From: Eubacteriales bacterium
GTDB taxonomy: Bacteria > Bacillota > Clostridia > Lachnospirales > Lachnospiraceae
DNA: 50,838 nucleotides
Direction of reading: 5' to 3'
Assembly (NCBI GenBank): GCA_030524745.1
Contig: JAUNGC010000028.1
Coordinates: forward strand, 1 to 50,838
Both the position numbers and the translations under genes were made by a program. Below are positions 1 through 50,838 of the stretch, one piece after another; within the stretch, counting starts at the first letter, position 1, and every line of letters begins with the position of its first letter. The notes under the pieces were generated by a model that saw only the letters and a list, made by a program, of their open reading frames with translations, ran no database searches and had not been told where the DNA came from.

Positions 1-314
1 TCGTTGACCTGATCTATCAGTCCGGTTTTGCAGGCATGAGATATTCCATCTCCAACACCGCTGAATACGGCGACTATGTGACCGGTCCCAAGATCATCAC
101 AGAAGATACCAAGAAGGCAATGAAGAAAATCCTTTCCGACATTCAGGACGGCACTTTTGCAAAAGAATTCCTGCTGGATATGAGCCCCGCAGGACGCCAG
201 GTGCACTTCAAGGCGATGAGAAAGCTTGCTGCTGAACATCCCTCTGAGAAGATCGGCGAAGAAGTCCGTAAACTCTACAGCTGGAACGGCGAAGATAAAC
301 TGATCAACAACTAA
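1..314 (+). CDS. ilvC: Ketol-acid reductoisomerase, C-terminal part (5' end outside window)
   Basis: IlvC performs the NADPH-dependent isomeroreduction of acetolactate or acetohydroxybutyrate in valine, leucine and isoleucine synthesis. Only about the last 103 residues are present; the open frame runs in from the window edge. The visible part is the knotted helical C-terminal domain, including [19 protein letters not shown], which contains the serine that contacts substrate in class I enzymes, and the ending [14 protein letters not shown] typical of the family. A strong terminator follows the stop within one base, so ilvC ends its transcription unit here. The internal ATG at 36 is not a start; it is simply the first Met in the fragment. 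Confidence 0.95.
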
Positions 315-358
315 GCGAAAATAAAACGGAACCGCGCGCGGTTCCGTTTTATTTTCGC
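315..358 (+). terminator. Long perfect palindrome, terminator after ilvC
   Basis: A perfect inverted repeat begins directly after the ilvC stop. Arms of about 20 bases (left arm starting GCGAAAATAAAACGGAACCG) surround a CGCG centre. The right arm carries the run CCGTTTTATTTT, so it works as a Rho-independent terminator. The symmetry puts an A-rich stretch on the left, so it could also stop transcription from the opposite strand. Confidence 0.85.
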
Positions 359-452
359 GCTACTTCACAATTTCCGTGGGAAATTGCGAAGGTTCCTTTC
401 TGTTTTCGCGCTACTTCACGATTTCCGAAGGAAATTGCAAAGGTTCCGTTTG
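352..452. repeat. Two tandem copies of a 51-bp hairpin-containing repeat
   Basis: Units at 352-402 and 403-452 are clearly the same sequence with few mismatches. Each contains CGCGCTACTTCAC followed by a small hairpin (arms CAATTTCC/GGAAATTG at 368-386 and a near-identical one at 419-437), then AAGGTTCC. The start of the first unit overlaps the right arm of the ilvC terminator. This resembles a REP-like extragenic palindrome. No coding potential was seen. Confidence 0.75.
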
Positions 453-494
453 TATCTGAAGCTGCGGAGAACAAAAGCAACTGAAAACAAAATA

Positions 495-523
495 TTGACA
501 TATTTTTAAAGCATATATAAAAT
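495..523 (+). promoter_or_regulatory. Sigma-A type promoter of Rpn copy A
   Basis: Perfect -35 TTGACA (495-500), 17-base spacer, -10 TAAAAT (518-523). It is conserved exactly in copy B. This is one of the strongest promoters in the window. The -10 overlaps the left arm of the hairpin that follows. Confidence 0.85.
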
Positions 524-742
524 GGAATCGTAGCAGGAATGCGATTCCATTTTATTATGTGAAAATTCTTAATTCGCCTGTGCCGATTCCGGTCAGGCAG
601 ATTCCTGGCATTTCGCCGACATTTTCACACACACAATTGATGTTGGTAGAGCCGGAGTCAGCCGGGGAATTTGAGCAAAGCAGGCCAGAATGCTCATTTC
701 GCTGTTCTCGGGGGCGTGGTATCTGCCGGAAACGGAGGAAAT
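520..742 (+). promoter_or_regulatory. Structured 5' region of Rpn copy A
   Basis: Two nested features lie between promoter and gene. First, an 11-base inverted repeat (AAATGGAATCG at 520-530, CGATTCCATTT at 542-552) sits across the expected transcription start and is followed by TTATTA. It could be an operator, a 5' RNA hairpin or an early terminator. Second, TGTGAAAAT at 558-566 pairs with ATTTTCACA at 621-629 to close a loop of about 54 bases that contains further short stems. A GTG-started frame (559-819) overlaps the gene but lacks a ribosome binding site. The whole leader is preserved in copy B. Confidence 0.55.
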
Positions 743-1651
743 ATGAGTATTACGAAGAAGAAACTGGAAGACATGGATGTGATGGACGATTTTCTGATGG
801 GACAGCTTGCCTCAGATGAAGAGGTCGGAAAGGATTTCTGCCGTAGGATGTTGTCATCTTTATTGCAGAAAGATATCGGGAAACTGAAAATTACAGCGCA
901 AAAGGTATTGCCAGCCTTTTCGCCGCATCTGCGAGGCATCCGGATGGATGTGGAGGTAGAGGAGTATGAACCGGCAAAGGACGAAGAAGAACCGACAACC
1001 ATGAATATTTACGATGTAGAGCCCCATCTGCAGGCGAATCTGGATCTGCCCCGGCACAATCGCTTTTATCAGGCACGGATCGACAGCCGCGGCTTAAAGA
1101 GCGGAGAGAAGGATTTTTCCAGGCTTCCCAATCTGTATGTGCTGACAATCCTGAATTTTGATCCTTTCGGAGAAGACTTCATGATGTATACGGTGCGGAA
1201 CAGATGTTTGGAAGTTCCGGAACTGGAATACAGAGACGGTTTATATTTTTACTACTTTTATACAGGCGGTACAAAGGGCGGAAGCAGCAAGCTGCGGACG
1301 ATGCTCCGATATATTCAGGACAGCCGGAAAGAAAATGCGACGGATGAGGCTACGAGAGAACTTCACAATTATGTGAGCAGAGTGAAAGTGCAGCCGGAGG
1401 TGAAACAGGCATATATGAGGTATGAAGAGATTATATACTATGAGCGGAAAGAGGCGGCGGAAGAAGCGGTCAAAAATACAAAGGTGCAGGATATTCTGGA
1501 ACTGTTGGAAGAATATGGAGATGTGCCGGAAAATGTGAAAATGCGTCTGAATGAAGAAGTATGTGATGAAAAATTGAAACGATGGCATAAACTCGCGGCG
1601 AAAGTTGACAGCATAGATGCATTTGTAAGCCAAATGGAGCAGAATGGTTAA
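743..1651 (+). CDS. Rpn/PD-(D/E)XK family nuclease (putative transposase), copy A
   Basis: A 302-residue protein of the Rpn (recombination-promoting nuclease, formerly YhgA-like transposase) group. These are DNA endonucleases implicated in recombination and in anti-phage defence. The core of the PDDEXK_2-type fold is visible: IRMDVEVEEYEP, then NIYDVEPHLQ with the catalytic acidic residue, then LPRHNRFYQARIDSR and LPNLYVLTILNFDPFG. After a helical linker (KEAAEEAVKNTK) comes a separate C-terminal domain of about 60 residues starting VQDILELLEEYG. I chose ATG 743 because GGAGG at 734-738 lies just upstream; an in-frame ATG at 671 would extend the protein by 24 residues but has no site. An internal ATG at 1415 could give a C-terminal product (see findings). 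Confidence 0.85.
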   Translation: MSITKKKLEDMDVMDDFLMGQLASDEEVGKDFCRRMLSSLLQKDIGKLKITAQKVLPAFSPHLRGIRMDVEVEEYEPAKDEEEPTTMNIYDVEPHLQANLDLPRHNRFYQARIDSRGLKSGEKDFSRLPNLYVLTILNFDPFGEDFMMYTVRNRCLEVPELEYRDGLYFYYFYTGGTKGGSSKLRTMLRYIQDSRKENATDEATRELHNYVSRVKVQPEVKQAYMRYEEIIYYERKEAAEEAVKNTKVQDILELLEEYGDVPENVKMRLNEEVCDEKLKRWHKLAAKVDSIDAFVSQMEQNG

Positions 1652-1718
1652 ACTCATGCAGTTGCATTTAAGAAAGCAATCGAAGGGAAGGATCGGGCAG
1701 AGTGAAAGTTGGGAGCAG

Positions 1719-1746
1719 GCCGCAACGTGAAATTGCGGCTGTTTAT
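1719..1746 (+). terminator. Hairpin after Rpn copy A
   Basis: GCCGCAA (1719-1725) pairs with TTGCGGC (1733-1739), followed by a modest T-rich TGTTTAT. It is a plausible weak terminator separating the nuclease from the ABC genes. It lies outside the duplicated segment, so copy B does not have it. No convincing separate promoter was found in 1652-1783. Confidence 0.5.
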
Positions 1747-1786
1747 CTATGACAGGAGCAGTACGCTTGGCTGAGAGAGGGGAATG

Positions 1787-3286
1787 ATGGAGACTATACA
1801 TACTAAGTTGATTAAGGAATTTAAAAAATTAGCAGTAATAAAGTCTGTTTTGCTGACTATTAACTTGATATGTATTTTTTTTAGTGCGAATTGTCTTTCT
1901 CAGCTTCCGCAGATTTTGCAGGGGACAAGCCCAGAGCGTGCGTGGCGGCTGCTTGGGATGCTCGCGTTGATTTTTTGTGTGCAGTTATTGTGCGGATTCC
2001 TGGAAAAAGCTTTTTGGGTTGCTCAAAAGAGTCAAAAAATGAATTGTATGGAACTGTTTTTATACCGTAAGGTTCTCCGCAGTGGAGTAGAAGCAGGACA
2101 GGATAGCCAGCTTACGGTAGCATGTGGAAAAGATTTAGTGGAATGTGTGGAATATCTTGTGGGAACGGTGCCACATTTTTTCTGCTCAGTAATAGGTGTA
2201 ACAGGATATTCATTTTATCTTTTGATACAGAAAAATGGTTTTGTATTGTTGTGTTTGATGGTGTTGATAGGTTTGGCTCAGTTTGTACCATCTGTGATTA
2301 TGGAAAAATATCTGATTCAGAATTATATTCGGGCGGGGGAACAGGAGGAAGCCCTGCGGCAGGAATTGGTTTCCGGATTGGCTGGTTTTTATACAATTAA
2401 AAAGCTGGATCTTCAGGATTGGTTCATGAGAAAATATCGAAAGCGTCAAGGAGAATTCAGAAAGGCAGGCGAATGTGCCAGTCTGACATCCAGCGTGCAG
2501 TCCGCGATGTTTTCAGGCGTGTTGCTTTTGCAGCAGGCAGGTGTGTTGGTAATCGGTGCAGCTGGCGTAGCATTAGGCTGGTTTTCTTTGGAGATATTGA
2601 TTGCAGCTTATGTGCTTTCCGGGAGTTTTTTCGGATATATGCAGGCAATCGGGGCAGCGCGCGCGCAGAAAGGAGTTTTTGAGGCAGCGTTGCAGAGGCT
2701 GGAGAAATTGATGGCACAGAAAGAAGGCGTAAACGGATTTTTTGAAGAGTTACGATTTACGTTCCCTGATGACGGATTGTGGATTGTAAAGGGCGAAAAC
2801 GGTGCTGGAAAATCTACATTGTTTTCCATTCTGGCAGGATATCGGAACAATAAGGAGATCATTCAATGGAAGGGAAAAGAACTTTCAGCACGGGAGCGGG
2901 AGAATTTGGTGGGGTGGTGTCCTCAGATGTTTATACAGAGTTCACTTTCATTTAAAGAATTATTGGTAAAAGGAAAGTTTGACCAGAACATTTTACAAAA
3001 TTGCCTGGAGTTGTTCGGGATTGACTGGTCGCTTTGGGACAAGCCATTAAACCGGCTTTCGGGAGGCGAGCAGAAAAAATTTATGCTTGCGTTCACATTT
3101 GCAGAGCCGTGGGATATCCTGTTGTTGGATGAGCCGGATGTTTCATTGGATCAAAACGGCAAAAAAATTCTTCGGATGCTTTTAAAGAAGGAGAAACGTT
3201 TAGTATTGATGGCTACGCATATGGAAGAATGGGACGATATGGCTGTTGGAATAATTAAAGTGAAAGGGGGACAGATTGATGAGTAG
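1787..3286 (+). CDS. ABC transporter, fused permease and ATPase (half-exporter)
   Basis: About 499 residues: a type-1 exporter membrane domain followed by a nucleotide-binding domain. Hydrophobic stretches are near residues 18-38, 55-75, 130-170 and 240-290. Walker A is GENGAGKST near 337, a Q-loop Gln lies in WCPQMF, the signature LSGGEQ is near 425, Walker B ILLLDEPD near 445, and the switch His in ATHMEE. All catalytic elements are intact. ATG 1784 and ATG 1787 are adjacent; the second is better placed after GAGAGGGG. At 500 residues it is short for the family (usually 550-600). The gene overlaps the next ABC gene by 8 bases, so they would form a heterodimer. The substrate cannot be read from sequence. 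The region is visibly more AT-rich than the core genes of the window. Confidence 0.85.
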   Translation: METIHTKLIKEFKKLAVIKSVLLTINLICIFFSANCLSQLPQILQGTSPERAWRLLGMLALIFCVQLLCGFLEKAFWVAQKSQKMNCMELFLYRKVLRSGVEAGQDSQLTVACGKDLVECVEYLVGTVPHFFCSVIGVTGYSFYLLIQKNGFVLLCLMVLIGLAQFVPSVIMEKYLIQNYIRAGEQEEALRQELVSGLAGFYTIKKLDLQDWFMRKYRKRQGEFRKAGECASLTSSVQSAMFSGVLLLQQAGVLVIGAAGVALGWFSLEILIAAYVLSGSFFGYMQAIGAARAQKGVFEAALQRLEKLMAQKEGVNGFFEELRFTFPDDGLWIVKGENGAGKSTLFSILAGYRNNKEIIQWKGKELSARERENLVGWCPQMFIQSSLSFKELLVKGKFDQNILQNCLELFGIDWSLWDKPLNRLSGGEQKKFMLAFTFAEPWDILLLDEPDVSLDQNGKKILRMLLKKEKRLVLMATHMEEWDDMAVGIIKVKGGQIDE

Positions 3287-4828
3287 AAAAATGCCGGATA
3301 TTAAAATTTTAGCAGGACTTTGGAAATATGTATGGCCTGCAGCGTTGTTATTGTATGTAAGTTATTTTTTTTATCGTTGGATCGGTGTGTATACTTCAGG
3401 AATTCTTGGAAATATTGCGGATGGAGTTTTGAGCGGAGGCGAGTTAGACCGTGCATTTCCATTACAGCTTGCATTAGCGTTTGTTTGCGCATTGGCGTTA
3501 ATGCCGGGAATCGATCTTCTGACGAATATACTTCTCTTTCGGAAAGGACTGAAGTATGAAGCTGAGGTAACGGAGGCGGTATTTAGCAAGGATGCGGAGC
3601 AAATTGGGCGATTACAATCCAATGAGTGGATGGCGAGAATTTTTGATGATCCATTGGCTTGGAGGCAAATGGCATTGGTGACGCCAATGCGCATTTTGGC
3701 GGATGGGACTGTCTTTGTAATTGCATGGGTTCAGCTCATTTCTTTGGACATTTTTTTGGCATTTCTTTTTTTGGCAGGTGGAATTTTGGCTTTTGTTATT
3801 CAGCGGCTTTTTGAGAAAGCGAGTATCCGAATACAGGAAGAGAGCAGGGCTTATGAAGATAAAAAAACGATGTATCAGAGGAATTTCTTCAGTCCCATTC
3901 GTTTTGGGTAAAGCATCGGCTGGCAGATATGTTGGAGTCAAAGATGCGGATGCTTTTCCAGTGTTTTTTCAAACAAATACAGAAAAAAGGGTTGGTGATA
4001 GCTGCCGGAATTGATGTGGTTCAGAGGATAGCTGTGCTTGGGGCACTTTTGGGGGCGGTGGCATATGGTATTATGAAAATTCAGGGAGGAAGTCTGACAG
4101 CAGGAAATTTTGTGACAATTTATTTTCTCGTGGTATAGGTACGGACAATGGCAGAAAGTATCTTTAGAAGTGCGCAGGAGGAGAGAATGCGCTTTTTGCT
4201 GGAAAAAAATGAACAAAACGGGAAACTCCCCGTGCCAGAGTGGAAATCCTTGTCGGGGAGTCAGCTTTCCTATCGGTATAGGGGACAGAAGAATGGTACT
4301 ACCCCAGTGAACTTTTGCCTGAAAAGGGGAGAATTCATGCATCTGAAGGGGGAAAACGGTAGCGGGAAAACAACGTTGCTCAGGATATTGTGTGGTCTTT
4401 TTCCTTCTAAAAATAGTGAAGTTTTTCTGGATGGAAAGACATTAGATGAAGTTGACAGTGTTGCATGGAGAAAGAAAATTGCTTACATGCAACAGTTTCC
4501 TGACATTTTTCCGGGAAGTGTGAAAGAAAATGTGCGTATCGGCAATCTGAATCTGACAGAGGAAGAACTTGAACGGATTTTGGAGCAGACGGGTCTCTTG
4601 AGGCTTGCAGATAGAGTGCTTTGCGGTGTGTCAGGGGAACTTTCCGGGGGAGAGATAAAGATGATTGAAGCGGCCAGAATGCTGGCACGGATGAGTCAGG
4701 CGGAATTGCTCATTTTTGATGAGCCCTTTGAACAACTCGATGAATCTGGACGGATATTGATCAGGAATTGGCTTAAAGATGAGAAAAAAAGCAGAATTCT
4801 TGTGACACATGCGGCTGAAATTGCTTAA
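3279..4828 (+). pseudogene. Second ABC half-exporter, broken by a frameshift and a stop
   Basis: Three consecutive pieces of one ABC permease-ATPase. 3279-3911 holds the first membrane segments. The frame must then shift by one base near the seven-A run at 3861-3867; adding one A restores a sensible reading into RLADMLESKMRM. The second piece ends at TAG 4136-4138 just after TIYFLVV, and the same frame reopens directly into VRTMAESIF with a complete ATPase domain: Walker A GENGSGKTT, signature LSGGE, Walker B LLIFDEP, and VTHAAE. Reconstructed length is about 517 residues, matching its partner upstream. Two independent lesions argue for real decay rather than one sequencing error. The ATPase domain alone (4148-4828) has an ATG but no good ribosome binding site. 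Confidence 0.85.
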
Positions 4829-4907
4829 TATGGAACTTGGTTACTTTGGTTTAAGATCGCCCTCTGAACAGTAACAAAGAGGTTGGAAGCAACTGAAAAC
4901 AAAAAGA

Positions 4908-4936
4908 TTGACATATTTTTAAAGCATATATAAAAT
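4908..4936 (+). promoter_or_regulatory. Sigma-A type promoter of Rpn copy B
   Basis: TTGACA 4908-4913, 17-base spacer, TAAAAT 4931-4936, identical to the copy A promoter. Only the bases just upstream of the -35 differ. Confidence 0.85.
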
Positions 4937-5155
4937 GGAATCGTAGCAGGAATGCGATTCCATTTTATTATGTGAAAATTCTTAATTCGCCTGTGCCGAT
5001 TCCGGTCAGGCAGATTCCTGGCATTTCGCCGACATTTTCACACACACAATTGATGTTGGTAGAGCCGGAGTCAGCCGGGGAATTTGAGCAAAGCAGGCCA
5101 GAATGCTCATTTCGCTGTTCTCGGGGGCGTGGTATCTGCCGGAAACGGAGGAAAT
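4933..5155 (+). promoter_or_regulatory. Structured 5' region of Rpn copy B
   Basis: Same elements as at 520-742: the inverted repeat around the transcription start (arms at 4933-4943 and 4955-4965) and the outer leader stem (4971-4979 with 5034-5042). Perfect conservation between copies is expected from the recent duplication and is not by itself evidence of function. Confidence 0.55.
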
Positions 5156-6076
5156 ATGAGTATTACGAAGAAGAAACTGGAAGACATGGATGTGATGGAC
5201 GATTTTCTGATGGGACAGCTTGCCTCAGATGAAGAGGTCGGAAAGGATTTCTGCCGTAGGATGTTGTCATCTTTATTGCAGAAAGATATCGGGAAACTGA
5301 AAATTACAGCGCAAAAGGTATTGCCAGCCTTTTCGCCGCATCTGCGAGGCATCCGGATGGATGTGGAGGTAGAGGAGTATGAACCGGCAAAGGACGAAGA
5401 AGAACCGACAACCATGAATATTTACGATGTAGAGCCCCATCTGCAGGCGAATCTGGATCTGCCCCGGCACAATCGCTTTTATCAGGCACGGATCGACAGC
5501 CGCGGCTTAAAGAGCGGAGAGAAGGATTTTTCCAGGCTTCCCAATCTGTATGTGCTGACAATCCTGAATTTTGATCCTTTCGGAGAAGACTTCATGATGT
5601 ATACGGTGCGGAACAGATGTTTGGAAGTTCCGGAACTGGAATACAGAGACGGTTTATATTTTTACTACTTTTATACAGGCGGTACAAAGGGCGGAAGCAG
5701 CAAGCTGCGGACGATGCTCCGATATATTCAGGACAGCCGGAAAGAAAATGCGACGGATGAGGCTACGAGAGAACTTCACAATTATGTGAGCAGAGTGAAA
5801 GTGCAGCCGGAGGTGAAACAGGCATATATGAGGTATGAAGAGATTATATACTATGAACGAAAAGAGGCGGCGGAGGAAGCGGCCAGAGCAGCCACTAAAA
5901 ACACAAAGGTGCAGGATATTCTGGAACTGTTGGAAGAATATGGGGAGGTGCCGGAAAATGTGAAAATGCGTCTCAATGAAGAAGTATGTGATGACAAATT
6001 GAAACGTTGGCATAAACTTGCGGCGAAAGTTGACAGCATAGATGCATTTGTAAGCCAAATGGAGCAGAATGGTTAA
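5156..6076 (+). CDS. Rpn/PD-(D/E)XK family nuclease (putative transposase), copy B
   Basis: A 306-residue paralog of the 743-1651 protein, same family and presumed activity. The nuclease part is identical in sequence. The change begins at base 5857: the linker reads KEAAEEAARAATKNTK, four residues longer than in copy A, and the C-terminal domain carries EYGEVPEN and CDDKLKRW in place of EYGDVPEN and CDEKLKRW. The start is ATG 5156 with the same GGAGG site. No clear terminator follows; 6077-6178 holds nothing else recognisable. Confidence 0.85.
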   Translation: MSITKKKLEDMDVMDDFLMGQLASDEEVGKDFCRRMLSSLLQKDIGKLKITAQKVLPAFSPHLRGIRMDVEVEEYEPAKDEEEPTTMNIYDVEPHLQANLDLPRHNRFYQARIDSRGLKSGEKDFSRLPNLYVLTILNFDPFGEDFMMYTVRNRCLEVPELEYRDGLYFYYFYTGGTKGGSSKLRTMLRYIQDSRKENATDEATRELHNYVSRVKVQPEVKQAYMRYEEIIYYERKEAAEEAARAATKNTKVQDILELLEEYGEVPENVKMRLNEEVCDDKLKRWHKLAAKVDSIDAFVSQMEQNG

Positions 6077-6178
6077 ACTCATGCAGCGTTTGAATGAATG
6101 CAATGGGTGTAACCATTCTGTGACGCCGAACGATTACCGGTATGTCTTGCTTGAAAATACAAAAAATAAAAAAAGTGC

Positions 6179-6207
6179 TTGCAACACGGACAAAATGGTG
6201 CTATATT
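6179..6207 (+). promoter_or_regulatory. Promoter of the small-ORF/acetyltransferase leader
   Basis: -35 TTGCAA (6179-6184), exact 17-base spacer, -10 TATATT (6202-6207). It lies about 27 bases ahead of a small ORF with its own ribosome binding site. Confidence 0.75.
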
Positions 6208-6233
6208 GATAAAAATGCTTGAGAAAGGAAAGA

Positions 6234-6311
6234 ATGGCTATGTTAAAGAAGGCTTATACAACATCTATGCTGATGCCGCAGATGAAGGTCGGACGCATCA
6301 TTTGTATCTGA
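6234..6311 (+). CDS. Small ORF, possible leader peptide (25 residues)
   Basis: A short frame, ATG 6234 to TGA 6309-6311, with the ribosome binding site GAAAGGAAAG directly upstream and a good promoter before that. The product begins MAMLKKAYTTSMLMPQMK and ends GRIICI; it is basic and Met-rich. I do not recognise it. A stem (TGTATCTG with CGGATACA) spans its stop codon and a Rho-independent terminator follows 92 bases later, ahead of the acetyltransferase gene. That layout is typical of a regulatory leader peptide, but a small independent transcript encoding a peptide would look the same. Confidence 0.45.
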   Translation: MAMLKKAYTTSMLMPQMKVGRIICI

Positions 6312-6402
6312 GAAGCACATGCGCACGGATACAGATGAGGGGTCTTCTGTTTTTCGTACGCATCACGAAAGCCATTCTTGTTGTAATAAAGAATTATTTC
6401 GG

Positions 6403-6439
6403 ACCGTATCGGGAGCAGAAGTTTCCCGGTACGGTTTTT
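6403..6439 (+). terminator. Rho-independent terminator or attenuator ahead of the acetyltransferase
   Basis: An 11-base stem, ACCGTATCGGG (6403-6413) with CCCGGTACGGT (6425-6435, one G-U pair), is followed by five T. It lies between the small ORF and the acetyltransferase gene start, so it either ends a small transcript or attenuates the operon. Confidence 0.75.
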
Positions 6440-6483
6440 ATGTTACAAAAAAATTCATAATGGAAACAGTGAGAGGGAGAAAA

Positions 6484-7407
6484 ATGGTAAAAACGTATGA
6501 AAGTGCGGCATTGTTTTTAAAAGAAGCGAAAGAAATATTGCTGGAACAGGAAGCTGTTTCACAGCTTGTCCTGGGAAATGCCATCGGCGCAGGAGACCAG
6601 CCCTGCAGAAGCGATCTGTTTTTTGGGACTGTGTGGTTAAAAGGGGAAATGGTAATGGCGTTTTGCAACTGCCTGCCCTGGAATCTGGTGATTCACGCCG
6701 TCTTGCAGAGAAAAGGCGAAGTATGGAGAAATGAAGCGGATGCGCTAATCGGGGCGGAAAGTGAAAAAATTGCAACGGCAGCCAGGGAACTGGCGGCTTA
6801 TTTAAAAGAGAATGCAATTCCGGTAAAGGGTGTAAATGCGAACGGATTTGTCTGTCAGAACTTCCTGGAACATTATTGTGAGGAGGGGCTGATCGCCGAA
6901 AAAGAACTGTCCATGGATATCATGGAATGCAGAAACCTGCGGCCTGCAGCGCTGCAGGCGGGGATTTACCGCAGCGCGGCGCCGGAGGATGCGGATTGGA
7001 TTCTGGAAGGCTGTCTGGCATTTGAACAGGAGGCGCTCGGCAAGCAGGGCGACCGGGAAAAACTGCTTGAAAATATTCTGGATCATCAGATTAAAAATAA
7101 TAGTCTGCGTCTGTTCTGCCTGACGGATAACACGCCGGTTTGTATGGCGAACCTTGCGAGAAATCTTACGAACGGATTCAGTATCAATCAGGTCTATACG
7201 GTTCCCAAATACAGAGGGAAAGGGTATGCGCAGACTTTGATTTACAAATTCTGTGAGGAATTTTTCCGGAGCGGTTACTCGTTTGCCACATTGTTTGTGG
7301 ATAAAACAAATCCGATTTCCAACCGCGTGTATGCGAAAGTGGGATTTGAAATTGTGGAAGACAATTATGCATATCATTTTACGGAGGCGGAGGAAAAAGA
7401 TGAATGA
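6484..7407 (+). CDS. GNAT-family N-acetyltransferase
   Basis: 307 residues with a C-terminal GNAT domain. The acetyl-CoA loop is visible as VYTVPKYRGKGYAQTLI, followed by ATLFVDKTNPISNRVYAKVGFEIVEDNYAYHF, the classic last helix and strand. The N-terminal half (about 160 residues) matches the extended GNAT proteins of Clostridia and has no motif I can name. ATG 6484 is preceded by GAGAGGGAGAA; upstream in-frame codons run through the terminator and are not plausible starts. It overlaps the methyltransferase gene by 8 bases, so the two are translated together. The substrate is unknown. Confidence 0.85.
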   Translation: MVKTYESAALFLKEAKEILLEQEAVSQLVLGNAIGAGDQPCRSDLFFGTVWLKGEMVMAFCNCLPWNLVIHAVLQRKGEVWRNEADALIGAESEKIATAARELAAYLKENAIPVKGVNANGFVCQNFLEHYCEEGLIAEKELSMDIMECRNLRPAALQAGIYRSAAPEDADWILEGCLAFEQEALGKQGDREKLLENILDHQIKNNSLRLFCLTDNTPVCMANLARNLTNGFSINQVYTVPKYRGKGYAQTLIYKFCEEFFRSGYSFATLFVDKTNPISNRVYAKVGFEIVEDNYAYHFTEAEEKDE

Positions 7408-8200
7408 GATTGAGCATTTTTATGATGAAGAATATGAAGAATGGGAGCGGCTGGAAAGACATCTGCCGGAGTTTGAAGTGACGAAGCGCTATATGGATCA
7501 ATATATCGCCGGATCAAAAAAGGTGGTGGATATCGGCGGCGGTCCCGGAAGATATTCCATTTATCTGGCGCAGAAGGGACATGAAGTGACTTTGGTGGAT
7601 CTGTCGGGGAAGCACATCCGGCAGGCAATTGAAAAAGCGACCGAAGCCGGTGTGCACTTAGACAGCAGCATTCATGGAGACGCGCTGCGTCTGCATGAGT
7701 ATCTTTATAAAGAGGAGCAGTTTGACATTGTGCTGCTGATGGGACCTCTTTATCATCTGCTGCGGGAAGAGGACCGGATACTGGCGCTGAAAGAAGCGCT
7801 CCGGGTTTTAAAGCCGGGCGGCCTGTTATTCGCATCCTTTATTTCTGTTTATGCGCCGATCCATGATTTTGCCGGTGAATTATACGATTTCGGGGAGACG
7901 GATCATCTGCTTCACTATCTGGATGACGGAAGCAACCATAAGAAAAATAAGCTGGAATTTACGACTGCTTATTTCAGCGGTATAGAAGAAGCGGAAGAAC
8001 TGATGAAAAGCGCGGGGCTGAAAGAACTTGTTTTCGCGGGAGTGGAAAACGTGCTTTGCGGAAAAGAGAAGAAATTGCATGAATTGCCGGAAGAATTGAA
8101 GGAAAAGTGGCTGGAACTGGCATGGCGGTTAAGCGGAGACAGAAAGCTTCTCGGCATGAGCGAACATTTTCTTTACGTCGGGGAAAAGCCCGTCCGATAA
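7400..8200 (+). CDS. SAM-dependent class I methyltransferase
   Basis: 266 residues with a methyltransferase type 11-like fold. Motif I is VVDIGGGPGRYSIYLA (about residues 42-57), the acidic residue that ends strand 2 is in VTLVDLS, motif II is FDIVLLMGPLYHL, and LKEALRVLKPGGLLFASF completes the core. Start ATG 7400 lies inside the end of the acetyltransferase gene, with GGCGGAGG just upstream. The pairing suggests a shared modification or resistance role, but the substrate of neither enzyme can be inferred. Confidence 0.9.
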   Translation: MNEIEHFYDEEYEEWERLERHLPEFEVTKRYMDQYIAGSKKVVDIGGGPGRYSIYLAQKGHEVTLVDLSGKHIRQAIEKATEAGVHLDSSIHGDALRLHEYLYKEEQFDIVLLMGPLYHLLREEDRILALKEALRVLKPGGLLFASFISVYAPIHDFAGELYDFGETDHLLHYLDDGSNHKKNKLEFTTAYFSGIEEAEELMKSAGLKELVFAGVENVLCGKEKKLHELPEELKEKWLELAWRLSGDRKLLGMSEHFLYVGEKPVR

Positions 8201-8265
8201 ATGTCGGACCTGCTGTTCTCAGTGTACAAGGGGGCACACGATCCCTTTTCCCTTTGAACACTGAG
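8192..8265 (+). terminator. Hairpins at the end of the acetyltransferase-methyltransferase operon
   Basis: A 6-base stem (GTCCGA/TCGGAC, 8192-8209) overlaps the stop codon. A second long-range stem pairs CTCAGTGT (8218-8225) with ACACTGAG (8258-8265) and contains an inner AAGGG/CCCTT pairing. There is no clean U-tract, so termination is possible but weakly supported. Confidence 0.4.
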
Positions 8266-8311
8266 GGGAAAGATTTCCTATGAAATATTTATGAAATCAA
8301 AACGGAATTGG

Positions 8312-8340
8312 TTGAACTGTAAAGTCGAAAAAGGTATAAT
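8312..8340 (+). promoter_or_regulatory. Promoter of lgt
   Basis: -35 TTGAAC (8312-8317), 17-base spacer, perfect -10 TATAAT (8335-8340). The -35 overlaps one copy of the motif GAACTGT that recurs in the inverted repeat immediately downstream. Confidence 0.85.
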
Positions 8341-8371
8341 CGTAACAGTTCGACCTGTTTGAACTGTTACG
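8341..8371. promoter_or_regulatory. Perfect inverted repeat at the lgt transcription start
   Basis: CGTAACAGTTC (8341-8351) and GAACTGTTACG (8361-8371) form an 11-base perfect dyad directly after the -10. There is no T-run, so it is not a terminator. Position and symmetry fit a repressor operator or a stabilising 5' hairpin. Confidence 0.6.
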
Positions 8372-8410
8372 ATGAATCTCATGGATGAGAGCGAAAGGAG
8401 CAAACTGAAA

Positions 8411-9202
8411 GTGAAAAATGATTTGTTTTCCATCGGGCCTTTTACCGTGCACGGATACGGTCTGATGATGGCGATAGCGATTCTGACGGCATATTATCTG
8501 GTGGAACGCAGTGCAAAGAAGAAGGGAATGGATTATGAAAAGATTTTCCCGCTGGCGATCTGGGCAGTGGTGGGCGGTCTTCTGGGAGCAAAGCTTCTGT
8601 ATCTTTTGACCCGTCTGCAGGATCTGATCGCGGATCCGTCTTTGATCGTCCATTGTCTCAAGGACGGTTTCGTGGTGTATGGCAGTATTATCGGCGGTAT
8701 TCTGGCGGCATGGATTTTCTGCCGTAAAAATAAGATGAACTTTTTGCAGATCTTTGATCTGATCGTGCCGTATCTTGCGTTGGCGCAGGGAATCGGCAGA
8801 ATCGGCTGTCTTCTGGCAGGATGCTGCTACGGCATGCCGGTGAGCGAGAGCAATCCGATCGGAATCGTATTCCATAATTCCTCATATGCGCCCAACGATA
8901 TTCCGCTGATGCCGACGCAGATCATTTCCAGCGCATTGAACTTTCTGCATTTTGCCGTTTTGATGCTGCTTTCCAGAAAATTGAAGAAAAACGGACAACT
9001 TGCCGGATGTTATCTGATTTTTTACAGCATCGGCCGGTTTATTCTGGAGTATTTCAGGGGAGATCTGATCCGCGGCAGCGTGGGCACGTTTTCGACCTCC
9101 CAGTTTATCTCCATTTTTATGGTGATTGCCGGTCTGTTTATGGTGTTTGTCCTGCCGAAGCTTCAAAAAAGTCCAGAAACTTCTGAACAGACGCAGGAAT
9201 AG
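8411..9202 (+). CDS. lgt: Prolipoprotein diacylglyceryl transferase
   Basis: Lgt moves diacylglycerol from phosphatidylglycerol to the lipobox cysteine of prolipoproteins at the membrane. The 263-residue product has several membrane helices, the early HGYGLMMA segment containing the conserved His, VYGSIIGG, the Lgt signature GIGRIGCLLAGCCYG, MPTQIISSALNF, and EYFRGD near the end. I prefer GTG 8411 as start because AAAGGAG (8394-8400) is well spaced; ATG 8372 has no ribosome binding site and sits inside the inverted repeat region. The 3' end overlaps the convergent LysR gene by 65 bases, with no terminator between them. Confidence 0.93.
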   Translation: MKNDLFSIGPFTVHGYGLMMAIAILTAYYLVERSAKKKGMDYEKIFPLAIWAVVGGLLGAKLLYLLTRLQDLIADPSLIVHCLKDGFVVYGSIIGGILAAWIFCRKNKMNFLQIFDLIVPYLALAQGIGRIGCLLAGCCYGMPVSESNPIGIVFHNSSYAPNDIPLMPTQIISSALNFLHFAVLMLLSRKLKKNGQLAGCYLIFYSIGRFILEYFRGDLIRGSVGTFSTSQFISIFMVIAGLFMVFVLPKLQKSPETSEQTQE

Positions 9203-10094
9203 TGCCGCCTTTGGAGTAGGCGAAGCCGACCTGCCGTTTTGGAATGGAAACCGGCATTTTCAACTGTACCAGACGGCCGCTGGACAACTCCTCCCGCACG
9301 AAATCTTTAATGACGCAGGCGATTCCAAGATCGATTTTGGCAAATTCGATGAGAAGATCCAGAGAAGTCACCTCAATCATTCGGGAGGCGGAAAGATTTT
9401 CTCTGGTGAGATAGCGGTCCACGTATTGGCGCGTCATATTTTCCTTATTTAAAAGCATGAGCGTAGACTCGGCAAACGCCGTTCTGGAAGAGAGATGGCT
9501 GTTTTCGGGGATGCGCTCTTTTAAATGGTCCAGATAAGTACGGGTGGTCACAAAAATATCCTGGATTTCCATGACCGGCAGAAAGGCAATTTTCTCCATG
9601 TTATGCACGGAACCGATAAAGTCCTCTGAGGCTATGGAATCTGCGGCGCCCACCAGGCCGATGTCGATTGCGCCGTTGTTCAATGCCTCCAGCGTTTCTT
9701 TGGAGGACTGGCAGGAAATAGAAATCCGGATATGGGGATTTTCTTTTACAAAGGGCTGCAGAATGGGTAAAAGCACATATTTGCACAGGGTGGTGGATAC
9801 GCCGATGGACAGATGCCCCATTCCCAGCTTCTGAATGCGCTGCAATTGTTCTTCTCCCTGCGAGATGGCGGCAAAGGCGCTTTCCACCTGTTTAAACAGG
9901 ATTTCTCCCGTTTCGGTCAGCTTTACGCCGCGTGAGGAACGGAGAAATAACGTCGTATTCAGGTTTTGCTCCAGCCTGGAAATCGCCTTGCTGATGGCAG
10001 GCTGGCTGATATAAAGTTCTCTTGCCGCGCCGGAGATATTTTTGCATTTTGCCACAGTATAAAAAATGTGATAAAGATTGAAATTCTGTTCCAT
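9138..10094 (-). CDS. LysR-family transcriptional regulator
   Basis: 318 residues. An N-terminal winged helix-turn-helix (FYTVAKCKNISGAARELYISQPAISKAISRLE) is followed by the LysR substrate-binding domain (GHLSIGVSTTLCKYVLLPIL onwards). It is divergent from leuCD and shares a 191-base intergenic region containing a large dyad, so control of leucine synthesis and of itself is the likely role. The inducer is unknown; for leu operons it is often a pathway intermediate such as isopropylmalate. The C-terminal 21 codons are antisense to the end of lgt. Confidence 0.92.
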   Translation of the reverse strand: MEQNFNLYHIFYTVAKCKNISGAARELYISQPAISKAISRLEQNLNTTLFLRSSRGVKLTETGEILFKQVESAFAAISQGEEQLQRIQKLGMGHLSIGVSTTLCKYVLLPILQPFVKENPHIRISISCQSSKETLEALNNGAIDIGLVGAADSIASEDFIGSVHNMEKIAFLPVMEIQDIFVTTRTYLDHLKERIPENSHLSSRTAFAESTLMLLNKENMTRQYVDRYLTRENLSASRMIEVTSLDLLIEFAKIDLGIACVIKDFVREELSSGRLVQLKMPVSIPKRQVGFAYSKGGTIPASVQKFLDFFEASAGQTP

Positions 10095-10152
10095 AAAACC
10101 CCTCGTTCCGGAGTGCTTCCGCTCCTTTTTCTGTGTATTTAGCCATAACCAG

Positions 10153-10215
10153 AAAATATCTTTATTTATTATACTATAACTGTATATTATAGTAAATATG
10201 AAAGAAAGATATTTT
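10153..10215. promoter_or_regulatory. Two-shell dyad in the LysR-leuC intergenic region
   Basis: Two inverted repeats share one centre near 10184. The inner pair is TACTATAA (10172-10179) and TTATAGTA (10187-10194); the outer pair is AAAATATCTTT (10153-10163) and AAAGATATTTT (10205-10215). AT-rich interrupted dyads of this kind are usual LysR binding sites. A leuC promoter is less clear: TTGTCC at 10221 with TATCAG 18 bases further on is the best I can offer. Confidence 0.6.
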
Positions 10216-10285
10216 CGCTTTTGTCCGGCTTATGTTACACTGAATATCAGAATAAACAGGCAATATGCGAAGGGAGAATACGAAG

Positions 10286-11551
10286 ATGGGAATGACAATG
10301 ACGCAGAAAATTCTGGCGGCGCATGCAGGCCTTGAAAAGGTTGAAGCAGGGCAGTTGATTGAAGCGCAGCTCGATCTGGTATTGGGAAATGATATTACCA
10401 GTCCCGTTGCCATCAAAGAGATGGATAAAATGAATGTGGACGGCGTTTTTGATAAAGATAAGATCGCGCTTGTACCGGATCATTTTGTGCCCAACAAAGA
10501 TATCAAATCAGCGGAGCATTGCAAATGTGTGAGAGAATTTGCCCGCCGCAATGAAATCACGAATTATTTTGAAGTGGGCGAGATGGGAATTGAGCATGCT
10601 CTGCTGCCGGAAAAAGGACTGACCGTTGCAGGGGATGTTGTGATCGGCGCGGATTCCCATACCTGTACCTACGGAGCGCTGGGGGCTTTTTCTACCGGTG
10701 TGGGAAGTACGGATATGGCTGCAGGAATGGCGACCGGTAAGGCATGGTTTAAGGTTCCTGCCGCGATCAAATTCAATCTGACCGGAAAACCGTCCAGATG
10801 GGTGAGCGGCAAGGATGTGATTTTACATATCATCGGCATGATCGGCGTGGACGGCGCGCTTTATAAGTCCATGGAGTTTGTGGGAGACGGCGTTGCAAAT
10901 CTGAGCATGGACGACCGTTTTACGATCGCAAATATGGCGATCGAAGCGGGCGGCAAGAACGGCATTTTCCCTGTGGATGAAAAAGCGATCGCTTATATGC
11001 AGGAACATTCCACGAAGCCTTACACGATTTACGAAGCCGACAGCGATGCGGTTTACGATGCGGAATATACGATCGATTTGAGCGCATTGCGCCCTACAAT
11101 CGCATTCCCCCATCTTCCGGAAAATACAAAGACGATCGATGAGATTACGAAAGACGTGGCGATCGATCAGGTGGTGATCGGTTCCTGCACGAACGGCCGT
11201 CTGGACGACATGCGCATTGCCGCCGAAATTTTAAAGGGCAGACATGTGGCGAAGGGAATCCGCTGCATCGTCATTCCCGCCACACAGAAAATATATATGC
11301 AGGCGATGGAAGAAGGCCTGTTGAAAATCTTTATTGAAGCGGGCGCGATTGTGAGCACACCCACATGCGGTCCCTGCCTGGGCGGTTATATGGGCGTTCT
11401 GGCGGAAGGCGAACGCTGTGTTTCCACCACGAACCGGAACTTTGTCGGACGCATGGGACATGTGAAATCTGAAGTTTATCTGGCAAGCCCTGCGGTTGCG
11501 GCGGCAAGCGCGATTACAGGAAAAATTTCCAGTCCGGAACAGTTGGATTAA
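10286..11551 (+). CDS. leuC: 3-isopropylmalate dehydratase large subunit
   Basis: With LeuD it isomerises 2-isopropylmalate to 3-isopropylmalate in leucine synthesis, using a [4Fe-4S] cluster. 421 residues, the size of the short bacterial/archaeal LeuC type. Visible features: [14 protein letters not shown], the cluster ligands in GSCTNGR and [12 protein letters not shown], the active-site stretch [23 protein letters not shown], and [12 protein letters not shown] near the end. Start ATG 10286 has AAGGGAGA about nine bases upstream; the 21 codon bases before it, from ATG 10265, have no site. A homoaconitase activity cannot be excluded from sequence, but the neighbouring leuD and the organism type favour leucine. 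Confidence 0.95.
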
Positions 11552-11612
11552 AAGAGTGGAACGTGTCACGTAAGAAAGTCTGTGACAGGGAATGAAAGGA
11601 GATAAGGATATC

Positions 11613-12101
11613 ATGAAAAAAGCAACAGGAACTGTTTTCCGGTACGGAGATAATGTGGATACGGACGTTATCATTCCTGCGCGTTATTTGAATTCCTCCG
11701 ACCCGGCGGAGCTGGCGACGCACTGCATGGAGGACATTGATAAGGATTTTATTCATAAAGTGAAGACGGGAGACATCATTGTGGCGGATAAAAACTTCGG
11801 CTGCGGTTCTTCCAGAGAGCATGCGCCGATCGCCATCAAAGCGGCAGGCGTAAGCTGTGTGATCGCAGAAACCTTTGCGCGTATTTTCTACCGCAATGCA
11901 ATCAATATCGGGCTGCCGATCATTGAATGTCCCGAAGCGTCCAAAGGAATTGAAGCCGGCGATGAGGTGGAAGTGGATTTTGACACGGGCATCATCACCA
12001 ACAAGACAAAAGGCACGCAGTTCAAAGGACAGGCGTTCCCGCCCTTTATGCAGAAAATCATTGCGGCAGGCGGTCTTGTGAATTACATCAACGAAAAATA
12101 A
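11613..12101 (+). CDS. leuD: 3-isopropylmalate dehydratase small subunit
   Basis: 162 residues, the swivel domain that completes the dehydratase with LeuC. Visible: [33 protein letters not shown] with the substrate-contacting loop, [15 protein letters not shown], and a C-terminal stretch [18 protein letters not shown]. The start at ATG 11613 is set by AAAGGAGA about 11 bases upstream. It is 61 bases after leuC in one operon and followed by a strong terminator. Confidence 0.96.
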
Positions 12102-12116
12102 AAAAGCGACAAAGGG

Positions 12117-12160
12117 AAAACGGGCGGCAGCCGAAAAACTTCGGCACCCGCCCGTTTTTT
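12117..12160 (+). terminator. Terminator of leuCD
   Basis: The stem ACGGGCGG... with ...CCCGCCCGT encloses a second stem (GCCGAA/TTCGGC) and ends in TTTTTT. Flanking A and T runs on both sides could let it serve the convergent ATPase gene as well. Confidence 0.9.
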
Positions 12161-12216
12161 GTCAGCGATTTATACATTTCTGCAAGTCCTGTCGCCCTGC
12201 TGTTTTATTGTCAAAC

Positions 12217-13998
12217 TCAATAGCGGTTAAAACATGCAAAAATCTCCTGGGCTCTCGGCATCGCCAGATTTACCGGAACATAAGAGGAATCGCAGATGGC
12301 GGACAGGCCCTGCTTTTCCAGAATTTTCGTCAATTCGTTCACAAGCTGCACAAGGGTCAGATTGCTTCCTGCATAGTGTTCTTTTGCATAGCGCAGCAAA
12401 TAGGAAAGGGCTGTTGTCTGCTCGCTGTCCACAAGCTGTTCTACATAGCGCAGATCCACGTTTTCCTTGTCGATGGAAAAGGCGGTTTTGCCCAGCGTTT
12501 TTACCTTTGCATGCTCATGCGCGCCCTGCCGGGATGCGTCCGGGCGTCCCTTTCCATAATCGCCGCGTCCCCTGCCGTGAGCGGATCTGCCCGCAAAAGC
12601 GGCGGAAGCCGCTGTATTGCCGGCAGCCTTCGCTGTCAGCGGGAGACGGCGGTCAGAAGCGGGCAGCGCAAAGCCATCCGCATGGAAGGTTTCCAAACCG
12701 CGTCGTTTTAAAATATCCGCAACCTGATCCGTGATATCGAGCGCATGGTAGCTGTCCATCTGCAGCACCGTGTCCGCAATATAAAAGTAAGAGCCGCAGC
12801 TTCCGATGACCAGAATGGTGGAAATTCCAGCCTTTTCATACAGATCCCTTGCGCGTTCCAGAAACGGCGTGATCGGTTCTTTATTTTTGCTGACCACCTG
12901 CTGCATCAGGGCGTCGCGCACCATGAAGTTGGTGGCGGAAGTATCCTCATCGATGAGAAACAGGCGGCTTCCCGCTTCCATGCCCTCCACAATAGCGGCT
13001 GCCTGGGAGGTGGAGCCGCTGGCGTCCAGCGTGGAGAAACGCCTGGTATCCGCGCCGTTTGGCAGATCGTTGATGAACAGGGAAATATCCACGGAAGTGA
13101 TTTTGCGTCCGTCTTCCGCGCGCAGCTTCACAGCGGTCCCGTCCGTGATGACATATTCCCGTCCGTCCCCTGCGATGTGGTCGTAAACCCCTCTTTCCAG
13201 CGCCTTCAATAATGTGGATTTTCCGTGATAGCCTCCGCCTGCGATCAGGGTAATTCCTTTTTGAATGCCCATGCCGCGGACCGGTCCGCGGTGGGGAAGG
13301 TTTAAGGTGACGGCCAGGGAATCCGGAGAGGAAAAAGGAATCGCCTTTGCCATGGGACGGTCGGAAACGCCGCTTTCCCGCGGCAGTACGGAACCGTCCG
13401 CAACAAAGCCGACCAATCCGAGCGCGGAAAGACTTTTACGGATAAACTCCTGATCCTCTTTTAAAAATACCGCATTTTCCACGTCCTTTGCAGGAAGAGC
13501 GCGGTAAAAGAGCGCGGAAGATACGCATTTGGGAAGATAATCAAAAAGGATTTTTTGAAGTTCTCCGGCAAGCACGGTCCGGCCCGCCGCAGGAAAGCCG
13601 ACCTCAAATCGCACGATGAGATCGCTGTCCGTAAATTCACAGGCGGAGCGCACCAGGACTTCCTGTCCGGGACGGCTGATGCCGATCAGCCCGCTTTTAC
13701 CGGAGCCGCCTGCCTGGAAGGAAAAACGGCTGATTGCGCGCCCAAAGGCGCGCAGCACATAGTCTGCCAGAGCGCACCTTTTGCCCGGCGTATCCAGATA
13801 GCCTTCCGGAAATCCGGCCTTTCTCCGATTCACATAAATGCTAAGCCGGGAAGGCGAAGCGAAGGGATCGCCCTGCACATGATCGATGGACAACACATAG
13901 TTCATAAAATCATAACGACCCGCCAACGATTTATAAGCGGGATACCCCTTATGATCGATCGACTTCAATAAATATTCCAGTTCCGATGCTTTTTTCAT
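12217..13998 (-). CDS. ABC-class ATPase of the COG3044 / PF09818 type, with an RG-rich segment
   Basis: 593 residues, a soluble predicted ATPase of the ABC class without membrane segments. Walker A is IAGGGYHGKSTLLKALE, the family-specific SGSTSQAAAI replaces the usual LSGGQ region, Walker B is LFLIDEDTSATNFMVRD, and STILVIGSCGSYFYIAD follows. Near residues 470-500 there is a Gly/Arg-rich stretch (AHGRGRGDYGKGRPDASRQ), which suggests nucleic-acid binding; a trypanosomal relative of this family is an RNA-editing factor. I chose ATG 13998 (MKKASELEYLL) because GAAAGGA lies about 12 bases upstream; ATG 14010 touches the site directly. Its cellular role in bacteria is not established. Confidence 0.85.
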   Translation of the reverse strand: MKKASELEYLLKSIDHKGYPAYKSLAGRYDFMNYVLSIDHVQGDPFASPSRLSIYVNRRKAGFPEGYLDTPGKRCALADYVLRAFGRAISRFSFQAGGSGKSGLIGISRPGQEVLVRSACEFTDSDLIVRFEVGFPAAGRTVLAGELQKILFDYLPKCVSSALFYRALPAKDVENAVFLKEDQEFIRKSLSALGLVGFVADGSVLPRESGVSDRPMAKAIPFSSPDSLAVTLNLPHRGPVRGMGIQKGITLIAGGGYHGKSTLLKALERGVYDHIAGDGREYVITDGTAVKLRAEDGRKITSVDISLFINDLPNGADTRRFSTLDASGSTSQAAAIVEGMEAGSRLFLIDEDTSATNFMVRDALMQQVVSKNKEPITPFLERARDLYEKAGISTILVIGSCGSYFYIADTVLQMDSYHALDITDQVADILKRRGLETFHADGFALPASDRRLPLTAKAAGNTAASAAFAGRSAHGRGRGDYGKGRPDASRQGAHEHAKVKTLGKTAFSIDKENVDLRYVEQLVDSEQTTALSYLLRYAKEHYAGSNLTLVQLVNELTKILEKQGLSAICDSSYVPVNLAMPRAQEIFACFNRY

Positions 13999-14210
13999 AT
14001 CTATAACCATTCCTTTCGCCGGGACAACCGCATAGTTCGCGTGTTTTCCATTGACATGAATTATAAAAAATCTCTCCTCAAAAGTCAACTCACACAACCC
14101 GGCACAAAAAGCTGGTGACTTTTTCGGCGGAGTATTGTAATATGGTTAAGAAGGCCGCCGGTCGTGGCCGAAGCAGCAACATAAAAAGCGCATCAGAAAG
14201 GAGCGTGCCC

Positions 14211-14882
14211 ATGAGATTTCGGGAAGAAGTATTAGCCAAAATTTTCACATATATCACCGTCGTTTTGCTTTTGGGGGTCGTCATATTCGAGGCCTGGTCG
14301 CTGCAGAGCGAACGCACGAAAACAAAGGAAATACAGGAGACTGCGGACACGCTGCGGGAAAATCTGGATACGATGATCAGCATGAACGCGAGCCTTCAGG
14401 AGGATAACGAAGAACTGCAGGAATTCCAGAGCATGTGGCTTCCCTATGCCGCTTTTGTGGAAAGCAGCGAGGTTCTTGAACTCAAAACGGATCTGTTTAT
14501 CCGCCCGGATCTCATTCCCCAGGAAGCGATTGACGCGGCCTGGGAGCAGCTTTTGGCACAGCAGGAAGAGGAGCAGGAAGATAGCGGCGGTTCTTCCGGG
14601 ACCGATGAAGAAGAGGAAAATACACTGGAATTCGCTTTTGACAATCCGGACGGAGAGGACGTTTTTCTGCCGCTGGGCACAGATGCGGCGCACAGACGCT
14701 GCTGTCTGGTTTATACGGCCGCATTTGAAAAGCGGGAAGGATTGACGATGGAACTTTTATATGAGGTCGGCTTCGATGCGGAAGACGGTTCTGTGGAACT
14801 GGATGAAAACGGGGAAGTGATCTGGCGCTGTGTCGCTTATAATACCGGAGAAGAATGGATTTTTGCGGAGGGAGAAGAATGA
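14211..14882 (+). CDS. Membrane-anchored coiled-coil protein of unknown function
   Basis: 223 residues. A single membrane helix (IFTYITVVLLLGVVIFEAW, about residues 10-28) is followed by a coiled-coil with ELQEDNEEL-type heptads, an acidic low-complexity linker (EEEQEDSGGSSGTDEEEE), and a C-terminal part rich in acidic and aromatic residues. The anchor and coil recall DivIC/FtsL-like or sensor-like architectures, but I do not recognise a family. AAAGGAG at 14197-14203 sets ATG 14211. It starts the operon that runs to ruvB and overlaps the TPR gene by ATGA. 13999-14210 holds no convincing promoter; TGTAAT at 14136 is the only -10-like hexamer I noted. Confidence 0.7.
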   Translation: MRFREEVLAKIFTYITVVLLLGVVIFEAWSLQSERTKTKEIQETADTLRENLDTMISMNASLQEDNEELQEFQSMWLPYAAFVESSEVLELKTDLFIRPDLIPQEAIDAAWEQLLAQQEEEQEDSGGSSGTDEEEENTLEFAFDNPDGEDVFLPLGTDAAHRRCCLVYTAAFEKREGLTMELLYEVGFDAEDGSVELDENGEVIWRCVAYNTGEEWIFAEGEE

Positions 14883-15778
14883 AAATAGATGAGATTTTTG
14901 CAAAGCTGGATGATCTGTTTGCGCAAAATGCGATCGGTCAGGTGGAGCCTTTTTTGCTTTCCTGTCTGAATCAGGCGCAGGAAGAAAAGGAATTCGGCGT
15001 CTATATTTCGGTGGGAAATGAATTGATCGGCTTTTACCGCAGCACGTCTCAGTTTGAAAAAGCTTTCGCGGTTTCGGAGGACGTTTTGTTATTGCTGGAG
15101 GAATTGCAGTTGGAGGAAACCGAGCATTTTGCCACCACCCTTTTAAATGCGGCGACCGCTTACCGAGCCGCCGGAAGAATGGAAGATGCGTTGCGGGATT
15201 ATACAAGAGCGCTGAAGATTTATGAGGAAAAGCTGCCGCCGGAGGATTACCGTTTTGCCGGATTGTATAACAATATCAGTCTCATGCTGGAAAGCATGAA
15301 TGAGAATGAAAAGGCTGCGGTTTTTCTGGAACGGGCGATCGATATTGTAAAAAAGCAGGAAGACGCCCGGATGGAACTGGCTACTTCCAAAACCAATCTG
15401 GCTCTTATTTATTTTAAACTGGAGAAAAACGAAGAGGCAAAAGCGCTTCTGGAAGAAGCGATCGCCATTTTTTCGGAGAACGGCGAAAATACCGACGCCC
15501 ATTACAGCGCCGCCCTGGCGGGCATGGGGGAAGCATATTTCCGGATGGGAAGGCTTACAAAAGCGTTGGATTATTACGAACAGTCCTTACAGGAAGTGGA
15601 GAAGCATTTCGGACGGAACTTAAGTTATGCGCTTTTGTGCGGCAATTGCGCCACGATCTGCCAAAAACTCGGCGAGCATAAGAAGGCGGAAACATATGCG
15701 GAGACGGAGAAAATGCTGCGCAGCCGGCTGGAACTGTCCGGAAAAGAGACGGAAGCAGGGCAGGGAGATGGCGTATGA
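14879..15778 (+). CDS. Tetratricopeptide repeat protein
   Basis: 299 residues made almost entirely of paired helices of the TPR kind, for example TLLNAATAYRAAGRMEDALRDYTRALKIYE, GLYNNISLMLESMNENEKAAVFLERAIDI, TSKTNLALIYFKLEKNEEAKALLEEAIAIF and AALAGMGEAYFRMGRLTKALDYYEQSL. It is soluble, with no signal peptide. Start and stop overlap both neighbours by ATGA, indicating coupled translation with the coiled-coil protein and the DUF4037 protein. A scaffold or partner-binding role is the usual inference for TPR proteins; the partner may be the DUF4037 protein. Confidence 0.85.
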   Translation: MKIDEIFAKLDDLFAQNAIGQVEPFLLSCLNQAQEEKEFGVYISVGNELIGFYRSTSQFEKAFAVSEDVLLLLEELQLEETEHFATTLLNAATAYRAAGRMEDALRDYTRALKIYEEKLPPEDYRFAGLYNNISLMLESMNENEKAAVFLERAIDIVKKQEDARMELATSKTNLALIYFKLEKNEEAKALLEEAIAIFSENGENTDAHYSAALAGMGEAYFRMGRLTKALDYYEQSLQEVEKHFGRNLSYALLCGNCATICQKLGEHKKAETYAETEKMLRSRLELSGKETEAGQGDGV

Positions 15779-16767
15779 AGGGATTGCAGCTATGCAGAGC
15801 ATACTTTGAAAGCTTCGGTCTGCCCATGATCCGCAAACTGGAGCGGCAGTATCCGGACTTGAAAGGACAGTTTGCCGCAGGGCTGGCGGGACAGGGGTCG
15901 GAATGTCTGGGATTTGATGACGGCTTGTCGGCGGATCATGATTTCGGCCCGTCCTTTTGTCTGTGGCTTCCCCAAGAACTGTACCGGGAATACGGCAGGG
16001 TCTGTCAGGAAGCATATGAGCGGCTGCCGAAGGAATTTTCGGGGTATCCGGCCAGGCAGACGACGGCTTTCGGGCAGAATCGTGTCGGCGTTTTGGAAAT
16101 CGGCGATTTTTATTACCGCCTGATCGGGCGGGAGGATGCGCCGAAAAGCAATGCCGAATGGATGTGGATTGCGGAATCCAGACTGTCCCAGGCGGTAAGC
16201 GGAGAAGTTTTTCTGGACGAAGCGGGACAGTTTTCGGCCGTCCGGGAGCAATTGCTTTCCTTTTATCCGGAAGATGTGCGGAAGAAGAAAATCGCTGCCA
16301 GGGCGGCGGCGATGGCCCAGTCCGGACAATATAATTACGGCAGGCTTTGCCGGCGGGGAGAATGGACGGGGGCGCTTCTTTCCCTGCAGGAATTTGTCAA
16401 AAACGCCTGCTCGATGGTACATCTTTTGAATAAGCGTTATACGCCCTTTTACAAGTGGATGCACAGAAGTCTGGCGGATCTTCCCGTTTTGCCGGAAGTG
16501 TACGGACTGCTGGATCAGCTTACGGACGACTGCGACAGCAGAAATGCCTGGCGGACGGCGAAGGAAGAGGATTTCCTGCTGGGAATCATCAATACGAAGG
16601 ATGCCAGGGCCGTTTTGATCGAAACGATCTGTCAGCTTGTGATCCGGGAACTGAAAAATCAGGGGCTGTCGGATGCGGAGGACTTGTATCTGGAAACCCA
16701 TGCGCTTCATATTATGGGGAAAATTCAGGATCCGGCCATCGCCTCCCTGCAGCTTTTGGAGGGATGA
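15775..16767 (+). CDS. DUF4037 protein with a nucleotidyltransferase-like motif
   Basis: 330 residues. The N-terminal part carries GLAGQGSECLGFDDGLSADHDFGP, which resembles the GS...DxD active-site loop of the nucleotidyltransferase fold; the rest is helical and contains the family stretch FYYRLIGREDAPKSNAEWMWI. The DUF4037 family is uncharacterised. It overlaps the TPR gene upstream and the NusG-II gene downstream by ATGA, so it belongs to a coupled four-gene set. A role in nucleotide or antibiotic transfer would be pure inference. Confidence 0.8.
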   Translation: MKGLQLCRAYFESFGLPMIRKLERQYPDLKGQFAAGLAGQGSECLGFDDGLSADHDFGPSFCLWLPQELYREYGRVCQEAYERLPKEFSGYPARQTTAFGQNRVGVLEIGDFYYRLIGREDAPKSNAEWMWIAESRLSQAVSGEVFLDEAGQFSAVREQLLSFYPEDVRKKKIAARAAAMAQSGQYNYGRLCRRGEWTGALLSLQEFVKNACSMVHLLNKRYTPFYKWMHRSLADLPVLPEVYGLLDQLTDDCDSRNAWRTAKEEDFLLGIINTKDARAVLIETICQLVIRELKNQGLSDAEDLYLETHALHIMGKIQDPAIASLQLLEG

Positions 16768-17138
16768 AAAATAACATGACGAAGGCGGATGTGATTTTGA
16801 TTTTTGGCGTGTTTGTTTTGTCCGTATTGCTTGCGGCCGGATTTTTTTGGTACGGTCGGGGGACGGCGTCCGTCGTTGTGATTGAGCAGGACGGCAGAGA
16901 GATCATGCGTTTGCCGCTTCAGGAGAATACGGTGCGGATTCCCTGTGAGAACGGCTATAATATAGTGATGGTCACAGAACGCGGCGTTTCTGTAAAAGAG
17001 GCCGATTGCCCGGACCGGATCTGTGTCCGTCAGGGCGAGATTACCGGAGGCGGCCAGAGCATTGTCTGTTTGCCCCACAAACTGGTGGTGCGGCTCGTTT
17101 CTGAGGACGGTGAAGAACTGGACGCCATGACGAATTAG
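16764..17138 (+). CDS. NusG domain II-containing membrane-anchored protein
   Basis: 124 residues. A short cytosolic start, one membrane helix (about residues 9-28, ending FFWYGRG), then a NusG-II-type beta domain with the family hallmarks DCPDRICVRQGEI and SIVCLPHKLVVRL. In many Clostridia this gene sits directly before the Gx-type membrane gene, as here. Both the domain placement outside the membrane and the two conserved cysteines suggest a redox or cofactor-linked function, which is unproven. Confidence 0.85.
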   Translation: MKNNMTKADVILIFGVFVLSVLLAAGFFWYGRGTASVVVIEQDGREIMRLPLQENTVRIPCENGYNIVMVTERGVSVKEADCPDRICVRQGEITGGGQSIVCLPHKLVVRLVSEDGEELDAMTN

Positions 17139-17150
17139 CAGGGAGAAGCG

Positions 17151-17648
17151 ATGAAAAAAATTGCGGTTTTAAGCATGCTCACCGGATTTGCGCTGATGCT
17201 TTCTTATGTGGAATCCCTGATTCCTCTGACGCCGGGAATCCCCGGCATCAAGCTGGGACTGGCGAATCTGGCGGTGGTGTTATGCCTTTATTTATATGAT
17301 TGGAAAGACGCCCTGATGGTGAATGTGGCGAGGGTGCTGCTGGCTTCCTTTCTGTTCGGAAATCTGTATGTGGTGCTCTATAGTCTGGCCGGCGCTTTGG
17401 CGTCTTTTGCGGCCATGGCGGCTGCGAAGCGGGCCGCATGCTTTTCCATGATCGGGGTAAGCGTATGCGGCGGCGTTTTTCATAATGCCGCGCAGTTGCT
17501 TGTGGCGACGGCGGTGGTGAGAACGATACAGGTGGTCTGGTATCTGCCCTGGCTTTTGATTGCGGGGTGCGTGACGGGCATGCTGATCGGATTGACAGCG
17601 ATGGAGGTTTTGAAATATGTACGCATATCTGATTGGAAAGGTGGCTGA
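17151..17648 (+). CDS. Gx transporter / heptaprenyl diphosphate synthase component I-like membrane protein
   Basis: 165 residues, about five hydrophobic helices. The start VESLIPLTPGIPGIKLGLANL matches the Gx/Hpre_diP_synt_I family, whose members look like small-molecule uptake (ECF S-component-like) proteins despite the synthase name. GGGAG upstream supports ATG 17151. The last 32 bases overlap the ruvA start, so it is coupled to the recombination genes. The substrate is unknown. Confidence 0.85.
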   Translation: MKKIAVLSMLTGFALMLSYVESLIPLTPGIPGIKLGLANLAVVLCLYLYDWKDALMVNVARVLLASFLFGNLYVVLYSLAGALASFAAMAAAKRAACFSMIGVSVCGGVFHNAAQLLVATAVVRTIQVVWYLPWLLIAGCVTGMLIGLTAMEVLKYVRISDWKGG

Positions 17649-18219
17649 CGTCACGGAAGACAATCTCGTGGTGGAAGTGGGACATATCGGGTATAATGTG
17701 AGAATCCCCGGCAGCGTAGTGCCGCTTTTGCCGCCGATCGGCGAAGAAGTCAAAATTTATACTTATACCAGCGTCCGGGAGGATGCGTTGCAACTCTTCG
17801 GTTTTCTGACAAAGGACGACCTGGAGATGTATAAGCAGCTCATTTCGGTCAGCGGCATCGGTCCCAAGGGCGGGCTGGCCCTGTTGTCCGTCATGTCCGC
17901 GGATGAGGTTCGTTTTGCGGTCATTTCCCAGGACGCAAAGGCGATTGCGAAAGCGCCGGGCATCGGCAATAAAACGGCGCAGCGCATCATTCTGGAACTG
18001 AAGGATAAAATTTCATTTGAGGATACAACTCTTTTGCGGGAGAGCGAAAAGGCGTCTGTCAATGAGGCAGGGATCGGACAGGCCAGAACGGAGGCGGTGG
18101 AAGCGCTGGTCGCGCTGGGCTATTCCCCATCGGATTCGCTGCGGGCGGTGAAAGCCGTGGAGCAGGAGGATATGGATGTGGAGGCGCTTTTGAAAGCGGC
18201 TCTCAAAAAAATGTTCTGA
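17617..18219 (+). CDS. ruvA: Holliday junction branch migration protein RuvA
   Basis: 200 residues. RuvA tetramers bind Holliday junctions and load the RuvB motor. Visible: OB-fold start MYAYLIGKVADV, two helix-hairpin-helix motifs (ISVSGIGPKGGLALLS and KAPGIGNKTAQRIILEL), and the C-terminal UBA-like domain III (EAVEALVALGYSPSDSLRAVKAV) that contacts RuvB. Start ATG 17617 has GGAGGT eight to nine bases upstream, inside the Gx gene. Confidence 0.97.
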   Translation: MYAYLIGKVADVTEDNLVVEVGHIGYNVRIPGSVVPLLPPIGEEVKIYTYTSVREDALQLFGFLTKDDLEMYKQLISVSGIGPKGGLALLSVMSADEVRFAVISQDAKAIAKAPGIGNKTAQRIILELKDKISFEDTTLLRESEKASVNEAGIGQARTEAVEALVALGYSPSDSLRAVKAVEQEDMDVEALLKAALKKMF

Positions 18220-18261
18220 TCAATTATTTATGCCGTTTGTGCGGCGGAATGAGAGAAAATC

Positions 18262-19257
18262 ATGGCGAGAGTGATCGAAACCAATGTGACGGAAGAGGAC
18301 ATCAGGATAGAAGGAAGCCTGCGCCCTCAATATCTGAAAGATTATATCGGACAGGAAAAGGCGAAATCAAATTTAAAAATTTATATAGAGGCGGCAAAAC
18401 AGCGGCACGATTCGCTGGATCATGTGCTTTTCTACGGCCCGCCCGGCCTCGGCAAGACGACGTTGGCCGGCATCATTGCGAATGAAATGGGCGTCAACAT
18501 GAAGGTGACAAGCGGTCCCGCCATTGAGAAGCCGGGGGAGATGGCGGCTATTTTAAACAATCTGCAGGAAGGGGATCTTTTGTTTGTGGATGAAATTCAC
18601 CGGCTTAACCGGCAGGTGGAAGAGGTGCTCTATCCGGCGATGGAGGATTTTGCAATCGATATTATGATTGGAAAAGGTCCGACGGCCCGTTCCATCCGGC
18701 TGGAACTTCCGAAGTTTACGCTGGTGGGGGCGACCACCCGGGCGGGATTGCTCACCGCGCCGCTGCGAGACCGTTTCGGCATGATTCACCGTCTGGAATT
18801 TTATACAGTGGATGAATTGAAGCTGATTATTCTGCATTCGGCCAGAATCCTGGGCGTGGAGATTGACGGGGACGGCGCTGTGGAACTGGCCAGAAGAAGC
18901 CGCGGAACGCCCCGGCTTGCCAACCGGATTTTAAAACGGGTCAGAGATTTTGCTCAGGTGAAATACGACGGCGTGATCACGAGAAAGGTTGCCTGTACCG
19001 CGCTGGATTTGATGGATGTGGATAAAATGGGGCTGGACCGTGTGGACCGGAATATGCTTTATACGATGATCGAGAAGTTTAAGGGCGGCCCGGTCGGACT
19101 GGATACATTGGCGGCGGCGATTGGAGAGGATTCCGGAACGATCGAGGACGTTTATGAACCGTACCTTCTGATGAACGGCCTGATCGACCGCACTCCCCGG
19201 GGGCGCGTGGTGACGGAAGCGGCATACCGGCATCTGAAGCTGCCGATACCTGATTGA
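18262..19257 (+). CDS. ruvB: Holliday junction branch migration ATPase RuvB
   Basis: 331 residues. AAA+ hexameric motor that drives branch migration with RuvA. Visible: [16 protein letters not shown], Walker [18 protein letters not shown], Walker [17 protein letters not shown], sensor 1 [11 protein letters not shown], Arg finger region APLRDRFGM, and the C-terminal winged helix ending [15 protein letters not shown]. It is 42 bases after ruvA. RuvC is absent here; the window carries recU instead, which is the usual Firmicutes resolvase. Confidence 0.97.
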
Positions 19258-19295
19258 ACTGTTCCTGAATTTTTACAATCTTGCCGCAATAGTGC

Positions 19296-19324
19296 TTGCA
19301 TTTCCATAGCGCGCAGATTATAAT
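19296..19324 (+). promoter_or_regulatory. Promoter of zapA
   Basis: TTGCAT (19296-19301), exact 17-base spacer, perfect -10 TATAAT (19319-19324). It lies between ruvB and zapA and starts a new transcription unit. Confidence 0.85.
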
Positions 19325-19385
19325 AGATCTAGTATTGTTCGGATAAGATACTGGGCATATGTTGTGTGGCGGAGGTGTGTGGATC

Positions 19386-19799
19386 ATGGCAGTCAAGACG
19401 GATACGGAAGTGATTATTGGTGGCAGTGTGCTGACACTGAGCGGCTATGAGAGTGAAGAGTATTTACAGAAGGTAGCCTCCTATATCAACAATAAGCTGA
19501 CAGAGTACGGCAAGGTAGAGAGTTTTCGCCGCCAGCCCGTGGACAAGCAGCATATTTTGCTGGAACTGAATATTGCGGACGACTATTTTAAAGCGAAGAA
19601 TCAGATCGTTCTTCTGGAAGAGGAAGTGCAGACGAAGGAGAAGGAACTGTATGATTTGAAGCATGAACTGATTGCCGCGCAGATCAAGCTGGACAATACG
19701 GAGAAAGCGCTGAAAAACGCGCAGCAGGAGATTCAGGAAAGTTCTAAAGAGATCGTGCGTCTGGAAACAGAGATGCGCAATGTCAGAAAGAAAGAATAG
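19386..19799 (+). CDS. zapA: Cell division protein ZapA-like
   Basis: 137 residues. ZapA binds FtsZ filaments and bundles the Z-ring. Visible: N-terminal TEVIIGGSVLTLSGYESEEYLQKVASYINNKL, the conserved ZapA globular domain, then a long coiled-coil tail (VLLEEEVQTKEKELYDLKHEL to the end). The extended coil is longer than the usual 85-110-residue ZapA. ATG 19386 is chosen because GGAGGTG lies upstream; ATG 19359 would put nine poorly conserved residues in front. Confidence 0.85.
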   Translation: MAVKTDTEVIIGGSVLTLSGYESEEYLQKVASYINNKLTEYGKVESFRRQPVDKQHILLELNIADDYFKAKNQIVLLEEEVQTKEKELYDLKHELIAAQIKLDNTEKALKNAQQEIQESSKEIVRLETEMRNVRKKE

Positions 19800-19816
19800 A
19801 TTACGATACAAACTGG

Positions 19817-19844
19817 AAAGGCTGTCGGCACAGACAGCCTTTTT
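19817..19844 (+). terminator. Terminator of zapA
   Basis: AAGGCTGTC (19818-19826) pairs with GACAGCCTT (19833-19841), followed by a T-run continuing to 19844. Confidence 0.88.
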
Positions 19845-19921
19845 CGCTCAAAAAATTTGCCCGGCGTTCTGAAAAATGAAAAAAGGCGGAACGTGCGGAT
19901 GGAATCGGAATGGAGAGTTTC

Positions 19922-22207
19922 ATGATAAAAACAGAATTGCTGGCGCCGGCCGGGGATATGTCCTGCCTGCGGGCTGCCCTTTCGGCCGGTGCGGACGCCG
20001 TATATCTGGGCGGACAGCGTTTTGGCGCCAGAGCTTTTGCGGGAAATTTCAGTGATGAAGAACTGGCGGAGGCGATTAAGCTGGCGCATTTTTTTGATAA
20101 AAAAGTATATCTGACGGTCAATACGCTGACAAAGGATGTAGAATTGGAGCAATTGATTCCCTGGCTGACGCCGTTTTATGAAGCCGGACTGGACGGCCTG
20201 ATCATTCAGGATCTGGGCGTATTGGAGCGTTGCAGGAAGGCTTTTCCCGGCCTGCTTTTGCATGCCAGCACGCAGATGACTGTGACGGAAGCTACGGCCG
20301 CCCGATTCTTAAAGGAACTGGGCGTCAGCAGGGTGGTTCCCGCAAGAGAACTGTCTTTGGAAGAGATCATTACGATAAAACAGGAAACCGGAATGGAACT
20401 GGAAACTTTTATTCACGGCGCGCTTTGCTATTCCTATTCCGGTCAATGTCTTTTTTCCAGCCTGTTAGGGGGAAGAAGCGGCAACCGGGGCCGCTGCGCA
20501 CAGCCCTGCCGCCTGCCTTATACGATCGCAGAGTCCGGTGAAAGAACGGAAAAGAAAAAAAACGGCCGGGCGCAGCAATATCCGCTAAGCCTGAAGGATC
20601 TGTGCACGCTTCCGCTGCTGCCGAGGCTGTTGGAAGCCGGCATTGATTCGCTTAAGATCGAAGGTCGGATGAAAAGTCCGGAATATGTTGCGGGCGTGAC
20701 GGCGATTTACCGTAAGTATATCGATCTTTATGAAAAGGATCCGGACGGCTGGCAGGTGGAGAAAAAGGATCTGGATTTTTTGTCTCATTTATATGTGCGT
20801 TCCGAATTGAGCGGCGGATATTATGAAAAGCATAACGGAAAAGAAATGGTAACGCTGACAAAACCCGGTTATGCGGGAGCAGCGGAGACGGTGCTGGAAG
20901 AAATTCGCCAAAAATATCTGCAAAACGGATTGACCAGGAAGGTCAATCTGACGATTTGGCTGAAGGAGGGAGAACCGGCGAAGCTGCGGGCAGTCTGCGG
21001 CGGGAACACAGCGGAACGGGAAGGCATGGCGGTCATGCCGGCTCTGAAAAAACCTCTCTCCCGGGAAGATGTGGAAAAGCAGTTGCGAAAAACCGGCGGT
21101 TCCTGCTTTGCGCCGGATCAGATTGCAATCAACATGGAAGGAGCGGTATTTCTTCCGGTTTCCGCTTTGAATGAGCTTCGCAGGCAGACGCTGGATCTGC
21201 TGGCGGATCAGATGACGGAAGGATATAGAAGAATATACAGTCCGCGGCTGCAAACGCCGGAGCCAGAAAAGAAAGCAGAAAAAACGACGGAAAAAGCAGC
21301 GGAAAAGACTGCGGAAATAGCAGCGGAAATCACAGCGGAAGTTCCCGGCCTGTATGTGTCTGCTTTGTATACAAAACAGGCGCTGGAAGCGGTCAAAAGT
21401 CCCGAAGTGGAACGGGTTTATCTGTCCGCCGATGCGGTATTGGAGCCGGCAGACCGGGAAGAACTGCTGAATGCGGTACGGATGAGGAAGGCGGAGAAGC
21501 CGGATTTTTCCTTCTGGCTGATGCTGCCCGCAATTTTGCGTTCCTATTCCCGTCCTTATTTTGAACGGCTGATGGAATGGATCGGAAAAGAGGATCATGA
21601 AACACTGGCGGACGGTCTGATGGCCGGCAGTCTGTCCGGACTTTTATGGGCGAAATCGGCCGGATGGACAAAAGGCCTTTCCCTGCAGCATTCTGCGTAT
21701 GTTTTTAATCGGGAAACCCTGGACTTTTTTATGCGTCACTTTTCATTGGACAGCTATACGATGCCGCTGGAATTGAACCGGAAGGAAGGGCAGGCGCTTC
21801 CGGGCGAGAATATGGAGATGACGGTATACGGAAGAATTCCCATGATGGTCAGCGCAAACTGCGTCAGAAAGACTTCGGGGGAATGCCGGATTTCCCATAC
21901 GCAAAAGAGCCTGTCGGAAGGGCTGCCCGTGCGGGGCTTTCGCTTTTTCTTAAAAGACCGCTACCAGGCGGAATTTCCGGTGCTGATCAACTGCAGGCAT
22001 TGTATGAATACGATTTATAACTCGGTGCCTTTATCCCTGCATCAGTATCTCGGTGAAATCAGGAAATGTTCTGTCCGGGCGGTCAGACTGGACTTCACGG
22101 ATGAATCTGCGGCCGACGCCGGTAAAATCATCCGCTTTTTTGCCGGAGAAGAGGGACAGGGTCCGACGTCCTATACGACCGGACATTATAAAAAAGGAGT
22201 GCAGTAA
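19922..22207 (+). CDS. Peptidase U32 family protein with DUF3656-like C-terminal part (RNA hydroxylation type)
   Basis: 761 residues. The N-terminal U32 domain starts ELLAPAGDMSCLRAALSAGADAVYLGG and has the family signature ETFIHGALCYSYSGQC followed by NRGRCAQPCRLPY. Despite the peptidase name, characterised U32 proteins (RlhA, TrhP) act in hydroxylation of rRNA or tRNA bases, and the length and C-terminal extension fit the RlhA type. Between the domains is an Ala/Glu/Lys repeat linker near residues 450-475. Start ATG 19922 has GGAGAG just upstream; ATG 19910 is an alternative. The SEDS gene starts three bases after the stop. Confidence 0.85.
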   Translation: MIKTELLAPAGDMSCLRAALSAGADAVYLGGQRFGARAFAGNFSDEELAEAIKLAHFFDKKVYLTVNTLTKDVELEQLIPWLTPFYEAGLDGLIIQDLGVLERCRKAFPGLLLHASTQMTVTEATAARFLKELGVSRVVPARELSLEEIITIKQETGMELETFIHGALCYSYSGQCLFSSLLGGRSGNRGRCAQPCRLPYTIAESGERTEKKKNGRAQQYPLSLKDLCTLPLLPRLLEAGIDSLKIEGRMKSPEYVAGVTAIYRKYIDLYEKDPDGWQVEKKDLDFLSHLYVRSELSGGYYEKHNGKEMVTLTKPGYAGAAETVLEEIRQKYLQNGLTRKVNLTIWLKEGEPAKLRAVCGGNTAEREGMAVMPALKKPLSREDVEKQLRKTGGSCFAPDQIAINMEGAVFLPVSALNELRRQTLDLLADQMTEGYRRIYSPRLQTPEPEKKAEKTTEKAAEKTAEIAAEITAEVPGLYVSALYTKQALEAVKSPEVERVYLSADAVLEPADREELLNAVRMRKAEKPDFSFWLMLPAILRSYSRPYFERLMEWIGKEDHETLADGLMAGSLSGLLWAKSAGWTKGLSLQHSAYVFNRETLDFFMRHFSLDSYTMPLELNRKEGQALPGENMEMTVYGRIPMMVSANCVRKTSGECRISHTQKSLSEGLPVRGFRFFLKDRYQAEFPVLINCRHCMNTIYNSVPLSLHQYLGEIRKCSVRAVRLDFTDESAADAGKIIRFFAGEEGQGPTSYTTGHYKKGVQ

Positions 22208-22209
22208 GA

Positions 22210-23592
22210 TTGGCTTACTTTATTGTGATTTACTCGAAATATTTCATCACGTTTTTTCTGTTCTGCTTTCTGGCCTGCGGCATATATGCGCTGCGCTATG
22301 AGAGCACGCAGGACCAGGCGGCGGTTGCAAATGTGCAGTGCGTGTTTTTGTTTCTGACACAGTTTAGCGCTTATCTGACCATTGTGATTCGGACGCAGCG
22401 GCTGGAATATCTGATTCTGTATGCGTTTTTGCAGATTCTGACGCTGGCGCTGCCGATTCTGGAAAACCTTATGTACCCGGGCGTCAGCCGGATTTTGATG
22501 AATCACATATGCATGCTTTTGAGCGCGGGAATGATTGTACTGACCCGGCTGGACATAAACAAAGCGGTAAGGCAATTGGCAATCGCCGGAGCGTCTTTTC
22601 TGATCGGACTTATTGTGCCGTGGGTGATCCGGAAGGTGAAATCCCTTCGAAAATTCGGATGGATTTATGCCGGAGCCGGCGTTGCGGCGCTGGCGGTTGT
22701 TCTGATTCTGGGACAGGTGACGCACGGCTCCAAGATTTCCTATACGATCGGGGGAATTACGTTCCAGCCGTCGGAATTTGTGAAGCTATTGTATGTTTTT
22801 TTTCTGGCCTGTCTGCTTGTCAATGAACCGAAACTGAAGCAAGTGATACTGGCGGGAATCGGCGCCGGGATACATGTGCTGATCCTTGTTTTTTCCAAAG
22901 ATTTGGGAAGCGCGCTCATCTATTTTGTGGTTTATGTGGTGATGATTACCGTGGCGGCGCATCAGGCCGGATACCTGCTGGCGGGAGCGGCTGCTGGAGC
23001 GGTCGCTTCCTGGGCCGCATACCGGCTGTTTTCCCATGTACAGGTGCGTTTTCAGGCATGGAAGGATCCGTGGAGCGTGATTGATAACCAGGGCTATCAG
23101 ATCACCCAGTCTTTGTTCGCCATGAGCCGGGGAGGATGGTTCGGGCTTGGCATCGGAAAAGGGACGCCCAACGACATTCCATATGTGGAAACCGATTTTA
23201 TCTTTTCCGCTGTGGTGGAGGAATTGGGACTGCTGTTTGGAATGGGCATAATCGGAACGGCTATCGTGTTGTTTCTGCTGCTGATGCGCCTGGCAGGCGG
23301 ATTAAAGGACGGGTTTTACAGAAATCTTTTAGTGGGGATCGGCGCGGCTTATCTGTTCCAGACATTTTTGACCGTCGGGGGCGGAACAAAATTTATTCCG
23401 CTTACGGGAGTCACCCTTCCCTTTATCAGCTACGGCGGAAGCAGCGTCATGACGACGATTTTAATGTTTTCCGTTGTGCAGGGAATTTATATCATGCGCT
23501 ATGAAGAGGAATTGAGACTTGAGAAGCAAAGAAGAAAAAAAGAAAGACAAAGCGGTAAAACAGCAGAAACGGACGAAGCGCAGGAAGAATAG
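22210..23592 (+). CDS. SEDS-family peptidoglycan polymerase (FtsW/RodA/SpoVE type)
   Basis: 460 residues with about ten membrane helices. SEDS proteins polymerise lipid II into glycan strands together with a class B PBP. Visible: GGITFQPSEFVKLLYVFFLA, the catalytic-region stretch VLVFSKDLGSALIYF, ETDFIFSAVVEELGL, and the end motif PLTGVTLPFISYGGSSVMTT. An N-terminal segment of about 150 residues before the canonical core is longer than in RodA. The start is TTG 22210 after AAAGGAGT; no ATG is suitable. Which of FtsW, RodA or SpoVE it corresponds to is not decided by sequence alone. Confidence 0.92.
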   Translation: MAYFIVIYSKYFITFFLFCFLACGIYALRYESTQDQAAVANVQCVFLFLTQFSAYLTIVIRTQRLEYLILYAFLQILTLALPILENLMYPGVSRILMNHICMLLSAGMIVLTRLDINKAVRQLAIAGASFLIGLIVPWVIRKVKSLRKFGWIYAGAGVAALAVVLILGQVTHGSKISYTIGGITFQPSEFVKLLYVFFLACLLVNEPKLKQVILAGIGAGIHVLILVFSKDLGSALIYFVVYVVMITVAAHQAGYLLAGAAAGAVASWAAYRLFSHVQVRFQAWKDPWSVIDNQGYQITQSLFAMSRGGWFGLGIGKGTPNDIPYVETDFIFSAVVEELGLLFGMGIIGTAIVLFLLLMRLAGGLKDGFYRNLLVGIGAAYLFQTFLTVGGGTKFIPLTGVTLPFISYGGSSVMTTILMFSVVQGIYIMRYEEELRLEKQRRKKERQSGKTAETDEAQEE

Positions 23593-24982
23593 GGAATTGT
23601 ATCTGTGTGCGGGTATTTTTCTGATTCTTTTCGGCGGACTGTTTGGCTATTTGATCCGCTATATCCGCAGTAATGACGAGGCGCTTTTTAACAACAGCTA
23701 TAACTCCAGGCAGCGTGTATTGGCGGCCGAAAACCGGAGAGGGACGATCTATTCCGCAGACGGAGAAGTATTGGCGCAGACAGTTATGACGGAGGACGGA
23801 GAAGAACGGCGGGAATACCCCTTCCGCGAAGTTTTCGCCCATGTGGTCGGCTATACCGGCAAAGGAAAGAGCGGAATTGAAGAACTGGAAAATTATAATC
23901 TGATCAATTCCAACATTCCGGAGCGGGATAAGGTTGATAACGAATTGGCGGGCGTGAAAAATCCGGGCAACGACGTTTATACCACGCTGGATACCAACCT
24001 GCAGCAGACCGCTTATAATGCGCTGGGCGCCTATCAGGGAGCGATCGTTGTGACGGAAGTGAAAACCGGGAGAATTCTTGCCATGGTCAGCAAGCCCGAT
24101 TACGATCCCAATCAGATTGCTGATATCTGGGAAAAAGTGAGCGAGGATACGGAAAACGCCGCTTTGATCAACCGGGTGACCCAGGGACTTTATCCGCCCG
24201 GTTCCACCTTTAAAATTGTGACCGCGCTCGCCTATATCCGGCAGTATCCCGAAACCTGGTCCGGTTATCGCTACGAATGTACCGGGGCATATACAAACGG
24301 CGGAAGCCGCATCAGTTGTTATCACGGAACCGTGCATGGAACCGTGGACTTTATGACCTCTTTTGCCAAATCCTGCAACAGTTCCTTTGCCAATATCGGC
24401 ATGCAGCTTGACAGAGCGGGATTTCAGGATACCATAAACGGCCTTTTATTCAATCAGGAACTGCCGATTCCGCTGCCTTACAATCAGACCAGCGTGGAAC
24501 TGACGGCCGAAAGCGATGATGCGGATGTGATGCAGACGTCCATCGGGCAGGGAAAAACCCAGATTTCTCCGATGCAGTTGAATATGATCACGTCTGCGAT
24601 CGCCAATGAAGGCGTGCTGATGCAGCCGATTCTGGTGGATCAGGTTTTGAGCGCTCAGGGAAAGGTGATAGAAGAGAATGTCCCGCAGGAATACGGCAGA
24701 CTGATGACGCAGGAAGAAGCGGAAATTCTGACGTCGCTCATGGAAGACGTGGTTTTAGAAGGAACCGGCAGGGGTCTGAACGGACAGCCCTATACCAGCG
24801 CCGGAAAAACGGGAAGCGCGGAGTTCAATCAGGTGAAAGAGGATTCCCATGCCTGGTTTACCGGTTTTGCGCCGGTGGAAGATCCGGAAATCGCGGTAAC
24901 GGTTATTGTGGAGCGCATCGGTTCCGGCGGCGACTATGCGGTTCCGCTGGCACGGCGGATTTTTGACGCATACTTTTCGTGA
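23519..24982 (+). CDS. Class B penicillin-binding protein (transpeptidase)
   Basis: 487 residues with one N-terminal membrane anchor (LYLCAGIFLILFGGLFGYLI). The protein cross-links peptidoglycan in the periplasm-facing space. Visible: ENRRGTIYSADGEVLAQT in the pedestal, the active-site YPPGSTFKIVTAL (Ser near 229), SCNSSFANIG (SxN), and KTGSAEFNQ (KTG near 430). The start TTG 23519 follows GAAGAGGA and lies 74 bases inside the SEDS gene, so the pair is translationally coupled. It is short, with no PASTA domains, like many Clostridial PBP2/FtsI relatives. Confidence 0.92.
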   Translation: MRSKEEKKKDKAVKQQKRTKRRKNRELYLCAGIFLILFGGLFGYLIRYIRSNDEALFNNSYNSRQRVLAAENRRGTIYSADGEVLAQTVMTEDGEERREYPFREVFAHVVGYTGKGKSGIEELENYNLINSNIPERDKVDNELAGVKNPGNDVYTTLDTNLQQTAYNALGAYQGAIVVTEVKTGRILAMVSKPDYDPNQIADIWEKVSEDTENAALINRVTQGLYPPGSTFKIVTALAYIRQYPETWSGYRYECTGAYTNGGSRISCYHGTVHGTVDFMTSFAKSCNSSFANIGMQLDRAGFQDTINGLLFNQELPIPLPYNQTSVELTAESDDADVMQTSIGQGKTQISPMQLNMITSAIANEGVLMQPILVDQVLSAQGKVIEENVPQEYGRLMTQEEAEILTSLMEDVVLEGTGRGLNGQPYTSAGKTGSAEFNQVKEDSHAWFTGFAPVEDPEIAVTVIVERIGSGGDYAVPLARRIFDAYFS

Positions 24983-25031
24983 CTCTTCGGATGGGCTTAA
25001 GGCGCATGCGGCACTTTTTTTGATATGGGAC

Positions 25032-25060
25032 TTGCCCTGCCGCCTGTTTTAGGATATACT
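25032..25060 (+). promoter_or_regulatory. Promoter of the Nudix gene
   Basis: TTGCCC (25032-25037), 17-base spacer, TATACT (25055-25060). A T-rich stretch at 25014-25021 just before it, after a short CGCATGCG stem, may end the PBP transcript. Confidence 0.75.
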
Positions 25061-25099
25061 TTACCTTATGAAAAGTATCGCCGGACAGGAGGAATTGCA

Positions 25100-25552
25100 G
25101 TGATTGAAGCAACGAGCTGCGGCGGTGTAGTAATTTTCCGGGGCAAGATCCTTCTTCTTTATAAGAATTATAAGAATAAATATGAAGGATGGGTATTGCC
25201 CAAGGGAACCGTGGAGGCGGGCGAGGATTATAAACAGACCGCGTTGCGCGAGGTGCTGGAGGAGAGCGGATCCAGAGCTTCCATCATCAAATATATAGGC
25301 AGGAGTGAATACACGTTCAATGTGCCGGAAGACACCGTGGAAAAGGAAGTGCACTGGTATTTAATGATGGCGGACAGTTATTACAGCAAGCCGCAAAGAG
25401 AAGAATATTTTGTTGATTCCGGATTTTACAAATATCATGAAGCTTATCATCTTTTGAAATTTGCCAATGAGAAGCAGATTCTGGAGAAAGCTTATCATGA
25501 GTATCTCGAATTGAAGAAAAGTAATCTCTGGGGCAACCGCAAGTATTATTGA
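25100..25552 (+). CDS. Nudix hydrolase
   Basis: 150 residues. It hydrolyses a nucleoside diphosphate linked to another moiety; the exact substrate is not predictable. The full Nudix box is present, GTVEAGEDYKQTALREVLEESGS (residues about 37-58, GX5EX7REUXEEXGU). Start GTG 25100 is chosen because AGGAGG at 25087-25092 is optimally placed; the open frame upstream has no site. The long C-terminal tail (HEAYHLLKFANEKQILEKAYHEY) is typical of the diadenosine-polyphosphate-like members in Firmicutes. Confidence 0.9.
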   Translation: MIEATSCGGVVIFRGKILLLYKNYKNKYEGWVLPKGTVEAGEDYKQTALREVLEESGSRASIIKYIGRSEYTFNVPEDTVEKEVHWYLMMADSYYSKPQREEYFVDSGFYKYHEAYHLLKFANEKQILEKAYHEYLELKKSNLWGNRKYY

Positions 25553-25553
25553 C

Positions 25554-25586
25554 AATGCGCCTGCCGGACAGCAGGCGCATTATCTT
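25554..25586 (+). terminator. Terminator of the Nudix gene
   Basis: Perfect 11-base stem: AATGCGCCTGC (25554-25564) with GCAGGCGCATT (25571-25581). The T-tract (ATCTTT) is weak. Confidence 0.75.
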
Positions 25587-25648
25587 TCCATTGAAATAAG
25601 AAAGAGCGGGCGTTGTCTATCGCCGGTATTTTCAGGGTATTCTATAAT

Positions 25649-25966
25649 ATGAAATTTTATCGCAGACTTTATGTGGGAGAATCGATCAAAAAAGTGAATA
25701 AGGTGAAATGGAAGCTTCAGACGGGGGCGGGACAGTTTTCGGTCTATGTGATCTCCATTTCCCACACCCGCGATCAGCTTGATATTTTTCACTGTTCCCT
25801 GCTGAAACAAAAATATTTCGATCGGAAAAATCTGTATGTGGTCGGCCTGGCAAACAGTAAGGGAGAAGCTTATCAGCTTGTGGGCGAGATGCTCAGGGAC
25901 ACGCTGGAGAGCGGGATGGACGGCGACATAAAGGGGTTTTTGCTGAAAAATATTGGGCGGATTTAA
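25649..25966 (+). CDS. Small protein of unknown function
   Basis: 105 residues starting MKFYRRLYVGE. Soluble, mixed alpha/beta, with SVYVISISHTRDQLDIFHCSLLKQKYF and NLYVVGLANSKGEAYQLVGEML. I do not recognise the family. The start is uncertain: ATG 25649 has only a weak CAGGG upstream, and TTG 25613 would add 12 residues. It is 12 bases ahead of the DUF2953 gene and probably in its operon. Confidence 0.65.
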   Translation: MKFYRRLYVGESIKKVNKVKWKLQTGAGQFSVYVISISHTRDQLDIFHCSLLKQKYFDRKNLYVVGLANSKGEAYQLVGEMLRDTLESGMDGDIKGFLLKNIGRI

Positions 25967-25978
25967 AGGAGAAAACAG

Positions 25979-26917
25979 ATGATGATTGTATTGACAATCT
26001 TAAAGATCATCGGGCTCGTTTTGCTGGCGCTTCTGGCGCTGCTTTTGACGGCGCTTCTGCTGGTGCTTTTTGTTCCGATCCGATATAGAGCAGATGGAAC
26101 CTATCGGGAAAAGATAGAAGCGAAAATCCGGATCACATGGCTTCTTCATCTTTGTTCGGCAAAAGCCGAATTTGACGGAACATTTCAATATTGTGTGAGG
26201 GTCGCGGGAATCCGGCTGCTGCCGAAGAAAGAAAAACCAAAGGTACAAAAAGAGAACAGGAGTTTTGGGAAAAAGGCCGGAACAGAATCCGGGATGGATT
26301 CCGGGGCGGAGCCTGTTGAGGCAAAGAGCGGAAACGATGCGGCAAAAATAAGCGGACAAAGGACGGAAGAAAAAGAACAAAAAACGGCGGCAGAGACGGC
26401 AGGAACAGATAAAGTAGCAGATCAAACAACAGGGACCGCTGAAAAATCTCATCGTTTTTTGGCTGGATTCTTTGAACGGATTTCGGGCAGGATCCGAAAA
26501 TTCCGGGAAAAATGCCGGGCAATTTTTCAGAAAATCAGAAAAATCCGGGATAATATTTCTTACTATATAAAAATCCTGGAACGGGAGGAAACGAAGCAGG
26601 CGCTTTCCAATACGTTCGAGCAGTTAAAAGGAATTATCCGGCATGTTCTTCCCAAAAAGCTGGATATTTGCTTTTGGATTGGAATCGGAGACCCGGCATC
26701 CACGGGGCAGCTTATGGCGCTGCAGGGAATGTTTTATCCGATTCTGCAAAACCGTGTGCGGATTGTGCCGGATTTTGAGGAAAAGCGTATCGAAGGAAGC
26801 TTTCACATAAAGGGGCGTATCAGAATCGCGGTACTGCTGGTTTGCGGCCTTCGCGTATTCATCAACAGGAATTTCAGACAACTCATCAAGCTTTTGCGAA
26901 AAAAGGAGGAAGCGTAA
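25979..26917 (+). CDS. DUF2953 membrane protein (YtfI-like)
   Basis: 312 residues. An N-terminal membrane helix (residues 5-33, leucine-rich) leads into FVPIRYRADGTYREKIEAKIRITWLLHLC, the DUF2953 start, then a highly charged low-complexity linker (residues about 83-155), and a C-terminal domain with LDICFWIGIGDPASTGQLMALQGMFYP, characteristic of the family. In Bacillus the homolog ytfI lies directly before ytfJ, as here. AAAGGAG precedes ATG 25979. Function is not established; the association with gerW suggests a sporulation or germination role. Confidence 0.88.
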   Translation: MMIVLTILKIIGLVLLALLALLLTALLLVLFVPIRYRADGTYREKIEAKIRITWLLHLCSAKAEFDGTFQYCVRVAGIRLLPKKEKPKVQKENRSFGKKAGTESGMDSGAEPVEAKSGNDAAKISGQRTEEKEQKTAAETAGTDKVADQTTGTAEKSHRFLAGFFERISGRIRKFREKCRAIFQKIRKIRDNISYYIKILEREETKQALSNTFEQLKGIIRHVLPKKLDICFWIGIGDPASTGQLMALQGMFYPILQNRVRIVPDFEEKRIEGSFHIKGRIRIAVLLVCGLRVFINRNFRQLIKLLRKKEEA

Positions 26918-27346
26918 ATGGCGGAGAATAAAGACAACAATATCAGTTCGGTAATGGAATCTCTTATGAAAGGAGCGGAATCTGTATTTACGACCAAAAC
27001 AGTGGTGGGAGAAGCGACCAAGATTGACGATACGATCATTGTTCCGCTGGTGGACGTTTCGTTTGGGATCGGAGCGGGAGCCACATGCGGGGCGGGAAAG
27101 GATTCCAGAAAGAACGGAGGCGCAGGAGGCATGAGCGGGAAAATGTCTCCCAGCGCGGTTTTGCTCATCAAAAACGGGCAGACAAAGCTGGTCAACATTA
27201 AAAACCAGGACGGCGTGACGAAAATTCTGGATATGATTCCCGATATTGTGGATAAATTTACGGCGCCGAAGCAGGAAATGATGAGCGACGAAGAGGCGGT
27301 GGACGCTGCTTTTCCGGAGGACGACGATGCGGAAACAGAGGCGTAA
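26918..27346 (+). CDS. gerW: GerW (YtfJ) family sporulation protein
   Basis: 142 residues. The family is needed for normal spore germination in Bacillus. Visible: VMESLMKGAESVFTTKTVVGEATKIDDTIIVPLVDVSFGIGAGA, GGAGGMSGKMSPSAVLLIKNG, and DMIPDIVDKF. An acidic tail follows. Its start directly abuts the DUF2953 stop (no gap), so the two are co-translated. The presence of this gene is one of the main signs that the organism forms spores. Confidence 0.93.
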   Translation: MAENKDNNISSVMESLMKGAESVFTTKTVVGEATKIDDTIIVPLVDVSFGIGAGATCGAGKDSRKNGGAGGMSGKMSPSAVLLIKNGQTKLVNIKNQDGVTKILDMIPDIVDKFTAPKQEMMSDEEAVDAAFPEDDDAETEA

Positions 27347-27348
27347 GA

Positions 27349-27387
27349 GCCTGTTTGCCGGATCGCGCATGCGCCGGCAGGTTTTTC
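27349..27387 (+). terminator. Terminator of the DUF2953-gerW operon
   Basis: The stem GCCTG...TTGCCGG pairs with CCGGCAGG, followed by TTTTT at 27382-27386. The stem is imperfect (small bulge), but the U-tract is good. Confidence 0.7.
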
Positions 27388-27398
27388 CATACATCATT

Positions 27399-27427
27399 TT
27401 GTGAAAAAAGCATATATTAAATATAAG
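27399..27427 (+). promoter_or_regulatory. Promoter of the 48-residue membrane protein
   Basis: TTGTGA (27399-27404), 17-base spacer, TATAAG (27422-27427). It lies about 26 bases before the small gene. Confidence 0.6.
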
Positions 27428-27452
27428 TAAGAATGTAAGGAGCAGCATACAA

Positions 27453-27599
27453 ATGGGCCGGATCATCGCATTTGCTATTTTCTGGGTGGCTATCGGGATG
27501 CTGCTCATGCTTTTTTTCAGATTTCGGATTTTCGGCGCATTTTTTGCGCTCATACTTCTGGCGATCAGCTATATCATTCTGACATGCTGCGATCATTAG
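27453..27599 (+). CDS. Tiny membrane protein (48 residues)
   Basis: Begins MGRIIAFAIFWVAIGMLLML and ends ILTCCDH. Two hydrophobic segments (residues 4-21 and 26-44) are joined by FRFRIFG, a hairpin-like topology. AAGGAG at 27438-27443 and a matching promoter support it as real. I recognise no family. It is isolated between gerW and rpmB. Confidence 0.7.
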   Translation: MGRIIAFAIFWVAIGMLLMLFFRFRIFGAFFALILLAISYIILTCCDH

Positions 27600-27688
27600 C
27601 GGATGAGGCTACCCTCCGTATACAAGAGGACACATTATGGATAAAAGCATGAGACGGATCGGTTGCGGAACAGGAAGCGGACAGCAAC

Positions 27689-27724
27689 GCGGCCGGCGCA
27701 GACTCAAAACTCTGCGCCGGCCGC
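27689..27724. repeat. Very strong GC-rich hairpin
   Basis: Perfect 13-base stem GCGGCCGGCGCAG (27689-27701) with CTGCGCCGGCCGC (27712-27724) and a 10-base A-rich loop. No U-tract on either strand. It lies in the 200-base gap between the 48-residue gene and rpmB. The rest of 27600-27740 is otherwise featureless apart from a weak basic ORF that spans it. Confidence 0.7.
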
Positions 27725-27741
27725 AATGCCGTATCAGTATT

Positions 27742-27780
27742 AAAAAAACGAATACCCCTTTGTGATCCAAAGGGGTATTT
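27742..27780 (-). terminator. Terminator of rpmB
   Basis: On the minus strand AAATACCCCTTTG pairs with CAAAGGGGTATT and is followed by CGTTTTTTT. It lies 20 bases after the rpmB stop. Confidence 0.85.
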
Positions 27781-27799
27781 CATGATTTCATCATTTTCA

Positions 27800-27985
27800 T
27801 TAAGCTCTTTCAACCCTGCCGGACTTTAAGCAGTTTGTGCATACGTGCATTCTCCGTGCACCACCGTTGACTTTGCATTTAACGCTTCTGACGTTGGAAT
27901 TCCAGATACGGTTGGTTCTTCTATGGGAATGGCTTACGTTGTTACCGAAATGAGCGCCTTTGCCACAAATATCGCATTTTGCCAT
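27800..27985 (-). CDS. rpmB: 50S ribosomal protein L28
   Basis: 61 residues, starting MAKCDICGKGAHFGNNVSHSH. It carries the zinc-binding CxxC pairs (CDIC and CTNC), so it is the zinc-containing C+ form. RTNRIWNSNVRSVK and RRMHVCTNCLKSGRV are typical. AGGAGGTG lies upstream of the start. It is divergent from the Asp23-fakA-recG genes, an arrangement common in Firmicutes. Confidence 0.97.
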   Translation of the reverse strand: MAKCDICGKGAHFGNNVSHSHRRTNRIWNSNVRSVKCKVNGGARRMHVCTNCLKSGRVERA

Positions 27986-28033
27986 GATTGCACCTCCTCA
28001 AACTTTATTAGTCGTTTGACTGACAACATCAGT

Positions 28034-28062
28034 ATGATAGCAGAATTTGTCGCGTTTGGCAA
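28034..28062 (-). promoter_or_regulatory. Promoter of rpmB
   Basis: On the minus strand: TTGCCA (28062-28057), exact 17-base spacer, TATCAT (28039-28034). It gives a 5' leader of about 40 bases. Confidence 0.75.
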
Positions 28063-28101
28063 GTAAAATATGATCAAATTTTTAAAAAGTTAAATTACTT
28101 A

Positions 28102-28130
28102 TTCCCTTTTTGTGGGAAAGCGGTTATAAT
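28102..28130 (+). promoter_or_regulatory. Promoter of the Asp23-fakA-recG operon
   Basis: Perfect -10 TATAAT (28125-28130) 35 bases before the Asp23 start. The -35 candidate at 17 bases, TTCCCT (28102-28107), is poor, so an activator or weaker use is likely. Confidence 0.55.
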
Positions 28131-28165
28131 AAGCATAGATTTTTGCGGAAGAAGGAGGTTATCGC

Positions 28166-28522
28166 ATGAAAGGCTCTTCTATGACGACTCATATGGGCAG
28201 TATCACGATTGATAATGAAGTAATCAGTCAGTATGCCGGAACCGTGGCTATGGAATGCTTTGGAATTGTTGGCATGGGCGTGACGGTGAAAGGCGGACTG
28301 GTGAAGCTTTTGAAGAAAGACAGCATCACCAAAGGCATCGCCGTTACCCTGAATAATAATAAACTGACGCTGGATTTTCATGTTATCGTGGCTTATGGAG
28401 TCAGCATTCTTGCAGTATCAGATAATCTGATCAGCAATGTCAAATATAAGGTAGAGGAATTTACCGGAATCGAAATAGAGAAAATCAACATCTTTGTGGA
28501 AGGTGTACGAGTGATTGATTAA
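28166..28522 (+). CDS. Asp23/Gls24 (DUF322) family protein
   Basis: 118 residues, equivalent in position to YloU of Bacillus. Visible: GSITIDNEVISQYAGTVAMECFGIVGM, LTLDFHVIVAYGVSILAVSDNLISNVKYKVEEFTGIEIEKINIFVEGV. Family members sit at the membrane or in the cell envelope stress context, but the function is not well defined. AAGAAGGAGG upstream sets ATG 28166. It is 13 bases before fakA. Confidence 0.92.
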   Translation: MKGSSMTTHMGSITIDNEVISQYAGTVAMECFGIVGMGVTVKGGLVKLLKKDSITKGIAVTLNNNKLTLDFHVIVAYGVSILAVSDNLISNVKYKVEEFTGIEIEKINIFVEGVRVID

Positions 28523-28535
28523 GGAGGACTTAACC

Positions 28536-30245
28536 GTGGCTGTAAATACGATCGACGCTAAGATGCTCGCAAAGATGTTCTTAGCCGGAGCCAAGAATCT
28601 TGAAAGCAAGAAAGAGTGGATCAACGAATTGAATGTGTTCCCCGTTCCGGATGGGGATACCGGTACGAATATGACCCTGACGATCATGTCTGCCGCCAAG
28701 GATGTGGCGGTCATGGACGCGAACAATGATCTGGATATGGCGTCTTTGGCAAAAGCGATTTCTTCCGGTTCTTTAAGAGGCGCCAGAGGCAACTCGGGCG
28801 TTATTTTGTCGCAGTTATTCCGTGGTTTTACAAAAGCGATCCGCGATTACGATTCCATCGATATTCCGATTCTGGCGCAGGCCTGCGAGCGGGCGGTAGA
28901 GACCGCTTACAAGGCTGTCATGAAGCCGAAGGAGGGCACCATTCTGACGGTTGCCAAAGGCGCGTCGTTAAAGGCGCGGGAACTGGCGGATGCGGGCGAA
29001 ACAGATCTGGAGAAGTTCATCGGAACGATTATTGAACATGCGGACTATGTTTTGAGCCAGACGCCGGAAATGCTTCCGGTTCTGAAACAGGCGGGCGTGG
29101 TGGACTCCGGCGGACAGGGTCTGATGCAGGTTTTGAAGGGCGCTTATGAAGCGTATCTCGGAAAAGAAGTTGATTTTAAGCTGGAAGCTTCCGCAGCCCC
29201 GGCGGCGGGCGCTCCCTTTGCGGGCGGCAGCGCGCAGGCACAGGCGGAGACGGATATCAAATTCGGCTATTGTACGGAATTTATCATCATGCTGAACAAA
29301 ACGTTCAATATCAAGCAGGAGATGGATTTTAAGGCTTATCTGGAATCCATCGGCGATTCCATCGTTGTGGTGGCGGATGATGATGTGGTGAAGGTGCACG
29401 TACATACCAACGATCCTGGTATGGCGATTCAGAAGGCCTTGAAGTACGGCGCGCTTTCCAATATGAAGATCGACAATATGCGTCTGGAGCACCACGAGAA
29501 AGTCATCAAGATGGCGCAGAAGGAGGCGGAGCAGGAAGCGGCACAGAAGGCTGCGCAGCCTGCCGCAAAGGAGCCTGAAGAGATGAAGAAGGCGGGCTTT
29601 ATCGCGGTTTCCGTCGGCGAAGGAATCAATGCAATTTTTAAGGACCTGGGCGTGGATTATATCATCGAAGGCGGTCAGACCATGAATCCCAGCACAGAGG
29701 ACGTCCTGAATGCGATCGATAAGGTTCATGCGGAGACGATCTATGTGCTTCCCAACAATAAGAACATCGTGCTGGCGGCCAATCAGGCGAAGTACATGAC
29801 GGAGGATAAGCGGATTGTCGTCATTCCCACAAAGACCATCGCACAGGGAATTACCGCAATCATCAACTATATGCCGGACGCTTCCGAGGAAGAGAACGAG
29901 GCGGCGATGTCGGATGCAATCGGACAGGTGCGGACCGGAGAGGTCACTTATGCAGTGCGCGATACGATCATCGACGATTACGAGATCAAAGAGGGCGACT
30001 ACATGGGCATCGGCGACGACGGTATTCTGGCGGTCGGTCAGGCGGTTTTGGATGTGACGCTTGGCATGATCGATAAGATGATGGATGAGGACATGGAACT
30101 GATCAGCATCTATTATGGACAGGATACGACGGAAGCGGATGCGGAAGCGCTTCGGAGCAGCGTGGAAGAAAAATATCCTTCCTGCGACGTGGAACTGCAG
30201 TACGGCGGACAGCCGATCTACTATTATATTGTTTCGGTTGAGTGA
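28536..30245 (+). CDS. fakA: DAK2-domain fatty acid kinase subunit A (YloV/FakA type)
   Basis: 569 residues. FakA is the ATP-binding partner of DegV/FakB proteins; together they phosphorylate exogenous fatty acids for phospholipid synthesis. The N-terminal DhaL/DAK2 domain has NVFPVPDGDTGTNMTLT with the Mg-binding aspartates and SLRGARGNSGVILSQLFRG; the middle domain has FGYCTEFIIML; the C-terminal part resembles DegV (VYVLPNNKNIVLAA). Start GTG 28536 has AAGGAGG eight bases upstream. The Asp23-FakA-RecG order is conserved across Firmicutes. An Ala/Gln-rich linker (QKEAEQEAAQKAAQPAAKEP) separates the last domain. Confidence 0.9.
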   Translation: MAVNTIDAKMLAKMFLAGAKNLESKKEWINELNVFPVPDGDTGTNMTLTIMSAAKDVAVMDANNDLDMASLAKAISSGSLRGARGNSGVILSQLFRGFTKAIRDYDSIDIPILAQACERAVETAYKAVMKPKEGTILTVAKGASLKARELADAGETDLEKFIGTIIEHADYVLSQTPEMLPVLKQAGVVDSGGQGLMQVLKGAYEAYLGKEVDFKLEASAAPAAGAPFAGGSAQAQAETDIKFGYCTEFIIMLNKTFNIKQEMDFKAYLESIGDSIVVVADDDVVKVHVHTNDPGMAIQKALKYGALSNMKIDNMRLEHHEKVIKMAQKEAEQEAAQKAAQPAAKEPEEMKKAGFIAVSVGEGINAIFKDLGVDYIIEGGQTMNPSTEDVLNAIDKVHAETIYVLPNNKNIVLAANQAKYMTEDKRIVVIPTKTIAQGITAIINYMPDASEEENEAAMSDAIGQVRTGEVTYAVRDTIIDDYEIKEGDYMGIGDDGILAVGQAVLDVTLGMIDKMMDEDMELISIYYGQDTTEADAEALRSSVEEKYPSCDVELQYGGQPIYYYIVSVE

Positions 30246-32278
30246 ACAAAATGAAATCAAACGATTCTATTTCAACTTTGAAAGGCGTAGGGGCGAAGAC
30301 CACTGCGCTTTTTTCAAAACTTCATATCGAAACGACGGGACAACTGGCCAATTATTTTCCGCGTTCCTATGACCATTTTGAAGATCCGGCGGCCATTTGC
30401 GAACTTGTGCCCGGCCGGATTTGGGCGGTGCGGGCCTGTGTGACAGGAACGCCTTCCACGGTCCGGGCAAAAGGAATGGCGATTACCCATGCCAATGTAT
30501 CGGACGGCACGGGTGCGATGCGGCTGACCTGGTTTCGCATGCCCTATATCAAAAACGTACTCGCGTCCGGTTCCTTTTATGTGTTTCGCGGCATGGTGAA
30601 AAACGGCGCAAAAGGCACCTTCGTGATGGAACATCCCAGGATATTGAAAGAGGAAGAGTATCAGTTGCTGCAGCATACCTGGCAGCCCCGTTATGCCCTG
30701 ACGGCCGGAATCACCAATAACATGGTTTCCAAATGCATGCGTCAGGTATTAAACGCGCTTGCAGCGCCGGATTATCTGACGGATGAACTTTTGCGGCAAT
30801 ACCGCCTGATTCCTCTGCAGGAGGCTTATGAGAAGATTCATTTTCCTCTTTCCATGGAAGACGTGCAGCGGGCGAGGCGGAGGCTGGTTTTTGATGAATT
30901 TCTGGCCTTTCTGGTGCAGATCAAGCGCCAGAAGGTGTTAAACGATCAGGTATTTGTGGAACGTTCCATGATACCGGTGTCGGATACGGTCAGATTGCTG
31001 GAAGCCCTTCCCTATGAACTCACCTCGGCCCAGAAGCGGGTGTGGAAGGAGATCGAGCAGGATCTGGGAAAACACGTGGCGATGAACCGGCTGATTCAGG
31101 GAGATGTGGGAAGCGGCAAGACGATTCTGGCTTTTCTGGCATTGCTGATGTGCAGCGCCAACGGCAGACAGGGATGCCTGATGGCTCCCACGGAAGTGCT
31201 GGCGAATCAGCACTTTGAAGCTTTGAACAAAATGACGGCGAAATACGGTCTTTGCACCCGGCCGGTTCTGCTGACCGGTTCCATGACGGCGAAGCAGAAA
31301 AAAGAGGTATATGAAAAAATTGCATCCGGAGAGGCCAATGTGATCATCGGCACCCATGCGCTCATTCAGGAGAAAGCGGTATACCGGGATCTTGCGCTGG
31401 TGGTGACGGATGAGCAGCATCGTTTCGGCGTGCGCCAGCGGGAAACGCTGGCCAAAAAGGGAGATCGGGACGGCGTACATGTGCTTGTCATGAGCGCTAC
31501 GCCCATTCCGCGCACGCTGGCCATCGTTTTATACGGCGATGTCTCCGTATCCGTGTTGGACGAAATGCCCGCAAACCGTCTTCCCATTAAAAACTGTGTG
31601 GTGGACACCAATTTCCGCAAAAAGGCTTATGCCTTTATACAGGCCCAGGTGGAAGCAGGACGGCAGGCCTATGTGATCTGCCCCATGGTGGAAGAGGGGG
31701 AAATGGAGGGCGTCGAAAACGTCATCGACTATACGGAAAAATTAAAGAGCGTTCTGCCGGAAACGATCCGGGTTGCATCGCTGCATGGTAAAATGAAGCC
31801 CGCTCTGAAACAGAAGATCATGGATGAATTTGCGGCGCACAACATCGACGTGCTGGTTTCCACGACAGTTATAGAAGTCGGCATCAACGTTCCCAATGCG
31901 ACCGTGATGCTGGTGGAAAATGCGGAGCGTTTTGGCCTGGCCCAGCTTCACCAGTTGCGCGGGCGGGTCGGACGCGGAAAGGAACAGAGTTTCTGCATTT
32001 TTATGACCGGAGACGACAGCGGACAGAAGAATAAGCGCCTGGATGTGCTCAACCGCTCCAACGACGGCTTTTTCATCGCAAACGAAGACTTAAAGCTGCG
32101 CGGGCCGGGCGATCTGTTCGGCATTCGCCAGAGCGGAGACCTGGAATTTATGCTGGGCGACATCTATCAGGATTCCGATGTGCTTCTGGAAGCGAGCGAA
32201 CTGGCGGACAGAGTGCTTTCCGGCGAGGTTGTGCTGCCGGAAAAAGAAACTTTTCAAAATCGAACATATGTGTTATAA
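30242..32278 (+). CDS. recG: ATP-dependent DNA helicase RecG
   Basis: 678 residues. RecG remodels stalled replication forks and Holliday junctions. Visible: the wedge/OB domain (SISTLKGVGAKTTALFSKLHI, ANYFPRSYDHFEDP), Walker A IQGDVGSGKTILAFLAL, the DExH-type box VVTDEQHRFGVRQRE, SATPIPRTLAIVLYGD, STTVIEVGINVPNATVM, and QLHQLRGRVGRG. GTG 30242 overlaps the fakA stop (GTGA), indicating coupling; ATG 30251 is a possible alternative. The last bases overlap the promoter of the topoisomerase gene. Confidence 0.97.
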   Translation: MNKMKSNDSISTLKGVGAKTTALFSKLHIETTGQLANYFPRSYDHFEDPAAICELVPGRIWAVRACVTGTPSTVRAKGMAITHANVSDGTGAMRLTWFRMPYIKNVLASGSFYVFRGMVKNGAKGTFVMEHPRILKEEEYQLLQHTWQPRYALTAGITNNMVSKCMRQVLNALAAPDYLTDELLRQYRLIPLQEAYEKIHFPLSMEDVQRARRRLVFDEFLAFLVQIKRQKVLNDQVFVERSMIPVSDTVRLLEALPYELTSAQKRVWKEIEQDLGKHVAMNRLIQGDVGSGKTILAFLALLMCSANGRQGCLMAPTEVLANQHFEALNKMTAKYGLCTRPVLLTGSMTAKQKKEVYEKIASGEANVIIGTHALIQEKAVYRDLALVVTDEQHRFGVRQRETLAKKGDRDGVHVLVMSATPIPRTLAIVLYGDVSVSVLDEMPANRLPIKNCVVDTNFRKKAYAFIQAQVEAGRQAYVICPMVEEGEMEGVENVIDYTEKLKSVLPETIRVASLHGKMKPALKQKIMDEFAAHNIDVLVSTTVIEVGINVPNATVMLVENAERFGLAQLHQLRGRVGRGKEQSFCIFMTGDDSGQKNKRLDVLNRSNDGFFIANEDLKLRGPGDLFGIRQSGDLEFMLGDIYQDSDVLLEASELADRVLSGEVVLPEKETFQNRTYVL

Positions 32279-32279
32279 T
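32251..32279 (+). promoter_or_regulatory. Extended -10 promoter of the parE-type gene, inside recG
   Basis: TG-T-TATAAT at 32271-32279 is an extended -10; -35 TTTTCA (32251-32256) sits 17 bases upstream. The -10 contains the recG stop codon. Confidence 0.7.
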
Positions 32280-32352
32280 CTCGTCAGAGATGGAAAAGCT
32301 TAAAAAGCCTGTTCAGGTTTAAGTGGTTATGGAAACAGACAGAAAGGAATGG

Positions 32353-32376
32353 CGGCCGCCGGCGAATCGGCGGCCG
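32353..32376 (+). promoter_or_regulatory. GC-rich hairpin in the parE-type leader
   Basis: CGGCCGCCG (32353-32361) pairs perfectly with CGGCGGCCG (32368-32376). It lies in the 5' leader, 18 bases before the chosen start. There is no U-tract. It might influence translation or, if ATG 32349 were the start, would fall in the coding sequence. Confidence 0.5.
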
Positions 32377-32393
32377 TCACGGAAAGACGGAAA

Positions 32394-34316
32394 ATGGCGA
32401 CGAACGGAAATTATGATGCTTCCAGCATTACGGTGCTGGAAGGGCTGGAAGCGGTACGGAAAAGACCGGGGATGTATATCGGCAGCGTTTCCACGAAAGG
32501 GCTGAATCATCTGATCTATGAAATCGTGGATAATGCGGTGGACGAGCATCTGGCCGGATTCTGCAGCCTGATTACGGTGATTTTGGAGGCGGACGGCTCC
32601 GCCACCGTGACGGACAACGGGCGTGGGATCCCGGTGGGCATGCATGAGAAGGGAATCAGCGCGGAACGCCTGGTTTTCACCACGCTGCACGCGGGCGGCA
32701 AATTTGATAACAACGCTTATAAGACCAGCGGCGGCCTGCATGGCGTGGGATCGTCGGTGGTCAATGCGCTGTCTGCAAGACTGACCATACAGGTCAAAGA
32801 CGGAAAACATATTTATCAGGACAGCTATGCCCAGGGCAATCCCACGACGGAACTGATCGACGGGCTTCTGCCTGTGATCGGCAGGACGAAAGAAACCGGA
32901 ACCACCATCAATTTTCTGCCGGACGATACGATTTTTGAAAAGACGCGGTTTAAAGAAGACGAGGTGAAGAGCCGTCTGCATGAAACCGCTTATCTGAATC
33001 CCCAGTTGACCATTCATTTTGAGGACAGGAGAGGCAGCGAGCCGGAGGCGGTGGATTTTCATGAGCCGGAAGGCCTTGTGGGCTTCATCAAGGATATCAA
33101 CAAATCCTGCGAGACCGTGACGGACGTGATTTTTCTGAAAGGGGAAAGCGAGGGAATTGCCGTAGAAGCCGCGTTCCAGTATATCAATGAGTTTCATGAG
33201 ACCGTGCTGGGCTTCTGCAACAATATTTATAATGCGGAGGGCGGCACTCACCTCACCGGGTTTAAGACCCAGTTTACGACGATCATCAACAGCTATGCCA
33301 GAGAATTGAATATTTTAAAGGAAAAGGATGTGAATTTTACCGGCGCCGACGTGAGAAACGGCATGACGGCGGTCATTTCCATCAAACATCCGGATCCCCG
33401 TTTTGAAGGGCAGACCAAGACCAAGCTGGATAACCAGGACGCGGCGAAGGTTGTGGGCAAGATTGTGGCGGAAGAACTTCCCCGCTTTTTTGACCGCAAT
33501 CTGGAAACGCTCAAAAATGTGATCGGATGCGCGGAGAAGGCGGCGAAGATCCGCAAAACGGAAGAGCGGGCCAAGACCAATCTTCTGACAAAGCAGAAAT
33601 TTTCCTTTGACTCCAACGGCAAGCTTGCCAACTGCGAATCAAGAGACGCTTCCAAATGTGAAATTTTCATCGTGGAGGGCGATTCTGCGGGCGGTTCCGC
33701 CAAAATGGCGAGAAACCGGATGTTCCAGGCGATTCTGCCCATCCGCGGCAAGATTCTGAACGTGGAGAAGGCCAGCATTGATAAGGTTTTGGCCAACGCG
33801 GAGATCAAGACGATGATCAACGCCTTCGGCTGCGGCTTTTCGGAAGGCTACGGCAATGATTTCGATATTACGAAGCTGCGCTATGATAAGATCATCATTA
33901 TGGCCGATGCCGATGTGGACGGCGCGCACATTTCCACGCTTCTTTTGACGCTGTTTTACCGGTTCATGCCGGAACTGATTTTTGAAGGACATGTGTATAT
34001 CGCCATGCCGCCTTTGTATAAAGCGATGCCCGCAAAGGGAAAAGAAGAATATCTTTACGACGACAAAGCGCTGGAACGTTACCGCAAGAAGCACAAAGGT
34101 CCGTTTACGCTGCAGCGCTATAAAGGTCTGGGTGAAATGGACGCCCAGCAGCTTTGGGAGACCACGCTGGATCCTGAGACGAGACTGTTAAAGCTGGTGG
34201 AAATCGAAGACGCAAGGATGGCGTCTGATGTGACGGCCATGCTGATGGGAACGGAAGTCCCGCCCAGAAAGGCGTTTATTTATCAGAATGCGAGAGAAGC
34301 GGAACTTGACATCTGA
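32394..34316 (+). CDS. parE: DNA topoisomerase IV subunit B type (GyrB/ParE family)
   Basis: 640 residues. ATPase subunit of a type IIA topoisomerase. Visible: GHKL ATP site with EIVDNAVDEHLAG, TDNGRGIPVGMH, and SGGLHGVGSSVVNALS; transducer PDPRFEGQTKTKLDN; TOPRIM FIVEGDSAGGSAKMARNR and IIMADADVDGAHI; RYKGLGEMDAQQLWETTLDP at the end. ParE is favoured over GyrB because it is paired with an A subunit lacking a GyrA box and placed after recG rather than near dnaA/recF. ATG 32394 (MATNGNYDASSITVLEGLEAVRK) is the likely start; ATG 32349 touches its own purine-rich site and would add 15 residues. Confidence 0.88.
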   Translation: MATNGNYDASSITVLEGLEAVRKRPGMYIGSVSTKGLNHLIYEIVDNAVDEHLAGFCSLITVILEADGSATVTDNGRGIPVGMHEKGISAERLVFTTLHAGGKFDNNAYKTSGGLHGVGSSVVNALSARLTIQVKDGKHIYQDSYAQGNPTTELIDGLLPVIGRTKETGTTINFLPDDTIFEKTRFKEDEVKSRLHETAYLNPQLTIHFEDRRGSEPEAVDFHEPEGLVGFIKDINKSCETVTDVIFLKGESEGIAVEAAFQYINEFHETVLGFCNNIYNAEGGTHLTGFKTQFTTIINSYARELNILKEKDVNFTGADVRNGMTAVISIKHPDPRFEGQTKTKLDNQDAAKVVGKIVAEELPRFFDRNLETLKNVIGCAEKAAKIRKTEERAKTNLLTKQKFSFDSNGKLANCESRDASKCEIFIVEGDSAGGSAKMARNRMFQAILPIRGKILNVEKASIDKVLANAEIKTMINAFGCGFSEGYGNDFDITKLRYDKIIIMADADVDGAHISTLLLTLFYRFMPELIFEGHVYIAMPPLYKAMPAKGKEEYLYDDKALERYRKKHKGPFTLQRYKGLGEMDAQQLWETTLDPETRLLKLVEIEDARMASDVTAMLMGTEVPPRKAFIYQNAREAELDI

Positions 34317-34390
34317 CCCGGAGAATGCGCCGCCTGCGCGGGAAAATTCCCGCACTATGAACTCAAAACACAAAAAAGAGGTATGAATCC

Positions 34391-36628
34391 ATGGATGACA
34401 GAATTATAAAAACAGAGTATTCCGAGGTGATGCAGAAGTCTTATATCGACTATGCGATGAGCGTCATTATCGCCAGAGCGCTTCCGGACGTCAGGGACGG
34501 CTTAAAGCCGGTGCAGCGCAGAGTGTTATACGATATGCACGAACTGGGCATCCGCCACGATAAGCCATATCGGAAGAGCGCCCGTATCGTCGGCGATACC
34601 ATGGGTAAATATCATCCTCACGGTGACAGTTCCATTTACGAAGCGCTGGTGGTGATGGCCCAGGATTTTAAAAAGGGGCAGCCTCTCATCGACGGTCACG
34701 GTAACTTCGGCAATATCGAAGGGGACGGGGCCGCGGCGATGCGTTATACGGAAGCGCGCCTGGAGAAAATCACGCAGGACGCCTTCTTAGCCGATCTGGA
34801 TAAGAACGTCGTGGATTTTGTGCCGAATTTCGACGAGACGGAAAAAGAACCTTCCGTATTGCCCTGCAAAATCCCCAATCTGCTGGTGAATGGATCGGAA
34901 GGCATTGCCGTCGGCATGGCGACCAGCATTCCGCCTCATAATCTGGGGGAAGTGATCGATGCGGTCAAGGCATATATGCTGGATGAGAATATTTCCACCC
35001 GGGAACTGATGCGCTATGTGCAGGGACCTGACTTTCCCACCGGAGGCATCGTCACCAACAAAGACGAACTTTTACAGATCTATGAGACGGGCGCGGGAAA
35101 AATCAAGATCCGCGGCAAGGTGGAAAAGGAAAAGGGGAAGAACGGAAAAACAAACGTAGTCATCACGGAAATTCCCTATCCCATGATCGGCGCCAATATC
35201 GGCAAATTTTTATCCGATGTGGCCGCGCTTGCCGAGACGAAGAAGACCAACGATATTGTGGATATTTCCAACCAGTCCTCCAAGGAGGGCATCCGCATCG
35301 TGATCGAACTCAAAAGAGATGCGGACGCGGACAATTTCATCAATATGCTCTATAAAAAGACGCGGCTGGAAGATACCTTCGGCGTCAATATGCTGGCGAT
35401 TTCCGACGGCCGTCCGGAGACCATGGGCTTAAAGCAGATCATCAAGGCGAACGTGGATTTCCAGTTTGAGGTGAACCGCCGCAAATATGAGACGCTGCTG
35501 GCCAAAGAACAGGCAAAGAGAGAGATTCAGGAAGGCCTGATCAAGGCGTGCAACGTGATCGATCTGATCATCGAAATCCTGCGCGGTTCCAGGGACCGCG
35601 CCATGGCGAAGGCCTGTCTGGTGGAGGGCGCTACCGACGGGATCAAGTTTAAATCCAAAGAATCTGCGGTCATGGCGGGATATCTGCGCTTCACCGAAAA
35701 GCAGGCGGACGCGATTCTGGACATGCGCTTATATAAGCTGATCGGTCTGGAAATAGAAGCGCTGATCAACGAGCATGAGGAGACGCTGGCCAATATTTAC
35801 CGGTATGAGGATATTCTGGAGCGCAGGGCGTCCATGGCGCAGGTCATCATGAACGATCTGGATGCGATGAAAAAAGAGTTTTCCGTAAAAAGAAGGACGG
35901 TCATCGACAACTGCGAAGAAGTGGTGTTTGAGGAAAAGAAAGCGGAGGAGATGGAACTTTACTGCCTGATTGACCGTTTCGGTTATTCCAAAACGGTGGA
36001 TATTCCCACCTTTGAACGGAATCAGGAGGCGGCTGTCAGCGAGAACCGCTTCGTTTTCCGCTGCAAAAATACGGGCCGGATCTGCCTGTTCACCAATACG
36101 GGACAGCTTTATACGGTCAAAGTATCGGATCTGCCCTTCGGGAAATTCAGGGATAAGGGCATTCCGCTCGACAATGTGAGCAATTTTGACTCCACGAAAG
36201 AGAGACTTCTGCTGGCCGCAAGTCAGGGGGATTTGAATTTGTACCGGCTGCTGTTTGTGACAAAACAGGCGATGGCTAAAATTGTGGACGGCGGAGAATT
36301 CGATGTGATGAAGCGGACGGTTGCCGCCACGAAGCTTCAGGACGGCGACGAAGTCGTGGACGTCAGCATATATAAAGAACAGAAAAATATCATACTGCAA
36401 TCCAAAGAAGGATATTTCCTGCGTTTTGCGGTGGAAGAGATACCGGAAAAGAAAAAAGCCGCGATCGGCGTGCGCGCCATGAAACTTTCGGATACGGATG
36501 AAATCGAGGCGGTTTATTACACGCGGGGAACGGACGATGCGTCCATTGTCTATAAGAGCCGGACGCTGGCGCTCAATCAACTCAAGGCGGCGAAGCGGGA
36601 TACGAAGGGAACAAAGGTCCGTGGGTAA
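34391..36628 (+). CDS. parC: DNA topoisomerase IV subunit A type (GyrA/ParC family)
   Basis: 745 residues. DNA cleavage-religation subunit partnering with the gene upstream. Visible: [27 protein letters not shown], the quinolone region [13 protein letters not shown], the catalytic Tyr in [11 protein letters not shown], and a beta-pinwheel C-terminal domain. I see no GyrA box (QRRGGKG), and the length is shorter than typical GyrA, so topoisomerase IV is preferred. The quinolone-determining positions look wild type (Ser and Glu). AAAGAGGT precedes ATG 34391. A small hairpin (GCGGGA/TCCCGC, 34338-34353) lies in the 74-base gap between the two genes. Confidence 0.88.
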
Positions 36629-36641
36629 TTCCATTTTTTTG

Positions 36642-36670
36642 TTGACCTGTCGGGGAATATAGAGTATATT
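36642..36670 (+). promoter_or_regulatory. Promoter of rsmD-coaD
   Basis: TTGACC (36642-36647), exact 17-base spacer, TATATT (36665-36670). Strong match, 75 bases before rsmD, in the gap after the parC-type gene where no terminator is evident. Confidence 0.85.
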
Positions 36671-36745
36671 TAGGTAAAATATGAACGACTCAAACAGCAA
36701 AACGAGCGGTTTTATGTTTGGAAAAACCGAAAGGTATGAATCGAG

Positions 36746-37297
36746 ATGCGAGTGATAGCGGGAGAGGCGAGAAGCCTTCCTTTAAAAAGTCCGCAGGGAC
36801 AGGATACCCGTCCAACCACGGACCGGATTAAAGAGACGTTGTTTAATATGCTGCAGACCAGGATTCCCTGCGGCGTATTTATTGATCTGTGCAGCGGCAG
36901 CGGTTCCATCGGCATTGAGGCGATCAGCCGCGGCGCGCGCAAAGCCTATTTTGTGGAGAATGGCAGGGAAGCGTTGAAGTGTATTGCGGATAACCTGCAT
37001 TTTACGAAATTCGAGGACAGGGCCGTTTTGCTCAAACAGGATGTGGTAAGCGCCGTTTCCACCATTCACGAGAAAGAAGCGGACATCATTTTCATGGACC
37101 CTCCTTACCAGGCAGGGCTGGAGGAACCCGTACTGTCCGCGCTTTCTCGCGCGCCTTATGTATCGGAAGATACGCTCATCATTATCGAAGCGGATTTAAA
37201 AAAGGATTTTTCTTTTGTTTCTGATTATGGTTTTTGGGTTACAAGGGAAAAACGGTATAAGACCAATAAACATGTGTTTATCATGAAGGAAAATTGA
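36746..37297 (+). CDS. rsmD: 16S rRNA (guanine-N2)-methyltransferase RsmD
   Basis: 183 residues. Methylates G966 of 16S rRNA (E. coli numbering). Visible: [34 protein letters not shown] motif [20 protein letters not shown], and the DPPY motif in [14 protein letters not shown]. It is followed by coaD after one base, the ylbH-ylbI order of Bacillus. Confidence 0.96.
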
Positions 37298-37298
37298 T

Positions 37299-37787
37299 AT
37301 GAAGGAAGCGATATATCCCGGAAGCTTTGATCCGGTTACCTACGGGCATCTTGACATTATTCACAGAGCGGCGTCCATTTTTGACGAATTGACCGTGAGC
37401 GTGTTGAATAATGTGGAAAAGACTCCATTGTTTTCTGTGCAGGAACGTGTTAAAATATTGGAAGAAGCGACGAAGGATCTGCCGAATGTGAAGGTGGAGT
37501 CTTTCAGCGGCCTTTTGATCGATCATGCTGCGGAGAAGGGCATCCATGTTTCCGTCCGCGGACTGCGCGCGATTACGGATTTTGAATATGAACTGCAGAT
37601 TGCGCAGACGAACAAGCTGCTATCCAACGGAAAGCTGGATACGATTTTTCTGACGACCAGTCTGGAGTATGCTTATTTGAGTTCTTCCAGCGTGAAGGAG
37701 ATCGCCAGTTTTAACGGAGATATTTCTAAATGCGTTCCGCCCTTTGTCGCAAAACTCATCTATGAAAAATATGGACACCGCGTGTAA
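37299..37787 (+). CDS. coaD: Phosphopantetheine adenylyltransferase
   Basis: 162 residues. Catalyses the penultimate step of coenzyme A synthesis. Visible: the nucleotidyltransferase motif [44 protein letters not shown], and the ATP-binding [23 protein letters not shown]. Closely packed after rsmD. Confidence 0.97.
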
Positions 37788-37802
37788 GGAAATGAGGAAA
37801 GA

Positions 37803-38408
37803 ATGAGCAGCAGAATTGAGCAATTAATTGATGAAATAGAAGAATATATTGAAAGTTGTAAATATCAGCCGCTTTCCACGACAAAGATCATCGTGAACAA
37901 GGAAGAGATCGAAGAACTGTTAACGGAACTCCGTCAGAAGACGCCCGAAGAAATCAAGCGCTATCAGAAGATTATTCAGAACAAAGAAGCGATTTTGAAT
38001 GATGCGAAGGAGAAAGCGCAGACGATGATCAATGAGGCGGCCGAACATACGACCGAACTCATCAACGAACATGAGATCATGCAACAGGCTTATGCGCAGG
38101 CGAACGAAGTGGTTCAGCTTGCCACCAGACAGGCCCAGGATATCGTGGATCAGGCGACGATGGAGGCAAACGCGGTCCGGGAATCCGCCATGCAGTATGT
38201 GGATGGTCTGATGGCGAATGTGGAGAATATTCTCGAACATGCCATTGAAATCTCGAAAGCCCATTATGGAAATCTGGTGAACGATCTGACCAGTTTGAAC
38301 GATGTTGTTTCCGGAAATCGTGCGGAGTTTCAGGCGCAGAATGCGGGAACGGAGGATGATGTTCTTTCCGGCAGGCATGCGGCTGACGATGATCTGGACG
38401 TGATGTAA
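37803..38408 (+). CDS. Coiled-coil protein, V-ATPase subunit H-like / DivIVA-like
   Basis: 201 residues, almost entirely helical. A central coiled-coil (residues about 40-130: KRYQKIIQNKEAILNDAKEKAQTMINEAAEHTTELINE and NEVVQLATRQAQDIVDQATMEA) recalls ATP synthase peripheral-stalk and DivIVA tails. The acidic tail ends DDDLDVM. Common after coaD in Lachnospiraceae, where it is often labelled a vacuolar ATPase subunit, but there is no ATPase context here. Function unknown; a scaffold role is inferred. Confidence 0.75.
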   Translation: MSSRIEQLIDEIEEYIESCKYQPLSTTKIIVNKEEIEELLTELRQKTPEEIKRYQKIIQNKEAILNDAKEKAQTMINEAAEHTTELINEHEIMQQAYAQANEVVQLATRQAQDIVDQATMEANAVRESAMQYVDGLMANVENILEHAIEISKAHYGNLVNDLTSLNDVVSGNRAEFQAQNAGTEDDVLSGRHAADDDLDVM

Positions 38409-38458
38409 GCGTTTTTGGTACAGATCAGAAAGCCCGAATTAATTGCATTTGGTTCATG

Positions 38459-38486
38459 GCCCCGGCGTAGTTACGCCGGGGTTTTT
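38459..38486 (+). terminator. Terminator of rsmD-coaD operon
   Basis: CCCCGGCGTA (38460-38469) with TACGCCGGGG (38472-38481), then TTTTT (38482-38486). Its T-tract overlaps the stop codon of the convergent ylbJ-like gene. Confidence 0.9.
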
Positions 38487-39468
38487 AAAGTAGAGGAAAC
38501 GCTACATAAAAGACGGCGGTTAGCGCCGTCTGGATGATTTTGTGGAAGATATATTCTATTAACGAAAGATCGGTATTTTGGATGCAACTGTATGTCTGGG
38601 CGATACAGGAGATTCCGCCGAAGGGAAGGGCGATAAAAGCCCACAGCCTGTTTGTATTCCCCAGGCGGGAAAGTCCGCTGGTGATTTCCAGAAGCGGACC
38701 CAGCAGCGCATACAGTTGAGAATTGTGCTTCAGGAAGAGTTGCGGAATCAGGTTCAGCAGGTTGCAGAATATCATATAGCCGCCCAGCACGGTAATGGCG
38801 TCAAGGCCGGAAAGGATGGAGGCGTGCAGTTCGGCGAGCAGGCGGGTGAAAGAAAGGGGGGAATCCTGGATATTCCTCTCCTCACAGGACGCGGCTATCA
38901 GCGCCTTTTTCCCGTTCTTCGATCCCGAAACGCTGTCAATGCGGCCGCCACAGGGAATATCCCGGTAAAGCGTATGACGCAGAAACAGACCGTATAACAG
39001 AGGAATTCCGTACATTCCGGCGAATGCGACCCAGGCGTTTTGCACCGGAAAAAGCTGCAGAACGTAGCCTGTAAAATAGACGGGGCCGATATTGTTGCAG
39101 AAGGAAAGCAAAAGCGCGGCTTCCCTGCGGGAAATTTTGTTCCGCTCGTAGCTTTGCGCGCATACTCTGGCGCCCATGGGAAAACCGCATAAAAAGCCGA
39201 TGATGATACAATACAGACAGGAATTTGACAGTCTGTACAGCGGACGCAGAACCGGCGAAAACCAGGAGGCAAAGCTGTCTGACAAGCCGGTGCGGATCAT
39301 CAGACCGGACAGAATCATGAAGGGGAGCAGGGCCGGAATCATTTTGGAAAACCAGAGGTTTAAGCCTTCCAGCGCAAGCTGTAAGGACTGTCCGCTAAAA
39401 AGCAGCATGCCGGCCGTCATCGTCAGAAAGAAAAGGAGCAGGAGAGATTTTATGATCTTTTTATGCAT
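38485..39468 (-). CDS. YlbJ-like sporulation integral membrane protein
   Basis: 327 residues with about eight membrane helices and nucleoside-recognition (Gate)-type motifs: GLNLWFSKMIPALLPFMILSGLMIRTG, GFLCGFPMGARVCAQSY, LLLSFCNNIGPVYFTGYVL. In Bacillus ylbJ is needed for spore cortex formation and lies directly after coaD (ylbI); here it is next to coaD but inverted, with the coiled-coil gene in between. Start ATG 39468 chosen; TTG 39480 would add four residues. It converges on the rsmD-coaD terminator. Confidence 0.85.
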   Translation of the reverse strand: MHKKIIKSLLLLFFLTMTAGMLLFSGQSLQLALEGLNLWFSKMIPALLPFMILSGLMIRTGLSDSFASWFSPVLRPLYRLSNSCLYCIIIGFLCGFPMGARVCAQSYERNKISRREAALLLSFCNNIGPVYFTGYVLQLFPVQNAWVAFAGMYGIPLLYGLFLRHTLYRDIPCGGRIDSVSGSKNGKKALIAASCEERNIQDSPLSFTRLLAELHASILSGLDAITVLGGYMIFCNLLNLIPQLFLKHNSQLYALLGPLLEITSGLSRLGNTNRLWAFIALPFGGISCIAQTYSCIQNTDLSLIEYIFHKIIQTALTAVFYVAFPLL

Positions 39469-39548
39469 TCTTTCTACCAAAGAAACCTGAAATATAGTAT
39501 ACTAAAATGTATGAAAAAAATTTCCGTATCATGCAGGGAGGAAATTGT

Positions 39549-40253
39549 TTGATCAGATTGGATAAATTTCTGTGCGAGGCGGGAGCCGGAACGCGCAGCG
39601 AAGTGAAGACCATGATAAAGCGGGGGCGGGTGAGCGTGGACGGCGTTACGGCGCGGAGCGCGGACCTGAAAATCGAAGAAGGAAAGTCGGAAGTCTGTCT
39701 GGACAATGCCTTACTTTCCCGGATCGGAACGGTTTATTATATGGTGCACAAACCGGCCGGCGTCGTTACCGCTACGAAGGATACGAGGGAAAAGACTGTA
39801 CTGGACCTGATGCGCGGCGCGCCGGGAAAAGATCTGTTTCCGGTGGGAAGACTGGATAAGGATACGGAAGGGCTGCTGCTTGTGACCAATGACGGCGCGC
39901 TGGCGCACAGGCTGCTGTCTCCCAAAAAGCATGTGGACAAGACCTATTATGTTTTAACCAGGGATGTGGTGACAAAAAAGATGTGCAGACTGCTGGAACA
40001 GGGCGTGGACATCGGCGACGAAAAGCCGACGCTGCCTGCGGTTGCAAGGAAGCTTGCGGATTGTGAAAAAGGGCTGCTTCTGACCATACAGGAGGGCCGT
40101 TTTCACCAGGTCAAGCGGATGCTTGCGGCGGTGGACAACGAGGTCGTTTATTTAAAGCGGGTTTCCATGGGACCTCTGCGTCTGGAGGATTCCCTCGAAA
40201 AGGGGATGTGGCGGCCGCTGACGGAGAAAGAGAAGAAAGATTTGGGTGTGTGA
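39549..40253 (+). CDS. RsuA/RluB/RluE-type pseudouridine synthase
   Basis: 234 residues. Isomerises uridine in rRNA. Visible: S4-like domain (IRLDKFLCEAGAGTRSEVKTMIKRGRVSVDG), HKPAGVVTATKD, the catalytic-Asp motif FPVGRLDKDTEGLLLVTNDG, and EGRFHQVKRMLAAV. The start is TTG 39549 because GGGAGG at 39537-39542 is well placed; an ATG at 39507 would add 14 non-conserved residues. It opens a chain that continues into the HAD and YgiQ genes with short overlaps. Confidence 0.92.
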   Translation: MIRLDKFLCEAGAGTRSEVKTMIKRGRVSVDGVTARSADLKIEEGKSEVCLDNALLSRIGTVYYMVHKPAGVVTATKDTREKTVLDLMRGAPGKDLFPVGRLDKDTEGLLLVTNDGALAHRLLSPKKHVDKTYYVLTRDVVTKKMCRLLEQGVDIGDEKPTLPAVARKLADCEKGLLLTIQEGRFHQVKRMLAAVDNEVVYLKRVSMGPLRLEDSLEKGMWRPLTEKEKKDLGV

Positions 40254-40914
40254 AGTGGGACTTTTACAAAATATAGATGCGGTTATTTTTGACCTGGACG
40301 GTTCTTTGGTGGATTCCATGTGGATGTGGCATGAAATCGATGTGGAGTATCTGGGGCGTTACGGGATGGAGGTGCCAAAAGGGCTGCAGAAGGAAATCGA
40401 AGGATTCAGCTTTTCCGAAACGGCGGTCTATTTTAAGAACCGTTTTTTGCTGCCGGACAGCCTGGAGGAGATCAAAAAGTGCTGGAATGAAATGGCATGG
40501 GAGAAATATACCCATGAAGTTCCGTTAAAACCGGGCGCGGGGGAATTTCTGAAGCTGTGTAAGGAAAGCGGAATTTTACTCGGCATCGCCACCAGCAATT
40601 CCAGGGAACTGGTGACCAATGTGGCGGATACGCACGGTCTGCATGATTATTTTTCCTGCATCATGACGGCCTGTGAGGTGGGAAGGGGAAAACCTGCGCC
40701 GGACATTTATCTGGCGGTCGCGCAAAATCTTTTCGTTCTGCCGGGGCGCTGCCTTGTCTTTGAAGATATCGTGCCGGGCATCCAGGCGGGAAAGGCTGCC
40801 GGAATGAAGGTGTGCGCGGTGGAGGATGCGTATTCTCTGGATCAGACGGAAGCAAAAAAAGCGCTGGCTGATTATTATATCAAAGATTTTTATGAAATCA
40901 TGGCGAGGGTATGA
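40246..40914 (+). CDS. HAD-superfamily phosphatase (beta-phosphoglucomutase-like)
   Basis: 222 residues. Class I HAD fold: nucleophile motif VIFDLDGSLVDSMWMWHEID, motif II in GIATSNS, motif III lysine in VGRGKPAPDIYL, and motif IV VFEDIVPGIQAGKAAGM. The substrate is not predictable. The start is uncertain: GTG 40246 overlaps the preceding gene by 8 bases, and GTG 40255 is an alternative. The 3' end overlaps the YgiQ gene by ATGA. Confidence 0.88.
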   Translation: MCEVGLLQNIDAVIFDLDGSLVDSMWMWHEIDVEYLGRYGMEVPKGLQKEIEGFSFSETAVYFKNRFLLPDSLEEIKKCWNEMAWEKYTHEVPLKPGAGEFLKLCKESGILLGIATSNSRELVTNVADTHGLHDYFSCIMTACEVGRGKPAPDIYLAVAQNLFVLPGRCLVFEDIVPGIQAGKAAGMKVCAVEDAYSLDQTEAKKALADYYIKDFYEIMARV

Positions 40915-42797
40915 GTTTGGCGAACGGATTTTTACCGATCACAATAGAAGAAATGAGGGAAAGAGGCTGGGAGCGGCCGGATTTTGTCTATGTCTGCGGA
41001 GACGCTTATGTGGATCATCCTTCCTTCGGCGCGGCGATCATCTGCCGCGTGCTGGAAAGTCATGGCTATAAGGTATGCTTTATCGCCCAGCCGGACTGGA
41101 AGAAGGATGAGAGCATCCGGGTATTCGGCAGGCCGCGGCTGGGATTTTTTGTTTCTTCCGGCAATATGGATTCCATGGTGAATCATTATTTTGTTTCCAA
41201 AAGGCGGCGCCCGACGGACGCCTATACGCCGGGCGGCGTGATGGGAAAACGGCCGGACCATGCGACCGTTGTTTACTGCAATCTGATCCGCAGAAGTTAT
41301 AAGGATGTGCCGATCATCATCGGCGGCATAGAAGCCAGCCTGCGGCGCATGGCGCATTATGATTACTGGAGCAACAGTTTTAAACATTCCATTCTGGTGG
41401 ACAGCCAGGCTGACCTGATTTCCTATGGGATGGGGGAAAAATCCGTGGTGGAAATTGCGGATGCGCTGGACGCGGGGATTGCGGTGAAGGACATCACTTT
41501 TATCGCCGGAACGGTGTATCGCACGAAGGATATTAGCGGCGTCTATGACGGCGTGGAACTCCCTTCCTATGAATCGATGCGAAAAGATCCGGCTTTGTAC
41601 GCCAAAAGCTTTCAGATTCAGTATTCCAATACCGATCCCTGCAACGGAAAAGCGCTCATGGAAGGCTATCCGGACGGCAGTTTTGTGGTGCAGAACCCGC
41701 CCCAGCCGCCGCTGACAGAAGCGGAGATGGACGGCATTTACAGCCTGCCCTATATGCGCGCCTATCATCCCTCTTATGAGAAGGCGGGAGGCGTGCCTGC
41801 CATTGCGGAAATCAAATTTTCTCTGATCAGCAACCGGGGATGCTTTGGCGGATGCAGTTTCTGCGCGCTCACCTTCCACCAGGGACGAACGGTACAGGTC
41901 AGAAGCCATGAAAGCATTCTCGAAGAAGCGAAGCTGATCATACAGGACCCCGAATTTAAGGGGTATATTCATGATGTGGGCGGGCCTACCGCAAATTTCC
42001 GGCATCCTTCCTGCCAGAAGCAGTTGAACCAGGGCGTATGCAAGAACAGACAGTGCCTGTTTCCGAAGCCCTGTCCCAATATGGACGCGGATCACGGCGA
42101 TTACCTCGAACTTCTGCGAAAACTCAGGGCGCTGCCCGGCGTGAAAAAGGTGTTCATCCGGTCAGGCATCCGATTTGACTATCTTCTGGCCGATCAGGAC
42201 GATACTTTTTTCAGAGAACTGGTGCAGTATCATGTGAGCGGACAACTGAAGGTTGCGCCGGAACATATCAGCGACGCGGTTCTTTCCCGCATGGGAAAAC
42301 CGGAAAACGTGGTTTATGAACGATTTCTGAAAAAGTACCGGAAACTTAATGAAGAACTCGGCTTAAAGCAGTTTGTGGTTCCCTATCTGATGTCATCCCA
42401 TCCCGGTTCCACCTTGAAAGAAGCGGTGGAACTGGCGGAATATCTGCGGGATCTGGGGTACATGCCCCAGCAGGTGCAGGATTTTTATCCCACGCCTTCC
42501 ACCATGTCCACGGTGATGTACTATACGGGAATCGATCCGAGGGACAATTCCCGCGTATATGTCTGCAAAAATCCTCATGAAAAGGCGATGCAGCGGGCCT
42601 TAATCCAGTACCGGGATCCGGCAAATTATGAACTGGTCCACGAGGCGTTATGCAAAGCGGGGCGGCAGGATCTGATCGGCAACGGGCCGAAGTGCCTGAT
42701 CAGGCCGCGCAGATCGGAGCGGCAAAACGCCGGACAAAATTCGAAAAACGGCAGGAAAAAAACAATACGCAATATCCATCAAAAGAAAGGAAGGTAA
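40911..42797 (+). CDS. YgiQ-family radical SAM protein
   Basis: 628 residues. Visible: FLPITIEEMRERGWERPDFVYVCGDAYVDHPSFGAAII, the cobalamin-like N-terminal region, IIGGIEASLRRMAHYDYWS, the [4Fe-4S] motif RGCFGGCSFCALTFHQGR (CxxxCxxC), HDVGGPTANFRHPSC, and SSHPGSTLKEAVELAEYLRDLGYMPQQVQDFYPTPSTMST. The C-terminal region matches DUF3362. The reaction is not established. A basic, low-complexity tail (RRSERQNAGQNSKNGRKKT) ends the protein. Confidence 0.95.
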   Translation: MSLANGFLPITIEEMRERGWERPDFVYVCGDAYVDHPSFGAAIICRVLESHGYKVCFIAQPDWKKDESIRVFGRPRLGFFVSSGNMDSMVNHYFVSKRRRPTDAYTPGGVMGKRPDHATVVYCNLIRRSYKDVPIIIGGIEASLRRMAHYDYWSNSFKHSILVDSQADLISYGMGEKSVVEIADALDAGIAVKDITFIAGTVYRTKDISGVYDGVELPSYESMRKDPALYAKSFQIQYSNTDPCNGKALMEGYPDGSFVVQNPPQPPLTEAEMDGIYSLPYMRAYHPSYEKAGGVPAIAEIKFSLISNRGCFGGCSFCALTFHQGRTVQVRSHESILEEAKLIIQDPEFKGYIHDVGGPTANFRHPSCQKQLNQGVCKNRQCLFPKPCPNMDADHGDYLELLRKLRALPGVKKVFIRSGIRFDYLLADQDDTFFRELVQYHVSGQLKVAPEHISDAVLSRMGKPENVVYERFLKKYRKLNEELGLKQFVVPYLMSSHPGSTLKEAVELAEYLRDLGYMPQQVQDFYPTPSTMSTVMYYTGIDPRDNSRVYVCKNPHEKAMQRALIQYRDPANYELVHEALCKAGRQDLIGNGPKCLIRPRRSERQNAGQNSKNGRKKTIRNIHQKKGR

Positions 42798-42802
42798 CCG
42801 GC

Positions 42803-43585
42803 ATGAATGTGATCGTGATTACAGGAGCGTCTTCCGGCATGGGAAGAGAATTTGCCCTTCAGCTTGACAGGGGTCTGCAGACAATTGATGAATTCTGGCT
42901 GGTCGCGCGGCGGATCGACCGGCTCAAGGAACTGGCGGCTGCCATGCGTCACAGAGTGAAAATCCTGCCCCTGGATCTTTCATCGGAAGCGGACATGCGC
43001 CTGTTCGGAGAAGTTCTGCAGGAGGAAAAACCTGTGATCCGTATGCTGATTAACTGCGCAGGCTACGGTATGATCGGAGATTTCATGGAAATTCCCGTGG
43101 AACAGCAGGCCGGTGAAGTGGATGTAAACTGCCGGGCGCTTTTGCAGATGACCTACGCCTGTATCCCCTATATGCGCCAAAAGAGCCGGATTATCCAGCT
43201 TGCCAGCAGCGCGGCGTTTATGCCACAGCCGGGTTTTGGCGTTTATGCGGCGACAAAATCCTTTGTCTTAAGCTTTTCCAGAGCGCTTCGGGAAGAACTC
43301 AAAGAGAAAAAGATTTATGTGACAGCGGTATGTCCCGGCCCCGTCAGAACGGAGTTTTTTGATATTGCGGAGCAGTATGGAGATACGCTTGCCATCAAGA
43401 AATTTACGATGGTGGAGGCGGAAAGGGTAGTGCGGGAGGCTCTGGCGGCCAGTTGTAAAAACCGTCCCATGTCGGTGTGCAGTCTTCCTATCTGCGCCTT
43501 CTGGGCGATGACCCGCGTGATGCCCCAGGATCCTGTGGTGCACATTACCTATCTGCTCAAGAAGAAAGGACACAAAAAGAAATGA
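42803..43585 (+). CDS. Short-chain dehydrogenase/reductase
   Basis: 260 residues, NAD(P)-dependent oxidoreductase of the classical SDR type. Visible: cofactor loop ITGASSGMGREFAL, DLSSEADM, NCAGYGMIGDF, the active-site YAATKSF (Tyr and Lys) with Ser in LASSAAF, and CPGPVRTEFFD. AAGGAAGGT sets ATG 42803. Substrate unknown. It overlaps the next gene by ATGA. Confidence 0.93.
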   Translation: MNVIVITGASSGMGREFALQLDRGLQTIDEFWLVARRIDRLKELAAAMRHRVKILPLDLSSEADMRLFGEVLQEEKPVIRMLINCAGYGMIGDFMEIPVEQQAGEVDVNCRALLQMTYACIPYMRQKSRIIQLASSAAFMPQPGFGVYAATKSFVLSFSRALREELKEKKIYVTAVCPGPVRTEFFDIAEQYGDTLAIKKFTMVEAERVVREALAASCKNRPMSVCSLPICAFWAMTRVMPQDPVVHITYLLKKKGHKKK

Positions 43586-44178
43586 GGAACAAGAAAACAA
43601 ATAAAGGGGAAAAGGGCTATCTCAAATCCCAGAAAAAAGTCACCATTATCCGCACGATTGTGCTGTTTGCGCTGTCTTTGGCCATTTTTCTCACCGGACT
43701 GATCAGCACCGGACAAAAGGAAAATCTGCTGACAATCGTCGCAGTGCTTGGGTGCCTGCCCGCCAGCCGCAGCGCGGTGAATATGATTATGACGCTGCGG
43801 TTTCACGGAATCAGCCAGGAGGATTTTGAAAAAATCAGGCCCCATACCGGAGCCTGCGCCGTGCTGGCGGATCTGGTGTTTACCAGCTATGAAAAGAATT
43901 TCGAGATCCATCATATGGCCTTTAAAGGGAATTCCCTGATCGGATATACGGCGAACCCAGACTGCAATACGAAAGCCTGTGAAAAGCATCTGCATGACTT
44001 ATGCGTACAGAATCGTTTAAGCGATGTGGATATTAAAATTTTCAAAGAACTGCCCAAATATGTAAACCGTCTGGACTCCATGCAGGGCCTTCCGGATTAT
44101 GAAGTGGAAGAAGAGGGAAAAGCGCCGGTTTCGAAGGCGGAACTGGTATGCGCACTGATGCGCGCAATTTCTCTTTAG
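43582..44178 (+). CDS. Membrane protein of unknown function
   Basis: 198 residues. A very basic N-terminus, then two adjacent hydrophobic segments (IIRTIVLFALSLAIFLTGLIS and LTIVAVLGCLPASRSAVNMIM), then a soluble C-terminal domain with FEIHHMAFKGNSLIGYTANPDCNTKACEKHLHDLC. I do not recognise a family. ATG 43582 overlaps the SDR stop, suggesting co-translation. Confidence 0.7.
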   Translation: MRNKKTNKGEKGYLKSQKKVTIIRTIVLFALSLAIFLTGLISTGQKENLLTIVAVLGCLPASRSAVNMIMTLRFHGISQEDFEKIRPHTGACAVLADLVFTSYEKNFEIHHMAFKGNSLIGYTANPDCNTKACEKHLHDLCVQNRLSDVDIKIFKELPKYVNRLDSMQGLPDYEVEEEGKAPVSKAELVCALMRAISL

Positions 44179-44195
44179 GAAACGGGTGAGGAAAT

Positions 44196-45206
44196 ATGCG
44201 GCAGGTCGTCATCGGCCCCAATGAAGCGGGGCAGCGTCTCGATAAATTTTTACATAAATATATGAAAGAAGCCCCGTCCGGCTTCTTTTATAAAATGATG
44301 CGGAAAAAGAATATCGTGTTAAACGGCGCAAAATGCAGCGGAAATGAAAAGCTGAAAGAGGGAGATTTTGTCAAATTCTTTCTGGCGGAGGAGACTTTGG
44401 AGAAGTTCGGCGCGCTTTCCGGCTGTCCGGCGGAAACGGACGAATATGAGAGCGCTTTCGCAGCCTTCGGGCTGCTGCCTGTCGTCTATGAAGACCGGCA
44501 TATGCTGGCCGTCAATAAGCCCGCGGGCATTTTGTCCCAGAAGGCGAAACCTTCCGATCTTTCGCTGAACGAGTGGCTGATCGGATATCTGTTAAAGAAG
44601 AGAGAAACCGATCCGGCAAAGCTGGCAACCTTTCGTCCTTCCGTATGCAACCGCCTCGACCGAAATACGAGCGGTCTGGTGCTCTGCGGAAAAAGTCTGG
44701 AAGGAACGCAGCTTCTGACACAGGCCATCCGGGAAAGAAGCGTCCGCAAATTTTACCGTCTGTTTGTGAAAGGCAGGCTGACAAAGGAAGAAATTCTCTG
44801 CGCATGGCTGAAAAAGGATGCAAAAAGCAATCAGGTTCAGATTCTGGATCATTTTGAGCCGGGCGGCGAGCCGATTAAAACCGGAATCCGGCCGCTGCAG
44901 AGCGGGCTATTGCCTGGCGGTATGCCGGTTACTTATGCAGAGGCAGAACTGTTTACGGGAAAGACCCATCAGATCCGGGCGCATCTTGCCTCCATCGGGC
45001 ATCCTCTTCTGGGGGATTTGAAGTACGGGGAGAAGAGAATCAATGAAGTCTGCACCAAATTCGGCGTCAAAAACCAGATGCTGCACGCTTACCGCGTGGA
45101 ATTTCCGGATTCTTTCAAAGAACCGGATGGAAACAGCCTGGTGATAACGGCGCCTTTGCCGGAATGTTTTGAAAAACTGTTGACTGAAATGGTCGATCAT
45201 AGATGA
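44196..45206 (+). CDS. RluA-family pseudouridine synthase
   Basis: 336 residues. S4 domain (GQRLDKFLHKYMKEAPSGFFYKMMRKKNIVLNG), VYEDRHMLAVNKPAGILSQ, the catalytic-Asp motif SVCNRLDRNTSGLVLCGKS, and the RNA-contact TGKTHQIRAHLASIGHPLLGDLKYGE. It modifies uridines in rRNA or tRNA; the exact position is not predictable. GTGAGGAAAT upstream fits ATG 44196. Confidence 0.95.
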   Translation: MRQVVIGPNEAGQRLDKFLHKYMKEAPSGFFYKMMRKKNIVLNGAKCSGNEKLKEGDFVKFFLAEETLEKFGALSGCPAETDEYESAFAAFGLLPVVYEDRHMLAVNKPAGILSQKAKPSDLSLNEWLIGYLLKKRETDPAKLATFRPSVCNRLDRNTSGLVLCGKSLEGTQLLTQAIRERSVRKFYRLFVKGRLTKEEILCAWLKKDAKSNQVQILDHFEPGGEPIKTGIRPLQSGLLPGGMPVTYAEAELFTGKTHQIRAHLASIGHPLLGDLKYGEKRINEVCTKFGVKNQMLHAYRVEFPDSFKEPDGNSLVITAPLPECFEKLLTEMVDHR

Positions 45207-45272
45207 AGAAGATTTTGTGAATGAGTTTTTGTGAATTTATACAGCAGAAACGAAGAAAGCGAAGAAGGATAA

Positions 45273-45809
45273 ATGGCAACCTGGAATTCAAGAGGTCTGC
45301 GCGGCTCCACGCTGGAAGACCTGATCAACCGTACAAACGAAAAATATCTGGAGAGCAATCTTGCGCTGATCCAGAAAATACCGACGCCGATCACGCCGAT
45401 CAAAATCGATAAAGAGCACCGGCATATCACGCTGGCTTATTTCGATCAGAAGAGCACGGTCGATTATATCGGGGTGGTGCAGGGAATACCGGTTTGCTTT
45501 GACGCAAAGGAGTGCGCGCAGGACACTTTCAGCCTGCAGAACATTCACGCCCATCAGGTCGCATTCATGGGAAATTTTGAAAAACAGCAGGGAATCGCTT
45601 TTTTTCTGATCTACTACACGCACCGCAATCAATTCTATTATCTGCCTTATGAACATCTGAAATTTTTCTGGGACCGGGCGCAGGAAGGAGGAAGAAAAAG
45701 CTTCCGGATGGATGAATTAAATCCGGAATATTTTCTGCCGGAAAAACACGGCGTCATGGTGCCGTATCTGGACATGATCCAGAAGGACCTGGCGGACCGT
45801 CCCGACTGA
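45273..45809 (+). CDS. recU: Holliday junction resolvase RecU
   Basis: 178 residues. RecU cleaves Holliday junctions in Firmicutes and replaces RuvC, consistent with ruvAB elsewhere in the window. Visible: NSRGLRGSTLEDLINRTNEKYL, the nuclease core VDYIGVVQGIPVCFDAKECAQ with catalytic Asp, Asp and Lys, QNIHAHQVAFMGNFEKQQGIAFFLIYY, and a LNPEYFLPEKHG tail. AAGAAGGA precedes ATG 45273. Confidence 0.93.
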   Translation: MATWNSRGLRGSTLEDLINRTNEKYLESNLALIQKIPTPITPIKIDKEHRHITLAYFDQKSTVDYIGVVQGIPVCFDAKECAQDTFSLQNIHAHQVAFMGNFEKQQGIAFFLIYYTHRNQFYYLPYEHLKFFWDRAQEGGRKSFRMDELNPEYFLPEKHGVMVPYLDMIQKDLADRPD

Positions 45810-45843
45810 ACGCGTGAAGAACGCTTTGACGCCGTTTGGCTTT

Positions 45844-45917
45844 CCATTCTGTCGCCGGCCTTCCGCCTGCGTGTTCCTCCCCGTCCGTGTCCCGGCAGGG
45901 CAGAATGGTGTATTTTT
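45844..45917 (+). terminator. Long-range hairpin after recU
   Basis: CCATTCTG (45844-45851) pairs with CAGAATGG (45901-45908), with CCGG/CCGG inside, followed by TGTATTTTT. The large loop (about 48 bases) makes it a weaker terminator than others here. Confidence 0.5.
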
Positions 45918-45927
45918 AGGTTGGCAA

Positions 45928-45939
45928 TTTTGTGCAAAA
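45928..45939. promoter_or_regulatory. Candidate operator of the GH94 gene
   Basis: TTTTGTGCAAAA, a 12-base site with arms TTTTG/CAAAA, extended by TGGCAA at 45922-45927 and TTGCCA at 45941-45946. The reverse complement of the same 12 bases occurs upstream of the LacI gene at 50806-50817. It ends 17 bases upstream of the -35 hexamer. Confidence 0.6.
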
Positions 45940-45956
45940 TTTGCCATGTGGAGCAA

Positions 45957-45985
45957 TTCACGTGATCGGGGTGTTATTTTATAAT
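45957..45985 (+). promoter_or_regulatory. Promoter of the GH94 gene
   Basis: -10 TATAAT (45980-45985), 17-base spacer, weak -35 TTCACG (45957-45962). The leader is short. Confidence 0.7.
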
Positions 45986-46027
45986 ATAAATAATATTTTG
46001 ACGAAACATCATAGGAGGAGAGTTGCG

Positions 46028-48409
46028 GTGCAGTACGGACATTTTGATAATGAGAAGAGAGAATATGTGATTGACCGTGTGGATCTTCCCACATCCTGGA
46101 CCAATTATCTGGGCGTGGAGGATACCTGTCTGGTGGTGAACCATACGGCGGGCGGTTATATGTTTTATAAGTCCCCTCAGTATCACAGAGTAACCCGGTT
46201 CAGAGGGAATGCGATTCCGATGGACAGGCCCGGTTATTATGTGTATATCAGGGACAATGAGAAGAACGACTTTTTCAGCATATCCTGGCAGCCGGTAGGA
46301 AAGCCGCTTGACGCAGCGAAGTATACCTGCCGTCATGGCATGTCATATTCTGTTTATGCGTGTGAGTATGACGGACTGAAGGCTTCCCAGAGGATGTCGG
46401 TGCCGCTTCATGACACGGTGGCGCTTTGGGACGTGGTGATTAAAAATGAGGATACGAAGGCGCGGGATCTGAGCGTATTTTCTTACGCGGAGTTTTCCTT
46501 CCATTTCATTCAGAGCGACAATCAGGATTTTCAGTCCAGTCTCTATTGCGCGGGCTCGTCCTATGAGGACGGCATCATCGAACAGGAACTGCATTACGAG
46601 CAGGGGTCTTATCAGTATTTTGCTTCAAACTTTGAGCCGGACGGTTATGACTGCCTGCGGGATAAATTCATCGGTCTTTATAATACGGAAAGCAATCCCG
46701 CCGCGGTGCAGAGAGGGCAATGCTTATCTTCACAGGAACTCGGCAATAATCATTGTGCGAGTTTGCAGAAAAATCTGGTCCTGCAGCCCGGGGAAGAGGT
46801 GCGGCTGATTTATATGCTCGGCGAGGGAGACCGGAAAGCCGGAGCAAAGGCGAAGGAAAAATACAGTGATCCGGCAAATGTGGACGCTTCCTATCGGGAG
46901 ATGCAGGATTACTGGCAAAATAAATTTGACAAGCTGCAGATCGAAACGCCGAACGAAGGCATGAATACGCTGATTAATACATGGACGCTTTATCAGTCCG
47001 AAGTCAACATCATGTTTTCCAGATTCGCTTCCTTTATTGAAGTGGGCGGAAGGACCGGGCTGGGATACCGGGATACTGCGCAGGATTCCATGACGATTCC
47101 CCACTCCAATCCTAAAAAGTGCAGAACCCGAATTATGCAGCTTTTGCAGGGACTCGTTTCAGAAGGATACGGTCTGCATCTGTTTCAGCCGGAGTGGTTT
47201 GCGACGGAGGATGTGGATCCTAACATTCCGATTCCGGACAAGAAGAGCATGATCCATGACGCCGATTTTGCCTGCTCGGATGATGCGCTCTGGCTTGTCT
47301 CTTCTGTAGTGGAATTCATTAAGGAGACAGGGGAAATCTCGCTGGTGGACGAAGTTGTCACATATGCGGACGGCGGAGAAGGCACCGTTTATGAACATTT
47401 GCAGAAGATACTGGATTTCTCCACCAGACAGGTCGGCGTTACCGGCATCTGTAAGGGACTGCGCGCTGACTGGAACGACTGCTTAAATCTGGGCGGCGGA
47501 GAAAGCGCTATGGTATCCTTCCTTCATTACTGGGCGCTGAATCAATTCATCGAACTGGCGCAGCACCTCGGGCGGGCGGAAGACGTGGAAAAATATGCGG
47601 CGGTGGCGGCCCATGTGAAAGAGGTCTGCAATACGGAACTCTGGGACGGCGAATGGTATATCCGCGGCATTACGAAGAACGGAAAGAAGATCGGCACCCA
47701 TGAGGATAAAGAAGGCAAAGTACATATGGAGTGTAATACCTGGGCGGTGCTTTCCGGCGCGGCGGACATGGAAAAGGGCAAAAAGGCCATGGACAGCGTG
47801 GACGAGTATTTATATACGCCTTATGGATTGCTGTTGAACGCGCCTTCCTATACGGTGCCGGACGACGACATTGGGTTCGTGACCAGAGTATATCCCGGTC
47901 TGAAGGAAAACGGAGCTGTGTTCTCCCATCCGAATCCCTGGGCATGGGCGGCAGAATGTAAGCTGGGAAGAGGAGACCGGGCGATGAAATTTTACAACGC
48001 GCTCTGTCCTTATTACCAGAATGATAAAATCGAAATCAGGGAAGCGGAGCCGTATTCCTATTGCCAGTTCGTTATGGGAAAAGATCATACCGGTTACGGC
48101 AGGGCGAGACATCCGTTTATGACAGGTTCCGGCGGATGGTCCTATTTCAGCGCAACCCGGTACATGTTGGGAGTGCGTCCGCAGTTCGATCATCTGATCA
48201 TTGATCCCTGCGTCCCGGCAGACTGGAAAGAATTCAAAGTCAGCCGGCAATGGCGCGGCGCGGATTACCGGATTACGGTTCTGAATCCGGACGGCGTGAT
48301 GAAGGGCGTGCGGGAAATCCTGCTGGACGGCGCGCCGGTGGAAAAAATTCCTGTCTTTGCGGCAGGAGAACGGCATGAAGTGACGGTTGTCATGGGAAAT
48401 AAAGAGTAA
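46028..48409 (+). CDS. GH94 glycoside phosphorylase (chitobiose/cellobiose phosphorylase type)
   Basis: 793 residues, a cytosolic inverting phosphorylase that uses phosphate to split a beta-linked disaccharide into a sugar 1-phosphate and a monosaccharide. Start GTG 46028 follows AGGAGGAG. Visible: YGHFDNEKREYVIDRVDLPTSWTNYLG, the catalytic-Asp region GLRADWNDCLNLGGGESAM, GYRDTAQDSMTIPH, GLKENGAVFSHPNPWAWAAE, and a C-terminal beta-sandwich. As I remember the family, GGGESAMVSFLHYWAL and DIGFVTRVYPGLKENG are closer to the N,N'-diacetylchitobiose phosphorylase branch than to cellobiose phosphorylase; cellobionic acid phosphorylases are also relatives. The substrate is thus uncertain. No transporter lies in the window. 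Confidence 0.92.
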   Translation: MQYGHFDNEKREYVIDRVDLPTSWTNYLGVEDTCLVVNHTAGGYMFYKSPQYHRVTRFRGNAIPMDRPGYYVYIRDNEKNDFFSISWQPVGKPLDAAKYTCRHGMSYSVYACEYDGLKASQRMSVPLHDTVALWDVVIKNEDTKARDLSVFSYAEFSFHFIQSDNQDFQSSLYCAGSSYEDGIIEQELHYEQGSYQYFASNFEPDGYDCLRDKFIGLYNTESNPAAVQRGQCLSSQELGNNHCASLQKNLVLQPGEEVRLIYMLGEGDRKAGAKAKEKYSDPANVDASYREMQDYWQNKFDKLQIETPNEGMNTLINTWTLYQSEVNIMFSRFASFIEVGGRTGLGYRDTAQDSMTIPHSNPKKCRTRIMQLLQGLVSEGYGLHLFQPEWFATEDVDPNIPIPDKKSMIHDADFACSDDALWLVSSVVEFIKETGEISLVDEVVTYADGGEGTVYEHLQKILDFSTRQVGVTGICKGLRADWNDCLNLGGGESAMVSFLHYWALNQFIELAQHLGRAEDVEKYAAVAAHVKEVCNTELWDGEWYIRGITKNGKKIGTHEDKEGKVHMECNTWAVLSGAADMEKGKKAMDSVDEYLYTPYGLLLNAPSYTVPDDDIGFVTRVYPGLKENGAVFSHPNPWAWAAECKLGRGDRAMKFYNALCPYYQNDKIEIREAEPYSYCQFVMGKDHTGYGRARHPFMTGSGGWSYFSATRYMLGVRPQFDHLIIDPCVPADWKEFKVSRQWRGADYRITVLNPDGVMKGVREILLDGAPVEKIPVFAAGERHEVTVVMGNKE

Positions 48410-48414
48410 AAAAT

Positions 48415-48443
48415 AAACCGCAGGTTTTTACGCCTGCGGTTTT
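48415..48443. terminator. Bidirectional terminator between GH94 and the Eis-like gene
   Basis: AAACCGCAGG (48415-48424) with CCTGCGGTTT (48433-48442). T-rich runs occur on both strands, so it serves both convergent genes. Confidence 0.85.
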
Positions 48444-48447
48444 GCCG

Positions 48448-49677
48448 TTAAAAATATTCCCGGATCAGGGACGGTTTGGGATAAAAAACCTTCTCTATTT
48501 CGGATAAGCTGCCGTGAACGGTGATATTATCCATAAATTCCATGGAAGCAACGCCGCCTTCTCCAATGATGAGCCGGGAGAATTCATTGATTCCCATGGA
48601 GAGATCGGGCGTTGCAGCGCTGTCCTTTACAACGGAGAACGCTTTTTGATTCTCAAAGGAAACCGTAAAGACGCCGCAGTTTTCCGGAATCTGTTTGTCA
48701 GAAATCTGAATGGAGAGAGAACCGCTGCCCTGATAGCGCGCGCCATACAGCACTTTTTCCACATTTACCACGCGGACCATGCCGGCAAAAAATTTTTTCA
48801 TGGAAGCCGCGCCCATGGACCATTCCGGCAGAATGAGGGAGAGATCCATATCGGCGGGAAGTTCAAAGGTGGCATAGGCGTGATCCGTTCCCAGGGAGAG
48901 AAGGAGATTCAAAAGTCCTTTTAAGCCTTCGGCGTTTACGCAGCAGAAGCGGCTGCACTGCAGATTGCGTCCGTCGCTTTCGGTCACCTGCTTTACCGTC
49001 ATGTAGCCGAGGGGAACGTTTCCTTTGGAACGATATACATAGGTAAATTCCTGGTCTTTGACAGGATTGGAGTTTAACGCCCAGTCGAATTCATAACTCT
49101 CGTTGGCGATCATCATATTATATTTTTTCTGCCATGCGCGGTAGATCTGACAGATTTCTTCATACATCAGATTTCCGGGCTCTGCCAGGGAGCAGAAACC
49201 GTCTGTGGCAAAGCGTTTGAAGGAATCCAGCCGGACATGATACTGCAAGACGCTGCAGCCCATCTCATAGCCGAATTTCCGGTAATAGGCGGTAGAAAAA
49301 GGATAGAGATAGGAGAAGGCGACGCCGTCTTTATACATGGCCGGCAGAGCCGCCTCAAAGCAGCCTCTGATGCCGCCGCTGCGCCGGTACTGGGGCAGGC
49401 TGGAAACGCCGCCGATTCCCGTCATCGTGTAGACATTTCCGTCAAACTGTACGGGGAAAGGTTTTGCGGAAAAATAACTCATCATGGTTCGATCGTCGTC
49501 TTCAAAGGCGGCCCAGCGTTCCATCCAGTAAACGTCTTCCCTGGACTTGGGATGGCTGACGGTTTCTTCATAAACCTCGGCTGCGCTTTTTTGGGAATCC
49601 ATACCGTATTCAAAGGCAATGGAAAATAATTCTGAAGTTCTTTTTAACTCTTCCGGTCTGATTTTTCTGATTATCAT
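48448..49677 (-). CDS. Eis-like N-acetyltransferase with SCP2-type C-terminal domain
   Basis: 409 residues. A first GNAT domain carries the acetyl-CoA site VSSLPQYRRSGGIRGCFEAAL and YPFSTAYYRKFGYEMG; a second GNAT-like domain follows; the last 110 residues (GSLSIQISDKQIPENCGVFTVSFENQ, PDLSMGINEFSRLIIGE) are the SCP2-like domain. This three-part layout is the Eis/YobR-type enhanced intracellular survival acetyltransferase, many of which modify aminoglycosides or small amines. Start ATG 49677 (MIIRKIRPEEL) follows AGAGGATT. It is convergent with GH94 and 48 bases after the LacI stop. Confidence 0.88.
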   Translation of the reverse strand: MIIRKIRPEELKRTSELFSIAFEYGMDSQKSAAEVYEETVSHPKSREDVYWMERWAAFEDDDRTMMSYFSAKPFPVQFDGNVYTMTGIGGVSSLPQYRRSGGIRGCFEAALPAMYKDGVAFSYLYPFSTAYYRKFGYEMGCSVLQYHVRLDSFKRFATDGFCSLAEPGNLMYEEICQIYRAWQKKYNMMIANESYEFDWALNSNPVKDQEFTYVYRSKGNVPLGYMTVKQVTESDGRNLQCSRFCCVNAEGLKGLLNLLLSLGTDHAYATFELPADMDLSLILPEWSMGAASMKKFFAGMVRVVNVEKVLYGARYQGSGSLSIQISDKQIPENCGVFTVSFENQKAFSVVKDSAATPDLSMGINEFSRLIIGEGGVASMEFMDNITVHGSLSEIEKVFYPKPSLIREYF

Positions 49678-49725
49678 AAGAATCCTCTTTCTGTTTGTAT
49701 CGTAAGCGGTCATATTTATAGAAAT

Positions 49726-50778
49726 TTATCGTTGGGACGCCGGCGTACAACAACTGTCCCGCACGATGAGTTCCGCTAAAATGGGGTCTGTATTTTGCGC
49801 CCCGGCGCCGTTCTTCATCGCCTGCAAAAGCGTCCGGATCACCCGGCGTCCCAGCAGTTCGCTGTGGCGGTCAACGCTGGTCAGACGGGGAAAATAATAT
49901 GCTGCGTTGGGAAACTGTTCGCAGCTTATGAGGGATATATCCTTCGGGACGTTAAGTCCGTGGTCTATAAAAGCGCGCATTGCGCCTAACGCAACGTTGT
50001 CATTGACGGCGATTGCGGCAGTGCAGGAAGCATTGGCGGCAATCAGCGATTTTGCGGCGGCATATCCATCCTTCACATAATAGTCGGAAAGAAAAATGAG
50101 CGAGGGATCCGGGCGGATACCGAATGTTTTCAGCGATTCTTCGTAGGCGCTGATACGGCTGCGGGTGATTTTGATTCCGTCTTCGCCGCCCAGAAAAGCG
50201 ATTCTCCGATGCCCTAACTCCACAAGATGGCGAACCGCAGTCAGAACGCCGTCCGCATTTTCACGGTCCAGAAAAATACAGGGGATATCCTCGATGCGTT
50301 CTCCGACCATAACCAGCGGAAGCGAAGAAGCAAGGCGCTTTAACGCATCCAGATAGCCTTGCCCGGGATTCACAAGATCCTGCTGGCCCCCCGCGATAAT
50401 CACGCCGTCCACATGTTTGTCCATCAGCATCTGCATGTATTCCTCTTCCAGACAGGAATTGTTTTCCGAGCGATAAAGCGTATTGCAAAGCATGGTAGAA
50501 TAGCCGGCTTCATGAGCGGCGCTTTCAATTTCTGAAAATATGGTTGAAAAATACGGATTGGAAATATCCGGCATGAGAACGCCGATGCTCATGGACTGTC
50601 TGGATACAAGGCCTCTGGCAAGAGCGTTGGGAGAATAGTTATACTTTCTGATAACGGCCTCAACCCGTTCTCTGGTCTGCGGAGCCACCGGAACCGTGCC
50701 GTTTAACACACGGGATACCGTCGCAATGGAAACGCCGCTTTCTTTTGCAATTTCGATAATCGTAGTTTTGTCTGCCAT
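49726..50778 (-). CDS. LacI-family transcriptional regulator
   Basis: 350 residues. N-terminal LacI helix-turn-helix (TIIEIAKESGVSIATVSRVLNGTVPVAPQTRERVEAVIRKYNYSPNALARGL) and a periplasmic-binding-like sugar sensor (IGVLMPDISNPYFSTIF, VDGVIIAGGQQ, HRRIAFLGGEDG). It is placed in the same locus as GH94 and shares a candidate site with it, so a sugar-responsive control of the phosphorylase is likely. The inducer is unknown. The promoter and autoregulatory site lie at 50788-50817. Nothing else was seen in the remaining 21 bases of the window. Confidence 0.92.
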   Translation of the reverse strand: MADKTTIIEIAKESGVSIATVSRVLNGTVPVAPQTRERVEAVIRKYNYSPNALARGLVSRQSMSIGVLMPDISNPYFSTIFSEIESAAHEAGYSTMLCNTLYRSENNSCLEEEYMQMLMDKHVDGVIIAGGQQDLVNPGQGYLDALKRLASSLPLVMVGERIEDIPCIFLDRENADGVLTAVRHLVELGHRRIAFLGGEDGIKITRSRISAYEESLKTFGIRPDPSLIFLSDYYVKDGYAAAKSLIAANASCTAAIAVNDNVALGAMRAFIDHGLNVPKDISLISCEQFPNAAYYFPRLTSVDRHSELLGRRVIRTLLQAMKNGAGAQNTDPILAELIVRDSCCTPASQR

Positions 50779-50787
50779 AAAAATCTC

Positions 50788-50817
50788 TCTATACTTTCTT
50801 AATTATTTTGCACAAAA
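50788..50817 (-). promoter_or_regulatory. LacI gene promoter with overlapping operator
   Basis: On the minus strand: -35 TTGTGC (50815-50810), 16-base spacer, -10 TATAGA (50793-50788). The 12-base site (50806-50817) covers the -35, where a bound repressor would block its own transcription. Confidence 0.6.
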
Positions 50818-50838
50818 AGGCCTTTATTTTAGCCATTT

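Follow-up and report, generated by a model that had tools for sequence, protein, structure and literature searches.

How can two genes on one stretch of DNA agree in every base over most of their length and then part abruptly close to their ends? The stretch analysed here (the window, 50,838 nucleotides) is one entire contig (G000:C50) of a Lachnospiraceae genome in 63 contigs that is 93.25% complete, and it holds two such genes on the + strand, copy A (743..1651, 302 aa) and copy B (5156..6076, 306 aa). Local alignment and a listing of shared tracts give no difference between the two over 950 bp (494-1443), then a divergent patch with 11 substitutions and a 12-bp indel (1444..1594, + strand), and then renewed identity for 67 bp (1595-1661). 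A change-point test places the break at codon 234 (0/701 differences before, 11/208 after), and since this was equalled by none of 500 permutations, the differences are not clustered by chance. The first-pass annotation had described exactly this block, followed by about eleven substitutions and a four-residue indel, and the alignment bears it out. Its statement that the nuclease part is identical is correct but too narrow, because the block runs from the -35 box onward and includes 249 bp ahead of the open reading frame. Likewise, the divergence does lie in the C-terminal part, although it begins 29 bp downstream of the ATG at 1415 and stops before the stop codon.

In a protein-guided alignment the changes between A and B number 14 (ten synonymous, four non-synonymous) instead of 11, because the gap is placed differently. 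The two proteins differ by three residues (V/A or V/T depending on gap placement, D/E, and E/D) and by four residues inserted in B (5885..5896, + strand) inside the first helix of the tail (helix 1); a third copy, C, has this insertion and A does not. The notable difference between the tails of A and B is one four-residue repeat.

The two genes are direct repeats around positions 1784-4828 of the window, and recombination between them could delete or duplicate that segment. Its genes are presumably ABC transporters, judging by motifs; the second of them is apparently interrupted (open reading frames 3276-3911, 3929-4138 and 4148-4828). A search for inverted repeats of at least 12 nt found only a leader hairpin around A, and around B the leader hairpin plus one imperfect 18-bp pair (6065-6120) lying across the stop codon and the bases that follow. 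The search gave no such repeat at A, and no terminal inverted repeats spanning the A or the B unit.

Judged by their sequences, A, B and C look like Rpn toxin/intragenic-antitoxin genes. In E. coli one rpn gene encodes both a toxic nuclease, RpnL, and its inhibitor, RpnS (Zhong et al. 2023, PMC10327210; here and below as far as its excerpted text goes). Like E. coli RpnA-E and the plasmid-borne RpnP2 (PMC10327210), the genes described here would combine a predicted nuclease domain with a small tail modelled as helical. The profile TIGR01784 matches copy A (E 3.5e-10, 40.2 bits) and copy B (E 2.4e-10, 40.7 bits), in both cases below its cut-off of 52.1, and for A the assignment to a full-length RpnL is accompanied by a fold model. 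A Pfam search of the copies returned no nuclease match. The family of the window carries E-P-H where 16 more distant alignment rows have E-M-Q. In the predicted model of the B tail a long helix (residues 4-36) is followed by three short helices (mean pLDDT 78.6), and the models place the A/B indel inside one long helix. Sequence comparison of the tail with solved structures gave nothing significant, and structural searches of the PDB gave no confident match; the published RpnAS structure 7TH0 was absent from the structural matches, which bears neither for nor against kinship. Searches with defence-system profiles found nothing convincing, and no relative was found in the viral contigs searched and no match in the plasmids searched. 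A phage search returned a single weak match, to MT835536.1 (37% across 71% of the query length).

The known rpn genes of E. coli (RpnA-E, RpnP2) carry an internal start with its own ribosome-binding site at the tail (PMC10327210, excerpted text), a feature that in the present genes is predicted from sequence. The ATG codons at 1415 in A (Met225) and 5828 in B had been reported in the first-pass annotation as in frame, preceded by GGAGG 14 nt upstream, and as opening products of 78 and 82 residues, and these coordinates hold: the candidate ribosome-binding site of A is the SD-like motif at 1396..1400 (+ strand), and the putative RpnS products are 1415..1651 in A and 5828..6076 in B (both + strand). 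Upstream of the Met, an SD-like motif four or more bases long stands in 30/30 rows selected for that Met, rows that include A, B, C, relatives and tandem neighbours in L095 and L100 and so are not independent. The median SD duplex there is -9.5 kcal/mol, against -2.9 at 187 other internal Met codons of the same frames. Codon choice points the same way in relatives: an Arg at position -4 is encoded by AGG in 13/14 genes, compared with 43/280 Arg codons elsewhere (p 3e-10). This test covers 19 genes, 14 of them with Arg at -4, after exclusion of nine rows from the family of the window and two tandem neighbours; the A/B family has no Arg at -4, and the test therefore rests on relatives, in which the preference for AGG suggests to us that the ribosome-binding site is under selection. 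The 14-nt spacing between SD motif and ATG in A and B is longer than in most relatives, and initiation may therefore be weaker in these two copies. At the internal-start column Met is present in 23/23 rows, partly by construction, given that 16 of the 23 were chosen for it. In an unselected sample 31/85 rows have Met at that column, and by eye most of the others belong to a second subfamily with an insertion at the same place. On these comparative data Met225 is likely an internal start.

A reading in which this start is unused, and the tail serves the full-length nuclease only as a domain for oligomerisation or for the substrate, can draw on the long spacing in A and B and on a promoter scan that gave no promoter-like site on the + strand between 523 and 1415 from which a short transcript might come. 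We nevertheless consider it unlikely, given the SD strength and the biased use of AGG at this position in relatives. Published work also describes internal starts in each of the five rpn genes of E. coli and in one gene of C. difficile, studied by expression in E. coli (PMC10327210, excerpted text). By the description given there, the latter gene, from a Gram-positive host (Clostridioides difficile), is comparable to ours: its RpnS was made in E. coli and was lost on mutating the predicted ribosome-binding site together with the internal start.

The third close copy, C, lies on another contig (G000:C21:122162-123073). Alignment and tract listing show a core tract identical in A, B and C at 753..1443 (+ strand; 691 bp between C and A), which between C and B extends over 753-1504 (764 bp, insert included). 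C departs from A and B on both sides, upstream at 752 and within the leader, downstream in the tail beyond the shared tract; its sole core difference is the one at 752, which is non-synonymous. B thus shares its first helix with C and nearly all of its remaining tail with A, a combination which implies at least two exchange events. Seven copies more than 60% identical are found in the genome, namely A, B, C, E (contig C61), F (C21:193917) and the tandem pair D1/D2 (C43), so that the multi-copy and tandem-array habit of the Rpn family, known from E. coli, whose genomes carry several rpn copies along with tandem duplicates (PMC10327210, excerpted text), is present here as well. The tails of E, D1 and D2 barely align with those of A, B and C (61-74% difference), whereas their cores are homologous.

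D1 and D2 (L053, G000:C43:8500-11667) share the same broken nuclease, identical over 507 bp including the stop codons, and homogenisation is therefore independent of a working nuclease. In their aligned 3' part 0/228 differences are followed by 43/190, with the break about 6 bp into the tail. Their tails are open and differ from each other, and both keep the internal SD motif and ATG. Selection on RpnS alone is not claimed for this pair, because the tail divergence may be older than the loss of the nuclease.

Tail-like sequences also occur apart from such cores. Frames on contigs C6, C31, C41 and C63 of the genome match A by the tail only and carry AEGK/GRSEG-like four-residue repeats; the C63 frame has a sub-threshold match to Transposase_31 (E 0.051). 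A candidate stand-alone antitoxin at G000:C10:20877 was rejected, being a 66-codon frame without ATG just after a tRNA-Val gene. On this contig, L057:2253-2579 is an rpn tail remnant without ATG directly downstream of a tRNA-Val gene.

Is the tail fast, or is the core young? Synonymous differences answer for the second. In the core they number 0/143 for each of the pairs A-B, A-C and B-C, and in the tail 10/44.3, 24/45.5 and 19/48.8, respectively. Together with the abrupt boundary, these counts indicate that the core, for A and B with its promoter and leader, is a recent copy between loci and that the tails which stayed in place are of older date. Recombination that copies the toxin part between gene copies probably explains how one core came to stand before different tails. 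Tail dN/dS is 0.08 for A-B, 0.15 for A-C and 0.21 for B-C, and it lies between 0.08 and 0.26 in 14/15 pairs, the fifteenth (C-F) being saturated and without a ratio. As tail changes are mostly synonymous, the tail is older and not faster. As worded in the first-pass annotation, the divergence of the C-terminal part is in this respect not supported, the tail being not unusually divergent. For the same reason positive selection driving fast tail evolution was rejected. Tails that diversified quickly by point mutation under such selection would fit the strong selection for repeat variation proposed by Zhong et al. (PMC10327210, excerpted text), and with ratios as low as those just given we regard this explanation as highly improbable. 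Recent slippage as the source of the 12-bp insert was also discarded: with its two neighbours in B the insert disagrees at 7 and at 8 of its 12 bases, and it does not repeat either of them in tandem.

The break is not peculiar to A and B. Among 14 family pairs, which overlap and are therefore not independent, in nine the change point falls within codons 226-254 and is significant; in the remaining five it falls at codon 229 without significance (one pair) or elsewhere (four, one of these at the alignment edge). The first-pass annotation had named the vanishing of the boundary with more paralogs as grounds for abandoning its proposal; the boundary persists in C, in D1/D2 and in two further genomes (G057 and G181), though the five pairs just mentioned lack a significant one at that place. 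Outside A, B and C the synonymous contrast between core and tail is found in 5/8 pairs (p 0.012-0.049), in one of them, G002a/G002b, in the reverse direction, the cores being less alike than the tails. Counted over eleven pairs, it is absent in three (G007-G002a, p 0.23; G007-G003b, p 0.28; L059-L060, p 0.66); the genomes G002, G003 and G007 belong to the same genus as the window. At L058 (G002:C10) a copy truncated at its N terminus sits in tandem behind a full-length one, and there too the tails are more similar than the cores. Separate phylogenies of the two halves, which the earlier annotation had suggested as a check, indicate that the halves differ in history. By the AU test the core data are incompatible with the tail tree (p = 5e-6), and the tail data taken alone come close to rejecting the core tree (p = 0.056), in trees of 11 sequences with four partial cores and with E, D1 and D2 left out.

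Twenty stretches from six many-copy genomes were searched for closer pairs, and pairs less than 30% different occurred in two of the six, G057 and G181. For both, the break tests left out the first 45 codons. G057 is a genome in one contig; its paralogs a and c have 26/749 differences before the break and 50/124 after it, and all five pairs tested, of 11 listed below 30% difference, break in the C-terminal part. The first 45 codons diverge in G057 as well. In the tandem pair of G181, 0/611 differences are followed by 5/235 and one four-residue repeat (1/200 permutations), the four-residue insertion lying slightly past a conserved Tyr-Met; the first 45 codons hold two differences, both ahead of the likely start Met. 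Elsewhere in G057, at L163 (G057:C1:733000-736300), adjacent paralogs have a similar repeat helix, and gene y combines an x-like core (89%, 865 bp) with an end closer to neighbour a (80%, 158 bp) than to x (74%, 94 bp).

Helix 1 varies in length by steps of four residues in 14/14 copies (L059 and L060 among them). From Met225 to the conserved start of the tail there are 19, 23, 27 or 31 residues wherever one tail type is present (11/11 copies), and 22, 30 or 34 in the case of the other (3/3). The first helix of E. coli RpnS contains four-residue repeats, located 8-20 residues downstream of the RpnS start, and one repeat added to RpnC abolished inhibition except when toxin and inhibitor both carried it (PMC10327210, excerpted text). 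The present genes share with RpnA-E and RpnP2 a first helix that varies by four-residue units (PMC10327210, same excerpts), and this variation, found in the same part of the helix, includes the A/B indel about 19 residues after Met225. A comparable case cited there is that of the restriction enzymes EcoR124I and EcoR124II, in which the number of four-residue TAEL repeats changes specificity; in those enzymes the repeats set the spacing of the DNA target, whereas here the proposed target is the pairing of toxin and antitoxin.

The identical A/B block starts with a sigma-70-like promoter, TTGACA-17-TAAAAT (495..523, + strand; same sequence for B at 4908-4936), predicted by consensus match only (11/12), and continues into a structured 5' leader (520..742 in A, + strand; MFE -80 kcal/mol, z -3.86), whose perfect hairpin has its arms at 517-530 and 542-555. 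A structured leader with a 5' hairpin, like that at 494-742 and 4907-5155 of the window, is kept before rpn paralogs on contigs C21, C43 and C61 of the genome. RNAalifold on five leaders found changes on both sides in 2/44 pairs, and Rfam gave the leader no match. The leader might control the ratio of toxin to antitoxin.

Taken together, A, B and C would be paralogous intragenic toxin-antitoxin genes of the Rpn type. The full-length RpnL would be a nuclease of PD-(D/E)XK-like type with a long helix and then a small helical tail at its end, and a start at Met225 (1415 in A, 5828 in B) would yield the tail alone, RpnS, which would pair with the same tail of RpnL and keep it inactive. With the core copied between loci, one toxin core carries tails differing in age and in first-helix length. 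If pairing runs through helix 1, RpnS of A should, owing to the one-repeat difference, inhibit RpnL of B poorly, and RpnS of B likewise RpnL of A, which would insulate recent duplicates from each other. A and B should then self-inhibit and not cross-inhibit, and cross-inhibition may persist between B and C, whose first helix is the same; repeat number cannot, therefore, insulate every pair. Core copying may keep the inhibitor of each copy specific to its own toxin. This combination of homogenised-core Rpn paralogs, older tails and repeat-based insulation is the explanation we favour, and we think it somewhat more probable than its negation. The earlier suggestion of variant inhibitor modules on a homogenised nuclease survives in its Rpn-like gene, likely internal start, RpnS-like tail, homogenised core and halves of different history, and needs correction in that the homogenised block comprises more than the nuclease.

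A simpler history may account for much of the same pattern: plain duplication and gene conversion, with tracts ending in helix 1 by chance or low complexity and with no insulating role. We give this appreciable weight, if less than even. The homogenised tract does take in promoter, leader and the dead-nuclease copies D1/D2, the tails look purified and show no sign of positive selection, helix 1 is common to B and C, and some pairs break elsewhere; yet nine of the 14 overlapping family pairs have their significant change point at codons 226-254, similar breaks recur in two other genomes, and helix length changes in four-residue units only. It could also be suspected that the identity arose in short-read assembly, by collapse of the repeat and placement of a single consensus core at all three loci. 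A genome in 63 contigs, with identity inside the repeat and divergence near the unique flanks, is what such a collapse would produce, but the same kind of break is found in the one-contig genome G057, for which collapse is unlikely, and, more weakly, between separately assembled species (G002a-G003a). These are other genomes; for A, B and C themselves an artefact is conceivable, though we consider it quite improbable. Beyond the preferred reading of homogenised cores with older, insulating tails, a bolder generalisation would hold that Rpn paralogs evolve by copying the toxin and keeping the tail, that breakpoints gather in helix 1 past the internal start, that duplicates become orthogonal by one repeat with the same nuclease, and that dead-nuclease orphans (D1, D2, F) persist as extra antitoxins; in this full form we regard it as doubtful, and offer it as a conjecture.

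The gene arrangement as such is already known, and the homogenised core is the new detail. Unlike RpnA-E and RpnP2 as portrayed in the excerpted literature, three paralogs share an identical core here and have tails of different age. Zhong et al. (PMC10327210) describe, in the excerpted text, tail variation among strains, tandem duplication and paralog specificity, and not the copying of cores between loci; among the matches listed in the Rpn literature, with few subscription papers covered, there was no report of a core copied between paralogs with the tails kept. Besides the preprint by Zhong et al., those matches comprised, on this topic, a 2017 paper by Kingston et al. and a small number of reviews or tools in which Rpn is mentioned. 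The codon-level evidence for the internal start extends the observation made in E. coli and C. difficile to relatives within the taxonomic family of the window. A, B and C constitute a natural test set for how duplicated self-inhibiting toxins avoid mutual silencing or poisoning: their nuclease is identical, A and B are one helix repeat apart, and B and C have the same helix and a different tail. Such a set could show whether specificity depends on the number of repeats or on the sequence of the tail.
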